Below, piece by piece: positions 1-64,000 of a stretch of 64,000 nt of DNA. The notes beneath the pieces were generated by a model, which was given only the letters and a program-made list of their open reading frames with translations, was not told where the DNA came from and ran no database searches. The DNA lies in NCBI RefSeq assembly GCF_025446935.1, contig NZ_JAOEGN010000008.1:18147-82146 (forward strand), in the 5' to 3' direction. A program made the translations under genes and the position numbers. This DNA is from Paracholeplasma vituli (GTDB taxonomy: Bacteria; Bacillota_I; Bacilli_A; Acholeplasmatales; UBA5453). The stretch's first letter is position 1, and every line of letters begins with the position of its first letter.

Positions 1-1247
1 CCACGACCAGTTGAAAATAAGACTAACTGACAACCGCTCATACCTAAGGTTGTCACTGAAACGAGATCGTTTCCTGGAGCACTGATGAGGTTTAACCCCT
101 TTGTTTTAAGTCGATCTGTTTGCTTTAACACATCACAAACTTTTGATAATCCAGCTTTTTGAGTACAGCCTAGTGATTTATCCTCTAAGGTTGTAATCCC
201 ACCATTTTTATTACCTGGTGAAGGGTTATCGTATATGACTTGATTGTTTTTCTTATAATAATCTTTAAAATTGTTAATTAACTCTACTGTTTTTTGAAAT
301 ACAGATTCGTCTTTGGCCCTTCGCATTAAGATTTGCTCAGCACCAAACATTTCAGGTACTTCTGTTAATACGCTAGTTCCACCGTGGTGGGTTATATAAT
401 CCGAAAGTCTACCAAGAAGTGGGTTCGCCGTGATACCGCTTAAGCCATCACTACCACCACACTTTAAACCAATTCGAAGGTTCGATAAGTCAGTTTCGAC
501 TCGAACGTCTTTCTTCATATGTTCATATAAGGACTTTAAATGAGTTAATCCAGCTTCGAACTCGTCAGCAACATCTTGCATCACAAGAAATTGAATACGA
601 TTGCTGTCATAATCTCCAAGTGAGGCTTTAAATGCACTAACTTGGTTGTTTTCACAGCCCAAGCCTAAAACTAGGACGCCTCCAGCATTGGGATGTTTAG
701 CAATATTTTGAAGTGTTTCTTTGGTATTTTCATGGTCATCACCCATTTGCGAACACCCGAACTGATGGCCAAAGACTTGTATGCCATCAAATGCGACATC
801 TGGATTAACTTCTCTAATGAATAGATCGGCTAATTGACGCGCTTGACCAACGATACACCCGACGGTTGGAACAATCCATAATTCATTACGGATACCGAAC
901 TCACCGTTTTCACGTGGGTACATCCTAATCTTACGTGACTTTGATTCAACATCATACTTTTCAAACTGTGGTGTATAAGTATAATCGATGACATCGTTTA
1001 GTTTAGTAGAAACGTTGTGTACATGAACGTGTGCACCTTTTCGAATATCACACGTGGCACGTCCGATTGGATAACCATATTTGATAACATCCTCACCTAA
1101 GTGGATGTCTTTGATTGCAATTTTATGACCTTTGGATACATCATCCAAAAGTGTAATCCCATCTATGACATCCCCTTTATTTAAAGGTAATAACGCAATC
1201 ATGACGTTGTCTATGGGATTAATGATGAGAAATTTTGATTGATCCAA
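1..1247 (-). CDS. uxaA: altronate dehydratase UxaA (3' end outside window)
   Basis: This enzyme dehydrates D-altronate to 2-keto-3-deoxygluconate, the step after UxaB in galacturonate breakdown. About 415 codons are visible; the C-terminus runs off the window start. The N-terminal SAF-like part carries the HVHN motif (AHVHVHN), followed by the family core with GCIVGQARQ, VFGHQFGCSQMGDD and GLKCGGSDGLSG. No ATG lies at the expected N-terminus. The best start is a TTG at 1247-1245, four bases after the uxaB stop and preceded by a GGGGG ribosome site inside the uxaB end. It gives an N-terminus (LDQSKFLIINPIDNVMIAL) that fits the family; the first in-frame ATG (1202) would cut into the conserved start. 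Translation is probably coupled to uxaB. Confidence 0.93.
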   Translation of the reverse strand, partial: MDQSKFLIINPIDNVMIALLPLNKGDVIDGITLLDDVSKGHKIAIKDIHLGEDVIKYGYPIGRATCDIRKGAHVHVHNVSTKLNDVIDYTYTPQFEKYDVESKSRKIRMYPRENGEFGIRNELWIVPTVGCIVGQARQLADLFIREVNPDVAFDGIQVFGHQFGCSQMGDDHENTKETLQNIAKHPNAGGVLVLGLGCENNQVSAFKASLGDYDSNRIQFLVMQDVADEFEAGLTHLKSLYEHMKKDVRVETDLSNLRIGLKCGGSDGLSGITANPLLGRLSDYITHHGGTSVLTEVPEMFGAEQILMRRAKDESVFQKTVELINNFKDYYKKNNQVIYDNPSPGNKNGGITTLEDKSLGCTQKAGLSKVCDVLKQTDRLKTKGLNLISAPGNDLVSVTTLGMSGCQLVLFSTGR

Positions 1248-1250
1248 CGT

Positions 1251-2684
1251 TTATGCCCCCAGTGCGTTTTGTAATGCTTGACGCATTCCGACAGCGAGAA
1301 TGGATTCTACGTTTTGTTTTACATAAGTGATGACATCGGCTTGTGTTAATCTGGTGGTTTCCCAATGAGGAAGCCCTAAGATTGTATCTACAACAGATTC
1401 AACATTACCACTCGACCATAAGTTTTGATATAATTCTAAAAACTGTTTGTCATCTTGTAAACGGATCGCTTCGTTATCACGTTTACCACGGTAGAATACG
1501 ATATTAGCAGCGAGACTGAATAATTGTAGTTTAGGGAATTTTCCCGTTTCAAGTTGATTCAGTACACTTGGTAAAATGCGTGTTTTATATTTCGTCATGC
1601 TATTTAATGCAATACTCATTAATTCATGTCTTACAAATGGATTTTGATAACGTTCAAGGACTGCTTTAGCAAATTTATCCATATCAGCTTCTGGTAAATC
1701 AATGGTTGGAATTACTTCTTGCCAAATCAATCTTTGAACAAATTCATGAATTTGCGTATCGTTCATCGCGTCTTTAACTGTGTCAATTCCACAAAGATAC
1801 GCTACAGGGACCATAGCGGTATGTGAACCATTAAGAATCTTAACCTTACGTTCTTTATAGGGTTTGAGTTTATCTACAAAGTAAACATTCAAACCAGCCT
1901 TATCAAAAGGTAAACGTGTATTCAATCCTTTTTCACCTTCAATGACCCAAAGATGGAAGATTTCGCCTTTCACAATGGAATGGTCTAAATAGCCCCAAGT
2001 TTGTTCTAAATGACCTGCATCGTTTTTCGGATACCCAGGAACTATGCGATCTACAAGGGTGTTATAAAAACGATTCATGGTTGTCATCCAGTGAATGAAT
2101 GTTTCGCTCATGTTATTGTATCTTGCAAGTTCTACCAATACACGTTTTAAAGTATCCCCATTATCATCAATTAATTCACAGGCGAGAATATCTAAGCCAG
2201 CTTCATTTGCGCCTGCAAACACTTCGAATCTCATTTTTAGAAATGCTAATAGTTTCCCAGGAAATGATACAGGGCATTGATTAAAATGAATGGTTTCTGG
2301 TTGATAAACAATGCCAGCCTCTGTCGTATTCGAGACAATGGTTGTAATCGTTTGAGAGGCAGCCAGATCCAAATACTGTCTATATTGTGTATAAGGATCA
2401 ATAAACTCCTGTAGAACATCGACTATTTTTGTTTCAGTAACCGTTTTGCCCTGATCTATACCTTCAAGTATGAGTGTATATAAGCCATCTTGTGCTTCTA
2501 AATCTCTGACTCTGCCTTGTGGCATGGGCTGAATAACTGCGACATTGCCATCAAATAAACTCTGCTCATTCAACGTTTGAATAAATGGGTCTACAAAAGC
2601 ACGTAGAAAATTACCCTCGCCGAACTGAACCACTTTGATTGGTCGTTTCGGAAAAGACCTTAAAACCCTAGATAATCTATCCAT
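1251..2684 (-). CDS. uxaB: tagaturonate reductase UxaB
   Basis: This NADH-dependent oxidoreductase of the polyol/mannitol dehydrogenase family reduces D-tagaturonate to D-altronate in the cytoplasm. The 477 residues match the family length. The N-terminal dinucleotide fold starts at VVQFGEGNFLRAF (about residues 18-30), and the C-terminal domain has the catalytic KILNGSHTAM signature (about 283-292). It is first in an operon with uxaA, which begins four bases after its stop. A good promoter and a near-palindromic operator lie just upstream. Fructuronate reductase (UxuB) is a related alternative, but pairing with UxaA favours UxaB. Confidence 0.9.
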   Translation of the reverse strand: MDRLSRVLRSFPKRPIKVVQFGEGNFLRAFVDPFIQTLNEQSLFDGNVAVIQPMPQGRVRDLEAQDGLYTLILEGIDQGKTVTETKIVDVLQEFIDPYTQYRQYLDLAASQTITTIVSNTTEAGIVYQPETIHFNQCPVSFPGKLLAFLKMRFEVFAGANEAGLDILACELIDDNGDTLKRVLVELARYNNMSETFIHWMTTMNRFYNTLVDRIVPGYPKNDAGHLEQTWGYLDHSIVKGEIFHLWVIEGEKGLNTRLPFDKAGLNVYFVDKLKPYKERKVKILNGSHTAMVPVAYLCGIDTVKDAMNDTQIHEFVQRLIWQEVIPTIDLPEADMDKFAKAVLERYQNPFVRHELMSIALNSMTKYKTRILPSVLNQLETGKFPKLQLFSLAANIVFYRGKRDNEAIRLQDDKQFLELYQNLWSSGNVESVVDTILGLPHWETTRLTQADVITYVKQNVESILAVGMRQALQNALGA

Positions 2685-2727
2685 AAAATCCCCCCGAGAT
2701 GGTGATTAAAAGTCATCCTCAATTGCC

Positions 2728-2743
2728 GTCCGTATATACAGAC
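2728..2743. promoter_or_regulatory. candidate operator in uxaB leader
   Basis: The 16-base near-palindrome GTCCGTATATACAGAC has arms that differ at one symmetric position only. It sits about 12-27 bases downstream of the predicted transcription start of uxaBA. The GTATATAC core resembles sites of GntR-family hexuronate regulators, but no regulator gene is in the window. A second inverted repeat, GGTTAC(12 nt)GTAACC, lies at 2793-2816 just upstream of the -35 box. Confidence 0.5.
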
Positions 2744-2761
2744 ACCGTTTAATTACACCTA

Positions 2762-2790
2762 ATTTTAACATGTAAAACAAAACCTGTCAA
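2762..2790 (-). promoter_or_regulatory. sigma-A-type promoter of uxaBA
   Basis: On the minus strand TTGACA (2790-2785), a 17-base spacer and TAAAAT (2767-2762) make a near-consensus promoter about 75 bases upstream of the uxaB start. The rest of 2818-2932 holds no further element I can support. Confidence 0.75.
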
Positions 2791-2932
2791 CGGGTTACAG
2801 ATAAAAAAATGTAACCGTTTCTATAAAACTGATAAAACGCTTTAAAAACCCCCACTCAAATGAGATCGTTTACTTAAGCCCTTCTTTAGAAGCAGCTATT
2901 TTATAAACGGTATTTACTCATTCTTGGTATTT

Positions 2933-2963
2933 TTCAAAAAAAATGCACCGTTTGGGTGCATTT
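2933..2963 (-). terminator. intrinsic terminator overlapping the aldo-keto reductase stop
   Basis: On the minus strand a perfect 9-bp stem (AAATGCACC / GGTGCATTT, 5-nt loop) is followed by a run of T. The first arm includes the TAA stop at 2962-2964, so the gene's last codons form part of the hairpin. Confidence 0.85.
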
Positions 2964-3807
2964 AGTGTTGTTTTACAAAAGAATTATTGTCTGGGTCGGT
3001 GTAGATGCGTCTACCACGATTTAATTGGTTAATTGCTTTAACTTCGTCATCTGATAGTACTAAGTCGAGTGCCCCAAGGTTTTCTTGGATTCTCGATACA
3101 GTGACTGATTTTGGAATCATAAGGATACCGCGTTTTAGCCCCCAAGCAATGATAACCTGAGCTACAGTTGCGTTATGTATATCTGCAATCTCTTTGAGTA
3201 CAGGGTAATAAGGGCCAGTTTCTAAGAAAACTTCACCTTTCATGAATGGACCATAGGAAATCGTCGCGATGTTCTTTTCATTCAAATACTGTTGTGTCGG
3301 TAATTGGTATAATCCCGGGTGTAATTCAATTTGATTAGCCATGGGTTGAATGCGAGCTGTTTTTAACAACGCATCCATATGGTGGATTTTAAAGTTTGAA
3401 ACACCAATCGCTCTAGCCATTCTCTTTTCGTAACACACTTCCATGCCACGCCAAGTAAGTTGATTCAGTGTATTGGATGGGCTCGGCCAGTGTATTAAAT
3501 ATAAATCGACATAGGTTAACCCCATTTTTTCCAATGAAACCTGGAGCTCATTTATGGCTTCTTCATACCCTAGGTTAACTGGGGATAGTTTAGTGGTGAC
3601 AAAAATGTCTTCACGAGGGATTCCAGAATCTTTAATAGCTCTGCCTACAGAAGCTTCATTACCGTAAACTTGTGCAGTATCGATATGTCGATAGCCCATC
3701 TTTAATGCAGCTAAAACAGTATCGTAAGCTTCACCTTCTGTGACTTTAAATGTACCTAATCCCAACATCGGCATGTTGATCCCATTCGAAAGTTTTTTAT
3801 ATAACAT
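2962..3807 (-). CDS. aldo/keto reductase
   Basis: This is an NADPH-dependent carbonyl reductase of the AKR superfamily (TIM barrel). The physiological substrate cannot be read from sequence. The 281-residue length is typical of AKR5/glyoxal reductase-like bacterial enzymes. The catalytic tetrad is visible: D43, Y48, K73 and H106, in the contexts HIDTAQVYGN, TTKL and YLIHWPSP. A C-terminal phosphate-binding motif IPKSVTVSRIQEN is present. It follows the M42 peptidase gene by 23 bases with an AAGGAGG ribosome site and is the last gene of a six-gene minus-strand run ending at the terminator at 2933-2963. Confidence 0.9.
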   Translation of the reverse strand: MLYKKLSNGINMPMLGLGTFKVTEGEAYDTVLAALKMGYRHIDTAQVYGNEASVGRAIKDSGIPREDIFVTTKLSPVNLGYEEAINELQVSLEKMGLTYVDLYLIHWPSPSNTLNQLTWRGMEVCYEKRMARAIGVSNFKIHHMDALLKTARIQPMANQIELHPGLYQLPTQQYLNEKNIATISYGPFMKGEVFLETGPYYPVLKEIADIHNATVAQVIIAWGLKRGILMIPKSVTVSRIQENLGALDLVLSDDEVKAINQLNRGRRIYTDPDNNSFVKQH

Positions 3808-3830
3808 GTCAAATCCTCCTTATGGCTATA

Positions 3831-4895
3831 TTATAGTAGGGGGTTCTGTAATTTTGCAATCTTTTCGTTTGTCAAATCTTTTAGTAATGCTCTAACCATC
3901 AACCATGCTGCTTCGTGGTCTCTTAAATCAAACATCGCTACAGTTGAATGGATATAGCGTGCTGGTAAGCCAATGGTTGTCGCTATAATGCCATCATTTG
4001 AATCCAGTGCGCGCGCTGCGTCTGTACCGCCTTTAGCGATATAAACTTGATGTCTTACATTGTTGTTGGCTGCGACTTCTTTAAAATAGTTAAAGAGTCT
4101 TGGGGCCATGATATTTCTAGGATCATATAAGCGAATGAGGAAACCATCTCCCATTTTACCGGAAGCTTTTGGATCTGCTAAATCATTTAATGGGGATGCA
4201 TCCAATGCAAGAAAAAAATCAGGTTTGAACTTAAACACAGCTGTCCCTGCACCACGAAGTCCAACTTCTTCTTGAACAGTCGCACCGACAATAAGATTAA
4301 ATGGCAATTCAACTTCATGGAAGTCACGAATGATTTCCAATGCCATGCCACAACCCCAGCGATTATCCACCGCTTTAGACATGACTTTTGTTTGATCAAA
4401 GTTGAATGAAAAATCGTTTTTTGGTAAAACCATATCGCCGATATTTATACCGGATTTAAGCACTTCTTCTTTACTGTTTGCACCAATATCAAAAATCAAG
4501 TCAGGAAAGTCTGCAGCTTGGTTTTTGGATAAGTGTGGTGGAACAGAACCAATGATACCTGGGACTAACCCATTTTTGGTTTCAGCATATAATTTTTGAG
4601 AAATGAATACTTCTGCAACCAACCCACCAATTGGGATGATTTTGATGGCACCGTTTGGTAATATGTCTGAAATCATTAAACCAACTTCATCCATGTGACC
4701 TGCTACCATGACTGTTTTTGCATTGGCAACTTTTGATTTTTTGAAAGCAAATATAGAACCCATATTATCGACTTCAATTGTATAATTTGGGTATTTTTTC
4801 ATTTCGGTTAACATGATTTGGAAAACGTTGTGTTCATACGCGGAAATCCCAAATGCATTCATTAATTTTTCATAAATCGGATCAATTTTAATCAT
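3831..4895 (-). CDS. M42 family metallopeptidase (glutamyl/deblocking aminopeptidase type)
   Basis: This cytoplasmic dinuclear zinc or cobalt aminopeptidase trims peptides and normally forms a tetrahedral dodecamer. The 354 residues carry the family ligands: H67-x-D69 in AGHMDEVG, D177 in SKAVDNRWG, E209-E210 in QEEVGLRG, D232 in ALDAS, and a late histidine in RYIHS. The start codon overlaps the trmB stop as ATGA, indicating translational coupling. FrvX/YsdC/PepA-type names all occur in this family; specificity is not decided by the sequence. Confidence 0.9.
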   Translation of the reverse strand: MIKIDPIYEKLMNAFGISAYEHNVFQIMLTEMKKYPNYTIEVDNMGSIFAFKKSKVANAKTVMVAGHMDEVGLMISDILPNGAIKIIPIGGLVAEVFISQKLYAETKNGLVPGIIGSVPPHLSKNQAADFPDLIFDIGANSKEEVLKSGINIGDMVLPKNDFSFNFDQTKVMSKAVDNRWGCGMALEIIRDFHEVELPFNLIVGATVQEEVGLRGAGTAVFKFKPDFFLALDASPLNDLADPKASGKMGDGFLIRLYDPRNIMAPRLFNYFKEVAANNNVRHQVYIAKGGTDAARALDSNDGIIATTIGLPARYIHSTVAMFDLRDHEAAWLMVRALLKDLTNEKIAKLQNPLL

Positions 4896-5506
4896 TTTAG
4901 TATCGCCTTAAACCCAAAGATTGGGCTTTCCTTTCGTTTCTTTTCTTCATACTCAGAGACAGCTTCACGTGGTTCACACGCAGTAGATGCCCAATATACT
5001 TCAAAATGAGATTCTGATAAGTATTCGAGTGAATCTTGATATAACGGTTCAAAGTCTGATCTAAACTCTAATTCGCCACTTTCACTTAGAATGGATTCAT
5101 ACATATCTAAGAAAGTTTTCGCAGTCAAACGACGTTTGTGATGACGTTTTTTAGGCCACGGATCACTAAAGTTTAAATACAGTTTTTGAACTGATTTAGG
5201 GTTGAAATACTGCAATAATGCGTTCGCATCGTCTTGTACAATCGTTAAATTAGGTAATTTGAGGTCATTTTGCTTCTCTAATATGCGATAGCACACGTTG
5301 ATGTCTTTTTCGAATGCTACAAAGTGGAATTCTGGATAGCGTACAGCCAATTCAGTAATAAATTTACCTTTACCACTACCAACTTCTAATACAATGGGTT
5401 TATCTGAAGTGATGATTTTAGGTTCTGTTAGAATCAGTTCTGATTGGTGGATGGCTTCATAAGCCTGTTTTACTTTTTTAGTTCTCACTGTATTTAATGA
5501 TCGCAT
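4892..5506 (-). CDS. trmB: tRNA (guanine-N7-)-methyltransferase TrmB
   Basis: TrmB transfers a methyl group from SAM to N7 of G46 in the variable loop of tRNA. The 204-residue protein has the SAM-binding motif LEVGSGKGKF, the acidic motif VAFEKD, the tRNA-binding segment FSDPWPKKRHHKRRL (about 113-127) and a C-terminal FRSDFEPLY segment, all typical. The first 29 bases overlap the end of the DUF368 gene, and the last four overlap the M42 peptidase start. Confidence 0.95.
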   Translation of the reverse strand: MRSLNTVRTKKVKQAYEAIHQSELILTEPKIITSDKPIVLEVGSGKGKFITELAVRYPEFHFVAFEKDINVCYRILEKQNDLKLPNLTIVQDDANALLQYFNPKSVQKLYLNFSDPWPKKRHHKRRLTAKTFLDMYESILSESGELEFRSDFEPLYQDSLEYLSESHFEVYWASTACEPREAVSEYEEKKRKESPIFGFKAILK

Positions 5507-6335
5507 ACGACATGTATGCAGCTCCTATGGATAAAATGATGCCAGACACAATTTCAATCCAATGGAATGATGTGAGTGGCGTAGATTGATTTAAAAGGGT
5601 TAATATGGAAATCGGACTTGAGACCAGCAATCCGAAAATCGCGGCGTAAAATAAGGATTCAAATCTAATCATTACGATTTGCATAAGTTTGGAGAATACG
5701 ACCAAGCCGATAGCTAAACCAAGTACGAACATAATGATTGGTGGAATCAGTTCAAATAATCTCGGCATATCCATTGTGAAGAATGCTTCAAGGCCATTTT
5801 TTGCTAAACCCAATACATGGCTATAGTAGCCCAGTATCAATAATACTAATGAACCACTAATTCCAGGCGCAATCATGGTGCCTGCTGCGATAAAACCGAC
5901 AACAACCAACATGACATAATAAACCCAACCTGTGTGAACAGATAGATTTGAATTTAAAAGTGGTAATAAAATCATGATTATAAAGGCAATTACAAACGTA
6001 ATGATGTGTTTATAGTCTTTGGTTTGAATTTTATTATAAATGGTTTTAATGCCACCAAGAATTAATCCGACGAATATTAAAGTCGTTAACAATGGTACTT
6101 CACGATAACCAAAATCAATGACAAAGACACCAAAAATAATACCAATCCCCAACCCAATCAGTATCGGTAATAGCGATTTAAATGTTTTATAAGGTGTTTT
6201 AAAAATAGATAAAATCCCATTAATTAAGGTGTCATAAACACCAAAAATGACGGCCATGGTACCGCCACTGACGCCTGGTATGATGTTGGCTAACCCAATG
6301 AAAAAGCCGCCAACAATGGTTTTAAACTTATTCAT
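5478..6335 (-). CDS. DUF368 membrane protein, PopT-type undecaprenyl-phosphate flippase
   Basis: DUF368 proteins have been shown to return undecaprenyl phosphate across the membrane (PopT). This 285-residue copy has about eight hydrophobic segments and two inverted-repeat signatures, ANIIPGVSGGTMA near residue 16-28 and MIAPGISGSLVLL near 153-165, typical of the family. It overlaps the HPr gene by 8 bases and trmB by 29. An undecaprenyl-diphosphatase gene (uppP) stands divergently less than 1 kb away, which supports a lipid-carrier recycling role. The family match is clear; the transport activity is known from homologues only. Confidence 0.85.
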   Translation of the reverse strand: MNKFKTIVGGFFIGLANIIPGVSGGTMAVIFGVYDTLINGILSIFKTPYKTFKSLLPILIGLGIGIIFGVFVIDFGYREVPLLTTLIFVGLILGGIKTIYNKIQTKDYKHIITFVIAFIIMILLPLLNSNLSVHTGWVYYVMLVVVGFIAAGTMIAPGISGSLVLLILGYYSHVLGLAKNGLEAFFTMDMPRLFELIPPIIMFVLGLAIGLVVFSKLMQIVMIRFESLFYAAIFGLLVSSPISILTLLNQSTPLTSFHWIEIVSGIILSIGAAYMSYAIIKYSEN

Positions 6336-6603
6336 GTAATGGTAACCCTAGATTGTCTTTAATTAATAATTCTGTAATGGCGTCCATCGCTTCAGATTCA
6401 TCTTCACCTTGAGTGCGAACGATGAATTCAGCGTGGCGGTAAATCCCTAATGACATGACACCCATAATCGATTTCATATCAACGGTTTTTTGGTTGGCCA
6501 TGAGCCATATATCGGATTTATAGCGGTTAGCTAATGTAACTAAATTGGTTGCTGGTCTAGCGTGAATACCATTTTCTGCAATAACTTTAAATGATTTTTC
6601 CAT
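6328..6603 (-). CDS. ptsH: HPr-like phosphocarrier protein
   Basis: HPr carries phosphate from enzyme I to PTS permeases and, when phosphorylated on serine, can act in regulation. The 91-residue protein has the active histidine H14 in ENGIHARPA and the regulatory serine S45 in MKSIMGVM, so both phosphorylation sites look intact. No ptsI is next to it. It lies 3 bases after a membrane-anchored EIIB-like protein and overlaps the DUF368 gene by 8 bases. A regulatory role rather than bulk sugar transport is possible. Confidence 0.9.
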   Translation of the reverse strand: MEKSFKVIAENGIHARPATNLVTLANRYKSDIWLMANQKTVDMKSIMGVMSLGIYRHAEFIVRTQGEDESEAMDAITELLIKDNLGLPLHE

Positions 6604-6606
6604 TAT

Positions 6607-6969
6607 TTATACGCCTCTTTCTAAGTTCTTTTTAATGAGTTTGGGTTCGTAATCAAAGGCCATTGTGATGACTTTTCCTTTGACAAAAACTCCAGTGTTG
6701 GATAAGGTTTTTAATGCTTCAAAATCGACCATTTTAACGTTTCCTACTTCAAACTTGACGCGTTCATGTTCGACTGTAATCGTATGAATATTGTCAAATC
6801 CAAGTGCATTCTTTAATTTTTGAATGAATTCTGAATCAATTGCTGTACGATCAAAAGGTTTTGGTTTCCTTTTTCTGAGATAAGCATTAAGGCTGATAAG
6901 CACTACCAATGACGCCAGTGCAATCACACCGATGATGGTAAAGGTATCGAGCTGATAAAGAGCTAGCAT
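6607..6969 (-). CDS. membrane-anchored PTS EIIB-like protein lacking the phosphorylated Cys
   Basis: The 120-residue protein has one N-terminal membrane segment (about residues 10-28), a basic stretch RKRKPKP, and a C-terminal domain of about 70 residues. That domain resembles glucose-type PTS IIB domains (LKNALGFDNI, RVKFEV, LKTLSNTGVFVKG). At the place where EIIB has its phosphorylated cysteine this protein has a non-cysteine residue (ITVEHERVKF), and there is no Cys anywhere. It therefore cannot be an ordinary phosphotransfer subunit. I recall similar stand-alone EIIB-like proteins in mycoplasmas (MG129 type). It heads the operon and has a GAAGGGG ribosome site. Confidence 0.65.
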   Translation of the reverse strand: MLALYQLDTFTIIGVIALASLVVLISLNAYLRKRKPKPFDRTAIDSEFIQKLKNALGFDNIHTITVEHERVKFEVGNVKMVDFEALKTLSNTGVFVKGKVITMAFDYEPKLIKKNLERGV

Positions 6970-6989
6970 GTGAACACCCCTTCACTAAG

Positions 6990-7018
6990 ATTATACGTTG
7001 TTGACCTTTTTTTTACAA
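6990..7018 (-). promoter_or_regulatory. promoter of the EIIB-like/HPr/popT/trmB operon
   Basis: On the minus strand TTGTAA (7018-7013), 17 bases, then TATAAT (6995-6990). It lies about 25 bases upstream of the 6969 start and overlaps the divergent uppP control region. Confidence 0.65.
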
Positions 7019-7036
7019 GTAATTATGCCAAATGTA

Positions 7037-7045
7037 TGGTATATT
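7037..7045 (+). promoter_or_regulatory. extended -10 promoter of uppP
   Basis: TGGTATATT (7037-7045) is an extended -10 box about 31 bases before the chosen uppP start. No convincing -35 was found. Confidence 0.45.
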
Positions 7046-7075
7046 TATTATAGACAATTTTACGAGGTATTCCAC

Positions 7076-7888
7076 ATGTTTATAGATTGGATTAAATTTA
7101 TTATTTTAGGTATCGTTCAAGGTATTACTGAGATTTTGCCCATCAGTTCTTCAGGTCATTTAGTATTGTTTCAATATCTATTCGACTTAAAACAACCCGG
7201 TCTAGCGTTTGAGATGTTCACCAACATGGCTTCACTTATCGCGATGGTTGTGCTATTTTACAAAGATATTTGGCATTTGATCAAACAAACGTTCATGTTT
7301 CTTCTTAAGAAAGACCAATCTGCCAAAAAGGACTTTGAATATGTCCTTAAACTCGCGATTGCAGTTATCCCTATTGGCATTTTAGGTTTTATTTTGAAAG
7401 ATTGGGTAGGCTCTATTAAAAGCCTATGGTTCGTCGGTCTAGCACTCATGTTAACCGGTACCCTCTTATTACTCATATACCGAAGTCGTAATCAAACGGA
7501 AACCCATGATGAAGTGACTTACAAAGACGCACTTACAATTGGATTAACTCAAGCGGTTGCGATCTTTCCAGGGGTATCTCGAAGTGGGTCAACTATCATT
7601 GGCGGATTAACACAAAAGTTATCCCTAAAATCACTATTAAAATTCTCCTTCTTATGCTACATCATTGTATCAATTCCAGCTTCCCTTTTATCGATTTACG
7701 ATTTAACACAGGTCACTGAATCGATTGACTTGATAGGTTATGGATTGGCATTTATCACGACACTGCTTGTAACTTATATTACTGGTTATTATGTGATGAA
7801 ACGTCTTCAAATCAAACATTTACTATATTTTGGAATTTATTGCTTGACTGTTGGTCTAGTAGCCGTGTTATCCTTTATACTCATTTAA
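7076..7888 (+). CDS. uppP: undecaprenyl-diphosphatase UppP (BacA family)
   Basis: UppP dephosphorylates undecaprenyl diphosphate to recycle the lipid carrier at the membrane. With the start at 7076 the protein has 270 residues. Conserved motifs are GIVQGITEILPISSSGHL near the N-terminus and the PGVSRSGSTI motif near residue 164, both needed for catalysis in the family. I prefer ATG 7076 over the longer frame opening at 6998 because GAGGT lies 8 bases before it and the protein then begins like its homologues. The stretch 6998-7075 also contains promoter elements. Confidence 0.93.
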   Translation: MFIDWIKFIILGIVQGITEILPISSSGHLVLFQYLFDLKQPGLAFEMFTNMASLIAMVVLFYKDIWHLIKQTFMFLLKKDQSAKKDFEYVLKLAIAVIPIGILGFILKDWVGSIKSLWFVGLALMLTGTLLLLIYRSRNQTETHDEVTYKDALTIGLTQAVAIFPGVSRSGSTIIGGLTQKLSLKSLLKFSFLCYIIVSIPASLLSIYDLTQVTESIDLIGYGLAFITTLLVTYITGYYVMKRLQIKHLLYFGIYCLTVGLVAVLSFILI

Positions 7889-7894
7889 AATGGA

Positions 7895-7933
7895 AATCCC
7901 CAAGCTCGATTGAGTTTGGGGATTGTTTTATTT
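7895..7933. terminator. bidirectional terminator between uppP and queA
   Basis: AATCCCCAA (7895-7903) pairs with TTGGGGATT (7916-7924), extended by CTC/GAG. A T-rich tail GTTTTATTT follows on the plus strand and TTTTA on the minus strand, serving the convergent genes. Confidence 0.8.
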
Positions 7934-8944
7934 AATGAACATCGCGTCTCCGAAAGAAAAGAAACGGTAATTTTGTAATACTGCATCGTTGTAAGCTTTT
8001 AAAATAAGGTCACGGTTCGCGAATGCAGATACCAACATAATCAAAGTTGATTTTGGTAAATGAAAATTGGTGATTAGCGCACCAATGGTTTTAAATTGAT
8101 ACCCTGGGTAGATAAAAATTTTGGTTCTAAAGATACCTGGAACGAATTGATTGGTGTAATTACTTTCAAGCGTTCTTACAGTTGTTGTCCCAACCGCAAC
8201 AATTCTTTTCTTTTGTTTCATCGCTTCATTGAGCCTTTTCGCAGCTGTTTCTGTAATTTGATAGACTTTTTCATGCATATGATGATCCATAACATCCTCT
8301 GTAGAAGTCGGTCTAAATGTGCCAAGACCTACATGAAGTGTGATTTCAATGATTTCAACGCCTTTAGCCTTTATCGCTTCTAATAGAGGCTTTGTGAAAT
8401 GTAATCCTGCAGTTGGTGCTGCAGCACTCCCAATTTCTTTCGCATAAACCGTTTGATAGCGGTCTTTTTCTTCTAATCTTTCATGAATATATGGTGGTAG
8501 CGGCATTTCACCTAATTGATCCAAGACTTCATAAAAAATCCCTTCATAACTGAAGACAAAGGATTTGATACCTTCCTCTTTTTCTTTCACACAGGTTGCG
8601 ATGAGTTTATCTTCACCAAAACTGATTTTAGTCCCGACTTTTACACGTCGGCCTGGTTTGACTAAAGCATCCCATGTGGATTCAGTTTGTTCTAATAACA
8701 ATAACTCAATGACTGCGTTGGTATCGACTTTTGTTCCAATTAAGCGAGCAGGCATAACCTTCGTGTTATTTAAGACCAAAACATCGTTTTCAGAAAGTTC
8801 ATTGATAATGTGGTTAAACTGTGTATGAGTGAAAGACTCATAATGACGATCAACAACAAAAAGGCGTGATTCATCACGACTTTTCAGTGGGTGTTGTGCA
8901 ATTAAACGTTCAGGTAGTTCAAAATCAAAGTCTGCAGTTCTCAT
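7928..8944 (-). CDS. queA: tRNA preQ1(34) S-adenosylmethionine ribosyltransferase-isomerase QueA
   Basis: QueA transfers and isomerises the ribose of SAM onto preQ1 in the wobble position of tRNA, making epoxyqueuosine. The 338-residue protein has typical motifs: [14 protein letters not shown] at the N-terminus, [19 protein letters not shown] near 177-185, [10 protein letters not shown], and [14 protein letters not shown] near 286-299. Its ATG shares one base with the ruvB stop (TAATG), the usual ruvB-queA coupling seen in Firmicutes. Confidence 0.95.
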
Positions 8945-9954
8945 TATTCAAATAGTCCTTTTAAATATTTTTTACCCAGTGCTTGGTAACTCTTTTCCAT
9001 AGCAATTCGGCCACGGGCAGTCCGCTTAATAAAACCTTCTTGTAGTAAATAAGGTTCGTACACGTCTTCAACGGTAGTAATTTCTTCACCGATTGTTGCA
9101 GCAATCGATTCAAGTCCAACCGGTCCGCCTGCAAATTTTTCAATTATAGCTTGGAGATAACGTTTATCGGTATGGTCAAGACCATTCGCAGAAATGCCTA
9201 ATTTTTCTAGAGCATGGTGGGTAATGTCGAGTGTAATGATACCATCCCCAATAATCTCAGCAAAGTCACGAACACGTCTGAATAATCGGTTCGCAATACG
9301 GGGTGTTCCGCGTGAGCGTTTCGCTAATTCCATCACAGCATCTGGTTTAATTTCGGTTTTATATACAGATGATGTGCGTTTAACAATGAGTGCAAGTTCA
9401 TCTTGTGTATAAAAGGATAAGCGCATTACGACACCAAAACGATCGCGTAATGGTGCAGATAAATCTCCAAATCGGGTGGTTGCACCTACGAGTGTAAATG
9501 GTGGTAAATCAATGCGAATAGAACGGGATTGTTGGTCTTTTCCAATCACGATATCAATCACGAAATCTTCCATGGCAGCGTACAATACTTCTTCGACCAC
9601 TCTCGGAAGTCTGTGGATTTCATCAATAAATAGAACATCCCCTGGTTCAAGTGAGGTTAAAATCGCAGCGAGGTCACCACTACGTTCAATCGCAGGTCCT
9701 GAGGTTACTTTCATATTGACACCCATCTCATTCGCAACAATTTGCGCGAGTGTTGTTTTTCCTAAACCAGGAGGTCCATAAAACAAAATATGGTCCAAAG
9801 ACTCATCACGCTTAAGCGCCGCTTTGATATAGACATCCAACATATCTTTGATATCTTTTTGTCCTATATACTCATTCAGTTTTTGGGGGCGTAACGTTTG
9901 GTCTTCATCCTCTTTCATTGCTAATGAAGAGATGAGTCGTTCATCTGTTGTCAT
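8944..9954 (-). CDS. ruvB: Holliday junction branch-migration ATPase RuvB
   Basis: RuvB is the hexameric AAA+ motor that drives branch migration with RuvA. The 336 residues show Walker [10 protein letters not shown] (about 61-69), Walker [10 protein letters not shown], sensor motif VGATTR, and the C-terminal winged-helix DNA-binding part ending in RTARGR. It follows ruvA by 7 bases and overlaps queA by one base. No ruvC is in the window. Confidence 0.97.
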
Positions 9955-9961
9955 AGAATAC

Positions 9962-10516
9962 CTACTTTATCATCATTTGTAATGCCTGTTTAATACGTTT
10001 TTCGATTGAAAGTGCGGGGTCTAACTTAGATAGCACTTTTCTGAGTTCAGAGGGCGAATACCCTAAAGCTATGAGCGCTTCTTGAACCTCATCTTTTTGG
10101 TTCACATTAATTTCTAAGGCTTTCTTATCGAGTTTACCCTTCAAATCTAAAATGATTTGTTGAGCGCTCTTAGGGCCAATGCCTGGAAACTTCGTTAAGA
10201 ATTTAACGTCTTGATTTTCAATAGCATATTCGATTTGCTCAGGTTTACCAGAAGCTAAAATCGAGAGTGCACTTTTAGGCCCGATTCCAGAGACACTAAT
10301 AAGGTCTTGAAAAAGGCGTCTCGCTTCTTTGGTATCGAATCCGTACAATGTATCTTGATCTTCACGAACATGATGGTGAACATACATTTTAACCGATTCA
10401 CCTAAAGTATAAATATATGGGTTTGGAGCAATAATTAAATACCCTACACCTTGATTATCCACAACCACGTTGGTAGGTTCAATTTCTGTGATGGTTCCAA
10501 CTATATATGCATACAT
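9962..10516 (-). CDS. ruvA: Holliday junction branch-migration protein RuvA
   Basis: RuvA binds four-way junctions and loads RuvB. The 184-residue protein has an N-terminal OB-fold ([12 protein letters not shown]), two helix-hairpin-helix motifs ([12 protein letters not shown] and [15 protein letters not shown], about 72-121), and the C-terminal RuvB-contacting helix bundle ([17 protein letters not shown]). A TGAGGTGA ribosome site precedes the ATG. It is first in ruvA-ruvB-queA. Confidence 0.96.
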
Positions 10517-10542
10517 AAAAAAATCACCTCAATAATATTCAT

Positions 10543-10551
10543 ATTATAACA
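10543..10551 (-). promoter_or_regulatory. extended -10 promoter of ruvAB-queA
   Basis: TGTTATAAT on the minus strand, about 27 bases before the ruvA ATG. The -35 region is poor. Confidence 0.5.
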
Positions 10552-10563
10552 TAAAATCTCAGT

Positions 10564-11154
10564 TTACTGGCGTTTTTCTAGTACAATCCGTGATTTATAA
10601 TCACTATAAATGATCGTAAGCCCTAATAATTTAGATAGGTATTCAAATGACACAAATTGATAAAAACATACGTGGGTAATATCACGAACATACCACCACG
10701 ATGGCACTTTATCTAATTCAGGATAAAATTGTGTTTGGATAAGGAGTCTTCCCCCCGGTTTAAGTAATTCAGTTAGACGTTTAAACTCCGGGATTGGATC
10801 TTTAAAGTGTTCCACCACTTCAATGCATATAATTGTGTCGTAGGTTTGAGTTAAAAGCTTTTGATCATTATGATAGTATAAATCAAATCCAAAAAGGCCT
10901 GGAATAAAGTGCTTTTGAATAAGTCCTTCACCACAACCATAATCGAGAATGGTTCCTTCATGCATATATATACCGATGAACTCATCAAAAATACGTTTAT
11001 GATATTCAATATATTTGAAGTCATCAGCATCATTATTGTGTGTATCATAGCGTTTCTTCGCTTCATCGTCCGAAACCCAGTGTTTTAAATCTTTATGCAA
11101 TATTTGAGTTTCAGGATCGAGATAAAATTGTAAGGGTGTTGTTTTTTTAATCAT
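10564..11154 (-). CDS. class I SAM-dependent methyltransferase (UbiE/Methyltransf_11-like)
   Basis: The 196-residue soluble protein has a Rossmann methyltransferase core: the SAM motif ILDYGCGEGLI (about 73-83), motif VVEHFKDP, and LLKPGGRLLIQTQFYP. The N-terminal part contains short Cys-free segments such as FYLDPETQIL, similar to proteins annotated as putative methyltransferases acting on small molecules or surface lipids. The substrate is unknown. It is transcribed away from the coiled-coil gene and stands 47 bases upstream of ruvA in the same direction. Confidence 0.8.
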   Translation of the reverse strand: MIKKTTPLQFYLDPETQILHKDLKHWVSDDEAKKRYDTHNNDADDFKYIEYHKRIFDEFIGIYMHEGTILDYGCGEGLIQKHFIPGLFGFDLYYHNDQKLLTQTYDTIICIEVVEHFKDPIPEFKRLTELLKPGGRLLIQTQFYPELDKVPSWWYVRDITHVCFYQFVSFEYLSKLLGLTIIYSDYKSRIVLEKRQ

Positions 11155-11176
11155 TATTTATTACCTTCATAGATTG

Positions 11177-11210
11177 ATTATATCAAATCACTGCTTTATT
11201 ATGGTATAAT
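11177..11210. promoter_or_regulatory. back-to-back extended -10 promoters
   Basis: On the minus strand TGATATAAT (11185-11177) reads toward the methyltransferase. On the plus strand TGGTATAAT (11202-11210) reads toward the coiled-coil gene. The two -10 boxes are only 22 bases apart, so polymerases would exclude one another. Confidence 0.6.
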
Positions 11211-11234
11211 AAACAAGAATCAGAGGTGGTTTAT

Positions 11235-14200
11235 TTGATTCAAATAAACGCTAAAAATTACGAATCTAAACAAAAAGAACGTTTCGATACGCTTTTTCGT
11301 CGTGTCTTAACGGCTTACGCAATTACCAACGAAACCGCTCACCAATTAAAATCTACACGCGTTTCTCTTGAAAGTTTACATGACCAAATTCAAGAACTGA
11401 ATCGTCAATACGAGAACTCCCTCATTCGCTATACCAAAGATTATTCCAACCAGCTCTCTGATATCAACCGTAAACACCAAGAATCACTCCATGAACTCGA
11501 CGAAAACTACGCACAATCCTTAAAACACTTCAAACAAACCATAGTGGATGAAAACATCCAAGCTAACAAAAAATTGACTGAAATTCATATAAACTTTCAA
11601 CGTCAAACCCAACAGACCAATGTCCATATCTACCGTGCGCTTTTAGATATGAAACAACAACACCAAGCCATCGATTTTGAATATGATCAAGCTAAAACAG
11701 CTTACCAAAAATCGATTGATGAAATCGAAGTAGCCAAAATCCAAAAATTAAAAGATATCGATAGTGTGTATGAAAACGAATTAAAGGACAATAAAGCAGC
11801 TGACCAAGCCCGTTTGGCACGTTTAAGTTCTGAAAATCAACGTATTCAATCGAAGCGATCAATAGAACAAACTGATTACGAGGAATCCATTCTTAAAATC
11901 AAAACCATATTCAATCGTGTGACTATTAAGTTCAATCAAAAAATTCGGGACATTCAAAAAAAATACCAGTCCATTATGGGCCAACAAGAAGCGAGTATCC
12001 AAAAGGAAATTGATCAGATTCAAGAACTCATGGATGGTTTAAAAGTCACTTTTCAAGAACAAGAACGATCTACAAGAGATGAATTCGAATTAGAATTAAT
12101 TAAATATGACAAGCGTTTTGATCAGCTTAAAATTAATTATGAAAGCAATAAAGATCAAATCGTTAGGAACTACTCTCGCGACATCACTGTCTCCAATTCT
12201 CGTCTTGCACATCAAAAGGAATTACTGAATCAACAAATTATCGAACTTGAAAAACATACTAAACAAAGACGGTTAGATTTATCGGTTGAAGACCCAGATT
12301 ATCGTGAAAAAATGGCGAATATTAACAAGAATTACATTAAAGATTATAACAATCTCGAACATCAAGCCAAAATCGCGATGCGTGACACAGCAAAACAAAA
12401 CCTCGAACGAAAGAAACGTTATCAACAAGAACTACTTACCCATGAGTTTGAATACATTCGTAATCAGGAAATCTATCGACTCAAGCGTCTATTTTCTGAA
12501 CGTCACAAGGACCAAGCTCTCAAGCAACATAAATATGCTTTTGATAAAGAGTGGCTCATACTATCGAACCAAAACAAACTCTTAGAAAAACGCTTATTCA
12601 TTGAAAACCAAATACTTCGTGAAAAACAGGGTCTTGAAATATATCCTTACGAAGCGATGGTACTTCTGGCTCGTGAAATTCATGACGCAGAAACCAATTA
12701 TCGGACATTAGAAAATAACCATTACCGTCAACTGTTCAGCCTTAAAGAACGGAAATTAACTTACCTATCAACAATTGATGAGAATACCATCAAACATGAA
12801 AAGAATAAAATCATACAAAAACACGAGTTTGATATCAAGCGCACCAACGTGGTCGCTTATTTAGACATGGAATATGCCAAAAATGAACTTTCTGGTAAAA
12901 AAATCATCTTAGAGGAACAAAAGAAATCGCACGAATTACACTATCAAAAACGGGAAAAGTTCTACTTGTTTGATCAAGACAAAGCGAAAGAAATTCGCAT
13001 GTTTGATCAAAAGATGATTTCATTTTCCCAAAAGCTTCTAGGACAAATCGTTGAGGTACAAGAATCTAAAGCACTCATTGAATACGATTCCCATGTTGAA
13101 CTTGAAAAAAGCCGTTATACGAAGGAAATTGGTATCAGAAAAGCCAAACGAATCCTAGATACATCCATGAATGAAACCCAGCGTCAAAAACGCTTATTTG
13201 ACATCTATTTTCAAATGATCTTAGTCATACAAAATGAATTTGAAAACATCTTATTATTGTTAAGAGATATCTACCAAACCTCTTCTATTCAACAATGGCG
13301 TGCTTCACTTTCATATATTCATGAAATCCTTCAAGAACAAACTGCATTAAAATCGGATATTATTAAGAAACTAGAATCGGAAACCACCGCCTACTACCAA
13401 GAAAAAATCAATGAATTAACCGCTTTTAAATACATGAACTTAAAAGAGTCTATCATAAGCGATTATGAGTCTGAGCACAAACTGTATGTCGAACAGATTT
13501 CGATGCTCGATGAGCAACTTAAATCCTTACGATCTAAAGGGGCTGATTTGTTTCAACAAATTGCTCATCTTCAAAATGAAAACGCAAATATCGAAGCGAC
13601 TAAAGACTTAATCAACGAGCAAATATCTAAGTTAACGACGCGTTTATTGAATAAACAACAACGTAAAACGGCACGAAATTTAAAGAATCAAATTTCACAA
13701 CTGAATAAAGAAATTAATAAGAATAACGATCTCATCAAACACATTAAAGGTCAAATTCGTCAAACCAACAAAGAAATGCTTAGTTTAGACAAGAATCATA
13801 AACCGCTTGAGCTTATGTTGGTAAAAATTGAAAAGAATCGTGCTTTGCGAGAAAAGAATCTCGACCGTTCTCAATATGAAGAAGGTCGTGTATACTACGA
13901 CTCCATCGACGCTATTGAGGCACTGACTAAACTCATTCACGCTAATAATGAGTCTCTTTTATCAGAAACAAAGGCACTTCTGACTGAACTCGATCGTGAT
14001 GTTATTCTAGAAAAATCATTCTCAAGTAACTATATTTATTTAACTAAGAAAGCGATTAAAACCCGTACGAAATTCTTAGAGTTTCACAAACAAGGTATCG
14101 AACTTTGTGATCAACAATTCATCCAAATCCGTAATGAACAACATCGTATTATGAGGGAATATGAGAATGCGTTTAGTTTAACCAAACACAACATCGATCA

Positions 14201-14891
14201 TACATTGAATAAGCGAACCCAAAAAATGGAAGAAAAAATCAATGAGTTAGAAAAGTACCGTATCGCCTTTACACGTGTCCAAAAACGTCAACTCGAGGCT
14301 CAAATACGATCCATTGACCAAGCCATGAAACACTTTGATGAACAACATCAAGATCAGGTTGCATTAGGACAACAATCGCTTAATAATGCGATTGAAAGAC
14401 GTGATTCCTTATTACAAGCAACGAAACTTAACACTGAGAATGTAATTGCTGATCTTGAAATTAAATACAAGACAGCTAACGCTGCCATTGACAGTGAAAA
14501 TGCCATTGCATATAAAGATTTGTCTAGAAAGATTTCATCCATCGATAGTGAAATCAAACAAGCTACCTTAGTCTTTGATGAAAAGATCGCTTTTTACGGT
14601 GAAAAGGATAAAGCTGCAAGAACGCGTATATCCGATAATTTAAACCAAAGTCGTTCAAAATCTAATCGTAAGATTGTTCAATTTCAACTTGAGATTGAAA
14701 TGCTTAAACTTCAAATGAAACGTCAGGCGAAGCGGGCTGAGGTACTATATACCAAAAAGATGAACAGGTTGTCATTAAGAGAACGTCTTGCACAATACCC
14801 AATACGATTTGAAACATCGAAAACGATTCGTCAACGTAAAACCTTGGCTAAACGCACTTGGTTACATCGAAACAATCAAATGAAGCAGTAA
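11235..14891 (+). CDS. giant cytoplasmic coiled-coil protein, function unknown
   Basis: The predicted protein has about 1218 residues and is almost wholly alpha-helical with long heptad-like stretches rich in Glu, Lys, Gln, Arg and Asn. It has few Pro or Gly and no signal peptide, membrane segment or ATPase motif, so it is not an SMC/Rad50 protein. The last 45 residues are strongly basic (RLSLRERLAQYPIRFE to KRTWLHRNNQ). I choose TTG 11235 because AGAGGTGG ends 5 bases before it; GTG 11226 lies inside that site. It is monocistronic, with an extended -10 promoter upstream and a hairpin downstream. A structural or cytoskeletal role is a guess. I do not recognise the family. Confidence 0.85.
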   Translation: MIQINAKNYESKQKERFDTLFRRVLTAYAITNETAHQLKSTRVSLESLHDQIQELNRQYENSLIRYTKDYSNQLSDINRKHQESLHELDENYAQSLKHFKQTIVDENIQANKKLTEIHINFQRQTQQTNVHIYRALLDMKQQHQAIDFEYDQAKTAYQKSIDEIEVAKIQKLKDIDSVYENELKDNKAADQARLARLSSENQRIQSKRSIEQTDYEESILKIKTIFNRVTIKFNQKIRDIQKKYQSIMGQQEASIQKEIDQIQELMDGLKVTFQEQERSTRDEFELELIKYDKRFDQLKINYESNKDQIVRNYSRDITVSNSRLAHQKELLNQQIIELEKHTKQRRLDLSVEDPDYREKMANINKNYIKDYNNLEHQAKIAMRDTAKQNLERKKRYQQELLTHEFEYIRNQEIYRLKRLFSERHKDQALKQHKYAFDKEWLILSNQNKLLEKRLFIENQILREKQGLEIYPYEAMVLLAREIHDAETNYRTLENNHYRQLFSLKERKLTYLSTIDENTIKHEKNKIIQKHEFDIKRTNVVAYLDMEYAKNELSGKKIILEEQKKSHELHYQKREKFYLFDQDKAKEIRMFDQKMISFSQKLLGQIVEVQESKALIEYDSHVELEKSRYTKEIGIRKAKRILDTSMNETQRQKRLFDIYFQMILVIQNEFENILLLLRDIYQTSSIQQWRASLSYIHEILQEQTALKSDIIKKLESETTAYYQEKINELTAFKYMNLKESIISDYESEHKLYVEQISMLDEQLKSLRSKGADLFQQIAHLQNENANIEATKDLINEQISKLTTRLLNKQQRKTARNLKNQISQLNKEINKNNDLIKHIKGQIRQTNKEMLSLDKNHKPLELMLVKIEKNRALREKNLDRSQYEEGRVYYDSIDAIEALTKLIHANNESLLSETKALLTELDRDVILEKSFSSNYIYLTKKAIKTRTKFLEFHKQGIELCDQQFIQIRNEQHRIMREYENAFSLTKHNIDHTLNKRTQKMEEKINELEKYRIAFTRVQKRQLEAQIRSIDQAMKHFDEQHQDQVALGQQSLNNAIERRDSLLQATKLNTENVIADLEIKYKTANAAIDSENAIAYKDLSRKISSIDSEIKQATLVFDEKIAFYGEKDKAARTRISDNLNQSRSKSNRKIVQFQLEIEMLKLQMKRQAKRAEVLYTKKMNRLSLRERLAQYPIRFETSKTIRQRKTLAKRTWLHRNNQMKQ

Positions 14892-14915
14892 AAAAACCCA
14901 TCATGGGTTTTTTTA
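14891..14915. terminator. bidirectional terminator
   Basis: AAAAAACCCA (14891-14900) and TGGGTTTTTT (14904-14913) form a hairpin with A/T flanks serving the convergent coiled-coil and hydrolase genes. It overlaps both stop codons. Confidence 0.85.
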
Positions 14916-15677
14916 ATGTTGTTCTAACCAGTTGTAAATATCATTCATTACATCTTCTCGATCAATTTCGTTTAAAATCTCATGCCAGTCATTCGGATAA
15001 ACTTTCAAACTTTTATCGTTTTTACCTAATAAATCAAATAAACGTTGACTGAATTCGACTGGTACAATCTTATCAAGCGCACCATGTAACATCAATATCG
15101 GTTTGTTATGGTACATAAGGTGTTTATTTAAGTCTTTGACCCCTTTAATGAACATTTCACCTGCTAGGTTAACATAGTAAGACTTTAAAACCAATGGGTC
15201 TCTCATATAGTCATCTTCGACTTTTTCAATATGTGATAACATATTTCGAGCTAAATTATTCTTAACCTTAATAAATCCATAGTATTTAAATCCAATTCGA
15301 CGGACGAGTTTAACATCATTAATAAACCAAGTCGGTCCTGCACTGGTAATTGAACCTTCAAATTCATTTTCACGTGACATCACTAAATGTGTAATAAGAG
15401 CCCCCATAGAATGACCAAGTAGGATGTTGTGCTCGCCTTTATGCGTTTGGAAGACTTGGTTGACATCTTCTAGAAAATCTTCATATGAACGGATATAACC
15501 GCGCTTTCCTTCTGATCTTCCATGTCCTCTAAGGTCAAATCGAACAACGGAATAACCTTTTTCGTTTAAAAATTTCGCAACATGGTCATAGCGACCCGAG
15601 TGTTCTGCAATCCCATGAACAATAAAAATGCGTTTTTTTTCATTGGGTATGATATTTGTTACAATATGTAGTTTCAT
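14913..15677 (-). CDS. alpha/beta hydrolase, monoacylglycerol lipase/lysophospholipase type
   Basis: The 254-residue hydrolase has the oxyanion motif VHGIAEHSGRY (about 20-30), the motif FDLRGHGRSEG, the nucleophile S90 in LLGHSMGAL, an acid in MLHGALDKIVP and a late histidine in NDWHEIL. This pattern is typical of the serine aminopeptidase S33/Hydrolase_4 family that includes monoglyceride lipases. No signal peptide is present, so it should be cytoplasmic or loosely membrane-associated. It is a single gene. The substrate is inferred from family only. Confidence 0.82.
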   Translation of the reverse strand: MKLHIVTNIIPNEKKRIFIVHGIAEHSGRYDHVAKFLNEKGYSVVRFDLRGHGRSEGKRGYIRSYEDFLEDVNQVFQTHKGEHNILLGHSMGALITHLVMSRENEFEGSITSAGPTWFINDVKLVRRIGFKYYGFIKVKNNLARNMLSHIEKVEDDYMRDPLVLKSYYVNLAGEMFIKGVKDLNKHLMYHNKPILMLHGALDKIVPVEFSQRLFDLLGKNDKSLKVYPNDWHEILNEIDREDVMNDIYNWLEQH

Positions 15678-15704
15678 GTTCGATGTCTCCTATATACTTA
15701 TTAT

Positions 15705-15740
15705 AAAACAAAAACACACTTTCAACTATAGAAAGTGTGT
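15705..15740 (-). terminator. terminator after obg
   Basis: On the minus strand ACACACTTTC, a 7-nt loop and GAAAGTGTGT are followed by TTTTGTTTT, just after the obg stop. Confidence 0.85.
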
Positions 15741-15751
15741 AAAATTAATGT

Positions 15752-17020
15752 TTAATCAGTAAATTCAAATTCGTATTCAAAGACTCTAACGTTATCTCCG
15801 GATTTGACTCCTGCTTTTCGTAATGCTTCGTCAACCCCGTAACTTCGTAGTTGTCTCGCAAAACGCTTAACGTTTTCTTCTTTGGTAAAATCAGTTCTCA
15901 TGAATAAGCGATATAACCCTTCACCTTTAACCACATATACACCATCACTGGCCTTTTCAATGGTAAAGAACGCTTCTTCTTTGTTTTTGATGTAGTTTTT
16001 ATGAACTTCACCAATTTCAAATTTAGGGGTTGTTTCTACCAATTCCATCGTACGATAAATAAGTTCTTTTAAACCTTGTTTAGTCACAGATGAGATTGGA
16101 TAGACTTCATAGGAATCACCGATTTGTTCTTTAAACTTTTCTAGATTAGCCCATGCATTCGGTAAGTCCATTTTGGACGCCGCAATGATCATTGGACGTT
16201 TGAGTAAATCATAATTATAGGATTCGAGTTCCTTGTTGATTTTTAAGAAATCTTCATATGGATTTTTTTCTTCAAGACCATCCATTTCAACAACGTGAAT
16301 AATGACACGGCAACGTTCGATGTGTTTTAAGAATTGAATACCTAACCCAGCACCTAACGACGCGCCTTCAATTAAACCTGGTAGATCGGCCATAACAAAA
16401 CTTTGATTTTCTCCTACATAGACTAAGCCTAAATGCGGTTCTAATGTTGTAAAGTGGTATTCAGCAATCTTCGGTTTAGCACGAGAAACGGAAGAAATCA
16501 GTGTGGATTTACCAACGGAAGGATAACCAACCAAACCAACATCGGCGAGTACTTTTAACTCTACACGAAGGTTTTTGGCTTCACCAAGATCCCCTTTTTC
16601 ACAAATTTCTGGAGCCGGGTTACGATGGGTTGCGAACGCTTCATTACCGCGTCCACCACGGCCACCTTTAGCAAGCAATAGAGTTTGACCGTGCATGGTC
16701 AAATCACCAATCAACACATTGGTATCTTGGTCGAATACCATCGTTCCGACCGGCACTCTAAAATAGGTATGTTCGGCATTACGTCCGTTTTGGGATTTAT
16801 TTAAACCCGATGTCCCGTCTTTAGCAGTCAGGTGCTTATTAAATGATAAATCTAATAACGTTGATATACCTTCATCAGCGACAAAATAGACATCCCCACC
16901 AGCACCGCCAGACCCACCAGCCGGGCCTCCATACTCAACATATTTTTCACGGCGAAAAGCTACGATACCATCGCCGCCTCTGCCACCTTTTACTTTGATA
17001 AATACTTCATCTTTAAACAT
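15752..17020 (-). CDS. obg: Obg/CgtA family GTPase
   Basis: Obg is an essential GTPase that binds the 50S subunit and responds to ppGpp. The 422 residues show the glycine-rich Obg fold (residues 1-155, GGRGGDG, GGPAGGSGGAGGD), then the G domain with G1 GYPSVGKST, G3 DLPGLIEG and G4 ASKMD, then the C-terminal OCT domain found in Firmicute Obg proteins. It lies downstream of rplU-prp-rpmA, the usual order, but an intrinsic hairpin separates it from rpmA. An AGGAGG ribosome site is present. Confidence 0.96.
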   Translation of the reverse strand: MFKDEVFIKVKGGRGGDGIVAFRREKYVEYGGPAGGSGGAGGDVYFVADEGISTLLDLSFNKHLTAKDGTSGLNKSQNGRNAEHTYFRVPVGTMVFDQDTNVLIGDLTMHGQTLLLAKGGRGGRGNEAFATHRNPAPEICEKGDLGEAKNLRVELKVLADVGLVGYPSVGKSTLISSVSRAKPKIAEYHFTTLEPHLGLVYVGENQSFVMADLPGLIEGASLGAGLGIQFLKHIERCRVIIHVVEMDGLEEKNPYEDFLKINKELESYNYDLLKRPMIIAASKMDLPNAWANLEKFKEQIGDSYEVYPISSVTKQGLKELIYRTMELVETTPKFEIGEVHKNYIKNKEEAFFTIEKASDGVYVVKGEGLYRLFMRTDFTKEENVKRFARQLRSYGVDEALRKAGVKSGDNVRVFEYEFEFTD

Positions 17021-17032
17021 GTGAACCTCCTA

Positions 17033-17064
17033 AATTGAAAAAAAAGGATAAGCGGGCTTATCCT
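17033..17064 (-). terminator. hairpin terminator/attenuator between rpmA and obg
   Basis: On the minus strand AAGGATAAGC and GCTTATCCTT are separated by two bases and followed by TTTTTT. The hairpin begins within the last codons of rpmA. It would reduce obg transcription relative to the ribosomal protein genes. Confidence 0.75.
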
Positions 17065-17336
17065 TCGTAGACTGAAACTTGTTTTTTATCTCTGCCAAGA
17101 CGTTCGTATTTGACAATGCCGGTTACTTTAGCAAATAAAGTATCGTCACCACCACGACCAACGTTGTTACCAGGATGTACTTTTGTTCCGCGTTGACGGT
17201 AGATAATTGAACCAGCAGTGCAGAATTGCCCATCTGATAGTTTAGCGCCTAGACGTTGAGCTGCTGAATCGCGTCCGTTACGAGAAGAGCCCGTGCCTTT
17301 TTTCGATGCGAATAACTGAATGTTTAATTGTAACAT
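17058..17336 (-). CDS. rpmA: 50S ribosomal protein L27 with cleavable N-terminal extension
   Basis: L27 reaches toward the peptidyl-transferase centre. The 92-residue protein starts [18 protein letters not shown]; as in Firmicutes, the first nine residues end in LQLF before ASKKG, the site cut by the Prp protease encoded just upstream. The body motifs [15 protein letters not shown] and [15 protein letters not shown] are typical. The gene starts one base after the prp stop. Confidence 0.96.
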
Positions 17337-17337
17337 G

Positions 17338-17649
17338 TTATCCCTCCTTTTGGTGTTTTATATATTTAGGGTATTGTAGTTCGAGTTCATTGAGCGTTTC
17401 GCTTAAGTTGATTAAGACTTGCTCAAGGATAGGATTGGATTTTATGACTTTCAAATCGAAGAACCCGTCTTCTACTTGAACTGCATAATCTCCGTTAAAG
17501 CCCATTCTTTCTAATAAGTTTGCTGAAAGGATGGTCGCTGTAGATACTGCAGCACAAACGATGTCTTCGCCATGTTTTTTATAATTGGCATGTCCACTCA
17601 CACGAATGGATGTGATCGTTTGGTCCTTACACACATGATACTTAATCAT
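17338..17649 (-). CDS. prp: ribosomal-processing cysteine protease Prp
   Basis: Prp removes the N-terminal extension of L27, a step needed for ribosome assembly in Firmicutes. The 103-residue protein has the catalytic pair H20 (RVSGHANY) and C32 (DIVCAAVST). It sits between rplU and rpmA, the conserved position. The target motif LQLF|ASKKG is present in the adjacent rpmA product, so protease and substrate are both intact. Confidence 0.93.
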
Positions 17650-17658
17650 ATGTTGTTA

Positions 17659-17967
17659 TTATGCGTTGATGGATTCAACGACTAGTTTAGTATAGCTTTG
17701 TCTGTGACCTTGTTTGCGTCTGTAGTCTTTTTTAGGTCTATACTTGAAGACAATAATCTTCTTGCCTCTACCTTGCTTAACTACTTTAGCTGTAACAGAT
17801 GCGCCATTTACCAATGGATTACCAACGATTGTTGATTCACCACCGATGAGTAAAACTTCATTAAAGGTAACAACTTCGTCTGCTTGAGCGTCTAGTTTTT
17901 CAACGTAGATTTCTTGACCCACTTCAACTTTGATTTGTTTACCACCAGTTTTAATCATTGCGTACAT
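17659..17967 (-). CDS. rplU: 50S ribosomal protein L21
   Basis: L21 binds 23S rRNA with L20. The 102-residue protein has [17 protein letters not shown] at the start, and [21 protein letters not shown] near the C-terminus, the family signature. It is first in rplU-prp-rpmA and is preceded by an AAGGAGGTG ribosome site and an apparent L21 leader RNA. Confidence 0.97.
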
Positions 17968-17977
17968 TACAAATACA

Positions 17978-18064
17978 CCTCCTTATTATGTTATGAAGAC
18001 TCACTATCTGAGGTAATGGGTAAACCCATCTTTGAGACCTGTTCTATGTGGTATTCTTTGCAAC
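17978..18064 (-). ncRNA. probable L21 leader RNA (autoregulatory)
   Basis: The transcribed leader of rplU is about 95 bases and can fold into short stems; GATGGGTTTACCCATT contains an AUGGGU/ACCCAU hairpin near 18015-18030. Firmicutes have a known L21 leader at this place that is thought to bind L21. The assignment rests on position and partial structure, not a covariance search. Confidence 0.6.
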
Positions 18065-18070
18065 GCTACT

Positions 18071-18099
18071 ATTTTACCTTAGTTATTAACTAATGTCAA
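18071..18099 (-). promoter_or_regulatory. promoter of rplU-prp-rpmA
   Basis: TTGACA (18099-18094), a 17-base spacer and TAAAAT (18076-18071) on the minus strand form a near-consensus promoter. Confidence 0.8.
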
Positions 18100-18117
18100 T
18101 CGGAACTCTCAATATTC

Positions 18118-19116
18118 TTAAAAATCTGTCGATTCATCTTCTTTATTGCGTTTAAACATATCGAAGAACTTTTGAGGGAAATGAATAATTGAATCTTTGA
18201 CAACAATAGGAATCATTTTCAACGATTCCATAAAAGCACCTTTTTGAATGGCTTTGCGGCTAAGTTCTTTGCTGTCAGCAAATAGATATTTACGCGTAAC
18301 AACGCCAATTCGAATGGTTAGTAAACCATTAGTAATACCTTGTGCTACAGAAGACATAACTGGTTTAATAAGCGGTATTTCTCCAAGCATATTAGCAGTT
18401 GAGGTTGGTAATATATCGTTTAAATTGATATTTTCTAATCCTTCAGCAATCAGTGCTGTTGTAAATACGTTAATTGTTAATTTAGCAAGATTCTTGTAAC
18501 TCGGTCTGAATCCACACATTTGTACCAATTCTTTAATCATACGAATATTCACAACAACAACTGTGAATAAATCAAGGCGACCATTTTGTGAAATCGCGGT
18601 TGAAATCAATACCGTTTTCGCATGTCTCATGATGACTTTATTCATCTTCTTTTTCATGGTCGAACTGTAAATCTCATTCAATACTTTTTGAAGTGCTTCC
18701 GGATCATCAATCGCTTCTTTAAGCTTCTCTTTCTCTGTTTGCGAAATTTCATCACGATCTAATAAATTTTTAGATACACGTTTGTATGTGAGATATCTTC
18801 TACGTGTTGGTTTATTGTCCATTACTGTTTCGATAGAAAAGGCTGGGGATACCAAAATGATTCGTACAGGGTTAATGACGAGTAGGTAGGTTAATAGGAA
18901 TGCGACAACATAAAACCCATAGGCTACGTACTCATGGATGTTGGCTAGGCGTTCCCCAATATCAATAATCGAGGATATTAAGATGAGTAAAAATAAAATG
19001 ATGACACCAAATGCAATCGCTACCCAAAATCTCGTACTTCCTGATGGCTTTTGTCTTGGTTCTTTCACTTCAGTTTCGGTTTCAATCATGAGTGGTTCTT
19101 TTGATTCTTTTGCCAT
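18118..19116 (-). CDS. DUF697 (YcjF-like) membrane protein
   Basis: The 332-residue protein has a charged N-terminus, two adjacent membrane segments (about 31-50 and 62-83) and a C-terminal DUF697-like domain (about 165-300). The domain is recognised by TAISQNGRLDLFTVVVVNIRMIKEL, which I split here as TAISQNGRLDLF and NIRMIKEL, and by the following Gly/Ala-rich helices. In other bacteria DUF697 proteins associate with dynamin- or Era-like GTPases, but none is adjacent here. It sits 34 bases downstream of radC in the same direction. Function is unknown. Confidence 0.75.
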   Translation of the reverse strand: MAKESKEPLMIETETEVKEPRQKPSGSTRFWVAIAFGVIILFLLILISSIIDIGERLANIHEYVAYGFYVVAFLLTYLLVINPVRIILVSPAFSIETVMDNKPTRRRYLTYKRVSKNLLDRDEISQTEKEKLKEAIDDPEALQKVLNEIYSSTMKKKMNKVIMRHAKTVLISTAISQNGRLDLFTVVVVNIRMIKELVQMCGFRPSYKNLAKLTINVFTTALIAEGLENINLNDILPTSTANMLGEIPLIKPVMSSVAQGITNGLLTIRIGVVTRKYLFADSKELSRKAIQKGAFMESLKMIPIVVKDSIIHFPQKFFDMFKRNKEDESTDF

Positions 19117-19150
19117 ATTTTCACATCCTTGTTACTATTATATAACAAAT

Positions 19151-19837
19151 CTAATCAAAATGATATTTACGATTTTCTTTAATCGAATAACACTGCTTAT
19201 AGCCCATCACGACATGATCAATCACCATTACACCCATAATTTTGGCAGACTGTTCAAGCAGTTCTGTGGCTTTATAATCGGCTAAAGATGGGGTAGAGTC
19301 CCCACTGGGGTGGTTGTGTACAAATATCACCGATGCTGCAGCCAATTTAACCGCATGCTGAAACACTTCGCGTGGGTGAATATTCGATTGATTGAGTGTA
19401 CCGATATAAAGCCGTTTGGTTGCGATTATTTGATTTTTCATATCTAAATATAGAGTATAAAAGTGTTCTTGCTCGAGATGACTTAATCTGTGTTTCATAT
19501 GACTATAGATATCTTTTGTGGCTGCAATTTGAATTCTTTTTTCTTCGTGATTTTTAGTTATTCGTTTAGAAAGTTCAAGAGCTGCTAAAACTGTACAGGC
19601 TTTTGCAGTTCCAATACCAGGCATTTGAATCCATTCTTGAAAACTCACTTTCTCGAGTTCCTTCAATTGGTCAAAACGGTGTAATACCGATTTTGATAGT
19701 TCAATTACAGACTGAGATTTTGTCCCTGTATGGAATAGAATCGCCAAAAGTTCATAATTTGACAATGCTTCCACTCCAAGTTCAATTAAACGTTCACGGG
19801 GTTTATCATCTGACATCATTTCTTTAATCATTAACAT
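19151..19837 (-). CDS. radC: RadC family JAB/JAMM-domain protein
   Basis: RadC proteins have a helix-hairpin-helix and a JAMM metalloprotease-like domain; their true function is unsettled. Here the HhH is MPGIGTAKACTVLAALEL (about 68-85) and the JAMM motif is FVHNHPSGDSTPSLAD (about 166-181), complete. I choose ATG 19837 because AGAGGTG lies 6 bases before it; the frame extends upstream to 19864 but has no ribosome site. The length from this start is 228 residues, as usual. Confidence 0.9.
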   Translation of the reverse strand: MLMIKEMMSDDKPRERLIELGVEALSNYELLAILFHTGTKSQSVIELSKSVLHRFDQLKELEKVSFQEWIQMPGIGTAKACTVLAALELSKRITKNHEEKRIQIAATKDIYSHMKHRLSHLEQEHFYTLYLDMKNQIIATKRLYIGTLNQSNIHPREVFQHAVKLAAASVIFVHNHPSGDSTPSLADYKATELLEQSAKIMGVMVIDHVVMGYKQCYSIKENRKYHFD

Positions 19838-19874
19838 CCTATCACCTCTTTTAATACATACCATTACAGCCCTT

Positions 19875-19906
19875 AAAAAAAGAAAAGACCCTGCTTATGC
19901 AAGGTC
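19875..19906 (-). terminator. terminator of the valS-folC operon
   Basis: On the minus strand GACCTTGC, loop ATAA, GCAGGGTC, then TTTTCTTTTTTT. The folC TAA stop (19897-19895) lies in the loop, so the last folC codons are the 5' arm. Confidence 0.88.
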
Positions 19907-21160
19907 AAATCGTTCGATTAAATATGGTCTTATGTAGGATACAAAATATAAAGAGCCTGTGATGATTATGACATCATCTGATGTTGCATCACTTAAAATA
20001 GATTCGAAAGCTTCTTTTGGATTCTCGATGGCTTTCTTGTTTTTGTGATGGGTTTGTTCTAGCAAAATAGACAGCTCAGCGGTACGTTTATAATCAAAGT
20101 GGGTTAAAGTCACACTATCCGAAATACTCGAAACACGATTTAACATGATTTCGGTTTCTTTATCCGACATCGCACAGAATAAACTGTGGATGTGCCTATT
20201 TGGATACATGGATTCTATACTTTTACATAACGCTTCAATACCATGACGATTATGTGCCCCATCGAGGATGACAACAGGATGTTTACTAAATACTTCAAAA
20301 CGGCCAGGCCACGCGGTTTCATGGATACCTTCTTTGATCATTCGAATCGGGGTTTTAGGAAATAAATAATTCACAACTGAAATCGCTAAAGTAGCATTTT
20401 TGGCTTGATATAAACCTTGTAAACGCGGTTGATAATAATGGTATTCATAAATGAATTCAAGTGGTTCATTGGATTCAATCACATAGTGTTTATCTGTAAT
20501 TGAAATTAATGGTGCATTTAAAGATTTACATGTCGCTTCAAATTGAGGAATTAATGCCTCATCCACGCTTGTGAAAAGTGGGATATTCGGTTTGACAATC
20601 CCCAATTTATTGAATGCAATCGACTCTAAAGTATTGCCAAGTTGTTGCATATGATCAAATCCAATGTTTGTGATAACTGACGCAATTGGGTTACAAATAT
20701 TGGTAGCATCTAGTAATCCACCTAACCCCACTTCAAGGACCACTAAATCGACTTTTTGATCTTTAAAGTATTTAAAAGCAATCAATGTCACCAATTCGAA
20801 GAAAGAGAGCGTTTCACCGTAACTTTGATGGAATGTCTCGTTGAAATCGTGTATTTCATTGATATAAACCAATAAATCCGCATCCGGAATCATTTCTAGG
20901 TTCACCTGGATGCGTTCATTGAACTTGAGAATGTAGGGACTGGTATAAGTCCCTACTTTCATCTGTTTACTTAGAATGGTCGATAGATAGCTCACCACAG
21001 ACCCTTTTCCATTAGTACCTCCGACATGGATGATTTTATAAGCATCCTGAGGATTTCCTAAGGCTAGAGCTGCTGCGCGCATTCGGTTTAAATCGGTTTT
21101 AGGTTTGAACTTAACTTGGTGTTCAATCCAAGCGATTGCTTCAACGATGTCTTTAAACAT
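19895..21160 (-). CDS. folC: folylpolyglutamate synthase/dihydrofolate synthase FolC
   Basis: FolC adds glutamate to folates (and in many bacteria to dihydropteroate) using ATP. The 421-residue Mur-ligase-family protein has the P-loop HVGGTNGKGSVVSYL (about 40-54), the motif LEVGLGGLLDATN (about 141-153), TNIGFDHMQQLG, and VILDGAHNRHG. It begins one base after the valS stop and probably shares the T-box transcript. Its C-terminal codons overlap the terminator. Confidence 0.93.
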   Translation of the reverse strand: MFKDIVEAIAWIEHQVKFKPKTDLNRMRAAALALGNPQDAYKIIHVGGTNGKGSVVSYLSTILSKQMKVGTYTSPYILKFNERIQVNLEMIPDADLLVYINEIHDFNETFHQSYGETLSFFELVTLIAFKYFKDQKVDLVVLEVGLGGLLDATNICNPIASVITNIGFDHMQQLGNTLESIAFNKLGIVKPNIPLFTSVDEALIPQFEATCKSLNAPLISITDKHYVIESNEPLEFIYEYHYYQPRLQGLYQAKNATLAISVVNYLFPKTPIRMIKEGIHETAWPGRFEVFSKHPVVILDGAHNRHGIEALCKSIESMYPNRHIHSLFCAMSDKETEIMLNRVSSISDSVTLTHFDYKRTAELSILLEQTHHKNKKAIENPKEAFESILSDATSDDVIIITGSLYFVSYIRPYLIERFDLA

Positions 21161-21161
21161 A

Positions 21162-23720
21162 TTAGCCCAATTTCTTCATCAAGGCGTCGTATTGTGCTTG
21201 ATAATTTGCCATTTTGGCTTGTTCTTCTGCTACTTTTTCAGGTTTTGCACGTTGAATAAAGTTTGGATTTTGAAGCATTTGTTTGACACGTTCTAGTTCT
21301 TTAGTTAACGTTGATAATTCTTTTTCAAGTTTTGCTTTTTCTTCAGATTCACTGATGATATCGCTCTTTAAGACGTAGAGTTCATAACCGGTACCAGCTA
21401 ATAAAATGGTTTCAGCCGTTATGGTTTCCTTTTTAGAAATGATCAACTCTTGTGTTCTTAAGAAATGACTGAACATAGCCTTTTCGTTGTTTAAGAATGC
21501 TAAGTTGCTGATTACTTCAATGGTTAATGGTTTCGAAGGAATGATTTGCATCTCTTGTCGAAGTTGTCTGACTTTCGTAACCATTTCGAATAACACATTC
21601 ACTTCTTTAATTGTGGATTCGAATGTGTAGTTTTGATCCTCTGGCCACGAAGCTATCATGATTGAGTCTTCACCTGTTAAGTTTTGATATAGACGTTCGG
21701 TAACAAACGGCATAAATGGATGTAAGAGTTTAAGGATTTGCTTAATGACATAGAGTAATACACGTTGGGTGTTTTCTTTACGTTCGTCTTTGAGGGTGAC
21801 TTTCGCAATCTCAACATACCAACTCGCGAATTCGTCCCAAATGAAGTTATAAAGCGTTCTAGAAACTTCACCAAACTCATACTTATCATAGTTTTGATCT
21901 ACTTCATGAATCACTTCATTTAAGCGTGTAAGAATCCATTTATCATAAATAGATAATGATTCCATCTCGAAATCATCACGTTTTTCATCAATATTCATGT
22001 CAATGAAACGGACGATGTTCCATAATTTATTGATAAAGTTCCAGGAAGATGAGACTTTTTCGGTTTCATATCGTAAGTCTTGTCCTGGGGCTGCATTGGT
22101 AGATAAGAAATAACGTAATGCATCTGTACCATACGTTTCAGATACATCCATAGGGTCCACACCATTGCCTAAAGACTTCGACATTTTACGGCCTTGCTCA
22201 TCGCGAACTAGACCATGCATTAGGACATCTTTGAATGGCGATTGTCCTGTAAATTCAACCCCCTGGAAAATCATACGTGCAACCCAGAAGAAAATGATGT
22301 CATAACCAGTAACTAAGACATTAGTTGGGTAGTAACGCTTCAAATCATCCGTATTTTCTGGCCAACCTAAGGTAGAAAACGGCCAAAGCGCACTGCTAAA
22401 CCAAGTGTCTAAAACGTCTTCATCTTGACGGTAGTCAGAGCCTGGTTGTGTAACAGAGACAACCACTTCATCCCCTTTATACCAAACCGGAATACGGTGA
22501 CCCCACCATAATTGACGGGAGATGCACCAGTCTTCGATGTTTTCTAACCAGTTTAAGTATACTTTTTCAAAACGTTTTGGTACGAATTCAGTATCACTCT
22601 TCTCAATCGCTTGTTTTACGAGTGGTCCCATCTTAACAAACCATTGTAAAGATAATCTAGGTTCAACAACAACACCAGTACGTTCGGAGTGGCCAACATT
22701 ATTGACATAGTCCTCGATTTTTTCGACTAAATTATGAGTCTCTAAATCCTTAACCAATTGCTTTCGACATTCAAAGCGTTCTAAGCCTTCGTACTTAAAT
22801 GCCATCGCGTTCATATGGCCATCTTCAGTCATACATAATGGCATCGCTAAGCCATGACGTTTACCGACTTCAAAGTCATTTGGGTCGTGCGCAGGGGTAA
22901 CTTTAACGACCCCAGTACCAAAACTCATATCAACATAATCGTCTGCGATAATCGGAATCTCTACTTTTGTATTTGGAATGTATACTTTTTTACCGATAAA
23001 TGATTTATAACGTGCATCTTCAGGATGAACCATGAGTGCTTGGTCAGCAAACATCGTTTCAGGACGGGTGGTTGCGATAACCATATATCCACTGCCATCA
23101 ACGAGTGGGTATCTAAAATAGAAGAGTTTGCTCTTGGTTTCGACAAATTCAACTTCAATGTTTGAAAGTGCAGTCTTTGCTTCAACGTCCCAGTTAATGA
23201 TTCGGTTACCGCGGTAAATTAAACCTTTATTATAGAGTTCAATAAATACAGTTTGAACCGCTTCAGATAGTTTTTCATCTAAAGTAAAACGTTCTCTGGA
23301 ATAGTCTAAAGAAAGACCTAAAACAGCCCATTGACGCTTAATATGACCTGCATATTCATCTTTCCAAGCCCAAGCCTGTTCTAAGAATTTTTCTCTGCCG
23401 ATATCGTATCGTGAAACACCCATTTTCTTTAAACGTTCATCGACTTTCGCTTGAGTAGCGATACCAGCGTGGTCCATCCCCGGTAAGAACAAAGCGTCAT
23501 AACCTTGCATACGTTTACGTCTAATGATGATATCTTGCAAAGTGCCATCCCAAGCATGACCAAGGTGCAGTTTACCCGTGACATTTGGTGGTGGAATCAC
23601 AATACAAAACGGTCTTTGTTTTTCTCCTGTTGCTTTAAAATAGCCCTTATCGAGCCAATATTGATATAAATCGGTTTCTACCGCTTTATGATCGTATTTT
23701 GTGTCTAGTGTTGTTGCCAT
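21162..23720 (-). CDS. valS: valyl-tRNA synthetase
   Basis: ValRS charges tRNA-Val and edits threonine. The 852-residue class I synthetase has PPPNVTGKLHLGHAW (HIGH region, about 43-57), the editing domain with TTRPETMFADQA, the KMSKS loop GRKMSKSLGNGVDP (about 524-537), the anticodon-binding domain and a C-terminal coiled-coil arm (about 790-850) typical of ValRS. Its first 16 bases overlap the acetyltransferase gene. It lies under a valine-type T-box. Confidence 0.97.
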   Translation of the reverse strand: MATTLDTKYDHKAVETDLYQYWLDKGYFKATGEKQRPFCIVIPPPNVTGKLHLGHAWDGTLQDIIIRRKRMQGYDALFLPGMDHAGIATQAKVDERLKKMGVSRYDIGREKFLEQAWAWKDEYAGHIKRQWAVLGLSLDYSRERFTLDEKLSEAVQTVFIELYNKGLIYRGNRIINWDVEAKTALSNIEVEFVETKSKLFYFRYPLVDGSGYMVIATTRPETMFADQALMVHPEDARYKSFIGKKVYIPNTKVEIPIIADDYVDMSFGTGVVKVTPAHDPNDFEVGKRHGLAMPLCMTEDGHMNAMAFKYEGLERFECRKQLVKDLETHNLVEKIEDYVNNVGHSERTGVVVEPRLSLQWFVKMGPLVKQAIEKSDTEFVPKRFEKVYLNWLENIEDWCISRQLWWGHRIPVWYKGDEVVVSVTQPGSDYRQDEDVLDTWFSSALWPFSTLGWPENTDDLKRYYPTNVLVTGYDIIFFWVARMIFQGVEFTGQSPFKDVLMHGLVRDEQGRKMSKSLGNGVDPMDVSETYGTDALRYFLSTNAAPGQDLRYETEKVSSSWNFINKLWNIVRFIDMNIDEKRDDFEMESLSIYDKWILTRLNEVIHEVDQNYDKYEFGEVSRTLYNFIWDEFASWYVEIAKVTLKDERKENTQRVLLYVIKQILKLLHPFMPFVTERLYQNLTGEDSIMIASWPEDQNYTFESTIKEVNVLFEMVTKVRQLRQEMQIIPSKPLTIEVISNLAFLNNEKAMFSHFLRTQELIISKKETITAETILLAGTGYELYVLKSDIISESEEKAKLEKELSTLTKELERVKQMLQNPNFIQRAKPEKVAEEQAKMANYQAQYDALMKKLG

Positions 23721-24259
23721 AATAGTTGGTTCTCCTTATACATCGTTTTGGTTATTTCATATTCAGCCACACGCATGTTCACTGCGATGCCAAACAACTT
23801 AAATTCTTTGATTGCTTCATTTTGAAACACAAATCCGCACTTTTCAATAACACGCTTACTGGGGTGATTTTCAATAAAGTGCCCACAACGGATGGTTTGT
23901 AAATCCGTTTGTTCAAATCCATAGAGAATGATAGCTAAAGCAGCTTCTGTCATGAGACCCTGGTTATGATACTTCGGGTGTAAAACATACCCTAAGGATT
24001 TTGTTTCTGCGCCTAAATCTCCTTCAGCATGAAGTCCAATCGTTCCAATTAAGGTATCCTCACCTTTAAGTGTTATACCCCAAACTTCATTTGAATGCAG
24101 CATGTTTTGAATGACGTGGAGTGACTCCTCTACTGTTTTATGGGGTGTCCAGCCTGCTTTAGGTCCCACTTCATCCAATTTAGCATAATCATACATCGCT
24201 TTAGCATCCTCCAGCACTAGTGGTCGTAAAACGAGTCGCTTCGTTACAATACGGTCCAA
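23705..24259 (-). CDS. GNAT family N-acetyltransferase (RimJ/RimL type)
   Basis: The 184-residue protein has the RimJ/RimL-like start IVTKRLVLRPLVLEDA, the acetyl-CoA loop region LHPKYHNQGLMTEA (about 92-105) and the late motif HFIENHPSKRVIEKCGF. It may acetylate a protein N-terminus or a small molecule; the substrate is unknown. It is the first gene after the valine T-box and overlaps valS by 16 bases, so it is regulated with valS. An AGGGGATGAT stretch serves as ribosome site for the ATG at 24259. Confidence 0.85.
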   Translation of the reverse strand: MDRIVTKRLVLRPLVLEDAKAMYDYAKLDEVGPKAGWTPHKTVEESLHVIQNMLHSNEVWGITLKGEDTLIGTIGLHAEGDLGAETKSLGYVLHPKYHNQGLMTEAALAIILYGFEQTDLQTIRCGHFIENHPSKRVIEKCGFVFQNEAIKEFKLFGIAVNMRVAEYEITKTMYKENQLLWQQH

Positions 24260-24276
24260 AATATCATCCCCTTACA

Positions 24277-24516
24277 AAAGAAAAAGTCCCTAAGAATTTG
24301 CATTCTTAAGGACGAATCATCGTGGTACCACCTTAATTCTACCCCTACTGGAGTAGCACTTCATTACCGATAACGGGGGTCATCCGAATTGAGCTACTTT
24401 GCTTTCACTCAATTAACTCCTGGGCTACCTTCAAAGATTCACTGCAGATTTTTCACCAACCAATCTGTCTCTATTCACGTGGTTATCTTTTACTCTTCCC
24501 ATTCTTCGTTTGTTTA
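24277..24516 (-). promoter_or_regulatory. T-box riboswitch (valine) with terminator
   Basis: The minus-strand leader contains the invariant T-box GGTGGTACCACG (24332-24321) and then a perfect 12-bp terminator stem, GTCCTTAAGAAT / ATTCTTAGGGAC (24313-24286), followed by TTTTTCTTTT. Upstream is Stem I with AAGAGTAAAAGAT and AGAGA-type elements. In the specifier region AAGGTAGCCC (about 24431-24422) a GTA valine codon followed by a purine is present; a GGT glycine reading is possible but does not fit valS. Uncharged tRNA-Val would bind and allow read-through into the acetyltransferase-valS-folC operon. Confidence 0.93.
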
Positions 24517-24545
24517 ATTGTAGCACATTACTTTAGGCTTGTAAA
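24517..24545 (-). promoter_or_regulatory. promoter of the T-box operon
   Basis: TTTACA (24545-24540), 17 bases, TACAAT (24522-24517) with an upstream TG on the minus strand. It overlaps the end of degV (24551) only at its upstream flank. Confidence 0.7.
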
Positions 24546-24550
24546 TGGTC

Positions 24551-25402
24551 TTAAGCTTTAAGGATATATAAAATCCCAATCGTACCTTTACCACAATGTG
24601 TCGAGATTACACAGCCAGCTTGGGTTTCAATTAACTGTTTAGGCATACCCATAGTTTGTAATTTTTCAAGCATATAAGCCGCTGACTTATCCGCTAGTGA
24701 GTGGGTCACCATCACGTAATCTAAATCGATTTGATCGTATAAGGATTGATAATCTTCTAGCATAACATCTAGTGCTCGTGTCATTTTACCAATGGCCTTC
24801 TTATATACATCGAGTTTTCCATTGTTTACTTGAATAATCGGTTTAATTGCGAGTACACCACCTAAGAAAGCAGATAATGCTGAGCATCTACCACCTTTGT
24901 ATAAATAGTCCATCGTTTGGATTGCGAATTGACTTCTGACACGTGGTGTAATGTCATCTAAGGCTCTTTTGATGCTTAAGGCATCTAAACCTTGATCTCT
25001 TAAGTCACAACCTTTTAAAACAACTAAACCAACGCCTGAGGATAGGTTATTGGAATCGACAATGTGGATACGTTCAGAATCGACCATATCTTTTGCAATC
25101 AAAGCACTTTGATAGGTTCCCGATAATTTTGATCCTATGGTAATACAAACAATGTCATAGCCTTGTTCAATAAATGGTGTGAATTGATTAACGAACTCAC
25201 CTGGTGAAACTGCAGATGATTTTGGTAAATAACCAAGTTCATCGACTTTATCATACAATTCAGGGGTTGTTAGGTCGATGCCATCACGGTAACTTAAATC
25301 ACCGAAATTGACATACAGGGGAACAACGTGGATATGTCTAGATTCAATCAAATCTTTGCTTAAATCACAGGTTGAATCTGTCATAATGATAACTTTATTC
25401 AT
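24551..25402 (-). CDS. DegV family fatty acid-binding protein
   Basis: DegV/FakB proteins hold a fatty acid, usually as the substrate carrier of the FakA kinase. The 283 residues begin MNKVIIMTDSTCDLS, the standard DegV N-terminus, and contain VVPLYVNFGD, SAVSPGEF, ITIGSKLSGTYQSA (about 87-100) and HCGKGTIGI near the end. I choose ATG 25402 because GGAGGA stands 6 bases before it. The gene overlaps the end of engB by 8 bases. No fakA is nearby. Confidence 0.92.
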   Translation of the reverse strand: MNKVIIMTDSTCDLSKDLIESRHIHVVPLYVNFGDLSYRDGIDLTTPELYDKVDELGYLPKSSAVSPGEFVNQFTPFIEQGYDIVCITIGSKLSGTYQSALIAKDMVDSERIHIVDSNNLSSGVGLVVLKGCDLRDQGLDALSIKRALDDITPRVRSQFAIQTMDYLYKGGRCSALSAFLGGVLAIKPIIQVNNGKLDVYKKAIGKMTRALDVMLEDYQSLYDQIDLDYVMVTHSLADKSAAYMLEKLQTMGMPKQLIETQAGCVISTHCGKGTIGILYILKA

Positions 25403-25982
25403 GTAAGTCCTCCTCAAATAGGGTATGGATTTTTTCGATGCCGCGTTTAGATTCACTAGATGTTGGAATCATTTCGACTTCTGCATCATTTAATTGGGCT
25501 TTAATCATTTGAATATTTTTTGAACGTTCACTTTGATTTAACTTATCTTGTTTAGTGAGTAGAATTGTGACGACATAACCGGCATTTCTAATCGATTGAT
25601 AAACTTCAATATCGTCTTTTGTTGCACCTACTTTCATGTCAACTAACATGAAAATACGCTTTAAAGATTCCCTTGTTTGAATATAGTCTAACAACATCGC
25701 TTGGAATTGCGCGATTTGCGTTTGGCTTCTTCTGGCATAGCCATAACCAGGGGCATCCACTAAGTAGATTTCATCATTGATGTTAAAAAAATTCATCGTA
25801 ATAGTTTTACCTGGTTCTGAGGAAGTTCTAGCCAAATTTTTACGATTCACGATCGCGTTAATCAATGAGCTTTTTCCTACATTGCTTCGGCCTAAAAAAA
25901 GGTATTCAGATTTTAAAGGTTCGGGGTAATGGGACGCATTGGTTCCACTTTTAACGAACTCTGCACTACGAATTATGTACAT
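25395..25982 (-). CDS. engB: ribosome biogenesis GTP-binding protein EngB/YsxC
   Basis: This small GTPase acts in late 50S subunit assembly. The 195-residue protein has G1 GRSNVGKSSLINAI (about 32-45), G2 region SSEPGKTITMNFF, G3 DAPGYGYA and G4 LTKQDK. It follows lon by 111 bases across a terminator, a gene pairing (lon-engB) that is common in Firmicutes. Confidence 0.95.
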   Translation of the reverse strand: MYIIRSAEFVKSGTNASHYPEPLKSEYLFLGRSNVGKSSLINAIVNRKNLARTSSEPGKTITMNFFNINDEIYLVDAPGYGYARRSQTQIAQFQAMLLDYIQTRESLKRIFMLVDMKVGATKDDIEVYQSIRNAGYVVTILLTKQDKLNQSERSKNIQMIKAQLNDAEVEMIPTSSESKRGIEKIHTLFEEDLHE

Positions 25983-26062
25983 TTAATAAATCACTCATTT
26001 CGAAAACATTATATCATAGAAATCCGTTAGATTTTGCACGGTTTACTATTTTTTTTAAATAA

Positions 26063-26090
26063 CCCATTAAAAAAGCCCATTGCTGGGCTT
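26063..26090 (-). terminator. terminator after lon
   Basis: AAGCCC / GGGCTT stem with a 6-nt loop followed by TTTTAATGGG on the minus strand. The T-run is short but present. Confidence 0.7.
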
Positions 26091-26093
26091 CTA

Positions 26094-28403
26094 TTAATGT
26101 TTGAATGCAACTTCAAATACTTCAGAAATGTTCGCTACGGAAATGATTTTTAGAGCATTTTTGACTTCAACTGGGATGTCTTCAATGTCTTTTTCATTTT
26201 CTTTAGGAATCAAAATGGTTTTTAAACCACTACGGTGTGCTGCAATGGATTTTTCACGTAAACCACCAATTGGTAAGACATAACCCCGTAAGGTCATTTC
26301 ACCAGTCATACCAACTTCTTTATCGATAAGCTTACCTGTAATGGCGGATAAAATAGCGGTTGTGATGGTAATCCCTGCTGATGGGCCGTCTTTTGGAGTG
26401 GCCCCTTCAGGGACGTGCACGTGAATATCGTGTGTATCAAAGAATACTGGATCAATGTCAAACTTTTCAGCGTTTGCTTTTACATAGGATAATGCGGTTA
26501 TAGCACTTTCTTTCATGACATCGCCTAATTTACCAGTTAAGGATAGTGAACCTTTTCCTTTAAAGTAAGTGACTTCAACAGAAAGTGTATCACCACCAAA
26601 TTGTGTATAAGCTAAACCTGTAGCCACCCCAACTTGGTCTCTCACATCTGCTAGATTGTGGGAGAATCGTTGTTTACCTAAATAGTGTTCCACATTGTCT
26701 AAGTTTACATCAATACGTGGTTTCTTCTCCATTAGGATTTCTTTAATGCCCTTACGGATTAGAGTTCCAATGAAGCGATTGAGTTCACGAACCCCAGCTT
26801 CTCTTGTGTAGTGACGGATGATGTGATAGATGGTTTCATCGGTTACTGAGAATTCTTTGTTGGTAATACCGTGTGCCTTTAATTGTTTTTCAATTAGGTG
26901 ACTTTTCGCGATATTGAACTTTTCAAATTCTGTGTAAGACGACAATTCGACTATTTCCATACGGTCACGAAGCGGTGCTGGAATATTTTCTAAGTAGTTC
27001 GCTGTAGTAATAAATAATACTTGTGATAAATCATAATTTTCTTCTAAATAGTGGTCAGAGAACTTAGCGTTTTGTTCTGGGTCTAAGACTTCGAGCATCG
27101 CTGAAGCAGGGTCACCTTTATAGTCTGAGCTCATCTTATCGATTTCATCTAATAAGAATACTGGGTTCACTGTTCCAGCATTTTTCATACCAGTTAGAAT
27201 ACGTCCAGGTAGCGCTCCAATATATGTTCTTCTATGTCCACGAATTTCCGATTCGTCTCTTACACCGCCTAAAGATTGTTTAACAAACTTACGTCCGAGT
27301 GCATCTGCAATCGAAATCGCGAGTGAAGTTTTACCAACCCCAGGAGGTCCTACTAAACAAAGAATGGTTTGTGGATTCTTCTTTGTTGATATTTTGACAG
27401 CTAGATATTCCACAATACGGTCTTTAACTGAAGTTAAGCCATAGTGGTTCTTATCGAGTTTTTCTTGAACTTTAGAAAGATCATTAGAGTCACGGCTCGC
27501 TTTTTTCCAAGGTAGCGCAACTAAGAAATCGAGATAAGTTTTAATAATCCCAGATTCTGCCATAGCTGGCGGAGTTGAGGAGTATCGAGCCAATTCTTGA
27601 AGGGCTTTTTCTTCAATTTCTTTTGGCATCTTCGCAGCGATGATCTTATTTCTAAGTTCATCTACTTCATCTTCTTTGCGTGCTTTATCACCTAGTTCAT
27701 TTTGAATCGCACGCATTTTTTCTCTCAAATAGTATTCCTTTTGAGATTCATCAATCGAGCGTTTAACTTCTTCATTGATGTGTTGTTCAAGTTCAGATAC
27801 CATCTTTTGTTTTGCAACATCCTCTAATACCATTTTGAGTCTGGTATTTAAGTTTTGTTCCGCAATATAACGGTATTTGTCTTGTTCGTTGCCTTTTAAT
27901 CCCGCGACAATAGTGTCAACGAGTTTGTCAGTAGTTAATCCAGATTGAACGGTTCTAACGACTTCTTGGGCATTATTCAATACGATATTCGCATTATTGA
28001 CCACTTCACTCATGACCATACGCACCAACGTCATTTCTTGATCGACATCCGAAGTGATGGTTGTGGTTTCTTCATATTCAGCAACAAAGAATGGAGATGT
28101 TAAGAAATACTCCTTAACTTTGATACGAGATATGATATTGAATTTTGCTTTGAGGTTGCCGTTAGGTAACTTTAATTTCATGGTTGTTTTGGCTAAAACA
28201 CCATACTCTTCTATATCCTCAGGCGTTGGATTTTCGATGAGAGGATTCTTCTGAATCAAAATTAAAATATAATTACCAAATGAGTTTTCCGATTCATCCA
28301 AAGCTTTAAATGAGATCGGTCTTCCGATTTCAGTCCTAAAATCATTGTTTGGAATAGGAACTATGCCCCTAACAACGATTGCAGGTAGGTTTTTTGATTC
28401 CAT
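26094..28403 (-). CDS. lon: ATP-dependent protease Lon
   Basis: Lon is a hexameric cytoplasmic protease for misfolded and regulatory proteins. The 769 residues comprise the N-terminal substrate-binding domain, a coiled-coil region, the AAA+ module with Walker A LVGPPGVGKTS (about 345-355) and Walker B VFLLDEIDKM, and the C-terminal protease domain. That domain has the catalytic Ser in PKDGPSAGI and the Lys in GGLREKSIAA. A GAGGTGAT ribosome site precedes the ATG. Confidence 0.97.
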   Translation of the reverse strand: MESKNLPAIVVRGIVPIPNNDFRTEIGRPISFKALDESENSFGNYILILIQKNPLIENPTPEDIEEYGVLAKTTMKLKLPNGNLKAKFNIISRIKVKEYFLTSPFFVAEYEETTTITSDVDQEMTLVRMVMSEVVNNANIVLNNAQEVVRTVQSGLTTDKLVDTIVAGLKGNEQDKYRYIAEQNLNTRLKMVLEDVAKQKMVSELEQHINEEVKRSIDESQKEYYLREKMRAIQNELGDKARKEDEVDELRNKIIAAKMPKEIEEKALQELARYSSTPPAMAESGIIKTYLDFLVALPWKKASRDSNDLSKVQEKLDKNHYGLTSVKDRIVEYLAVKISTKKNPQTILCLVGPPGVGKTSLAISIADALGRKFVKQSLGGVRDESEIRGHRRTYIGALPGRILTGMKNAGTVNPVFLLDEIDKMSSDYKGDPASAMLEVLDPEQNAKFSDHYLEENYDLSQVLFITTANYLENIPAPLRDRMEIVELSSYTEFEKFNIAKSHLIEKQLKAHGITNKEFSVTDETIYHIIRHYTREAGVRELNRFIGTLIRKGIKEILMEKKPRIDVNLDNVEHYLGKQRFSHNLADVRDQVGVATGLAYTQFGGDTLSVEVTYFKGKGSLSLTGKLGDVMKESAITALSYVKANAEKFDIDPVFFDTHDIHVHVPEGATPKDGPSAGITITTAILSAITGKLIDKEVGMTGEMTLRGYVLPIGGLREKSIAAHRSGLKTILIPKENEKDIEDIPVEVKNALKIISVANISEVFEVAFKH

Positions 28404-28453
28404 ATAATCACCTCTTGCTTATATTATATACAAGAACATCTTGTAGTGTCATC

Positions 28454-28482
28454 ATTATACCGAAATATACCACAATTTGCAA
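28454..28482 (-). promoter_or_regulatory. promoter of lon
   Basis: TTGCAA (28482-28477), 17 bases, TATAAT (28459-28454) on the minus strand. A second TATAAT-like sequence occurs nearer the gene. No CIRCE inverted repeat was seen. Confidence 0.55.
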
Positions 28483-28507
28483 TCGAAACACATGAGTGCC
28501 AATTATG

Positions 28508-28536
28508 TTTTTAAATAAAGGACACCGAAGTGCCCT
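28508..28536 (-). terminator. terminator after tig
   Basis: On the minus strand AGGGCAC, a TTCG tetraloop and GTGTCCT, then TTATTTAAAAA. The C(UUCG)G loop is especially stable. Confidence 0.85.
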
Positions 28537-28543
28537 AAACTGA

Positions 28544-29827
28544 TTAAACTTCTTTAACGCTTGCAGTTAATAAATCAATTGCTTTATTGAAAGTGACTTC
28601 GTTTGACACAACTTCAGGGTCTAATTGTTTCTTCACATCAGCTACCCCTAATTTGTACATTTTAGCAATCTCGTCGTATTTAGCTTCGATTTCTGCTTCA
28701 GTCGCAACGATGTTTTCTTTTTGAGCAACGGCTTCAATGACTAAGCTTGTAAGAACGCGTTCTTTAGCTTGCTTGTTCATTTCGCTGTTGAATTGATCCA
28801 TAGTCAAACCATTCAATTGAACAAACATTTCAAAGTCGATGTTGTATTGTTTAGCTTGATTTTCAACGTTTTTACGTAATTGATTGACTTCTGAGTCGAT
28901 CATTTCTTGTGGAATGTCGACAGTTGCATTATCACAAGCAAACTTAACTGCAGTACCTGTGATGCGGTCAGCTTCACTGGATTCTTTTTGGGATTCTAAA
29001 GATTTCTTAATATCTGCTTTTAACGCTTCAACCGTTTCAACACCTTCACGTTTTAATCCAACAACGAATGCGTCATTAAGTTCTTCTAATTTAGCAACTT
29101 TAAGTTCATGTAATTTCACTTTGAATACTGCTGGTTTACCGGCTAAGTGTTCAGCTTGGTATTGTTCAGGGAATACGACATTCACGTCTCTAGATTCACC
29201 AATTCGTAGACCTAACATACCTTCTTCAAATCCAGGGATGAATTGTCCAGACCCGATAACGAGTTCATAGTTTTCTGCTTTTCCGCCATCAAATGGAACA
29301 TTGTCTACAAAGCCTTCAAAATCGAAGATTGCAGTGTCTCCATTTTCTAGGACATCTGTTGTTTTCGCTTCTAATGATGAGTTTTGAGCTAATAACTTTT
29401 TGATTTCAGCGTCAATTTCTGCATCAGTTGCAACTAAGTTCTTCTTCGCTACTTCAACACCTTTATAATCACCTAATGTAACTTCAGGTTTGATAGGAAC
29501 GATGATGGATAACGAGAATGGTTCGCCTCTTTTAACATTTTTGATGTCTAAATCAATTTGTGGTTCACCGACTACAGTAACTGATTTTTCATCGAAAATT
29601 TGTTGATATAAATGACCGATGACATGGTTTAAAGCATCTTCATATAGTGATTCTACACCAAATTTATTTTCAAAAATATTTCTAGGAACTTTGCCTTTTC
29701 TAAAACCCTTAATTTCGACGTTTTGAACAGCGTGATCAAACGCATGATCTAAGCCGTGTTCGAATTCGTGAGGGGTTACTTCAAACGTAAACTTTGCACG
29801 ATTTGTTGATAGTTTTTCAAATTTCAT
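28544..29827 (-). CDS. tig: trigger factor
   Basis: Trigger factor is the ribosome-bound chaperone and peptidyl-prolyl isomerase. The 427 residues include the ribosome-docking motif GFRKGKVPRNIFENKFG (about 41-57), the FKBP-type PPIase domain (about 155-240, DTAIFDFEGF, PGFEEGMLG) and the C-terminal substrate-binding helices. It starts after a TAGGAGGAAA ribosome site. Its promoter faces a divergent protease gene. Confidence 0.96.
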   Translation of the reverse strand: MKFEKLSTNRAKFTFEVTPHEFEHGLDHAFDHAVQNVEIKGFRKGKVPRNIFENKFGVESLYEDALNHVIGHLYQQIFDEKSVTVVGEPQIDLDIKNVKRGEPFSLSIIVPIKPEVTLGDYKGVEVAKKNLVATDAEIDAEIKKLLAQNSSLEAKTTDVLENGDTAIFDFEGFVDNVPFDGGKAENYELVIGSGQFIPGFEEGMLGLRIGESRDVNVVFPEQYQAEHLAGKPAVFKVKLHELKVAKLEELNDAFVVGLKREGVETVEALKADIKKSLESQKESSEADRITGTAVKFACDNATVDIPQEMIDSEVNQLRKNVENQAKQYNIDFEMFVQLNGLTMDQFNSEMNKQAKERVLTSLVIEAVAQKENIVATEAEIEAKYDEIAKMYKLGVADVKKQLDPEVVSNEVTFNKAIDLLTASVKEV

Positions 29828-29851
29828 TGATTTTCCTCCTAAGCCTATTTA

Positions 29852-29879
29852 ATTATAGCATAATCTTCTTTTTTGTAAA
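29852..29879 (-). promoter_or_regulatory. promoter of tig
   Basis: TTTACA (29879-29874), 16 bases, TATAAT (29857-29852) with an extended TG on the minus strand. Confidence 0.7.
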
Positions 29880-29933
29880 TGTTTTTACCCACTTTATGTA
29901 ATAATATGGGGACTACATGTTACTAAAATCTTA

Positions 29934-29942
29934 TGCTATAAT
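29934..29942 (+). promoter_or_regulatory. extended -10 promoter of the serine protease gene
   Basis: TGCTATAAT lies about 48 bases before the ATG at 29990; AAGGAG at 29975-29980 is the ribosome site. The -35 is weak. Confidence 0.55.
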
Positions 29943-29989
29943 GTTAGTGATAGATAATCTATGGTCTTTTAACAAAGGAGTACTACAAA

Positions 29990-31147
29990 ATGAAAAAATT
30001 CTTCGGCTATATTCGTAATACCATTGTCATTCTTGCTCTACTTTATGTTACGAGCCTTTTTGTCGATATCAAGATTGAAGGTATTCCACTCAATTCACTC
30101 TATGAGAATGCTGCTAAAGAAACCATTAAATTGGTTGAAGATGTCATTGATAGAATACGAAAAGAACCTGAAGTCACTGATTTAACCATCGAACGAACTC
30201 AAGAAGGTCAATATATTTTTACAACCACCATCAAGAATGTATCGAAGGATGAACTCATTTCGATTACGGTCGATGGGGTAACCTATACCACATTTGAAAT
30301 CATTGAGCGTCGTAATTTAATCGAGGTTAAATTTCTCACAGACATCACATTTGAGTCTGGTGAAGCTAATAAGCAATTCACAGTGGAGTCGATTAAATAT
30401 ACTAGAAATGATTCCGAGAAAATCTTGAATACCAATATCATTGGAAATGCGTTCAAATCTATTGATTTAGCAGTTGTAAATCAAAAGAAAATAAGTGTCG
30501 TTGGTATGTATAATTGCAACCCAGGTAATGTTGGTCTTGTATGTACCTCATGGGGTTCCGGAGTATTGTTCCGTAAAGACACTCGCGAAGTTAGAGACAG
30601 CCTAATCCCTTATACTATATTCGATTACTATATCATTTCAAATGCACACGTAGTTCAAAATGGATCCATTTTTAAAGTCACATATAATGGTGAAGAACTC
30701 GATGATGCACGTGCAACCGTCGTTGGAGTCTATACTCAAAATACGGATTTATCCATTCTTAAGTTAACAACTACTGCCAATTTAACCGTCTTAGATGATG
30801 ATCAGTTTGATACCTACGAAGCCGTTCCAGTTTACAAAGATCAAACCGTATTCTCAATTGGTTCACCGGTTGGACCTATGAATTTCAATACCGTTAAAGA
30901 AGGAAAAGTAACTAAACTCGATGTCCCTATCAGTTTGGGTGATGATTCTGCGTTCTGTATCGCAACCTGTAATTCATTCCAAACGGATGCTGCTTTAGGA
31001 CCTGGGTCTTCTGGTGGAGCGATGTTTGATAGTGCAGGTAATTTAATTGGTATCCACTTCGCTGGTAATGAAGACAACACCATTTCATCCGAAATCCCAA
31101 TGGAAATCGTATTTGACGCGATTAAAGCTATTTTAGGTGAAGACTAA
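29990..31147 (+). CDS. membrane-anchored trypsin-like serine protease (HtrA-like, no PDZ)
   Basis: The 385-residue protein has an N-terminal hydrophobic anchor (about 9-25), an ectodomain of about 140 residues with no recognised fold, and a chymotrypsin-like protease domain. The triad is visible: H220 (ISNAHVVQ), D253 (NTDLSILKL) and S341 (GPGSSGGAMF). No PDZ domain follows, unlike DegP/HtrA; the chain ends about 40 residues after the serine. Cysteines at about 176 and 185 and again near 323 and 327 could form disulfides outside the cell. The gene is a single transcription unit. The role is likely surface quality control, but the target is unknown. Confidence 0.85.
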   Translation: MKKFFGYIRNTIVILALLYVTSLFVDIKIEGIPLNSLYENAAKETIKLVEDVIDRIRKEPEVTDLTIERTQEGQYIFTTTIKNVSKDELISITVDGVTYTTFEIIERRNLIEVKFLTDITFESGEANKQFTVESIKYTRNDSEKILNTNIIGNAFKSIDLAVVNQKKISVVGMYNCNPGNVGLVCTSWGSGVLFRKDTREVRDSLIPYTIFDYYIISNAHVVQNGSIFKVTYNGEELDDARATVVGVYTQNTDLSILKLTTTANLTVLDDDQFDTYEAVPVYKDQTVFSIGSPVGPMNFNTVKEGKVTKLDVPISLGDDSAFCIATCNSFQTDAALGPGSSGGAMFDSAGNLIGIHFAGNEDNTISSEIPMEIVFDAIKAILGED

Positions 31148-31152
31148 AATCA

Positions 31153-31183
31153 AACAGGAACTCGACGTGAGTTCCTGTTTTCA
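31153..31183. terminator. bidirectional terminator between protease and copZ
   Basis: Perfect 11-bp stem AACAGGAACTC / GAGTTCCTGTT with a 5-nt loop, and T or A tracts on either side. Confidence 0.88.
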
Positions 31184-31185
31184 TA

Positions 31186-31401
31186 TTATAAAGATTCGAT
31201 TTTAACCGTTTTATAACCGGCTTCGGTAATCGCATTTTGAATGGCATCATTTGAAACAGCTTGAGTGACTTCCACTAGTGCGTCATTTTGTTTTAAATTG
31301 ACAACCACATTGGTAATCCCTTCGATTTCGTTAAGTGCATTGGTTACATGCTTTACACAGTGCATGCAGCTCATGCCTTCAATTTGAATTCTTTTTTTCA
31401 T
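31186..31401 (-). CDS. copZ: copper chaperone CopZ
   Basis: The 71-residue heavy-metal-associated domain protein carries the Cu(I)-binding motif GMSCMHC (about 9-15) and the usual beta-alpha-beta-beta-alpha-beta pattern. It would deliver Cu(I) to CopA. Its ATG overlaps the copA stop by four bases. A second CxxC is absent, as expected for the single-domain chaperone. Confidence 0.92.
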   Translation of the reverse strand: MKKRIQIEGMSCMHCVKHVTNALNEIEGITNVVVNLKQNDALVEVTQAVSNDAIQNAITEAGYKTVKIESL

Positions 31402-33851
31402 GCTTGTTCCTCCTTTCTTTGAGGTTTAAATCGCTTTAATCTAAGCGCATTCGCTACCACACTGACGCTTGAGAAACTCATAGCAGCGCCTGCTAGCATC
31501 GGGTCTAATAGAGGTCCACCAAATAAATAGAGGACACCCATTGCGACCGGAATCCCAAGTGTGTTATAGAAAAACGCCCAGAACAGATTTTCTTTAATAT
31601 TCGTGATGGTCTTTTTGGAGAGTTCAATCGCTGTTGACACATCCATTAAATCGTTGCGCATCAATACGATGTCAGCCGATTCAATCGCTACATCCGTTCC
31701 ATTACCAATCGCAATACCCACATCGGCTAATGCGAGTGCAGGGGCATCATTGATACCATCGCCAACCATCGCGACTTTATAACCTTGGTCTTTAAGTTTG
31801 CCTACTTCTTTGGATTTATCTTCAGGTAAAACCTCAGCAATCACATGTTCGATGCCCACTTCTTTTGCAATGGATTTTGCTGTAATCGCATGGTCTCCAG
31901 TCATCATGTATACAATAATACCTTTGGATTGAAGTGCTTGAATTGCCTTTTTCGATGATGGTTTAATTGTATCAGCTATTGCGATTAAACCAGCTAGTTT
32001 TTGATCAATAACCACATAAATAAGCGTATTTCCATGTTCAGAAAGTTCATCAGCAAGTTTTTGGAGTTGCCCAATCTTAACTTTTAAACGATTGACAAAC
32101 TTTAAATTACCAATGTTTATAGATTTACCTTCAATCACACCTTCAACACCAAAACCAGGATGATTTAAAAATGATTCTACTGGTTTCAATTTATAATTTC
32201 GCATCGTCGCTTGTCTAACGATTGCTTCACCCAATGGGTGCTCGCTCTTTGACTCAAGGCTCGCAGCAATTTGAAGTAATGCTTCTTCTGAATAATCACT
32301 CGTCGACAATACTTGTTTAACCTCAGGTACGCCTTGTGTGATGGTACCTGTTTTATCGAGTACCACAACATTAACCTCATGGGCTTTTTCTAATGCTTCA
32401 CCACTTTTAATTAAAATACCATTCGATGCACCTTTTCCAGTACCGACCATAATCGCTGTTGGTGTTGCTAAACCGAGTGCACAAGGGCAGGCTATAACTA
32501 AGACTGCAATCATATTTTGTAAGCTGAAATCGATACTTTCGCCTTTAATCATCCAAAAAATAAATGTAAGTGCAGCTAAACCCAGCACAATCGGTACGAA
32601 AATACCTGAAATGGTATCCGCTAGTTTCGCAATCGGTGCTTTGGATGATTGGGCATCTTCAACAAGTTTAATAATTTGTGAAAGTGTAGAATCTTTCCCA
32701 ACTTTGGTTGCTTTAATCGTTAGTGCCCCATTTTTATTCATGGAAACGCCAATCACTGGGTCTCCAATTTTCTTTTCAACCGGTATGGATTCGCCTGTAA
32801 TCATGGATTCATCGATAGAGGATAAACCGTCTGTGATAATGCCATCAACCGGAATACGTTCTCCTGGTTTAACTAGGATAAGGTCATCCTTTAAAACGTC
32901 CTCAACCGGTACTATAGTTGGTTCACCTTGGATGAGAACCAATGCGGTTTTAGGTGATAGATCGACCAATTTCTTGATAGCTTCCGATGTTTTGCCTTTT
33001 GAGATTGTCTCAAAATACTTACCAAGTAGAATCAATGTGATGATGACTGCAGCAGATTCAAAGTATAAATCAGCCATGTGAACTTGATCAGTGAGGATTA
33101 AAATAGTCGAATATATCCCATGTACGAAAGCAGCTCCTGTGCCTAACGCTACGAGTGTATCCATGTTTGGATTTCGATGGAAAAGGGTTTTAAATCCAAT
33201 TAGATAGAATCGATATCCAATGATAATGACGGGAATGGTCAAGAATAATTGTACTAAAGCGAATGTTTTGGGTGCGCTATGTGGGTCTAACCACATCGGT
33301 AGTGGTAAACCAATCATATGCCCCATCGCAACATACAGTAAAGGTATCGAGAATACAGTTGCTAAAATAAACTTGATGAGCATGATTTTGGAAGCTTGAT
33401 CTTTTTTCTTTTGATGTTCATCGAGTGTTCTTTCGGTTTGTAGTTTGTAACCAGCAATCATAACTTTTCGTTTTAGAAGGTCTTGGTCAAATAGACTAGG
33501 GTCAACCGTAATACGTAATTTTTCTGTAGTTAAATTGACTTCAGCATTGATTACACCAGGTACCTTTTTGGCTGTTTTTTCAACAGCGTTCACACAGGCT
33601 GCACACGTCATCCCTTCGACAGAATACTGTTTGGGTTCGGTCATTAGAATCGCTTTGTATCCTGCTTTTTGAACACTGTTTGTGATATCTGATAGGCTTA
33701 CTTTAGTAGAATCAAAAGCAACTTCCATTTTATTCGTGACTAAATTGACAGAGACTGAACTGACACCCTCCACTTTAAGTGCTGCTTTTTCAACACTCCT
33801 GACACAAGCGGCACAGGTCATCCCTTCAATTGTGAATGTTTTTTGATCCAT
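31398..33851 (-). CDS. copA: copper-exporting P1B-type ATPase CopA
   Basis: CopA pumps Cu(I) out of the cell. The 817 residues contain two N-terminal metal-binding domains, each with GMTCAAC (about 9-15 and 78-84), eight membrane segments, the translocation motif ACPCALG, the phosphorylation site DKTGT, the HP motif SEHPLG and the hinge GDGINDAPAL. It lies between csoR and copZ in a copper operon. The second CopA domain pair and the CPC motif argue for copper rather than zinc or cadmium. Confidence 0.95.
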   Translation of the reverse strand: MDQKTFTIEGMTCAACVRSVEKAALKVEGVSSVSVNLVTNKMEVAFDSTKVSLSDITNSVQKAGYKAILMTEPKQYSVEGMTCAACVNAVEKTAKKVPGVINAEVNLTTEKLRITVDPSLFDQDLLKRKVMIAGYKLQTERTLDEHQKKKDQASKIMLIKFILATVFSIPLLYVAMGHMIGLPLPMWLDPHSAPKTFALVQLFLTIPVIIIGYRFYLIGFKTLFHRNPNMDTLVALGTGAAFVHGIYSTILILTDQVHMADLYFESAAVIITLILLGKYFETISKGKTSEAIKKLVDLSPKTALVLIQGEPTIVPVEDVLKDDLILVKPGERIPVDGIITDGLSSIDESMITGESIPVEKKIGDPVIGVSMNKNGALTIKATKVGKDSTLSQIIKLVEDAQSSKAPIAKLADTISGIFVPIVLGLAALTFIFWMIKGESIDFSLQNMIAVLVIACPCALGLATPTAIMVGTGKGASNGILIKSGEALEKAHEVNVVVLDKTGTITQGVPEVKQVLSTSDYSEEALLQIAASLESKSEHPLGEAIVRQATMRNYKLKPVESFLNHPGFGVEGVIEGKSINIGNLKFVNRLKVKIGQLQKLADELSEHGNTLIYVVIDQKLAGLIAIADTIKPSSKKAIQALQSKGIIVYMMTGDHAITAKSIAKEVGIEHVIAEVLPEDKSKEVGKLKDQGYKVAMVGDGINDAPALALADVGIAIGNGTDVAIESADIVLMRNDLMDVSTAIELSKKTITNIKENLFWAFFYNTLGIPVAMGVLYLFGGPLLDPMLAGAAMSFSSVSVVANALRLKRFKPQRKEEQA

Positions 33852-33852
33852 C

Positions 33853-34107
33853 TTACATCATCCTTTCAATTAATGATTCGATTTCTTTGATTTTTGCTTC
33901 TGCATCATTGCTTTGAATGGATTCTACCACACAGTGATTTAAGTGTTCGGATAATATTTGTTTATTCGCACGTTTGATTAAAGAGATGGTGGCCATCAAC
34001 TGATTTGAAATATCCATGCAATAGCGACCATCTTCAAGCATTTTTAATGAGGCTTCTAATTGGCCTTTTGCGTTTTTTAAAGTTTGATATGTGGATCCAT
34101 GTTTCAT
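33853..34107 (-). CDS. csoR: copper-sensing repressor CsoR (DUF156)
   Basis: CsoR proteins are small helical repressors that release DNA on binding Cu(I). The 84-residue form from ATG 34107 has the conserved ligand set Cys (GRYCMD), His (LSEHLNHC) and Cys (NHCVVE), in the spacing of CsoR rather than FrmR. I reject the longer frame from 34137 because GGGAGGAGGG lies directly before ATG 34107. Its upstream region contains a GC-rich palindrome. copA begins one base after its stop. Confidence 0.9.
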   Translation of the reverse strand: MKHGSTYQTLKNAKGQLEASLKMLEDGRYCMDISNQLMATISLIKRANKQILSEHLNHCVVESIQSNDAEAKIKEIESLIERMM

Positions 34108-34119
34108 AATTTCCCTCCT

Positions 34120-34134
34120 CCCCCTGGGTGGGGG
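34120..34134. promoter_or_regulatory. candidate CsoR operator
   Basis: CCCCC-TGGGT-GGGGG is a GC-rich inverted repeat in an otherwise AT-rich spacer. It lies just downstream of the -10 box of the copper operon and resembles the G-tract/C-tract operators known for CsoR. It partly overlaps the ribosome site. Confidence 0.6.
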
Positions 34135-34148
34135 CATTACACATTATC

Positions 34149-34177
34149 ATTATAACTCATAAAAACATAAATGTCCA
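34149..34177 (-). promoter_or_regulatory. promoter of csoR-copA-copZ
   Basis: TGGACA (34177-34172), 17 bases, TATAAT (34154-34149) on the minus strand. Confidence 0.7.
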
Positions 34178-34211
34178 AAGAAAAAGACAATCTTATTTAG
34201 AAAGACTGTCT
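34178..34211 (-). terminator. terminator after the OYE gene
   Basis: On the minus strand AGACAGTCTT, a 7-nt loop, AAGATTGTCT, then TTTTCTTT. Confidence 0.8.
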
Positions 34212-34224
34212 ATTAGTAGAAAAA

Positions 34225-35241
34225 CTATTTTTTTGATTTTTCATATTGGACTGGCCAAGTGAGGTCATAACGCATGCGTTGTGCGAACTTCAGTGGAAAA
34301 TAAGGATCTCTCAATGCCAATCTCCCAAAGAAAATCAGGTCTGCCTCTTCGGATTCCAAAACACCATTGGCCATAACAGGGTCCTCTATTAAACCACCAG
34401 CAATGACAATTTGATGTGTTTCTTTACGGATTTTCTTCGCAAACATCAATTGATAACCTGGATAATCATCAATTGGAACTTTGACGAGACCACCGGAGGA
34501 TACATGAATAATGTCGACATACCCATGCGGAATCCCATTAATAATCTCAGCCCATAAAGCTGGATGTAAACCCTCTTTTATATAATCTTCAGCGGATATT
34601 CTTAAGGCTAATGGTAGTTCTAATGGCCATTCGCTTCTAATCGCTTCAATCACTTCATATAAGAATCGGTTTCGATTGACTTGAGTGCCCCCATATTGAT
34701 CAGTTCTCGTGTTCGACAGGGGAGACACGAATTCATGGATTAAATAGCCATGTGCGGCATGTATCTCGATACAGTCAAAATTTGCTTCTTTAGCACGTCT
34801 CGCAGCTTGACGGTATTTTTCGATGATCTCTTTAATCTCATCTACTGTTAAAGCGGAAGGCGTAGGATAGCCTTCAAACCCAATTTCTGACGGCGCTTTT
34901 GGTCTGTCTGTAGCTCTCGATTTACGTCCTGCATGAGCGATTTGCAAGCACGCTTTCGCATCATTAGCATGGATTTGTTTGGTAATCCATTTCAACCCTT
35001 TGACATGTTCGTCATCCCAAACACCTAAATCATGCGTGGTAATTCTGCCTTCAGGTTCAATAGCAGTCGCTTCAACGACAATAAAACCGATTTGACCGAC
35101 AGCTCTAGACGCATAGTGAATGACATGAAAATCTGTAGCCATACCTTCTTCTGTCGCACTATACATACACATTGGTGGCATCACTATTCGGTTTTTCAAC
35201 GTCATATTTTTGATTGTTAATGGTGTAAATAGGTGTGTCAT
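34225..35241 (-). CDS. Old Yellow Enzyme family NADH:flavin oxidoreductase (YqjM-like)
   Basis: This FMN enzyme reduces activated C=C bonds in enones and may serve in detoxification. The 338-residue length and the sequence MTHLFTPLTIKNMTLKNRI match the YqjM (NamA) branch. Conserved sites are PPMCMYSA near residue 22, the HIS pair region CIEIHAAHGYLIHEF (about 171-185), LSNTRTDQYGG and FGRLALRDP. Its ATG overlaps the stop of the upstream alarmone synthetase gene as ATGA (35238-35241). Confidence 0.92.
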   Translation of the reverse strand: MTHLFTPLTIKNMTLKNRIVMPPMCMYSATEEGMATDFHVIHYASRAVGQIGFIVVEATAIEPEGRITTHDLGVWDDEHVKGLKWITKQIHANDAKACLQIAHAGRKSRATDRPKAPSEIGFEGYPTPSALTVDEIKEIIEKYRQAARRAKEANFDCIEIHAAHGYLIHEFVSPLSNTRTDQYGGTQVNRNRFLYEVIEAIRSEWPLELPLALRISAEDYIKEGLHPALWAEIINGIPHGYVDIIHVSSGGLVKVPIDDYPGYQLMFAKKIRKETHQIVIAGGLIEDPVMANGVLESEEADLIFFGRLALRDPYFPLKFAQRMRYDLTWPVQYEKSKK

Positions 35242-35933
35242 ACTTGATCTCCTCGATCTGTGGATTTTAGTACCTTATCCAGCTCATTCTTGATTTTTTG
35301 CATCTGAACATCGGTAGATGCGATGATTTCTGCACATTTTTTGAGTTCATCTTTCAATTCAATTGGAATTTTTACGTTGTTTTTGTACTTCATGTCATGT
35401 TCTAAACTTGCCCAAAAGTCCATTGCGATGGTGCGAATTTGGACTTCAACACGAACACGTCTTTTCGAATCACTAAAATAAACAGGGATTTCGATGGTTA
35501 AATGAAGACTACGATACCCATTTTCTTTGGGTTTTTTGATGTAGTCTTTTATCTGTATCAAAGTGATATCATCTTGTGATACGAACATATTTGCAATCTC
35601 ATAAATGTCGTCTAAGTAGGTGCACACAATTCTAACCCCTGCGATATCGTTAATGTGCTTTAGGTTATCTAAGGTTCGATCGAGTCCATACCTATTTAGT
35701 TTGTCTAATATACTTTGACTTTTCTTTAATCTGACTTTGATAAACTCAATTGGATTACGTGCATAACGCATATTTAGTTCATCATTTAATATTTCAAATT
35801 TGGTTTGGACTTCTCTCATTGCCGAGTAGTATGCCATCATTAATCGTTGGTATTCCGTTTGTTGATTAGAAAACTCAACAGGTGGTTTTAGCGTCGAATC
35901 GGTTAAAAGGTTTTTTTCAAGTTCAATAGACAC
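35238..35933 (-). CDS. small alarmone synthetase, RelA/SpoT domain (RelQ/YjbM type)
   Basis: Proteins of this type make (p)ppGpp from ATP and GTP/GDP. The 231-residue protein consists of a single RelA/SpoT synthetase domain: KSQSILDKLNRYG, DIAGVRIVCTYLDDIY (about 91-106), EVQIRTIAMDFWASLEHDMKYK (given here as RTIAMDFWASLEH, about 161-173) and a C-terminal helix. It lacks the HD hydrolase, TGS and ACT domains of long Rel proteins. It ends with TGA, showing that TGA is a stop here. Confidence 0.9.
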   Translation of the reverse strand: MSIELEKNLLTDSTLKPPVEFSNQQTEYQRLMMAYYSAMREVQTKFEILNDELNMRYARNPIEFIKVRLKKSQSILDKLNRYGLDRTLDNLKHINDIAGVRIVCTYLDDIYEIANMFVSQDDITLIQIKDYIKKPKENGYRSLHLTIEIPVYFSDSKRRVRVEVQIRTIAMDFWASLEHDMKYKNNVKIPIELKDELKKCAEIIASTDVQMQKIKNELDKVLKSTDRGDQV

Positions 35934-36038
35934 ATTGAAATCCTCACTTTCGTCTACGTTTATTATATCATAATAAGGGATAAAATCGAGTCCAATCCAG
36001 GTTTTAACAAGGACTGTTTAATTTTTAAGAAGACATAC

Positions 36039-36070
36039 ATAAAAAAATACAAAACTTTGAATTTTGTATT
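36039..36070 (-). terminator. terminator of the thiolase-to-hydrolase operon
   Basis: AATACAAAA / TTTTGTATT stem with a 7-nt loop and then a TTTTTT run on the minus strand, just after the last hydrolase gene. Confidence 0.8.
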
Positions 36071-36081
36071 TTTTGTTATTT

Positions 36082-36957
36082 TTAGATGAATTTTAGGATT
36101 TCTTCAGCCAATTCGTTTGGTTTATCAACCAGTGGAGAGTGGCCACATTGTTCAAATTTGATGTATTTAGCCTTCGGTAGTGCAGCTAAATTATCCAAAA
36201 CCATGTATTCGGGTACGGTTTTATCTAATGTACCCCAAAACATCAAGGTGTCCGCTTTAATGTGTTTGATTGAACCATCACCTTTAGTATATAAATTCGG
36301 TACATCGCTCATATTTAAGCATGCAAGCGCGTAGTCTGCATCTACTAAACAACGTTGTTTTAGTGTTTCTTTGATGTAAAGTTGGTTAGCTTCAGGTGTT
36401 GGTTTGTTGTGCGTATAAATGGTTAAATCGTAGATATAGGACATAAAGAACGCGTTTTCGGTCGCGATTGCTTCTAAAATAGGCTTCACTTGAAGTGGGT
36501 CAGTAGCGAGTTCATCTTTCGATTTATAACCTTCTGTGAGAATTGGTGCGTTATTTTTATCTTTTTTAAAGATTGGATAACCTTTATGGGTTGTCGAGTT
36601 TATTAAAATCAGTTTATCTACAGAACGTGGGTATCTACTCGCAATTTCCATCGCGACGCCACCACCTAATGACCAACCGGCAATGCTGGCTTTTTCGATT
36701 TTTAGTTCACTCATAAAGAGTTGAACATCGGTTGCGAGATTCGCTAGGGAGTCAAACTTAGATAAGTATGAGGAATCCCCAAACCCTCTTAAGTCTAACG
36801 CAATGACTCGTATATCATCAGGTAAACGTTCAATTAGCGGTAGATAGTAGACTGATGAGGATAAATTCCCATGTATTAAAATGAGTGGTTTTCCTGAACC
36901 TTTTTCCAAATAAGCATACGTTTCACCGTTCTTGAGTTGAATAAATTTCTTTTCCAT
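36082..36957 (-). CDS. alpha/beta hydrolase
   Basis: The 291-residue protein has the oxyanion motif LIHGNLSSSVYYLP, RGFGDSS, the nucleophile in AGWSLGGGVAME (about 135-146), an acid in MFWGTLDKTVP and the catalytic His in EQCGHSPLVDKP. It has no signal peptide. It is the last gene of the long minus-strand operon, 10 bases after a paralogous hydrolase. An esterase or thioesterase acting on the products of the CoA pathway is plausible but not shown. Confidence 0.82.
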   Translation of the reverse strand: MEKKFIQLKNGETYAYLEKGSGKPLILIHGNLSSSVYYLPLIERLPDDIRVIALDLRGFGDSSYLSKFDSLANLATDVQLFMSELKIEKASIAGWSLGGGVAMEIASRYPRSVDKLILINSTTHKGYPIFKKDKNNAPILTEGYKSKDELATDPLQVKPILEAIATENAFFMSYIYDLTIYTHNKPTPEANQLYIKETLKQRCLVDADYALACLNMSDVPNLYTKGDGSIKHIKADTLMFWGTLDKTVPEYMVLDNLAALPKAKYIKFEQCGHSPLVDKPNELAEEILKFI

Positions 36958-36967
36958 GAATTGCCTC

Positions 36968-37789
36968 CTAGATATGATAATGTGTGTCTTTCGCGTTAAT
37001 AAAGCCTAAACATAAGGTTGTAAATAAAAGTGGTTTTTCATACATTGACGCGTGTCCAGCTCCTGGAATTTTAACCCAATGGGATTTTGGAATTCTTTTT
37101 GCAACATAGGCTTGATTATCTACTGGTGTCAAATAGTCTTCTTCTGCAGAAACTATCAATGTTTCAGCTTCAATCTCATGGATTATATCTTTCACATCAT
37201 ACGATTCACTAGATAGCGTTAAACGTTCCATTTGATCTAAGAACTCTGGATTTGAGAAGACTGGGACTAAAACCTGTTTACGGTTTTTCATCCATACTTG
37301 TTGTTCTTCGTAAAATTTTGGAGAGTATATGACTGGAATAGCAGTATTGTAATAAGCTTCTCCATTACGGGTTTTACCAGCTGCAATCCAAGCACGACCA
37401 ATGTCCTTTAACCATGGATTTGTATAAGCAGCGGTATTAAATAATACTAAACGATCGACTAAATTTTTATGTTGAAGTGCGAACTGAATCGCAATCTCTC
37501 CCCCATAGGATATCCCAACAATGGAAGCTTTTTCAAGTTTTAAATGATCAAATAATGATTTTAATAGATCAACTTGAATTTGATGCGTATAATTTTGACC
37601 AATTAACTTTGTAGATTGACCTTGATCAAAGAAGTCAACTCGGATTAATCGGTTATTCGCTTTGAAACTTTCAACAAATGGTGCCCAACTACGGGTACTC
37701 ATCATGATGCCGTTTAATAATACAATTGGTGTTCCATAGCCTTCATCCTCGAAAAATACTTGCTTGTCGTTAATCCAAAAATGACTCAT
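36968..37789 (-). CDS. alpha/beta hydrolase (paralogue)
   Basis: The 273-residue hydrolase has LLNGIMMSTRSWAP, the nucleophile in VGISYGGEIAIQ (about 93-104), an acid in VSAEEDYLTP and the His in GAGHASMYEKP. Its start overlaps the end of the CoA-transferase gene by 20 bases, so the two are co-translated. It is about as diverged from its neighbour as separate subfamilies, so it is not a recent duplication. Substrate unknown. Confidence 0.82.
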   Translation of the reverse strand: MSHFWINDKQVFFEDEGYGTPIVLLNGIMMSTRSWAPFVESFKANNRLIRVDFFDQGQSTKLIGQNYTHQIQVDLLKSLFDHLKLEKASIVGISYGGEIAIQFALQHKNLVDRLVLFNTAAYTNPWLKDIGRAWIAAGKTRNGEAYYNTAIPVIYSPKFYEEQQVWMKNRKQVLVPVFSNPEFLDQMERLTLSSESYDVKDIIHEIEAETLIVSAEEDYLTPVDNQAYVAKRIPKSHWVKIPGAGHASMYEKPLLFTTLCLGFINAKDTHYHI

Positions 37790-39092
37790 GGAGATATCCT
37801 GCTTGAATCGCTTCTTGGGTTAATTGTTCTCTAAATTTTGGATGGGCTATTGAGATTAATAATTTGGCTCTTTCACGAATGTTGGTTCCGCGTAACGCAA
37901 CCATTCCGTATTCGGTAACAACATAATCCACATCGTTTCTAGATAAGGATACTGCTGCACCTGGTTTTAACATAGTGACAATCTTAGATACTTCTTCACG
38001 TTCACCGGTCACTGGGTTTTTAACCATCGCTGTTGAATATAGAGCGATAAAGCTTCTACCACCTTTGGCATTTTGTGCACCAACTGCAGTATCACTTTGA
38101 CCACCAGTACCCGAGAATTGTTGTGTACCAATCGATTCGGAACAACATTGTCCGCTTAAATCGATTTCGATGGTTGAGTTGATAGATACTTGGTTATCAT
38201 TTAACCCAATAATTGCTGGGTCATTGACATATTTACCATTTAAAATCCAGCAAGACGGGTTGTTATTGATGAAGTCATAGAGTTCTTGTGTGCCTAATGC
38301 GAAACAAGCGATGTGTTTGCCGCGATGTAAAGTCTTACGTTTACCATTGATGACACCTGCTTTAATTAAGTTCATCATTTCATTGGTGAACATTTCAGTA
38401 TGAATCCCTAAGTCTTTTTTGCCATAAAGAGATTTCGCTACCGCATTTGGCATACCACCGATACCAAGTTGAATGGTATCTCCATCATGGATTTTATCCG
38501 CGATCAAACGACCAATAATCATATCTTTTTCAGTCGGTTCTGCATCTGGAATAGTTGGAACTGGGTAATCGGCTTTGACTAAGTAATCGACTTCACTGAT
38601 GTGAACTTCAACATCCCCAATGGTTCGTGGAAAATTAGGGTTCACTTCAAGGATGACGAGTTCTGCGGCTTCAACCATCTGTTTTTCATACACATTTGAA
38701 GTCGATAGTGAGATAAATCCATGTTCATCAGGCATACTTGCAGCTGTAACGAACATGTGTGGTTTCTTATAAAATAAACGTTTATGCCCTGCTAAGTGTA
38801 AATGGTTAGGAATAAACGAGATATTGCCATGGGGATGTACTTTTCTTAGAACATTGGTATAGAACCAACCATCTAAATTGAATTTACTGCGGTATTTTTC
38901 GTCCATAAAAAAGTCTGCATTGACGATCGGTAAGCAGTTAGTTACCGTAACTTTTTCGATGCGATCGGCACAGAGGTGTAAATTCGCCATAAAGAGTTGT
39001 GGCTCATTGGCCGCCATTCCTACAACGATTTCATCTTTCGGTCCTACTAAATCAATCATTTCTTTAACAGTAATGTATCTGGCTTGTTTCAT
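37770..39092 (-). CDS. acetyl-CoA hydrolase/transferase family CoA-transferase (4-hydroxybutyrate or butyrate type)
   Basis: This class I-like CoA-transferase moves CoA between acetate and another acid. The 440 residues match the 4-hydroxybutyrate/butyryl-CoA:acetate CoA-transferase group in length. GIHTEMF contains the expected catalytic glutamate at residue 233; QLGIGGMPNAV and GTGGQSDTAVGA are CoA-binding loops; EYGMVALRGTNIRERA is at the C-terminus. It is downstream of the ABC substrate-binding gene after an internal hairpin. The acid substrate is not readable from sequence. Confidence 0.85.
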   Translation of the reverse strand: MKQARYITVKEMIDLVGPKDEIVVGMAANEPQLFMANLHLCADRIEKVTVTNCLPIVNADFFMDEKYRSKFNLDGWFYTNVLRKVHPHGNISFIPNHLHLAGHKRLFYKKPHMFVTAASMPDEHGFISLSTSNVYEKQMVEAAELVILEVNPNFPRTIGDVEVHISEVDYLVKADYPVPTIPDAEPTEKDMIIGRLIADKIHDGDTIQLGIGGMPNAVAKSLYGKKDLGIHTEMFTNEMMNLIKAGVINGKRKTLHRGKHIACFALGTQELYDFINNNPSCWILNGKYVNDPAIIGLNDNQVSINSTIEIDLSGQCCSESIGTQQFSGTGGQSDTAVGAQNAKGGRSFIALYSTAMVKNPVTGEREEVSKIVTMLKPGAAVSLSRNDVDYVVTEYGMVALRGTNIRERAKLLISIAHPKFREQLTQEAIQAGYLHESFLD

Positions 39093-39108
39093 AAGTGACC
39101 TCTTTCAA

Positions 39109-39145
39109 AAAAATAGGAACCTGGAGGAGCGATTTGCTCCCCCAG
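39109..39145 (-). terminator. internal hairpin between the binding-protein and CoA-transferase genes
   Basis: On the minus strand CTGGGGGAGC, loop AAATC, GCTCCTCCAG, then GTTCCTATTTTTTT. It could be a partial terminator or an mRNA stabiliser that lets the binding protein be made in excess. Confidence 0.7.
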
Positions 39146-39157
39146 CCCTAAGTTTAG

Positions 39158-40531
39158 TTAACGCTTAGCGTTGATTTGTTCTAGTGATTCAATGTCTCTA
39201 ATTTTTACGAATGCATGTTTAGCTGCTGAAACGACGAAATCTGTTTCAACAACACCTTCAGTTGCAGGGTTATCGCCTTTAACTTCAGCTGTGAATGCTA
39301 ATTTAGATAATGCCATTGAGCTAATACCCCAACGCATACCGTCTGAGAAGTCAATTTGACCACCCATTGGGATGTCGATTGGTGCAGATTCCATAGCAGT
39401 GATGTAAGATTTGAATGTTAATTCATTTGCGCCTACACGGTCAAGACCAGCTAAGAATACTTTAGCAGCAACATATCCAGCCATTGCGAATGCGTTCGCA
39501 GTGTAGTTGTTAGCAGCGCCGACAGTACCATAACCTGCAGCTGTCATTGTAGCAACGAATGCCCAGTATTCAGCGGAGAAACCATATAAACCTTGTGGGT
39601 CAACGATGTCAATCCAAGCAGATCCATAAATGTCAAAACCGTAGTCTTTAACAGTAATGGTAGATGCGTTTGTATTAACATAGGATGTGATAACAGGAGC
39701 AGTGTTGCCTAAGTCATCTAAGGAAGTTAATGCTTGGTTGAATGGTGCTTGGTTACCAGCAACGATAATTACGTCTGGTTTCTTAGCTAACATAGATTTA
39801 ACAACAGATTCAGTTGTTTCAGCAAGGAATGACATAACGATTAAGTTCTTTTCACGTTTAGCATTCTTAGCTTCTTCAATGATACCAGATGCGATGGATT
39901 TACCAGCATCATCATTAGTGTATAATACACCAACTTTAGCGTCTGTAGCTAATTTAGCATCGCCATTTGGACCAAATAATGATTCAGAAATAGCTCTTGC
40001 ATAAGCGATTCTACCGTCTGTTTTGTAGATTGGTTGAACAGCCATAACTGGGTTCCCTGGAGTATCGCCGAAGTATAATTGGTTAATACCTGTAGCTGCA
40101 TAAACCATTGGAATGTGCTTTTCAAGAATGTAAGGTAAGGTAGCGTTAACGGTACCTGTACCAACGTGTCCAACTAATGCGAACACTTTGTCTTCTTCAA
40201 CTAATTTTTTAGTATTAGTTAAACCGGTTGATGCGTCAGAGCCATCATCGTATGTAACGAATTCAATCTTTCTAGCGACATCTTGTCTTGCATTGTATTC
40301 AGCAAATACAGCTTCGATAGCTGCATTAAACGGAATACCAACTGCTGCGAATCCACCTGTTTTAGGTGCTGTGTTACCAACTTTGATGGTGGTAGCTGTG
40401 ACGCCTTGAACTAAACCAGCAGGTACAGCTGGAACTTTTAGTTCTTCAACGTCTAGGTTTGGTAGTGAACTACCGCAAGCCGCTAACATAAGTGTTAACG
40501 CCATGACGAAAACTAAAACTAATTTCTTCAT
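39158..40531 (-). CDS. Liv-type ABC transporter substrate-binding lipoprotein
   Basis: This periplasmic-type binding protein of the leucine/amide family (Peripla_BP_6) is anchored by lipid. From ATG 40531 it has 457 residues with a signal peptide and lipobox LMLAACGSS (Cys about 19). The mature fold shows KVGNTAPKTGGFAAVG, VFALVGHVGTGT, VGVLYTNDDAGKS. I prefer 40531 to the frame opening at 40555 because AAGGAG lies 6 bases before it. The ligand may be an amino acid or a carboxylic acid; the enzymes around it favour an acid. Confidence 0.88.
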   Translation of the reverse strand: MKKLVLVFVMALTLMLAACGSSLPNLDVEELKVPAVPAGLVQGVTATTIKVGNTAPKTGGFAAVGIPFNAAIEAVFAEYNARQDVARKIEFVTYDDGSDASTGLTNTKKLVEEDKVFALVGHVGTGTVNATLPYILEKHIPMVYAATGINQLYFGDTPGNPVMAVQPIYKTDGRIAYARAISESLFGPNGDAKLATDAKVGVLYTNDDAGKSIASGIIEEAKNAKREKNLIVMSFLAETTESVVKSMLAKKPDVIIVAGNQAPFNQALTSLDDLGNTAPVITSYVNTNASTITVKDYGFDIYGSAWIDIVDPQGLYGFSAEYWAFVATMTAAGYGTVGAANNYTANAFAMAGYVAAKVFLAGLDRVGANELTFKSYITAMESAPIDIPMGGQIDFSDGMRWGISSMALSKLAFTAEVKGDNPATEGVVETDFVVSAAKHAFVKIRDIESLEQINAKR

Positions 40532-40574
40532 ATTCTTCTCCTTATTTTTATCCATTTCTGGATTTTAACCCTTT

Positions 40575-41345
40575 TTATTTTTTTTGACCGAGGTAAGCAT
40601 TGACAAGTTCATCGTTGGTGATGAGGTCAGAAGCTTTACCTTCCATTTTGACTTTACCAAGTTCTAAAACATAGGCATAGTCAGCAATTTTTAATGTTTG
40701 ATACGCATTTTGTTCAACGATGAGAATGGATTTCCCTTCATTTTTAATGCGTTCAACAATCTCAAATATTGCTTTTACGATGAGCGGTGCCAATCCGAGT
40801 AAAGGCTCATCTAATAACAGTAATTCTGGGTCGCCCATCAGGGCACGTCCGATGGCAAGCATTTGTTGTTCCCCACCAGATAGTGTGGAAGCTTGTTGTT
40901 TACGACGTTCTTTTAAGACTGGGAAGTATCCATAAACCATATCAAGAAGTTGTAGGACACGTTGTTTCTTAGAAACTTTAACGATTTTTGAAACCCCATT
41001 TTCTGTGATGGTTTGAGAACTACTCTTGAGCCCATACGAACCCACCAGCAAATTTTCTTCTACAGTCAATCCTCTTAAGATCATACGACCTTCAGGCGAT
41101 TGTAAGATACCTGTTTTCGCAATCTTGTAGGTGTCCATGTTGGCGATGTTTTTACCATTATAGAGGATTTCTCCTGATTGGGCTTTAACTGCGCCTGAGA
41201 TGGATTTAATCAATGTGGTTTTACCCGCACCGTTCGCACCTAGAATCGCAACAATCGAGCCTTTCTCAACTTTCATTGAGACACTCTTGATTGCTTTAAC
41301 AATACCATAGTCAATGACTAAGTCTTTAATTTCTAATACATTCAT
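40575..41345 (-). CDS. livF: ABC transporter ATP-binding protein LivF
   Basis: One of two cytoplasmic ATPases of the importer. The 256 residues have Walker A GANGAGKTTLIKS (about 34-46), the signature LSGGEQQMLAIGRALM (about 153-168), Walker B LLLLDEPLLGLAP and the H-loop region replaced as usual in LivF by VEQN. An insertion of about 20 residues (SSSQTITENGVSKIVKVSKK) precedes the signature helix. It is 2 bases downstream of livG. Confidence 0.93.
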   Translation of the reverse strand: MNVLEIKDLVIDYGIVKAIKSVSMKVEKGSIVAILGANGAGKTTLIKSISGAVKAQSGEILYNGKNIANMDTYKIAKTGILQSPEGRMILRGLTVEENLLVGSYGLKSSSQTITENGVSKIVKVSKKQRVLQLLDMVYGYFPVLKERRKQQASTLSGGEQQMLAIGRALMGDPELLLLDEPLLGLAPLIVKAIFEIVERIKNEGKSILIVEQNAYQTLKIADYAYVLELGKVKMEGKASDLITNDELVNAYLGQKK

Positions 41346-41347
41346 CG

Positions 41348-42433
41348 TTATTCACCCCCCAAATAAGCTGTTTGAACTTGTTTGTTGGATTGAATTTCGG
41401 TTGGAGTCCCAATCGCTAAGCGTTGTCCAAACGACATCGCACAGATGCGGTCACAAATGCCCATGACGAGTTCCATATCGTGTTCAACTAAGATGATGGT
41501 AACACCAAATGTTTTTTGAATGTTTTGAATGGTTTTCGCAAGTTCAAGTGTTTCGGTATCGTTGAGACCTGCAGCCGGTTCATCTAAGATAATCAATCGA
41601 GGATCACTCATGAGAACACGTGCCAATTCGATTTTCTTAAGGATTCCGTAAGGTAACCCATAAGGTATTACATTCTTATAAGCAATGATGCCAAGTGAGG
41701 TTAGAATTGATTCTGCTTTACTTCTTAAAATCGCTTCTTCCTTTTTAAGTTTAGGTAAATGTAACATTTGTTCAAAGAAATTCACTGTAAATAACGAATG
41801 TGCTCCAACTAAGAGGTTATCTAATACAGTCAATTCCCAAATCAGTTCAACGTTTTGGAAGGTTCTCGCAATCCCAAGGTCAATGACTTTATGGACAGGA
41901 TAATCGTTTAAGTTGTGTACATCACCATGGTGGTCTGTGTAATAAACTGCACCTAAAGTTGATTTATAGAACTGTGTGATACAGTTAAATACGGTTGTTT
42001 TACCAGCACCGTTTGGACCTATCAGCCCAAAGATTTCACCTTTTTTAACTGAAAAACTCAAATCATCTACTGCTTTTAAACCACCAAATCGCATGGATAA
42101 GTGGGATAAGGATAAGATGTGTTCTTCATTTGTGATTGCATCTTCTTTATCTTTAGCAATCGAAAGTGAAACTTCTAGTTCTTTCTTACGATTAACATCG
42201 GTTTCTGTTTCTAAGCGTTTTTGAATTTCAACCAATTTGGTTTCATTCTCAACCTTGATTTTGCCTGAATAGAGGGTTGCTTTCTCGTTAAGTGCTTCAA
42301 CCTTCTTTTCTAGCTTTTCAATCATAGGTTTGTATTTTTCATTCCCATAAGCGCGATAGAATTGAATTTTCTTCTCAATCTTGGCCATTTTATGGGTGTA
42401 GTGTGTAAGTAGTTTTACGTTTAACTGTTCCAT
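41348..42433 (-). CDS. livG: ABC transporter ATP-binding protein LivG with N-terminal coiled-coil extension
   Basis: The second ATPase of the importer. The ATPase domain starts near residue 103 ([18 protein letters not shown]) and has Walker [13 protein letters not shown], the family signature region and Walker [14 protein letters not shown]. The first 100 residues form a charged helical extension rich in Lys and Glu that standard LivG proteins (about 255 residues) lack; total length is 361. The extension begins with its own ATG one base after the livM stop, so it is a true part of the frame. Confidence 0.9.
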
Positions 42434-43453
42434 TTACTTACCCACCTTTTTGCTTAATGCTCTTTTTTTGTACTTATATTTGAGTTCATTGACTAAACCA
42501 GCCAATCCGTTTGGATAAAACATGGTCACAACAATGACTAAAATACCTGAGATGACAAACGATAAGTTTGCGTAAGGGGTATTATTGAATACTACCTTAA
42601 ATACCATTAAGTCTAATCCGAAGATTACAAATGCGCCAGCCAGCACGCCCCAGATGGATTTAGATCCACCAATAACAACCGCCGCGAGAATATTTAACGA
42701 TAACGCTAAACCGAACTCTGCAGGTTGTGCAAATCGGATGAATCCCATGTAAAGGATCCCAGCCAATACTGCATAGACTGTCGAGACAATAAACGCCATT
42801 AAACGGTATTTAATCAAGTTGATGCCCATGGCTTGAGCGGCTGAATCATTGTTTTTTAAAGACAATAAGGCTCTACCAAATGGACTGTTGATCAAGTTTA
42901 ATGTTAAAATCATTGCTAACACAACCGCTATAATCACCAGTACAAACGTCATTTGTGAGTTTAGTTCCATCGTGAAGATACTGATACGGTTGATGAGGGG
43001 TGTTCCGGATGGTCCACCAGTGAGTGCATCTAAGTTTGTGAAGATTTCCGTTAGAATCTCAGACATCCCGAGGGTAACAATCGCGAGATACATACCTTCG
43101 ATGCGAAGCGATACGATACCAAAGAGTGTCCCTACTACTAAAGCGATGACAACCCCTAATACTAAAGTAACGATAAACGGTAAGTTCAATACATCGATAT
43201 TACTATAGGCGATGGTGGTACCAATCAATATGAAGGATGCAGTCCCTAAGGAGGCTAAGCCGCCATATCCAATAAGTAACGCAAATCCTAGAGCCACAAT
43301 GTATAGAATCAATGTTCTACCCACAGCATTGATGATGGTAACACTCATGTATTTAGAGAGAATTGGAATTAAGAGTAAGACTATACCAAATAATAAGAAT
43401 TGGTATAACGGATTTTTAAGCTTTAATTTAAAGTTTTGTAGGATATTTTTCAT
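42434..43453 (-). CDS. livM: ABC transporter permease LivM
   Basis: The 339-residue permease has about nine membrane segments and the BPD_transp_2 signature: LGFALLIGYGGLASLGTASF (about 55-74), GMYLAIVTLGMSEI and the late EAA-like stretch SIWGVLAGAFVIF. Together with LivH it forms the membrane channel. It starts two bases after the livH stop and abuts livG. Confidence 0.93.
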   Translation of the reverse strand: MKNILQNFKLKLKNPLYQFLLFGIVLLLIPILSKYMSVTIINAVGRTLILYIVALGFALLIGYGGLASLGTASFILIGTTIAYSNIDVLNLPFIVTLVLGVVIALVVGTLFGIVSLRIEGMYLAIVTLGMSEILTEIFTNLDALTGGPSGTPLINRISIFTMELNSQMTFVLVIIAVVLAMILTLNLINSPFGRALLSLKNNDSAAQAMGINLIKYRLMAFIVSTVYAVLAGILYMGFIRFAQPAEFGLALSLNILAAVVIGGSKSIWGVLAGAFVIFGLDLMVFKVVFNNTPYANLSFVISGILVIVVTMFYPNGLAGLVNELKYKYKKRALSKKVGK

Positions 43454-43455
43454 GA

Positions 43456-44415
43456 TTACACCTTCTTCGCAATCTTCTTACCAAACAATCCATAAGGTTT
43501 GATCAGAACAATAATCATGACAAACAAGTAAGTGGCTGTTTTACCCCAAGGATTGAAGTAAACAGCGAACAAGTTATCAAAAATGGTGAATAATAATGCG
43601 CCTACTACTGGTCCAAAGAAGGTTGAGAAACCGCCTAGGATTGCTGAGAAAAACGCTTGAACTTGAGTAGAAATCATCAAGTATGGTGTGACGTAGAATC
43701 CATCACGGTTAGAAGCCATAATAATAGCTGCAACTGCACCAATACCACCTGCAATCGCCCAGCTCATCGCTGTGATAAACTTGGTATTGACACCCATCAT
43801 CGATGCCACTTTTTCATTTGAAGCTGTCGCGCGAACGCCTAAGCCCCATTTACTGAAGCGTAGCATTGCAAAGATGGTACCTAGAATAATCGCACTGAGG
43901 AAGGTGGTTAAGACCATCTCTAGTCTAACAGGAATCCCCATATCACGGAAGAATGTGACAAAGATATTTAAGAATTTACCCAAAGATGAGTCCACCAAGT
44001 TTTTCCCCATACGTGGTAATGGTAACGCATCGACTCCAAATGTCATTGGTAAGACACCGGTAATGATGAGAACCATACCCATAGTAATGATTTGCTTACC
44101 CACAGGATTTAAGAAACGTGAGTTTCTGAAGATAAGCACATCGATGATCATCGAGATGATGAAACTTACCAAGATTCCTGCAAGAATCGCTACTAAGTAC
44201 TCCATCAAAGTCGGTGAAGGTACCGTTGGATTGGTAAAATCTGGATTGGGTAGTAATAAATAAGAAGTAATGAAGGCAGCAATCGTACCAATCATCCCTT
44301 GAGCAAAGTTCGTTGTGAACGATGTCTTAAAAATTAATACAATCGCAAATGTAGCTAAGATGAGGGGTGCACTTGTAAATAGAGAGGAAATGAATATGTC
44401 AATGAATAAATCCAT
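43456..44415 (-). CDS. livH: ABC transporter permease LivH
   Basis: The 319-residue membrane protein has about eight segments with the LivH pattern: TTNFAQGMIGTIAAF (about 33-47), SKWGLGVRATASNEKVASMMGVN, where I give the core as GVRATASNEKVASMMG, and ILGGFSTFFGPVVGALLFTI. It is first of the transporter genes, one base after the KAS III-like gene. The order H-M-G-F-binding protein is the reverse of E. coli liv but common in other phyla. Confidence 0.93.
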   Translation of the reverse strand: MDLFIDIFISSLFTSAPLILATFAIVLIFKTSFTTNFAQGMIGTIAAFITSYLLLPNPDFTNPTVPSPTLMEYLVAILAGILVSFIISMIIDVLIFRNSRFLNPVGKQIITMGMVLIITGVLPMTFGVDALPLPRMGKNLVDSSLGKFLNIFVTFFRDMGIPVRLEMVLTTFLSAIILGTIFAMLRFSKWGLGVRATASNEKVASMMGVNTKFITAMSWAIAGGIGAVAAIIMASNRDGFYVTPYLMISTQVQAFFSAILGGFSTFFGPVVGALLFTIFDNLFAVYFNPWGKTATYLFVMIIVLIKPYGLFGKKIAKKV

Positions 44416-44416
44416 T

Positions 44417-45451
44417 TTATACCCCCCATCTCACCACATTAGCAGCCCATACATATCCGATTCCGGCCGCAAGCATGCAAACTACGGAACCATCCTTCAC
44501 TTGACCGCTTTGTAAAGCTAAGTGCAAGGATAGGATTTGGTCGATTTGACCGATATGACCATAATTTTCCAAGTAAATGGATTGTTCTGGGGTAAGATTT
44601 AAATCTTGAAGTAAGGAGAAATGTCCAGAACGCTTCATATGGAGGATTGCTAAGAACCCGTCTTTAGAAAACTGTTCTTTAGTGATATTCGATTTACGAA
44701 GTGATTCTTCAATACATTTATTCCAGTTTGGCATTGAGACTTCATTCAAACGATTTTTCATCTTGATCGGGTCTAATAAACGTAAAGATTTTTTCGCTTC
44801 TTCTAGATTTTCTGAAGTAATTGGATTACAAATCCCACCAATTTCAACCCCAGCGGTTCTAGATAATGAACCATCCCCAATAATGTGAGAGCCTAAAAGT
44901 AAATTTTTACCATAGTTCTTCTTCAGGATGATGGCACCGCCACCAGCCGCTAAGTCATACATCATCGACATGTTGCGGTCTGCATAGTCCACAAAGTCTA
45001 GATTACGATAACCACCAACAACCATTACGGTATGTACATCATCATCAGCAATCAACATGTCTTTCGCCATTTTAAGTGCTGAAACAGTGGTGCAGCATCG
45101 ATTTTGAACGTCGATACCCCAAGCATTCACTGCACCAATACGATCTTGAACGTAAAGTGCTGAGGTCGTTAGAGGATATTCTTTCCATTCTTCAGTTACA
45201 CAAAGAATGACGTCGATTTCTTTTGGGTCTACCCCAGTATTTTTTAAACAATCGAGTGCAGCTAATGCACCCATTTCTTGAGAACCATCCATTACAGGGT
45301 CGGCTGGAACGATTTTCTCAATAATACCTAATTTTTCTTCAATGGCTTGTTCAGTCCAAATGCCATTGGTTTTTTCTGCGATTTCTTTCGCAGTCATTCT
45401 ACCTTTCGGTAAATATATGCCTGTACCGACAATGCCTACAGTTGGTTTCAT
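44417..45451 (-). CDS. 3-oxoacyl-ACP synthase III-like condensing enzyme
   Basis: The 344-residue thiolase-fold protein belongs to the FabH/KAS III superfamily. The Cys nucleophile is in VQNRCCTTVSAL (about 117-128). The usual His and Asn are in altered contexts, FLAILHMKRSGHF and YLENYGHIGQID, in place of the FabH PHQAN and GNTS motifs. This suggests a substrate other than acyl-ACP, such as a CoA ester; the family is annotated variously. It lies 88 bases after the SDR gene and one base before livH. It is unlikely to be the housekeeping FabH. Confidence 0.75.
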   Translation of the reverse strand: MKPTVGIVGTGIYLPKGRMTAKEIAEKTNGIWTEQAIEEKLGIIEKIVPADPVMDGSQEMGALAALDCLKNTGVDPKEIDVILCVTEEWKEYPLTTSALYVQDRIGAVNAWGIDVQNRCCTTVSALKMAKDMLIADDDVHTVMVVGGYRNLDFVDYADRNMSMMYDLAAGGGAIILKKNYGKNLLLGSHIIGDGSLSRTAGVEIGGICNPITSENLEEAKKSLRLLDPIKMKNRLNEVSMPNWNKCIEESLRKSNITKEQFSKDGFLAILHMKRSGHFSLLQDLNLTPEQSIYLENYGHIGQIDQILSLHLALQSGQVKDGSVVCMLAAGIGYVWAANVVRWGV

Positions 45452-45539
45452 GTGTTAAGATCCTTTCTTACCTTATAAAAGGCTTTAATATTATACGAAC
45501 GACAAGCCAAACGGGTCGTTTGGCATGTTTTCGATTCGA

Positions 45540-46259
45540 TTATAGACGCATACCGCCGTTGACGTTTAGAGTTTGTCCTGTGATGTATGAGGAGTCGTCG
45601 CTTGCTAAGAATAAAGCAGCTTTAGCGATTTCTTCTGGTTGTCCAAGACGACCTAACATCGTTAATTTAGCGAATCCATCAAGAAGTTCTTGCGGAACGG
45701 TCTTTAAAATATCAGTCATAACATAGCCTGGAGCGATGGCATTGACTCTTACGTTCGCACCTTTACGTGCAAATTCTTTAGCCCAAGTCATGGTTAAACC
45801 AATAACCCCTGCTTTAGTTGCCGCGTAGTTTGCTTGTCCAATGTTACCAAATACGCCGACAACAGAGGAAATATTGATGATTGAACCTTTACCTTGGTTT
45901 TCCATTTGAGGTCTAACATGACGTGTTAAGTTGAATACACCTTTTAAGTTAACGTTAATAACAGCGTCCCATTGTTCGTCAGTCATTTTACGTGTCATAG
46001 CATCTTTAGTGATCCCTGCATTGTTCACAAGGATATCGATATGACCGAATTCAGCCATAACTTCATCAAAGAAGGTTTTGCAGCCTTGAGAATCTGTGAC
46101 GTTTAATTTCTTATAAACTACATTTTCGCATTCATAGGTCATTTCACCCATGTCAGCGGCTATAACTTTTGCGCCTTCTGAAGCAAAAGCTTTCGCAATT
46201 TCCATACCAATACCTTTTGCACCACCTGTAATGATGGCTACTTGTCCTTGTAATTTCAT
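45540..46259 (-). CDS. SDR oxidoreductase, FabG/PhaB-like 3-oxoacyl reductase
   Basis: The 239-residue short-chain dehydrogenase has the cofactor motif TGGAKGIGMEIA (about 11-22), NNAGIT, the Ser-Tyr-Lys triad (SSVVGVFGNIGQANYAATKAG, split here as ISSVVG and YAATKAG) and the C-terminal GQTLNVNGGM typical of FabG. Lying next to a thiolase, it probably acts on a 3-oxoacyl-CoA such as acetoacetyl-CoA (PhaB-like) rather than on ACP in fatty-acid synthesis. It starts 12 bases after the thiolase stop. Confidence 0.88.
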   Translation of the reverse strand: MKLQGQVAIITGGAKGIGMEIAKAFASEGAKVIAADMGEMTYECENVVYKKLNVTDSQGCKTFFDEVMAEFGHIDILVNNAGITKDAMTRKMTDEQWDAVINVNLKGVFNLTRHVRPQMENQGKGSIINISSVVGVFGNIGQANYAATKAGVIGLTMTWAKEFARKGANVRVNAIAPGYVMTDILKTVPQELLDGFAKLTMLGRLGQPEEIAKAALFLASDDSSYITGQTLNVNGGMRL

Positions 46260-46271
46260 AATGTTCTCCTT

Positions 46272-47480
46272 CTATCGTTTAACGATGATTGCGGTCCCCA
46301 TACCGCCACCGATGCATAGGCTAGCTAAGCCCATGTGCTTGTTTTGTTTTTTAAGTTCATGAATCAATGTGACAATAATTCTGTTACCAGAGACACCAAC
46401 TGGATGTCCTAAAGCAATTGCGCCACCATTGACATTTGTTTTGTTGAGTAAGGATTCTTTAGAAACACCATGTGCTTCTGCTAATTCATTTACAACACCT
46501 AAACTTTGTGCGGCGAATGCTTCGTTAAGTTCTAACAACTCCATATCGTCTAACTTTAAGTTTGCACGTTGTAATACATCTTTCACAGCTGGAACTGGAC
46601 CTAGACCCATCACATTTGGATCAACACCACCTTGGCCAACCGCTACAACTTCACCAAGAACTGGTAAGTTATTTTGTTTAACCATCGCTTCAGATGCGAG
46701 GATTAGAAAGCTTGCACCATCGTTGATACCGGATGAGCTACCAGCGGTAACGATACCATCGTTTTTAAACGCTGGTCTTAGTTTAGCCATTTTTTCTGAA
46801 TTGGTCCCACGATTCGGGTATTCGTCTTGTGCAAATACAATGGTTTCTTTTTTCGTTTTGATTTCGATTGGTACGATTTCGTCTGCGAATTTACCACCAT
46901 CTACTGCTTGAATGGCTTTTTGTTGTGATGATAATGAGAATGTATCTAATTCTTCACGAGTTAACCCATGTTTAGCTGCAATGTTTTCAGCAGTAATACC
47001 CATGTGCATACCTGGAGTGAAAGAATCATGAAGCGCGTCTTGTAAAATGGTATCTTTCATATCGAATGCACCCATTTTGACACCGTCACGAATCTTCGAG
47101 GATACCACATACGGTGCATTACTCATGGATTCAACACCACCAGCAACAACCAAATTGGAAAATCCAGATTGGATGCTGACATAAGCGTTCATAACCGATT
47201 TCATACCACTTCCACATACCATATTTAAGGTATAGGCTGGAACTTCTTGTGGAATTCCAGATTTGATTGAGATTTGTCTAGCTATGTTTTGTCCAAGCCC
47301 TGCTTGAATAACGTTACCGACGATGACTTCATCTATACGATCTGTCGGTACCTTGGTATCAGCTAAAAGTTGCTTAAGTACTTGAGTACCAAGATCGGAT
47401 GGATGCATGTCTTTGAGTGTACCTAGGAAAGATCCAATTGGACTTCTCTTAGCACCCACAATAAAAACTTTTTGGTTCAT
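46272..47480 (-). CDS. acetyl-CoA C-acetyltransferase (thiolase)
   Basis: Thiolase condenses two acetyl-CoA or cleaves 3-oxoacyl-CoA. From ATG 47480 the protein has 402 residues with the nucleophile Cys in NMVCGSGMKSV (about 85-95), the His in GGAIALGHPVGVSG (about 350-363) and the second Cys in ASLCIGGGMGTA. I choose 47480 because GGAGGAG lies 6 bases before it; the frame opens five codons earlier. It is the first gene of the 11-gene operon ending at 36082. Confidence 0.93.
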   Translation of the reverse strand: MNQKVFIVGAKRSPIGSFLGTLKDMHPSDLGTQVLKQLLADTKVPTDRIDEVIVGNVIQAGLGQNIARQISIKSGIPQEVPAYTLNMVCGSGMKSVMNAYVSIQSGFSNLVVAGGVESMSNAPYVVSSKIRDGVKMGAFDMKDTILQDALHDSFTPGMHMGITAENIAAKHGLTREELDTFSLSSQQKAIQAVDGGKFADEIVPIEIKTKKETIVFAQDEYPNRGTNSEKMAKLRPAFKNDGIVTAGSSSGINDGASFLILASEAMVKQNNLPVLGEVVAVGQGGVDPNVMGLGPVPAVKDVLQRANLKLDDMELLELNEAFAAQSLGVVNELAEAHGVSKESLLNKTNVNGGAIALGHPVGVSGNRIIVTLIHELKKQNKHMGLASLCIGGGMGTAIIVKR

Positions 47481-47554
47481 ATTAGTCTCCTCCATATTTG
47501 TTGATTTGTATTTTGATCGATTGAATCGCTTTTCAATTGGTCTTTAAAAATACG

Positions 47555-47568
47555 TGAATAAAAATTCA
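47555..47568. promoter_or_regulatory. candidate operator in thiolase leader
   Basis: TGAAT-AAAA-ATTCA is a perfect inverted repeat just downstream of the predicted transcription start of the thiolase operon. The TGAAT/ATTCA arms match those of ATTCA-CCT-TGAAT at 47630-47642, upstream of the -35 box. A TetR-type repressor encoded divergently is the obvious candidate to bind them. Confidence 0.5.
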
Positions 47569-47580
47569 TATCACATCTTC

Positions 47581-47609
47581 ATTCTACGTGATTGAAACAA
47601 GGTTGTCAA
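47581..47609 (-). promoter_or_regulatory. promoter of the thiolase/Liv operon
   Basis: TTGACA (47609-47604), 17 bases, TAGAAT (47586-47581) on the minus strand. This and the TetR promoter account for most of the 351-base gap 47481-47831. Confidence 0.8.
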
Positions 47610-47688
47610 GCGCTTACATAAAAATAATTATTCACCTTGAATGTAATCCCATTTACGAAACACCTTATCACCTGAACAAGCATTCACA

Positions 47689-47705
47689 ATGAAATGTAAT
47701 TTCAT
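47689..47705. promoter_or_regulatory. 17-bp palindrome upstream of the TetR gene
   Basis: ATGAAAT-GTA-ATTTCAT has perfect 7-base arms. It is about 82 bases upstream of the TetR promoter -35 and about 80 bases upstream of the thiolase -35, between the two divergent promoters. Confidence 0.5.
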
Positions 47706-47786
47706 AGGACGGATAACAGCGTATCTATAACGAAAATGCAACTCACGAAAAACTAAAACATGAAGAATAGAGGTAAAAAATATTGC

Positions 47787-47815
47787 TTGTATTTTAATGA
47801 ATCGTGCTATACAAT
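47787..47815 (+). promoter_or_regulatory. promoter of the TetR gene
   Basis: TTGTAT (47787-47792), 17 bases, TACAAT (47810-47815). The start site would be about 10 bases before the chosen ATG. Confidence 0.5.
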
Positions 47816-47831
47816 GAAATCGGTGATGACT

Positions 47832-48479
47832 ATGAATAAAGACACATACAGATATCCAAAGACGCCTTCAGGTATTAAGACATTTAATAAGATTGTAGCA
47901 ACCGGTAAAAAGCTATTTGCTAAGAATGGATTCCAAGCTACATCAATCAATGACATTATCGCTAAGTCGAAGATTGCAGCAGGAACTTTTTACATTTACT
48001 TCGACAGTAAGTTGGCTTTATATCTATATATTCTCGATTTATACAGAGTTTCAATTCGTAAAGCCAGTGCCGAAGCAACCAAAGGTATGTCTACCCGATA
48101 TGATATTGAACGTGCTGGGATTAAAGCCTTCATCTCCTACGCTTTAAAGGATCCGCTTGCCTATCGAATCATTTGGGAATCTTTATTTGTAGATTTCGAT
48201 ATTTTCAAGAATTACTATGAAAGCTTCGCCGATGCTTACATCAAGCATTTAAAGGAATTCGTTGAAAAAGGTGAAATTAGGGAGGATTTAGATCTCGAAA
48301 CTTTGTCCTACACACTTATGGGAATATCGAATTTCGTTGGATTACAAGTTATTTTTAAAGAGAATAAAGATGAATCAGAACTTAATCGTATTATCGATGA
48401 AGCTATGAGTATTTTGGACCAAGGAATATTTAAAAATAAGCGCGTAATACGAGAATATGTTCACATTAATTTCTATTAA
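47832..48479 (+). CDS. TetR/AcrR family transcriptional regulator
   Basis: The 215-residue protein has a helix-turn-helix near the N-terminus (KKLFAKNGFQATSINDIIAKSKIAAGTFY, where the recognition part is AKSKIAAGTFYIYF, about 37-50) and a helical ligand-binding domain. TetR regulators of this shape often sense acyl-CoA or lipids. I choose ATG 47832, preceded by GGTGAT; longer frames from 47760 start upstream of the predicted transcript. It is divergent from the thiolase operon, its likely target. Confidence 0.88.
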   Translation: MNKDTYRYPKTPSGIKTFNKIVATGKKLFAKNGFQATSINDIIAKSKIAAGTFYIYFDSKLALYLYILDLYRVSIRKASAEATKGMSTRYDIERAGIKAFISYALKDPLAYRIIWESLFVDFDIFKNYYESFADAYIKHLKEFVEKGEIREDLDLETLSYTLMGISNFVGLQVIFKENKDESELNRIIDEAMSILDQGIFKNKRVIREYVHINFY

Positions 48480-48500
48480 ATTATATAAATAAATAAAAAT

Positions 48501-48533
48501 AAAAGCACCGTCTTATTTGACTGTGCTATTTTT
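48501..48533. terminator. bidirectional terminator between tetR and sipW1
   Basis: AGCACCGTC / GACTGTGCT stem (one C-T mismatch, 6-nt loop) followed by ATTTTTA on the plus strand and TTTTATTTTTA on the minus strand. Confidence 0.8.
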
Positions 48534-49178
48534 ATCGTTTTCAGCCTCTCTTCGGGCTTTCATCTCTGCTTCAAGTTCTAAACGTATACGTTCTTTTTCA
48601 GCCTTGATCCATTCATCTTTAGTAAGTTCATGTTCTGCCAACATTTTCTCTTCTTGTGCGTGACGCACCATTTTAATAAAGTTAACCATTTCGTGAACTA
48701 AGATAAACAGTAGAATAATGATAATGACGAGGAAGACAAGATTTTTATAGTTGAGTGTAATATTACCTATATCGAGTAACATAAAATTCGCTACCACAAT
48801 ACCGATAAAATTCTCTTCGGTGACATAGCCAGCATCGATAGCGGAATTGTTATCACCCTTTGTAACTAATCCTTCTTCAGTCGCTTCTATGGCTCTATGG
48901 ACAATGTTCTTATCCGTTCTAAAAGCGATGATAGGTTTACTACCAGCTTCTACATCGCTATAAACATCATCATAATCAATGTATTTAATAATAATGAATT
49001 CACCCGTCATAATGGTAGGTTCCATTGAACCCGACCCGACCACTGAATATGAGTAATTGAATATTTTGATATATCGATTTTCTTGCAGTGACATAGTCCC
49101 TATGACCAATAATAGAATCGAAGCTAGAAAGAAAAACACAGTCATTACCGATATCATTACTTTCATGACCCTTTTCAT
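48513..49178 (-). CDS. SipW-type signal peptidase I (copy 1)
   Basis: The 221-residue protein has membrane segments at about 9-28 and 141-160. The catalytic Ser is S51 in GSGSMEPTIMTGE, a His (H94, NIVHRAI) stands where bacterial type I enzymes have Lys, and D109 and D115 follow in KGDNNSAID. This Ser-His pattern is that of the ER/SipW class, which processes TasA-like fibre proteins. A charged cytoplasmic tail of about 50 residues contains AEKERIRLELEAEMK, also seen in the second copy at 52834. It has an AGGAGGTG ribosome site and lies 17 bases after the DUF2357-like gene. Confidence 0.88.
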   Translation of the reverse strand: MKRVMKVMISVMTVFFFLASILLLVIGTMSLQENRYIKIFNYSYSVVGSGSMEPTIMTGEFIIIKYIDYDDVYSDVEAGSKPIIAFRTDKNIVHRAIEATEEGLVTKGDNNSAIDAGYVTEENFIGIVVANFMLLDIGNITLNYKNLVFLVIIIILLFILVHEMVNFIKMVRHAQEEKMLAEHELTKDEWIKAEKERIRLELEAEMKARREAENDKNSTVK

Positions 49179-49195
49179 CTAGATTCACCTCCTTG

Positions 49196-51250
49196 TTATT
49201 CGTCTAAATTATCGATACTATCTTCTACCTTTTTAGGTTGTTTTGGTAAACCCTCTTTTTTCAATTTTTCAATTTCTTTAGTAGAATCTTTTTGAATATC
49301 GAGTAACGTCTTTTCTTGACGTTTAACCATCGATAATTTGAGTTTTTCAAAATCTTTGAAGAGTTTTTCTTGTTCTTTTTGGCGTTGTGCCTTAAGTTTC
49401 TTTAATAGACGCTCATGTTCAATTTTGGCTTTTTTACGTAGATTTGATACGACCAAACGATAATCGGCTTTGGCTTTCTTTTGTGCCTCAGCAATAGCCA
49501 GTTTTTCTTCGCGTTCTAGTTTCTTAAGTTGTTTTGCTTGTTCTTTTTCAATCGCTTCACGTTCAGCTTGGAAATGGCGGTCTAGCGTAGCAATCTTTTG
49601 ATCTAATTGACCTTGTAGCGTTTGTTTTAAAGTCTCAATAAGTGCATTGTTTTCTTCAATGGCTTTTTGAGTCTCAGCTGTGACTGTATCATCTACAATT
49701 TTCTTTTCTTCAGCTAATGCATCACGATTCTTATTAACAAGTTCTAAGTTATCTGTGAGCATCTGAGCTTCTTTAGCCGCAATGTCTTTTTGTTCCTTCA
49801 ACGCTGCTTCAATCTTAATACGTTCCGCTTCATCTTCAGTTTTCTTACGATACATGAGAATCAAACGTTGATTGGCTGCTTCAATATCTTTCATCAACTT
49901 ACGTTCTAAGCGAATGGCATTATTGTAGTCTACTTCTTTGGTTTCTCGAATGATTCTAGCAATTTTCGCTTTTTCCTTGCTGGCCTCTAAGTTTTTCTCT
50001 ACGTCGTCATCTTTAACAAGTCTAGAAAAGTAGTCATCATTCTCTTCTAATTCGAAGTGGTGTTTGAAAATAGCGTTGGTAATTGAAATCGTATCACGAA
50101 GCGCGCGCTTTAAACCGACTTCATAGGTTGAACTTCGTTCAACTTCTTCTTCAACACGTTTCTTGAATATTTTGATATTTTCTTGTAAGAAATATTGATT
50201 AATTCGTTCATCTTCAACGATGATGGGTTCTGGTGAATCTACGATATCATTGACGTGAATATTGGATATTCTGAATGCTTTTTTGATGATTTCTTTTTCA
50301 ACTATCTCATCATAAGATGGTTTTCTGACATTTTGATTGTACGCAACCATTGAGAATGTATTTAATGCCAATCTCTCTACAGCATCCTGATAAGATCTGT
50401 CAAATGTCATATCTTTTTCTTTAACAGTTACGTCATAAGCTAACGTGTTGTAACGGTCCAAGAATAGCCAAAGGACATAGCAGTTTCTAAAGTCCACGTT
50501 CTTTAAGATTACGTTGGTTTGCATGATTGGTGGTAATACTTTTTTCTCATTAGCCATTAGTGTCATAAAAGGCGAGTTACGAATCGCTGTAACACGCTTG
50601 GATAAGTATTCGACACGTTCCAAAATGCCTTTATTATAAATGTTGATGGATTTATCTTCAAGGTCTTCTTTAAACACGACATCCATGTTCAAATCGACTT
50701 CTAGGTCACTGATTTTAAAGTTTGATTGATAGTTAAAGTGCTTCTTTTGATAGGAGATGATATTATCTCTTATGAGGTCATGACGGCTTCTGACGAAGTT
50801 AAAAAGCCGTTCTATGAGGGTCATCACAAATCGGTTTTCATAAGTTCCATAGTCTACATCGGTCTCAGTGGTCATAATCTTCTTTGGCATCACGACCTCA
50901 TCGCGAATTTCACGAATAAAGTGGGTATGAGAAGCTAAATGACGAATCGAATTACTACGGATTTTTTTGGCCTTTTCTATGGGCACTATTTCTTCTAAGT
51001 ATTTTAACCCAGATTTTGGGTTTAATATGATTTTTTCAATGCTTGGGAAATAGGACTCAATGGTCTTAATCCACGTTTCATCAAAGGTCTTGGTTTCAGA
51101 CATACTCTTTTGATAAAGTGTGTTTTTGCCTGCCATGAGTGCACTATAAAAAGTCTTTGGAAAAGTTTGTGACTTTTCCAAATCTTTAATGGCTTGATCG
51201 TATGAATAGTAGTACTGACTTAATTTGTCTGTTTGTCTTTTTTTCATCAA
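49196..51250 (-). CDS. DUF2357-like protein with long coiled-coil tail
   Basis: The 684-residue cytoplasmic protein has two parts. Residues 1-350 look like the DUF2357 domain found in McrC-associated proteins (DVDYGTYENRFVMTLIERLF, given as TYENRFVMTLIERL near 135-148, and YVLWLFLDRYN). Residues about 395-684 are a charged coiled coil rich in Lys, Glu and Gln, ending VEDSIDNLDE. No PD-(D/E)xK nuclease motif is apparent. Its partner is the AAA+ gene 9 bases upstream. A scaffold for the ATPase is my inference; the DUF2357 call needs a profile search. Confidence 0.65.
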   Translation of the reverse strand: MMKKRQTDKLSQYYYSYDQAIKDLEKSQTFPKTFYSALMAGKNTLYQKSMSETKTFDETWIKTIESYFPSIEKIILNPKSGLKYLEEIVPIEKAKKIRSNSIRHLASHTHFIREIRDEVVMPKKIMTTETDVDYGTYENRFVMTLIERLFNFVRSRHDLIRDNIISYQKKHFNYQSNFKISDLEVDLNMDVVFKEDLEDKSINIYNKGILERVEYLSKRVTAIRNSPFMTLMANEKKVLPPIMQTNVILKNVDFRNCYVLWLFLDRYNTLAYDVTVKEKDMTFDRSYQDAVERLALNTFSMVAYNQNVRKPSYDEIVEKEIIKKAFRISNIHVNDIVDSPEPIIVEDERINQYFLQENIKIFKKRVEEEVERSSTYEVGLKRALRDTISITNAIFKHHFELEENDDYFSRLVKDDDVEKNLEASKEKAKIARIIRETKEVDYNNAIRLERKLMKDIEAANQRLILMYRKKTEDEAERIKIEAALKEQKDIAAKEAQMLTDNLELVNKNRDALAEEKKIVDDTVTAETQKAIEENNALIETLKQTLQGQLDQKIATLDRHFQAEREAIEKEQAKQLKKLEREEKLAIAEAQKKAKADYRLVVSNLRKKAKIEHERLLKKLKAQRQKEQEKLFKDFEKLKLSMVKRQEKTLLDIQKDSTKEIEKLKKEGLPKQPKKVEDSIDNLDE

Positions 51251-51259
51251 TTAAACACC

Positions 51260-52801
51260 TTAATTCATCTTCTTAAGGTCATTAATAAAGCTAATACATT
51301 CTTTAAATACGTTCTTACCAAATAACTTATCGAGCAATACGATCAATTCGCTCATTTCGTCTTGTAAGAACGGTAAGTTCAAGACTTCGAACTTTCTAAG
51401 GATCTTTCTCGCTACCATATAGTCTAATGCTTCATATTCAGTACCACCACAACCAACATAAATAGGTGTGAACAGTTTGATTTGTTTCATAATACGGTTA
51501 CCAAAGGTGATCTTGAATTTTTGAGCAATGAAATCGTCTAATTTACCTAAGTTATCCAATGCTTTTGGCGAAATTGGATGTGCTTTCCAGGCTGCATCAA
51601 ACAGAGTTTTCAAATACTCATGACTCATCACAACGCCCTCGGTATAAGGTGCATCGACAAACTCAGCTTTTGAGTTCATGATAATCGATGATGCACGGTC
51701 ATATACTTTATCCGTAATGGTGAAAGTCGAGTCATCTTTATTCGCTGTACCAATGAACCAAACGTTTTGTGGAACAAGAATTTTGCCGTCTATAAAGTGC
51801 TTAGGGTCAGAAGGTTGACGGTCCGATACAACGTCAATCTTCCATTCTGCTTCATTTGGCATTTCCATGATGGATAAGAATTCAGCAAAATAGTACTCAA
51901 TACGGGCTAAGTTTAATTCGTCTAAAACGATGAAATTTAAGTCTTCACGGTATGTCGTTTCATAGAGTTCTTTTAAGAAGTCTGTTTCATTAAACTTCTT
52001 CGTAAATTCGTTTAAATAACCAATCATTTCGGCTCTATCACGCCAGGACGGTTGAACAGAGATTATCGCTGAGTCGTGTCCGAAAAATTTGCCCATAGCA
52101 TAAGGCAAACTGGTTTTACCTGTACCGGAAATACCTTCAAGAATCAAAATCTTTGAAGAGGCCATCCCAGCAAAGAATGTTCGAATAATTTTTTCATTAT
52201 AATAAAGATTGAGTCTAGAAGCTGAGAAGTTAATGAATCTATTCACGAGTTCTGGTAGACCAATCGTGTCTTCTGGAGTCATTTGAATTGAGGTAATTAC
52301 ATTACGATACGCTTCATCAACTTGGGTTAATTTCGCAAAACGCGTAGGCCCCACAACTTGAGGCGTATTTTTGGGTTGGTCTGGTTCTTTACCTGGTAAG
52401 GATGAAGAGGCGGATGCACCACCTAATTTAAGCATTAAAATCTTATTCTTTTCATCAGCAAGTTCAACTGTTTTTTGTGTTAATAAAGCGACTTCCTCAA
52501 GAAGTTTATCTTTATCCATTTCCGTTTTAATGAAACGGATATAAACACGAAGTAATTGGTAGATTTTGAGAGTAAAGAAAACAATAAAAACCATATTAAT
52601 CCCAAGGATTAGTATGGCGATAAACCAGTCGAGGAAGCCAAATTTGGCACTCGCATCGACAAGATCTTGAAAATAAACACCAATGTCATTAAAAAGTAAA
52701 TCGGCAAATGCTTGTGTTAATCTGTTAAAGAATTTGCCGATGTTTTCGAAAAAATTTCTAATAAACTCGATGTAATAACGAGCAAAGTTAACCATCGTCA
52801 T
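51260..52801 (-). CDS. membrane-anchored McrB-like AAA+ ATPase
   Basis: The 513-residue protein has an amphipathic N-terminus, a membrane segment at about 58-80, a short coiled coil to residue 125, a Ser/Pro/Gly linker and then an AAA+ module of the McrB type. Walker A is GISGTGKT (223-230), Walker B FIVLDELNLAR with D294 and E295, and sensor 1 GTANKD (351-356); DRASS follows as arginine-finger region. Typical McrB is a cytosolic restriction GTPase, whereas this one is tethered to the membrane and lacks a DNA-reading N-domain. It is translated from an AGAGGT site and flanked by signal peptidase genes. Confidence 0.82.
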   Translation of the reverse strand: MTMVNFARYYIEFIRNFFENIGKFFNRLTQAFADLLFNDIGVYFQDLVDASAKFGFLDWFIAILILGINMVFIVFFTLKIYQLLRVYIRFIKTEMDKDKLLEEVALLTQKTVELADEKNKILMLKLGGASASSSLPGKEPDQPKNTPQVVGPTRFAKLTQVDEAYRNVITSIQMTPEDTIGLPELVNRFINFSASRLNLYYNEKIIRTFFAGMASSKILILEGISGTGKTSLPYAMGKFFGHDSAIISVQPSWRDRAEMIGYLNEFTKKFNETDFLKELYETTYREDLNFIVLDELNLARIEYYFAEFLSIMEMPNEAEWKIDVVSDRQPSDPKHFIDGKILVPQNVWFIGTANKDDSTFTITDKVYDRASSIIMNSKAEFVDAPYTEGVVMSHEYLKTLFDAAWKAHPISPKALDNLGKLDDFIAQKFKITFGNRIMKQIKLFTPIYVGCGGTEYEALDYMVARKILRKFEVLNLPFLQDEMSELIVLLDKLFGKNVFKECISFINDLKKMN

Positions 52802-52833
52802 CGTTCTTACCTCTCAAAATAAATAATACAGAG

Positions 52834-53541
52834 CTATTTGTTTTGTTCTTTTTTAAGTTCTTCTAATAATTCTTTTCTAATACGTTCTTTTTCAGCTTCT
52901 AACATGACTTCTTTATCGGTTGCATGTTTAGCTTCAATCTTTTCTTTGTTAACAGCAAGTAATGTCTTAGTTAAGACAAATCCTTGATACGCTAATAGTA
53001 ATACTACAGGTAAGATAACGAATAGTGCGAATCCTACTGGGGTTTGTAGGTAATTTATCGCCCCACCTAAACCATTGATATGACCAGTTCTAACCGCTTT
53101 AATGTTCGCGTAAGTCACAACTTCATATTGAATCCCCGTATTATCCCCACCAGGGACATATTGAGCAGATGCTGCGGCTTTGTCACCTTGAGTAACTACA
53201 TAGTTTTCAGATACATAGACTATTCTGTGAGTGTTAATTGCATTTAATGATGCATCAAAGAATGTAATAATATCGCCAATTTCAAGATGTTTCTTATCAT
53301 CTTCGTCAAGAATCTTGACAAAGACTAAAGCACCCTTATTAAAAGAATCACTTTCGGACCCTTCCATTGAGTCACTAAGAACTGGCAAGAAGCCCCTTCC
53401 CATAATATTAGCTATATCGCCTTCACGTTTAATACTCAAATTTGATATAGAAAATAGTAATAAAAGAAATATTAATCCATAAAACAGTACATTACCTGTT
53501 ATTTTTAAAGCCTTTTTAATATTGTTCTTAGGTTTATCCAC
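52834..53541 (-). CDS. SipW-type signal peptidase I (copy 2)
   Basis: From GTG 53541 the protein has 235 residues. It has an N-terminal membrane segment (about 16-34), the Ser motif LSDSMEG, a His in INTHRIV in place of the bacterial Lys, and Asp in TQGDKAA, then a second membrane segment (about 170-190) and a charged tail AEKERIRKELLEELKKEQNK. I prefer the GTG because AAGGGAG lies 9 bases before it; the ATG at 53574 has no ribosome site. It is the first gene of the block that ends with sipW copy 1. Confidence 0.85.
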   Translation of the reverse strand: MDKPKNNIKKALKITGNVLFYGLIFLLLLFSISNLSIKREGDIANIMGRGFLPVLSDSMEGSESDSFNKGALVFVKILDEDDKKHLEIGDIITFFDASLNAINTHRIVYVSENYVVTQGDKAAASAQYVPGGDNTGIQYEVVTYANIKAVRTGHINGLGGAINYLQTPVGFALFVILPVVLLLAYQGFVLTKTLLAVNKEKIEAKHATDKEVMLEAEKERIRKELLEELKKEQNK

Positions 53542-53651
53542 TAGACACATCTCCCTTTTAGACAACGTTTTCACTAATACAATTATATTATATTATTTGT
53601 CTAAAATCTAGTATCAATGAGATTATCGTGTAATTCATTCAATTAAAGATA

Positions 53652-53677
53652 AGGTTTGCATGTTTCCATGCAAACCT
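53652..53677 (-). terminator. perfect hairpin after the major surface-protein gene
   Basis: AGGTTTGCATG / CATGCAAACCT (11 bp, 4-nt loop). On the minus strand it is followed by TTATCTTTAATT, which is T-rich but not a clean run. It may terminate weakly or protect the 3' end of the mRNA. Confidence 0.6.
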
Positions 53678-53700
53678 CTGGTAATTATGTCTTTACTTAG

Positions 53701-54684
53701 TTAAGCAGTAAACTTCATTGATACACTTAGTGTTGTTGAGAAAATAGCATCGAATAAGTCAGCATCCCAACCTTCAATCCATACTCTTGCAATAATAGTT
53801 CCATTATAATATCCGGTACCACCGGTTTGTGCTAAGACAACTAAGTTTTGTGCAGTTCCAAGGTTTCCAACAGCGTCTAATTGTGTTGCGTCTTGAATAC
53901 TTGCTGTAGATCCATCAACTGGGGTTCCAGTCTTGACTGCATAATAACTAGCTGCACCAAACTGTTCACTAGTTGCATATGAAACGGCTGGTAATGCTGT
54001 TGAATTGTATTGAGTACCATTTGCGTATGCACTTTCTACAGCATCAACTGTACCACGTTGATATGTAAATGCAGGTGTTGCAGCTGCATTATCTGTTACA
54101 TTGATAAAGGAAACTCTTGCAGCAGTCCATGCTGCTACTTGCATTGTATTACCTGGTACTAATGCTTTCGCTTCAGCGAATGCAGCATTATTTGCTGCAA
54201 AGAATGGAATATCTACTGTCCAAGCTGTGCTTGAACCTGTAATTTGTAGTTGTGAAAGCTTAATTGTTTTTACTGCAGCAGATCTAAAGAATAGTTTGAA
54301 TTCAATATATCTACCATCAAGTGCTCCAGATGGTGTTAAAGCACCTAATGAATCTCTAACGTTCATAACTTTACCATTAGCTGATGTTACATCTTTAAGT
54401 GCTAATGATGATCCATACATTTCAGACAATCTTGCAGTGATTGCTGCTGAAGGAATTACTGTATACCATGTTGGAGCCTGTGAACCTGTAATGGTAGCTT
54501 CATTGCCTTCCCATGTACCTAGTGAAACTTCAATACCTTCACCTGCTGTAACATTTGCACTAAACTGACCAACGCTTGCAGCATTTTGAAGTGTGAACCA
54601 CGCGAAGGTTGATGTACCTAAAGCAATCACGACTAATGCCATCGTTACTACTGATAAAACTAATTTTTGAGTTAATTTTCTCAT
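53701..54684 (-). CDS. TasA/camelysin-like secreted surface protein (putative major subunit)
   Basis: The 327-residue protein has a signal peptide of the SipW-substrate type: RKLTQKLVLS, a hydrophobic helix, then GTSTFAWFTLQNAAS (about 23-37), resembling the GT-x-AYF cleavage region of TasA and CalY. The mature part is rich in Ala, Thr, Ser and Gly, low in Cys, as expected for beta-rich fibres. It ends with VWIEGWDADLFDAIFS, a signature shared with the next two upstream proteins. It is last in the riboswitch operon and its leader has an A-rich GGGG ribosome site. Confidence 0.75.
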   Translation of the reverse strand: MRKLTQKLVLSVVTMALVVIALGTSTFAWFTLQNAASVGQFSANVTAGEGIEVSLGTWEGNEATITGSQAPTWYTVIPSAAITARLSEMYGSSLALKDVTSANGKVMNVRDSLGALTPSGALDGRYIEFKLFFRSAAVKTIKLSQLQITGSSTAWTVDIPFFAANNAAFAEAKALVPGNTMQVAAWTAARVSFINVTDNAAATPAFTYQRGTVDAVESAYANGTQYNSTALPAVSYATSEQFGAASYYAVKTGTPVDGSTASIQDATQLDAVGNLGTAQNLVVLAQTGGTGYYNGTIIARVWIEGWDADLFDAIFSTTLSVSMKFTA

Positions 54685-54765
54685 TTTCTTTTTTCCCCTT
54701 TTTTGTTTGTTTTTTTATTTCAATTTTATGTCATATCAATTACGATTGTAATCAATTTGAACCCT

Positions 54766-55734
54766 TTAATCAATAGGTAATGCCCCTTGAAACTCGAATC
54801 TAAATAATAATGTATCCATATAGATCGCATCAAACGTATCTGCGTCCCAACCTTCAATCCAAATATTTAATAGAAATCTACCCAAATAGTAAGGTCGATT
54901 TTGATCATTAACTTGATCTGTTTCGACTAATTCTGCAACCTTCGAGTTTGAATCTAGCGGTTGATATGGGTTTCTTTCATCAAACAAGGATAGTCTTTCA
55001 ATGACAGGTTGTGGTTCAGTTGGTAAATTGAAGTGAATCAATTTAGCCTTACTGAGATAATCTAAACTACCATATGTCTTACCATAGCCCCTTTCAGGGT
55101 TTTCGGAAGGATCATATATGAATCGAGCAAGTTCACTGGTATCTCTTGTATCCAAGGGATTATCGGTTTTCATTTCGATTACTGAAACCCTAATTGCGTC
55201 TTTGGCATAATAGATTCTAGTTTCATTCTCGAACACTGTGTCGTTGGGTCCATATAAATACGTTATCGGACTCCTAAATGTTACACCGCGTGAAGTGACA
55301 TAGGTACCACGGTTTGGTGCACTTTCATAAGTAATGTTTGAACTGATATTATTGACTAGATAAACATGATTATATCGCGTCGTTGTTCTAACATATAGTT
55401 CTAAAGCTATATAGTTTTTATTCGGTATGCCCACAAATGTTAAATCAGATTCTAACAGTGGCAAGCGATTCCCAATAAAAGTGATGCCGTCTGTGGATGT
55501 TAAATCCAAAAGCTTAGCGTCGTTCCATATCTGATTGATCTGGGCCGTCGTGATTTCATTAGACCAGTTAATGCCGTCTAATGAAAATTCTAAGTTACTG
55601 TCTTGCTTCATGGAGATTTGGATGCCGTCAACCCGGTTGGTTTCCGCCATACTCACCCAAGCGAATGTTGCTGTTGTGAAGGTCAATGTGAGGAGGATCA
55701 TCGATAGCGTCGTAATGTAGATTTTCTTAATCAT
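54766..55734 (-). CDS. TasA/camelysin-like secreted surface protein (second member)
   Basis: The 322-residue protein starts MIKKIYITTLSMILLTLTF and TATFAWVSMAETN (about 20-32), again a SipW-type signal region. The mature domain is Asn- and Tyr-rich. The C-terminus has NIWIEGWDADTFDAIYMD, nearly identical in sequence to the one in the 53701 product, and at DNA level the 17-base run TCCCAACCTTCAATCCA is identical in both. It begins 4 bases after the stop of the 55739 gene. A minor subunit or anchor is likely. Confidence 0.72.
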   Translation of the reverse strand: MIKKIYITTLSMILLTLTFTTATFAWVSMAETNRVDGIQISMKQDSNLEFSLDGINWSNEITTAQINQIWNDAKLLDLTSTDGITFIGNRLPLLESDLTFVGIPNKNYIALELYVRTTTRYNHVYLVNNISSNITYESAPNRGTYVTSRGVTFRSPITYLYGPNDTVFENETRIYYAKDAIRVSVIEMKTDNPLDTRDTSELARFIYDPSENPERGYGKTYGSLDYLSKAKLIHFNLPTEPQPVIERLSLFDERNPYQPLDSNSKVAELVETDQVNDQNRPYYLGRFLLNIWIEGWDADTFDAIYMDTLLFRFEFQGALPID

Positions 55735-55738
55735 CGCA

Positions 55739-56476
55739 TTAAGCCGCGTTTCTGATTGAGAACTTCATATCAATTTTAATGCTACCGCGTTCCATATTTG
55801 GTGTTGTGTCATAACCTTCTATCCACATAAACACCGTAAACTTTAAAATGCTGTTGACTTGAAATTTATCCACGCTTTCGCTAATGATTGGGTCCCTTTG
55901 GTAATTACTACTTAAGAACATCTTAGCTTCAGGCATTCTTTCTGGATATTTATCAATTGGTGAATCCACAGGGTCAGGTTTCATATACATCGTTTGTGTT
56001 CTCGGTAAATCCGTGTCTACGCGTTGGACAATGATCATAATTCGAATGTACTCATCTAATGACAGCGTGACATCGTTGATGTTCACTGTATAGAGGAGGT
56101 TAATCATTTCGAACCCGACATTTCGGATGTAAAATGAATAGGCTACATAGTCCTCAGTTTTTTGAGTAAAGAGTCCGTTAGCATTGACTGCCCCTTCAAT
56201 ATCGATATGGTCGTACGTGGTTTCATTAGACTGTTCTTCAGGATCCACATATAACCGTGAAGTTCCTTTTTCAAACGACTTATCCGTTGACATCTGAATG
56301 CCTTTTTGAGTGGCTTCTTCATTCATCGAGATAACGAATGTCCCAGTCGATAAACCATAAAATGTGACAACCCCAAATCCGAGTGAAAGCAGACCTGATA
56401 TGATAACGCCTAGCGTTAAGAATCTAGCCGTCATTGTGGTTGTCTTCTTGATCCCAAGAACGGTTGAAAGTCTCAT
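55739..56476 (-). CDS. secreted surface protein with WIEGYD signature (first gene after riboswitch)
   Basis: The 245-residue protein has an N-terminal hydrophobic segment (about 17-37) and GLSTGTFVISMN following it, a weaker version of the SipW-type site. The mature part ends in TVFMWIEGYDTTPN and IKIDMKFSIRNAA, so it carries the family signature in shorter form. It is the first gene of the operon controlled by the c-di-GMP riboswitch. Function is inferred from company: surface fibre or its assembly factor. Confidence 0.65.
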   Translation of the reverse strand: MRLSTVLGIKKTTTMTARFLTLGVIISGLLSLGFGVVTFYGLSTGTFVISMNEEATQKGIQMSTDKSFEKGTSRLYVDPEEQSNETTYDHIDIEGAVNANGLFTQKTEDYVAYSFYIRNVGFEMINLLYTVNINDVTLSLDEYIRIMIIVQRVDTDLPRTQTMYMKPDPVDSPIDKYPERMPEAKMFLSSNYQRDPIISESVDKFQVNSILKFTVFMWIEGYDTTPNMERGSIKIDMKFSIRNAA

Positions 56477-56513
56477 ATCTCACACCCCTTGTTCATGACA
56501 TATACTTTAAGAT

Positions 56514-56551
56514 AACAAAAAGCCAGATGTCACGAAAAATGACAACTGGCT
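56514..56551 (-). terminator. riboswitch expression-platform terminator
   Basis: On the minus strand AGCCAGTTGTCA, loop, TGACATCTGGCT (one internal mismatch) and then TTTTG. The 5' arm overlaps the 3' end of the aptamer, so the two structures cannot form together. Confidence 0.85.
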
Positions 56552-56606
56552 ACCATTTATATAGGCCCTATAGCTTTGCGTCGCTAGATTTCTCTAGTTT
56601 TGCCTT
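56541..56606 (-). promoter_or_regulatory. class I cyclic di-GMP riboswitch (GEMM-I)
   Basis: Read on the minus strand, the leader holds AAGGCAAAAC, then the CTAGA-GAAA-TCTAG stem with the GNRA tetraloop, then GCGACGCAAAGC, TATAGGGCC and ATGGTAGCCAGTTGTC. These elements, in this order, are the GEMM consensus for c-di-GMP-I aptamers. The GGCAA segment can pair with TTGTC at the 3' end, closing the aptamer. That TTGTC is also in the 5' arm of the terminator. Ligand binding should therefore prevent termination (an ON switch). It controls the three surface-protein genes. Confidence 0.92.
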
Positions 56607-56636
56607 TAACATTATGTTAAATTTTATTACAACTCT

Positions 56637-56665
56637 ACTATACACCCATCAAAAATAAATGTCAA
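56637..56665 (-). promoter_or_regulatory. promoter of the riboswitch operon
   Basis: TTGACA (56665-56660), 17 bases, TATAGT (56642-56637) on the minus strand; transcription would start about 25 bases before the aptamer. Confidence 0.8.
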
Positions 56666-56684
56666 TAATTTTGTATGATTATTT

Positions 56685-58109
56685 TTATAAATCGATTAGT
56701 TTTGATAAATCGGTTTCTTTATAGTATGTTTTTAAATTCTCAAATGACATTGGGCGGGCAAAATAGAACCCTTGGACAATGTGAATATTATAGCCAGTAA
56801 TGGTTTGTAACATTTGTTGGTTCTCAATGCCTTCAGAAATAATTGTTTTTTGGTTCTTCTCAGCAAATTCAACCAATAAGGTCACAAATCTTGATTTAAC
56901 ATATGAATGTTCTTCGTTTAAGAACTCTTTGGACAACTTGATCGTATCAAGTGGCATCGTTTCGAGTTTCGCTAAGGTTGCGTAATCTAATCCAAAGCCA
57001 TCGACAGCGAACTGGAAGCCTAATGCTTTAAGTTGCGTGATGTTTTGTAAGACAACCCCATGGCGATCAAACAGTGCGAACTCGACGATTTCTAAGATGA
57101 TGTTTTCCGCATTCATCTTATACTTCTTTAATACACGTTGAAAATCAACCGCTAAGGTTTCATTCATCAATTGTTTCGGACTGATATTAAATGTGAACTT
57201 AATGTTCGATTTCGGGAAACTTTGTTTGAATTCATAATAACTCTTAATTAAGGATTCAAGCCCCCATAGACCTACCCAGTAAATATCACCGGACTGTTCC
57301 ATTATGTTGATGAACTTGAACGGGGATAACAACCCGTGTTCTGGGTGATTCCATCTTAACAAGGCTTCAACGCCATAGATTTCTTTGGTTTCGATGTTGA
57401 TGATTGGATGGTAATAAAGCAAGAATTCTTTTTTCGCAATCGCATTTTTAATTTGATAGTAGTAATCTAGGAATTCACTTTCGGTTTCGCTCATATCTTC
57501 ACTGTAAAGACGAATCGCGTTCCCACCGGTTTTCTTAACTGTATAGTTGGCTAATTTCAAGGAATTCATGAGTGCTTTGGTGTTTTCACCATGCATTGGG
57601 TAATAGGCAATAGAGATGGATGAAGTTAAGTTGACATCAGTAGAACCGAACAGTGTTATCGTTTCATTGATCTGTTCTTGAATTTTTCTCGCAAATTCAA
57701 CAGCATCAGATTGGTCAAATTCCATCGGCATGAACATTAAGAAGATATCACCTTCAAATTTCGAAGCTTTCACTTCTTTTGGTAAGGCACTACGTATACG
57801 TTTGGTAATCTTCTCAATAATTTTATTCGCTTCTTTTTCACCGAAGGCTTGAATGATTTCAGTAAAACGGTCGATATCGACATAAATGAGTGAGAACATG
57901 TTGTCCTTACCAATTTTGGAGATGTAGTTGGATATCATGCTATTCATAGCGGATCTAGAAATAATACCTTCAACTAAAATGGATTTTTCTTCTTTCCATT
58001 TTTGTTCAGCATATTTCCAGTTTACGTATAGAAAATAGGCGGCTACCGAGGTCGCAATCATCATAAACAACATGAGTATGACGGCCGTGGTTGGGGATAT
58101 ATTATCCAT
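56685..58109 (-). CDS. GGDEF-EAL protein with degenerate active sites
   Basis: The 474-residue protein has one N-terminal membrane segment (about 8-28), then a GGDEF-like domain (about 70-205) and an EAL-like domain (about 220-460). The GGDEF motif reads EGDIF, and the EAL domain keeps EALLRW but changes DDFG to DGFG and the following IKID to IKLS. Both activities are probably lost, so it may sense c-di-GMP or act as a partner. It is 4 bases downstream of an EAL gene with an intact signature and about 20 bases upstream of the riboswitch promoter. Confidence 0.85.
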   Translation of the reverse strand: MDNISPTTAVILMLFMMIATSVAAYFLYVNWKYAEQKWKEEKSILVEGIISRSAMNSMISNYISKIGKDNMFSLIYVDIDRFTEIIQAFGEKEANKIIEKITKRIRSALPKEVKASKFEGDIFLMFMPMEFDQSDAVEFARKIQEQINETITLFGSTDVNLTSSISIAYYPMHGENTKALMNSLKLANYTVKKTGGNAIRLYSEDMSETESEFLDYYYQIKNAIAKKEFLLYYHPIINIETKEIYGVEALLRWNHPEHGLLSPFKFINIMEQSGDIYWVGLWGLESLIKSYYEFKQSFPKSNIKFTFNISPKQLMNETLAVDFQRVLKKYKMNAENIILEIVEFALFDRHGVVLQNITQLKALGFQFAVDGFGLDYATLAKLETMPLDTIKLSKEFLNEEHSYVKSRFVTLLVEFAEKNQKTIISEGIENQQMLQTITGYNIHIVQGFYFARPMSFENLKTYYKETDLSKLIDL

Positions 58110-58113
58110 AGGG

Positions 58114-60651
58114 TTACCTCTTTCTTAAGAGTGATGCGGTTCTATCTATATTATATGCTTTTAATAGGGCAATTGCATCCTCATATTTCATGGCTTTACC
58201 TAAATAGAAGCCTTGAATGATGTCAGCGCCACTCTTTTGTAAAAACTTAAATTGTTTGTCATCCTCAACCCCTTCAGCAATAATTTCAAGGTCAAGGTTC
58301 TTAGCTAAGGATATAATCATATTAATAATCGCGCGCGAGTGTTTATCCGCAGTGGAGTGTTTGACGAACTCTTTATCAATTTTAATCGCGTTGATTGGCA
58401 GTTCTTTTAAGTATAAGAGAGAGCTATACCCTGTACCAAAGTCATCTAAGTGAATATCGAAGCCTTTGGATTGTAAAAGTTTGAGTTTTTCAATGATGAT
58501 ATCAAACGAGGTCATCAAGAAGGTTTCAGTGATTTCAATCGAAATCGAGTGTTCTTTCAATCCATATTGCTCAAAAGCATTGACAAGTTCACTTACGAAG
58601 CCGGCTTGTAATATTTGAACTGGAGATACGTTCATCGAAATCTTTATGTCATAGGATTCCAATTCTTTCGCTAATTTGAAAGTTTCATTCATAACGATAC
58701 GACCAATGTCGATAATCATGTTATTGTTTTCTGCAATCTCAATGAACTCAGAAGGGGAATCGAGTTTATATTTCGGGTTATCCCATCGTACTAAGGCTTC
58801 AAAGCCCACAATACGTTCTGAGTTTATGTGATATTGAGGCTGTAAGTACATGACAAATTCATGGTGTTCAATCCCTGCCATCATGTCGGTTTCAATGACT
58901 TGTCTTCTCGATAAACTTTGACCAAAAGTGACATCGTACACAACTGGTTTATTACTATGGAACGCGTCCGCACGTGTAAGCGCGAGAATCGTATTGTCAT
59001 AAACTTGGTCTTCATTGATTGAAACATAGGCGTCACTATCGATGTTAAATTGACCAATTCTAAATTGTAAGACAAACTTATTCTTATCGACATCAATTGG
59101 TTTTTCAAAAGCTTCTGCTAAACGGTCAGCCCAAGCATCGATATCGTCATAGCTTGATAAATTTTCAAATAAAATCCCGAAACGGTCAAAGGAAACGTGG
59201 TATAAAGAGGCTTGATACGTATTAAGCGTTTCTTTTACGGTTTTCGCTACATAGACTAAAACTTCACCGGAAAGTTTCTCACCGATGACTTTGGTGATAT
59301 CGCCATACTTAAAGATACCAAATATAACCAAAGCATTACGGTGTTTGAAGCGCTTAGGATCTTCAACAAGCGACTTCACATCCGCTTTCATATAGTTCAT
59401 ATTCGGCTCATTGGTGATGTTGTTATAAAACGCGATTTCTCGATGGTATTTATAGGTTTCTTCAAGTTTAGTAATATCATCCCCAACGAGTGCGTAGGTT
59501 AGTGCGTAACGAATCGGGATGAAACGGATGTAAACATCCCCACTTGGAATGCTGAATTTCGCAACAAATGGTTCTTGTTTTTTAACTTTTTCAATCGCTT
59601 CTGTACCGCCATCTCGGAGGTTAATATCTGCGACTACTTTATATTTTTTGTAGTTTTTGATTACACGTTTAAAACTAGCGTTATAATAGAAAATTTTACC
59701 TTTAGAGTTCACTTTTAGAATATAAGGCTTTACGTAATAGTGAATCAAACGGGCTGATTCGATATCTTCGGTTTTAGATTGGATGATGCGATAAACGGCG
59801 AACATACTAGACATGAATACAATCATGATGATGATGAACGCGAACATCAAGGTGTTGGATAAGAACGCCATCGAGTCTAAAAGATCATAATAGTTGATGA
59901 CTTGACCAAAATAGATGCCATCTCCAGCTTCAATGGATTGAAGTTTCGTATAAGCGAAGAAAGAGGGTTCATTGAAAATATTGTATTGACCTACACCAGA
60001 CATGGTATTTGTGGTATTCAGCGTGTTAAAGAACTTAGTGCGGTCGTCTTCACTGAATACCCCACCAAATGGTTTTGTGTTACGTTCTAACCCTTCATCA
60101 TAATAGGTATAGCCATCCTTATGGATGAGAACGTAACGATAATTTAAGACATTGTATGCACTTAAAATGGTATCAAAAAAAGCTTTCGCATCCACCAAAG
60201 AAACCACATTTTGGTAACTGAAAGCGACATAAGTCGTATCTTCTGTATAACCTTGTAATATTAAGGATAATGGGTAAATCGAAATATCTTGTTTGTAGTA
60301 AGTGTTTGAATCATAATCTGGTTTAAATAGATAATCTACACCATTAATTCGTAACCCCGTACCCGTGTTGAGTAAAACCAAATCATAACTTTGATCGGCT
60401 GTGAGTTCAACCACAGGGTCTAACCCGTCATCGACATAGTCATCGACCATGTCAACAAATGTTTCATACGTACGATTCAAAGTACCTTCGACACGAGCAG
60501 AAATCCCTAGATTGAACGTTTCAAAAGAGTCTTCAGCACGTGAAGATATGAAGTTTCGTGTAATCGAAATGTAAAAAAATACTAGGATAATCGATAACAC
60601 GAGAAACAGTGATGTAAATGTAGCGGCTAAACGAATTTTGTAGCGTCCCAT
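58114..60651 (-). CDS. membrane c-di-GMP phosphodiesterase (sensor-GGDEF-EAL)
   Basis: From ATG 60651 the protein has 845 residues: a membrane segment (about 10-32), an extracellular sensor domain of about 250 residues (Cache-like by position), a second membrane segment (near 285-305), a linker/PAS-like region, a degenerate GGDEF (FDRFG in place of GGDEF) and a C-terminal EAL domain. The EAL catalytic set is intact: EALVRW, MNVSPVQ, IEITE, LDDFGTGYSSL, IKIDKEFV and IAEGVE. It should hydrolyse c-di-GMP. I choose 60651 because GAGGT lies 10 bases before it and the longer frame lacks a site. A weak -10 TATACT lies at 60707-60702. Confidence 0.88.
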   Translation of the reverse strand: MGRYKIRLAATFTSLFLVLSIILVFFYISITRNFISSRAEDSFETFNLGISARVEGTLNRTYETFVDMVDDYVDDGLDPVVELTADQSYDLVLLNTGTGLRINGVDYLFKPDYDSNTYYKQDISIYPLSLILQGYTEDTTYVAFSYQNVVSLVDAKAFFDTILSAYNVLNYRYVLIHKDGYTYYDEGLERNTKPFGGVFSEDDRTKFFNTLNTTNTMSGVGQYNIFNEPSFFAYTKLQSIEAGDGIYFGQVINYYDLLDSMAFLSNTLMFAFIIIMIVFMSSMFAVYRIIQSKTEDIESARLIHYYVKPYILKVNSKGKIFYYNASFKRVIKNYKKYKVVADINLRDGGTEAIEKVKKQEPFVAKFSIPSGDVYIRFIPIRYALTYALVGDDITKLEETYKYHREIAFYNNITNEPNMNYMKADVKSLVEDPKRFKHRNALVIFGIFKYGDITKVIGEKLSGEVLVYVAKTVKETLNTYQASLYHVSFDRFGILFENLSSYDDIDAWADRLAEAFEKPIDVDKNKFVLQFRIGQFNIDSDAYVSINEDQVYDNTILALTRADAFHSNKPVVYDVTFGQSLSRRQVIETDMMAGIEHHEFVMYLQPQYHINSERIVGFEALVRWDNPKYKLDSPSEFIEIAENNNMIIDIGRIVMNETFKLAKELESYDIKISMNVSPVQILQAGFVSELVNAFEQYGLKEHSISIEITETFLMTSFDIIIEKLKLLQSKGFDIHLDDFGTGYSSLLYLKELPINAIKIDKEFVKHSTADKHSRAIINMIISLAKNLDLEIIAEGVEDDKQFKFLQKSGADIIQGFYLGKAMKYEDAIALLKAYNIDRTASLLRKR

Positions 60652-60764
60652 ATCGATGTTTACCTCGGACTTATAAAGCTTAGAATGAATTGTGATGGTT
60701 AAGTATAGACATACTTCAAAAAACATCCACTTGATGTCTTAGATGTATTATATATTTTATTATA

Positions 60765-60805
60765 TCATAAAAAAAAGCACTCGTTTATCCAAAAACGGTG
60801 CTTTT
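60765..60805 (-). terminator. terminator after the GH3 gene
   Basis: AAAAGCAC and GTGCTTTT pair with an inner GTTT/AAAC stem; the minus strand continues with a run of T. Confidence 0.82.
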
Positions 60806-60817
60806 AACAAAATTCAG

Positions 60818-63800
60818 TTATTGATGACGGATAAGTTCAAGTCTAGAAATGGATAATCCAGTTCTAAGGGCCTTAATCGAGAATAGGAACTTGCCTTGTT
60901 GAATGATAATTTGAGTCGAAATATGAATGGTTTTACCATCGGTTCCGTTGGTAGTTAAAGTGGAGGCTACAGTATCCCCTAACAATATCGATAGCGGCAT
61001 TTGAGCGAGGCTACTTTGTTCACTTGAAATCGAGAGTTCAACAATGTATTTACCATAAACAGGGACTTCGATACCAAAGCTTAATAAGCCATCCTTATCT
61101 AATTCTACATTAGAGCCTTTTAAGTGTACCCCTTCATTTTGATAAAGTGGGTTGGTTAAATCGAGTTTGGTTTTTCCCCAAGGTAACGTATTTACTATTA
61201 CAACCTTATTCATTTGAACCTTTTGTGAGATAGATTCGGTAGCTTTAACACGTTCTAGATTGGTGATCAAATAGGTATTTTGTTCAACCCCATTGGATAC
61301 AGTAATCAAAGTCGTGTTTGCGTTCTTCTTAATGGAAATATCGTGTTTTTCATCCGATATTGCTTCTACAGTAAAGTAATTTTTAGCCTTAATGACATAA
61401 TGTCCAACCAGTGGATCAAAATTGGTTAATAGCTCACCATTGACTTTGATCCCTTCGAGTATAGGTATAAAGTAATGTGGGGCTTTCATTTTGAAATCAA
61501 TCGCGTGCATTCTTCTGAATGTCGGCGAATCGATTAAGTAATGACAAATGTTTTTCGCAACCCTTTGAGCTTCACCTTTAGTAAGAGATCCATCTTTGAA
61601 TGACGCCATGGTGTTGTCATTCATCGAATTGGTTAACGCGTCTTGAACAACCATGTAAAGATCATTTTGAGATTGAATCATCGCTTTGGTATTGGCTTTA
61701 TCACCAGTCGAAGTTTCATCATTCATCTTCGCCCACCAATCAGTCATAATGATGCCTTTAAAGCCCCATTCTTTACGGACAATGAGTGTATTTAAATCGT
61801 AATTTGATGCAGCCCAGATGCCATTGATGGGGTTATAGCTGGTCATAATCGCTTTCGCATGCGCTTTTCTAACAGCACGTTCAAAGCCTTTTAAGTAAAT
61901 CTCACGAAGCGCTCTTTCAGAGACAATCGAGTCTGCGTCAAAACGTCTATATTCTTGATTATTCGCGGCTAAATGTTTAAGTGTACCAGTGACACCTGCT
62001 GCTTGTAAACCGTGAATGATTGCTGTTGCCATATCACCAGTTAGAATAGGGTCTTCAGAGAAGTATTCAAAGTTTCTACCACAAAGTGGATGACGGTGGA
62101 TATTCATCCCAGGCCCTAATAATATATCGATTTGATAAGAAAGCATTTCAATCCCGATAAGATAGTATAAACTTTCTAGGAGTTGTGTATTGAAGGTTGA
62201 AGCGAGCAGTGTGCCATTTGGTAGTGAGGTTGAAGGCATGCCTGAATCCATGCGAATGCCTGAAGGGCCATCTGAACAGCACGCAATCGGTAAACCATGG
62301 GCTTTAAGCTTATCGGTGACCCCACCAAATGCAGAGGCTGTACCTGGGGTTACCTTTGGAGAACTCATGCCTTCACCACGAACGATTTCAGAAAGTTCAG
62401 TGAGTGAAAACTGCGATACAAAGGCGTCAAGAGATACTTTATGTTCATAGACATCGATCAATTCACGCTTTTCTAAGCATGTGTTTTGAATTTCTTTAGG
62501 TTGATTTTCTGCAATCCTGTTTTTATAGGTATAAGTACGAAGTGGGACAGCTTCTTCGGTTAATACGACCTTGTCGTTTTGAAGCATCGCTTTCATACGG
62601 TTAAACGGTTTAATTGGACGCATCGCTTCATGTGCAGCTTCAATGAGTTCAGTTTCACGAATTTCATATTCAAAGAAACTGATGTCGTTCTTAACGTCTG
62701 TTGATAAAGTGACTTGATAAAAACCTTTTTCTAAGACATAGGCTGATGCATAACCAGTCACACCGGTCTCGTCATAGGATGCGAAGTCATACTTATTGAA
62801 ATGAATATAAACAGTTTCAGACGCACCAGGTGCGAGTAATGGGGTCTTAACAAACCCGACTAATACTTTCACCGGTTTACCTAAAAGACCTTGAGGGGCT
62901 TTCACATAGGCTTGAACAACCGCTTTACCCGGATAGTTTCCGATATTTTTAACTTCAATTTCATATTCAAATGGACGTGTTGTTTCTTTGACATGGTAAT
63001 CAAACTCTGTATAAGATAGTCCAAATCCAAACGGATAACGGACTGCTTGTGGTTTAAAGGTTTCAAAATAACGATACCCTACGAAAATATCTTCTTGATA
63101 AATATTTTCATCGTGACCACCAAAGTTGGCACTCGAAGGGTAATCCGAAATTTCATAAGCGATGGTATCGGGTAACTTACCTGAAGGTGTAAATACCCCT
63201 GTAAGGATATCAGCTACAGCTCTACCACCTTCTTGACCCCCATGCCATACATAGAGTAAGCCTTGAATTGGATTGTGATCCATAAACGATAAATCCATGA
63301 TATTACCCACGTTTAAAACAACAACAACTTTTTTAAAGGTTTTAGATACCTTTTCAATCATCTCTAGTTCTAAATCAGATAAATAATAAGAACCTTTAGA
63401 AAGGGAGTTGTCTTTGTCTTCACCAGCAGTTCTACCGACACAGATGATGGCAGTTTCCGAAAAACTTTTCGCTTGTTCTAATAGAGTATCAGATAGTGGC
63501 ATTTCCACTTGGCTCCAAGGTTCACTCGCCCACATCCCTGACCCAGCATTAAAAGGGTGGTCTTTTTCCCACTCAAGATACGTATTTAAGAGGTTAGGGT
63601 TTACTTCAACCCATGGGTTTTCTTTCAAAGCTTCGATGATTGAGGTCGTATAATCCACATTCACCAAGCCACCTGACCCAGTTCCACTCTTATAGTAATT
63701 GGTTTGAATACGTCCAAAGACGTTGATTTTTTCATTTTGAATCGGCAAGACATTTTGATCATTCTTTAATAGAACAATGCCTTCTGTCGCTGCGATACGT

Positions 63801-63868
63801 GATAAGTCTTTCAATCCCTGTAAGGGTTTCATTTCAAGGGGTTTAAAACGTTCTAAATAAGATTTCAT
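60818..63868 (-). CDS. glycoside hydrolase family 3 with permuted domain order
   Basis: This is a GH3 beta-glucosidase or related exo-glycosidase. The 1016-residue protein begins with the domain that is normally C-terminal: GH3_C (GIVLLKNDQNVLPI about 30-43, GQEGGRAVADIL, GKLPDT), then an FnIII-like domain (PFGFGLSYTEF, about 296-306). The (beta/alpha)8 catalytic domain follows only later (SDGPSGIR, GPGMNIHRHPLCGRNFEYF, KHLAANNQEYRR), with the nucleophile Asp in GIIMTDWWAK at about residue 710. About 190 beta-rich residues follow. No signal peptide is seen, so it is cytoplasmic. ATG 63868 lacks a clear ribosome site, so the start is uncertain. Confidence 0.88.
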   Translation of the reverse strand: MKSYLERFKPLEMKPLQGLKDLSRIAATEGIVLLKNDQNVLPIQNEKINVFGRIQTNYYKSGTGSGGLVNVDYTTSIIEALKENPWVEVNPNLLNTYLEWEKDHPFNAGSGMWASEPWSQVEMPLSDTLLEQAKSFSETAIICVGRTAGEDKDNSLSKGSYYLSDLELEMIEKVSKTFKKVVVVLNVGNIMDLSFMDHNPIQGLLYVWHGGQEGGRAVADILTGVFTPSGKLPDTIAYEISDYPSSANFGGHDENIYQEDIFVGYRYFETFKPQAVRYPFGFGLSYTEFDYHVKETTRPFEYEIEVKNIGNYPGKAVVQAYVKAPQGLLGKPVKVLVGFVKTPLLAPGASETVYIHFNKYDFASYDETGVTGYASAYVLEKGFYQVTLSTDVKNDISFFEYEIRETELIEAAHEAMRPIKPFNRMKAMLQNDKVVLTEEAVPLRTYTYKNRIAENQPKEIQNTCLEKRELIDVYEHKVSLDAFVSQFSLTELSEIVRGEGMSSPKVTPGTASAFGGVTDKLKAHGLPIACCSDGPSGIRMDSGMPSTSLPNGTLLASTFNTQLLESLYYLIGIEMLSYQIDILLGPGMNIHRHPLCGRNFEYFSEDPILTGDMATAIIHGLQAAGVTGTLKHLAANNQEYRRFDADSIVSERALREIYLKGFERAVRKAHAKAIMTSYNPINGIWAASNYDLNTLIVRKEWGFKGIIMTDWWAKMNDETSTGDKANTKAMIQSQNDLYMVVQDALTNSMNDNTMASFKDGSLTKGEAQRVAKNICHYLIDSPTFRRMHAIDFKMKAPHYFIPILEGIKVNGELLTNFDPLVGHYVIKAKNYFTVEAISDEKHDISIKKNANTTLITVSNGVEQNTYLITNLERVKATESISQKVQMNKVVIVNTLPWGKTKLDLTNPLYQNEGVHLKGSNVELDKDGLLSFGIEVPVYGKYIVELSISSEQSSLAQMPLSILLGDTVASTLTTNGTDGKTIHISTQIIIQQGKFLFSIKALRTGLSISRLELIRHQ

Positions 63869-64000
63869 ACATACATGTAAGATTTAAATTGTATTAAGTT
63901 AGCACTTAAGATGAATTCAAACCTTTCCTCTTTCTTTCTAATTTAATATACTAATAATGTACTGTGGATTTGTTTCATACTAATACAGCTAGACTGTTTT
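63869..64000 (-). other. upstream region of the GH3 gene
   Basis: This AT-rich leader contains purine tracts (GAAAGAAAGAGGAAAGG near 63922-63938, minus strand) but I see no well-spaced -35/-10 pair and no ribosome site directly before ATG 63868. Nothing else is supported here. Confidence 0.4.

Follow-up and report, generated by a model that had tools for sequence, protein, structure and literature searches.

A conserved surface-fibre-type locus with a membrane-anchored McrBC-like NTPase pair in Paracholeplasma vituli and its relatives

Several described systems share components with the locus reported here. The closest is CoCoPALM, a class of ATPases named by Bell et al. in 2024 from its link to signal peptidases (PMC11090510). 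As outlined in that source, CoCoPALM systems combine an McrB-type NTPase with an NxD (often NxDD) motif, a transmembrane/coiled-coil fusion homologous to FtsB, a DUF2357 McrC homologue with a coiled coil, and signal peptidases. CoCoNuT systems likewise have an NxD NTPase, coiled coils and a DUF2357 protein that is able to lack a nuclease, the nuclease-less cases described always having another nuclease gene close by (PMC11090510). McrBC Type IV restriction systems also pair an McrB-type NTPase with a DUF2357 protein. The tapA-sipW-tasA operon of Bacillus subtilis resembles the present locus in a different respect: a SipW-type peptidase is encoded beside subunits with SipW-type signals, and a donor-strand fold is suggested for one of the proteins studied here, T1. 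The B. subtilis operon, as described, contains one peptidase and neither an NTPase nor a DUF2357 protein (PMC9674648).

In the present study, a stretch of 64,000 nucleotides from the genome of Paracholeplasma vituli (hereafter, the window) was analyzed together with related genomes. The ORF listing of the window contains a run of seven ORFs at 48513..56476 on the minus strand, on which all features described below are located. No other gene lies inside this run, in agreement with the preliminary description of seven one-strand genes uninterrupted by an unrelated gene. The gaps from T3 to SipA are 4, 81, 126, 32, 9 and 17 bp, the largest separating T1 from SipB. All seven genes are present, but the proposed extent was too short: the conserved block runs on upstream into two same-strand GGDEF-EAL genes (56685-58109 and 58114-60726), and a hairpin between T1 and SipB had been overlooked. 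Across the Acholeplasmatales, the order EAL2-EAL1-T3-T2-T1-SipB-AAA-DUF2357-SipA is conserved, and the core of the block extends to other families of the class. Because of this conservation, chance is excluded as the origin of the arrangement. The locus is real, conserved and of the surface-fibre type, and it is a variant within the CoCoPALM kind. The sequence data support a membrane-anchored McrBC-like pair, in which a nuclease was undetected, as an integral part of it.

SipA (48513..49178) and SipB (52834..53574) are signal peptidases of the SipW/archaeal type. Their TIGR02228 scores (60.3 and 52.7 bits, respectively) exceed the curated cut-off of 51.85 bits, and Ser-Met-Glu and His-Arg sites were read by eye in each, confirming the Ser-His site earlier ascribed to two SipW-type peptidases. 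With the Bacillus SipW model NF046067 (cut-off 190), SipA and SipB reached 55.3 and 68.9 bits, both below the cut-off. The two proteins are the sole TIGR02228 matches of the genome at E<=0.001, and both are encoded inside the locus. Each carries a charged C-terminal tail, predicted to be cytosolic; such tails are also present in the relatives.

The proteins T1 (53701..54684), T2 (54766..55734) and T3 (55739..56476) are termed TasA-like because of their signal region, a shared motif, the SipW-type peptidases encoded nearby and, for T1, a weak match in fold. The signal-region motif T-F-A-W-F-T is invariant in 20/20 T1 rows; a SipW-type signal region and an invariant W-x-E-G-W-D were found in the T2 family alignment, and W-I-E-G-[WY]-D near the C-terminus is common to T1, T2 and T3 of the window. 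T3 has a single match in the genome. In sequence, none of the three matches TasA significantly. No Pfam family was found for T1, T2 or T3 at E<=1, including PF12389, nor any NCBIfam family for T1 and T3 at E<=1; cognate_SipW was likewise absent from all three at that threshold, and PF12389 has no match anywhere in the genome at E<=0.001. T2 gave one weak S-layer row in the NCBIfam/Pfam scans (E 0.0088, far under its cut-off). Among 20 members of the T1 family, PF12389 was matched by two (best E 0.029) and TIGR04088 by one (E 0.47). In a Foldseek search with the T1 model, the TasA fibre was the top row, at a non-significant score; with VIA, FimA and TasA came on top, and the Sulfolobus 0406 filament and the Pyrobaculum bundling pilus appeared lower down. 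The predicted fold of T1 is weakly suggested to be nearest to donor-strand filament subunits, TasA included. Of the earlier proposal of three TasA-like substrates, the SipW-like signal regions stand; the shared C-terminal motif is an addition to it, and a match to a TasA family was not found (Pfam, E<=1). We predict that T1 is the major fibre subunit, T2 a minor subunit and T3, judged from its alignment and single match, a base or anchor subunit.

The assignment of T1 as the major subunit is suggested by a covarying hairpin that sits after its gene. This 12-bp hairpin (53651..53678) in the T1-SipB spacer is predicted to be an mRNA-stabilising or attenuating element. In 31/34 T1-SipB spacers of at least 40 bases, a hairpin surpassed in strength 95% of the hairpins from 40 mononucleotide shuffles; the corresponding counts were 15/26 for T2-T1 spacers (with weaker, shorter and AT-rich stems), 3/10 for SipB-AAA and 15/20 for EAL1-T3, where many hairpins are followed by a U run and look terminator-like, unlike that of the window. 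Two-sided pair changes occur at stem positions 3, 8, 9, 11 and 12 among 14 loci with a stem base in common, from which they were aligned, each stem being the best-paired pick and hence biased towards pairing. A MAFFT alignment of 20 T1-SipB spacers yielded no consensus structure because the hairpins are out of register. Most T1-SipB hairpins have no U run; a role in mRNA stabilisation or processing, for which pilin operons offer an analogy, therefore appears likelier than termination. Ahead of T3, a promoter-like site (TTGACA-17-TATAGT, 56637..56665) matches the consensus at 11/12 positions and is the best of 62 such sites in the region, a total only about 1.6 sd above that of shuffled sequences.

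The AAA gene (51260..52801) encodes a 513-aa McrB-type AAA+ NTPase in which Walker A, Walker B, the NxDD sensor motif (N354-x-D356-D357), R369 and R436 are invariant in 21/21 rows. Two N-terminal hydrophobic segments (50-68 and 70-88), followed by a Glu/Lys-rich charged stretch, stand where McrB has its DNA-binding domain; no such domain was matched in Pfam, and no DivIC/FtsB family was seen on AAA among the 25 Pfam families listed of 36. In a PDB profile search, E. coli McrB (6hz4, E 6.4e-4) was the sole sequence match at E<=0.001. AAA_5, a MoxR/dynein-related family, gave E 0.028 for the window protein, under the Pfam cut-off, and E<=10 in 19/21 relatives. The PADLOC candidate model PDC-M26A matches 21/21 AAA proteins; because its best stretch in the window protein (194-318) falls within the AAA domain, this match is read as kinship of that domain and not as a sign of defence. 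The genome also encodes a distant AAA paralogue of 913 aa, near a protein read by eye as DUF262-like.

The partner gene (49196..51250) encodes a 684-aa protein with an McrC N-terminal-like DUF2357 domain (PF09823, E 3.6e-11), a family found in 8/12 members of the DUF2357 set. Its AlphaFold model is poor (pTM 0.35), with mixed parts, a badly predicted middle-part fold and one long C-terminal helix of about 245 residues (417-662). When the DUF2357 alignment was run as a profile against the PDB, McrC was not found, and a fold comparison of this poor model returned long helices and unrelated chains, without McrC among the best 50; neither absence carries weight. For both AAA and the DUF2357 protein, the orthologues begin a few codons further downstream than the listed start, and the true start may lie there. 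Apart from PF09823, neither a nuclease nor any other Pfam family was found in the 12 DUF2357 partners at E<=0.1. Thus the PD-(D/E)xK nuclease expected on the McrC homologue of McrBC was seen in 0/12, the middle part being poorly predicted. Pfam and NCBIfam scans of nine window proteins (the seven genes and two EAL genes) also found no nuclease family, HEPN or other, either as a domain or in an adjacent gene, which separates the locus from CoCoNuT. Of the CoCoPALM features, three of four are clear: the NxD NTPase (21/21), here with an N-terminal membrane segment, the DUF2357 protein with its predicted helix, and linked signal peptidases (58/70 loci). The hydrophobic segments of AAA and the charged stretch behind them may correspond to the fourth, the FtsB-homologous fusion. 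The membrane-anchored McrB-type AAA+ protein with a DUF2357-like partner, regarded earlier as the unexpected part of the locus, is upheld by its motifs, hydrophobic segments and PF09823, but its class already bears the name CoCoPALM.

To survey the genomic context, a profile scan was run on the contigs of named genomes, giving 29 loci. A T gene lay near AAA in 29/29, a Sip gene in 28/29 and an adjacent DUF2357 gene in 18/29. Within the limits of the contigs, the gene order is that of the window, save in the 11 loci without an adjacent DUF2357 gene, seven of which (L033, L034, L035, L037, L039, L042 and L047; L numbers are locus labels) carry the T3 of another copy further downstream. L046, also without an adjacent DUF2357 gene, is cut by a contig end. 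The order of the window thus recurs across the Acholeplasmatales in the search that had been proposed. Within the order, 99/160 genomes match the AAA profile at E<=1e-10, with 900-aa paralogues counted; in a wider set, 83/392 genomes match it at E<=1e-20; all 83 belong to the same class or nearer, in a phylum-level sample that may hold no other classes. Among 21 related genomes, 11 have both T3 and DUF2357, two have DUF2357 only, none has T3 only and eight have neither (Fisher p 2.2e-4, uncorrected for kinship).

A second, hand-chosen and non-random set, which was drawn from the matches of these order- and phylum-level profile scans and overlaps the first, comprised 79 scored AAA rows; nine of other types or truncated were dropped (L102, L108 twice, L131 twice, L137, L138, L170 and L181), leaving 70 membrane-type AAA genes. 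A DUF2357 gene is adjacent to 65 of them, the five exceptions being the first copies of duplicated loci (L146, L148, L150 and L153) and a separate locus (L115). Within 9 kb, a same-strand Sip gene was found in 58/70, a TasA-like or SipW-signal protein in 55/70 and both in 54/70, which argues against the possibility, raised at the outset, that the block would elsewhere be found mostly apart from TasA-like genes. A giant protein of more than 2,000 residues is encoded instead in 11/70 (L101, L103, L104, L107, L110, L112, L113, L159, L162, L164 and L165). Of the remaining five, L153 has TasA-like genes without Sip, the sequence of L132 breaks off 282 bases short of the AAA gene, and L173 encodes small secreted-looking proteins missed by the profiles; the two real exceptions are L136 (peptidase, no cargo) and L179 (no profile match, but DUF2357). 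Altogether, a TasA-like, SipW-signal or giant protein lies within 9 kb in 66/70 loci, or 69/70 if a peptidase alone is counted. By these counts, it is surface proteins and not restriction genes that accompany the ATPase pair.

The proposed tie to TasA-like fibres specifically did not hold, as the 11 loci with giant proteins have no TasA-like genes. In the genome of the window itself, a 3532-aa protein precedes a second AAA-DUF2357 pair (C38; L101, L143). This giant has 12 Cadherin-like domains (PF12733, E 1.4e-126) and, at its C-terminus, a hydrophobic segment; a degenerate GGDEF-EAL protein is next in line. Of the giants in the giant-type loci, the 3532-aa protein was scanned for domains, and the ends of those in L144, L112 and L164 were read by eye; basic tails follow the last hydrophobic segment in the giants of L143, L144, L112 and L164. 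An EAL-profile gene lies near in 6/11 giant-type loci (L101, L103, L104, L112, L113 and L165), and a 419-442-aa ORF occupies the EAL position in L107, L110 and L164, the gene-by-gene look having covered all but L159 and L162. In a third type of locus (L108, L131), two AAA genes flank DUF2357; in L108, a transglutaminase-like protein (PF01841) and a repeat-rich ORF come after. In duplicated TasA-type loci, three extra SipW-signal proteins are encoded together with a giant some 2000-2360 aa long; the one giant scanned has no Pfam match. The AAA-DUF2357 pair thus looks like a platform for several kinds of surface protein. In a tree of 69 AAA rows, with the root and several deep forks unsure, giant-type and SipW/TasA-type contexts cluster; because more than one change of context is seen, cargo was probably swapped.

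The upstream genes make control by c-di-GMP likely. EAL1 (56685..58109; PF00563, E 9.4e-56) is a membrane protein, and EAL2 (58114..60726; PF00563, E 1.2e-63) has two hydrophobic segments (30-61 and 282-317); in the window, each of the two has a degenerate GGDEF motif. In EAL1, the DDFG motif of the EAL domain is altered to DGFG, and the second Asp is gone in 20/20 adjacent EAL1-EAL2 pairs, the window counted. The three EAL1-labelled rows of 30 that keep this Asp (L122, L123 and the second EAL of L112) all lie outside such pairs. The catalytic-type residues K, D and D are retained in 25/25 EAL2-labelled rows, including that of the window. From these residues, we infer that EAL1 would be a c-di-GMP receptor and EAL2 a sensor and c-di-GMP phosphodiesterase. 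Beyond the Acholeplasmatales, 10/29 membrane-type AAA genes have an EAL-type gene nearby. The LapD/LapG/LapA system is a known case of c-di-GMP control of adhesins, and the present locus resembles the LapD type in that a membrane protein with degenerate GGDEF-EAL domains is encoded next to surface proteins, to which it adds the NTPase pair. The genome of the window has 20 GGDEF matches; for Acholeplasma laidlawii, a count of 14 proteins bearing GGDEF and/or EAL domains was reported in 2008 (PMC2408644).

With the class already named and linked to signal peptidases (PMC11090510), the locus is not the wholly new system first supposed. New are the TasA-type cargo, the cargo swapping, the predicted c-di-GMP receptor/phosphodiesterase pair and a partner in which a nuclease was undetected. 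For CoCoPALM, section 7 of PMC11090510 names neither a substrate nor a c-di-GMP protein, the systems being deferred to a later paper, and "TasA" has 0 occurrences in the main text; here, in contrast, cargo, its swapping and likely regulators are identified. Judged by the titles listed in searches of one paper collection, no account of TasA-like cargo or a c-di-GMP link for such a locus was found, and Bell et al. and its preprint were the sole papers that fit CoCoPALM.

The locus may make and control a surface fibre of TasA-like subunits, its peptidases cutting the subunits and a membrane-linked NTPase ring with a DUF2357 stalk protein, in which a nuclease was undetected, driving or holding assembly under c-di-GMP control; we give this reading an even chance. 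In such a scheme, c-di-GMP would be bound by EAL1 as the receptor and hydrolysed by EAL2, and EAL1 would relay the c-di-GMP state to the NTPase. On the cytosolic side, a hexamer of the NTPase would hold the DUF2357 domain in its pore, and the long helix would act as a lever or scaffold. To this complex, SipA and SipB would dock through their charged tails, and the subunits would be cut by both peptidases; T3 would initiate the fibre, T1 polymerise by donor-strand exchange and T2 be added as a minor subunit. The ATPase itself may assemble, extrude, anchor or pull the fibre. The same pair also adjoins giant proteins of surface type where SipW is missing; its more general function is therefore probably the gating, anchoring or pulling of surface proteins at the membrane, and not TasA polymerisation as such. 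A broader and tentative proposal, which we consider possible with the chances somewhat against it, is that the nuclease-free membrane McrBC machine is a general c-di-GMP-gated motor by which surface proteins are displayed, assembled or pulled, and that its cargo changes among TasA-like fibres, repeat proteins and giant adhesins of the cadherin-like kind.

The AAA-DUF2357 pair could also be a mechanical link that pulls, rotates or tenses ready-made adhesins or fibres, in adhesion control or movement. The occurrence of one and the same pair with small SipW-signal proteins and with giants, one of them cadherin-like with a C-terminal hydrophobic segment, is consistent with this, as are the long DUF2357 helix, the charged peptidase tails and the basic tails of the giants. 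The SipB-AAA-DUF2357-SipA order, by which most loci couple the pair to the processing of signal peptides, speaks against it, and we know of no motility in acholeplasmas; we consider a mechanical link rather unlikely. A MoxR-type chaperone or maturation factor that serves membrane peptidases and surface proteins without acting mechanically would account for the weak AAA_5 match and for the peptidases being the nearest neighbours of the pair in TasA-type loci. It is made unlikely by the giant-type loci, which have no SipW peptidase beside the pair (one of the 11, L112, has a Sip gene at the far end of its stretch, cut by that end), and by the VWA family, typical of MoxR partners, being unmatched in 12 DUF2357 proteins. 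A role of the pair in Type IV restriction or phage defence, with its place in a surface-fibre operon due to happenstance, might be suggested by the PDC-M26A and McrB matches and the distant paralogue near a DUF262-like protein. It is very improbable given the retained partner, the cargo linkage in the 70 loci, the hydrophobic segments of AAA and the undetected nuclease in the 12 partners and the nine window proteins; a plain restriction system, which the preliminary description had named as a finding that would refute its proposal, is likewise considered unlikely.

The host is a relative of wall-less Acholeplasma, and the proposal of a motor concerns wall-less bacteria and their relatives. In the usual view, no nucleotide energy from the cytosol goes into the assembly of donor-strand fibres; a dedicated NTPase for such a fibre, if true, would alter this picture, and, should the motor reading be right, a donor-strand fibre powered by a cytosolic NTPase would be shown for the first time. 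The CoCoPALM class would gain a concrete cargo and a testable job, as a restriction-type machine turned to surface biology, and the c-di-GMP proteins of acholeplasmas would gain a job as well.

Two of the fetched loci, L108 and L131, carry tandem genes for the membrane-linked McrB-type NTPase (AAA) around the gene of its DUF2357 partner, located at 7332-8684 and 10490-11926 in L108 and at 6999-8381 and 10226-11659 in L131. Pairwise DNA comparison of both copies revealed 3' parts that are identical over the last 1112 bases in L108 and agree at 998 of the final 1000 bases in L131, while the N-terminal membrane parts of the copies diverge in each locus. The two loci represent two families, and near-identical AAA 3' parts are found in both. 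This pattern looks like ongoing gene conversion between the tandem copies, and suggests that the two AAA proteins of each locus could form mixed rings.

The second AAA-DUF2357 pair of the P. vituli genome closely follows two adjoining giant genes on contig 38: an open reading frame of at least 2833 codons (L143:94-8595), with a dockerin-like stretch read by eye at its end, and a gene for a 3532-residue protein (L143:8617-19212) that carries 12 Cadherin-like domains and has a hydrophobic segment at its C-terminus. In duplicated loci, such as L033 (11537-20734), the AAA gene is followed by three additional proteins with SipW-type signals and a giant protein; the giant protein of L033 comprises 2362 residues and had no Pfam matches at E<=0.001. 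TasA-type and giant-type loci are both present in one genome, the source of L163 and L164. A further AAA-DUF2357 pair on contig 13 of the P. vituli genome (L102:6785-11102) may be a true defence relative: as read by eye, its distant 913-residue AAA protein has several hydrophobic stretches, its 536-residue DUF2357 protein has zinc-ribbon-like Cys pairs, and a DUF262-like protein adjoins them.

In the window, a TetR-like regulator gene (47760-48479, read by eye) lies downstream of SipA on the opposite strand, and occupies the same place in L041.

Both SipW-type peptidases of the window, SipA (48513-49178) and SipB (52834-53574), possess a charged, helix-like C-terminal tail with a common AEKERIR-type motif. 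Charged peptidase tails are frequent in the related loci, the exact motif being rarer. The NTPase pair may dock on these tails.
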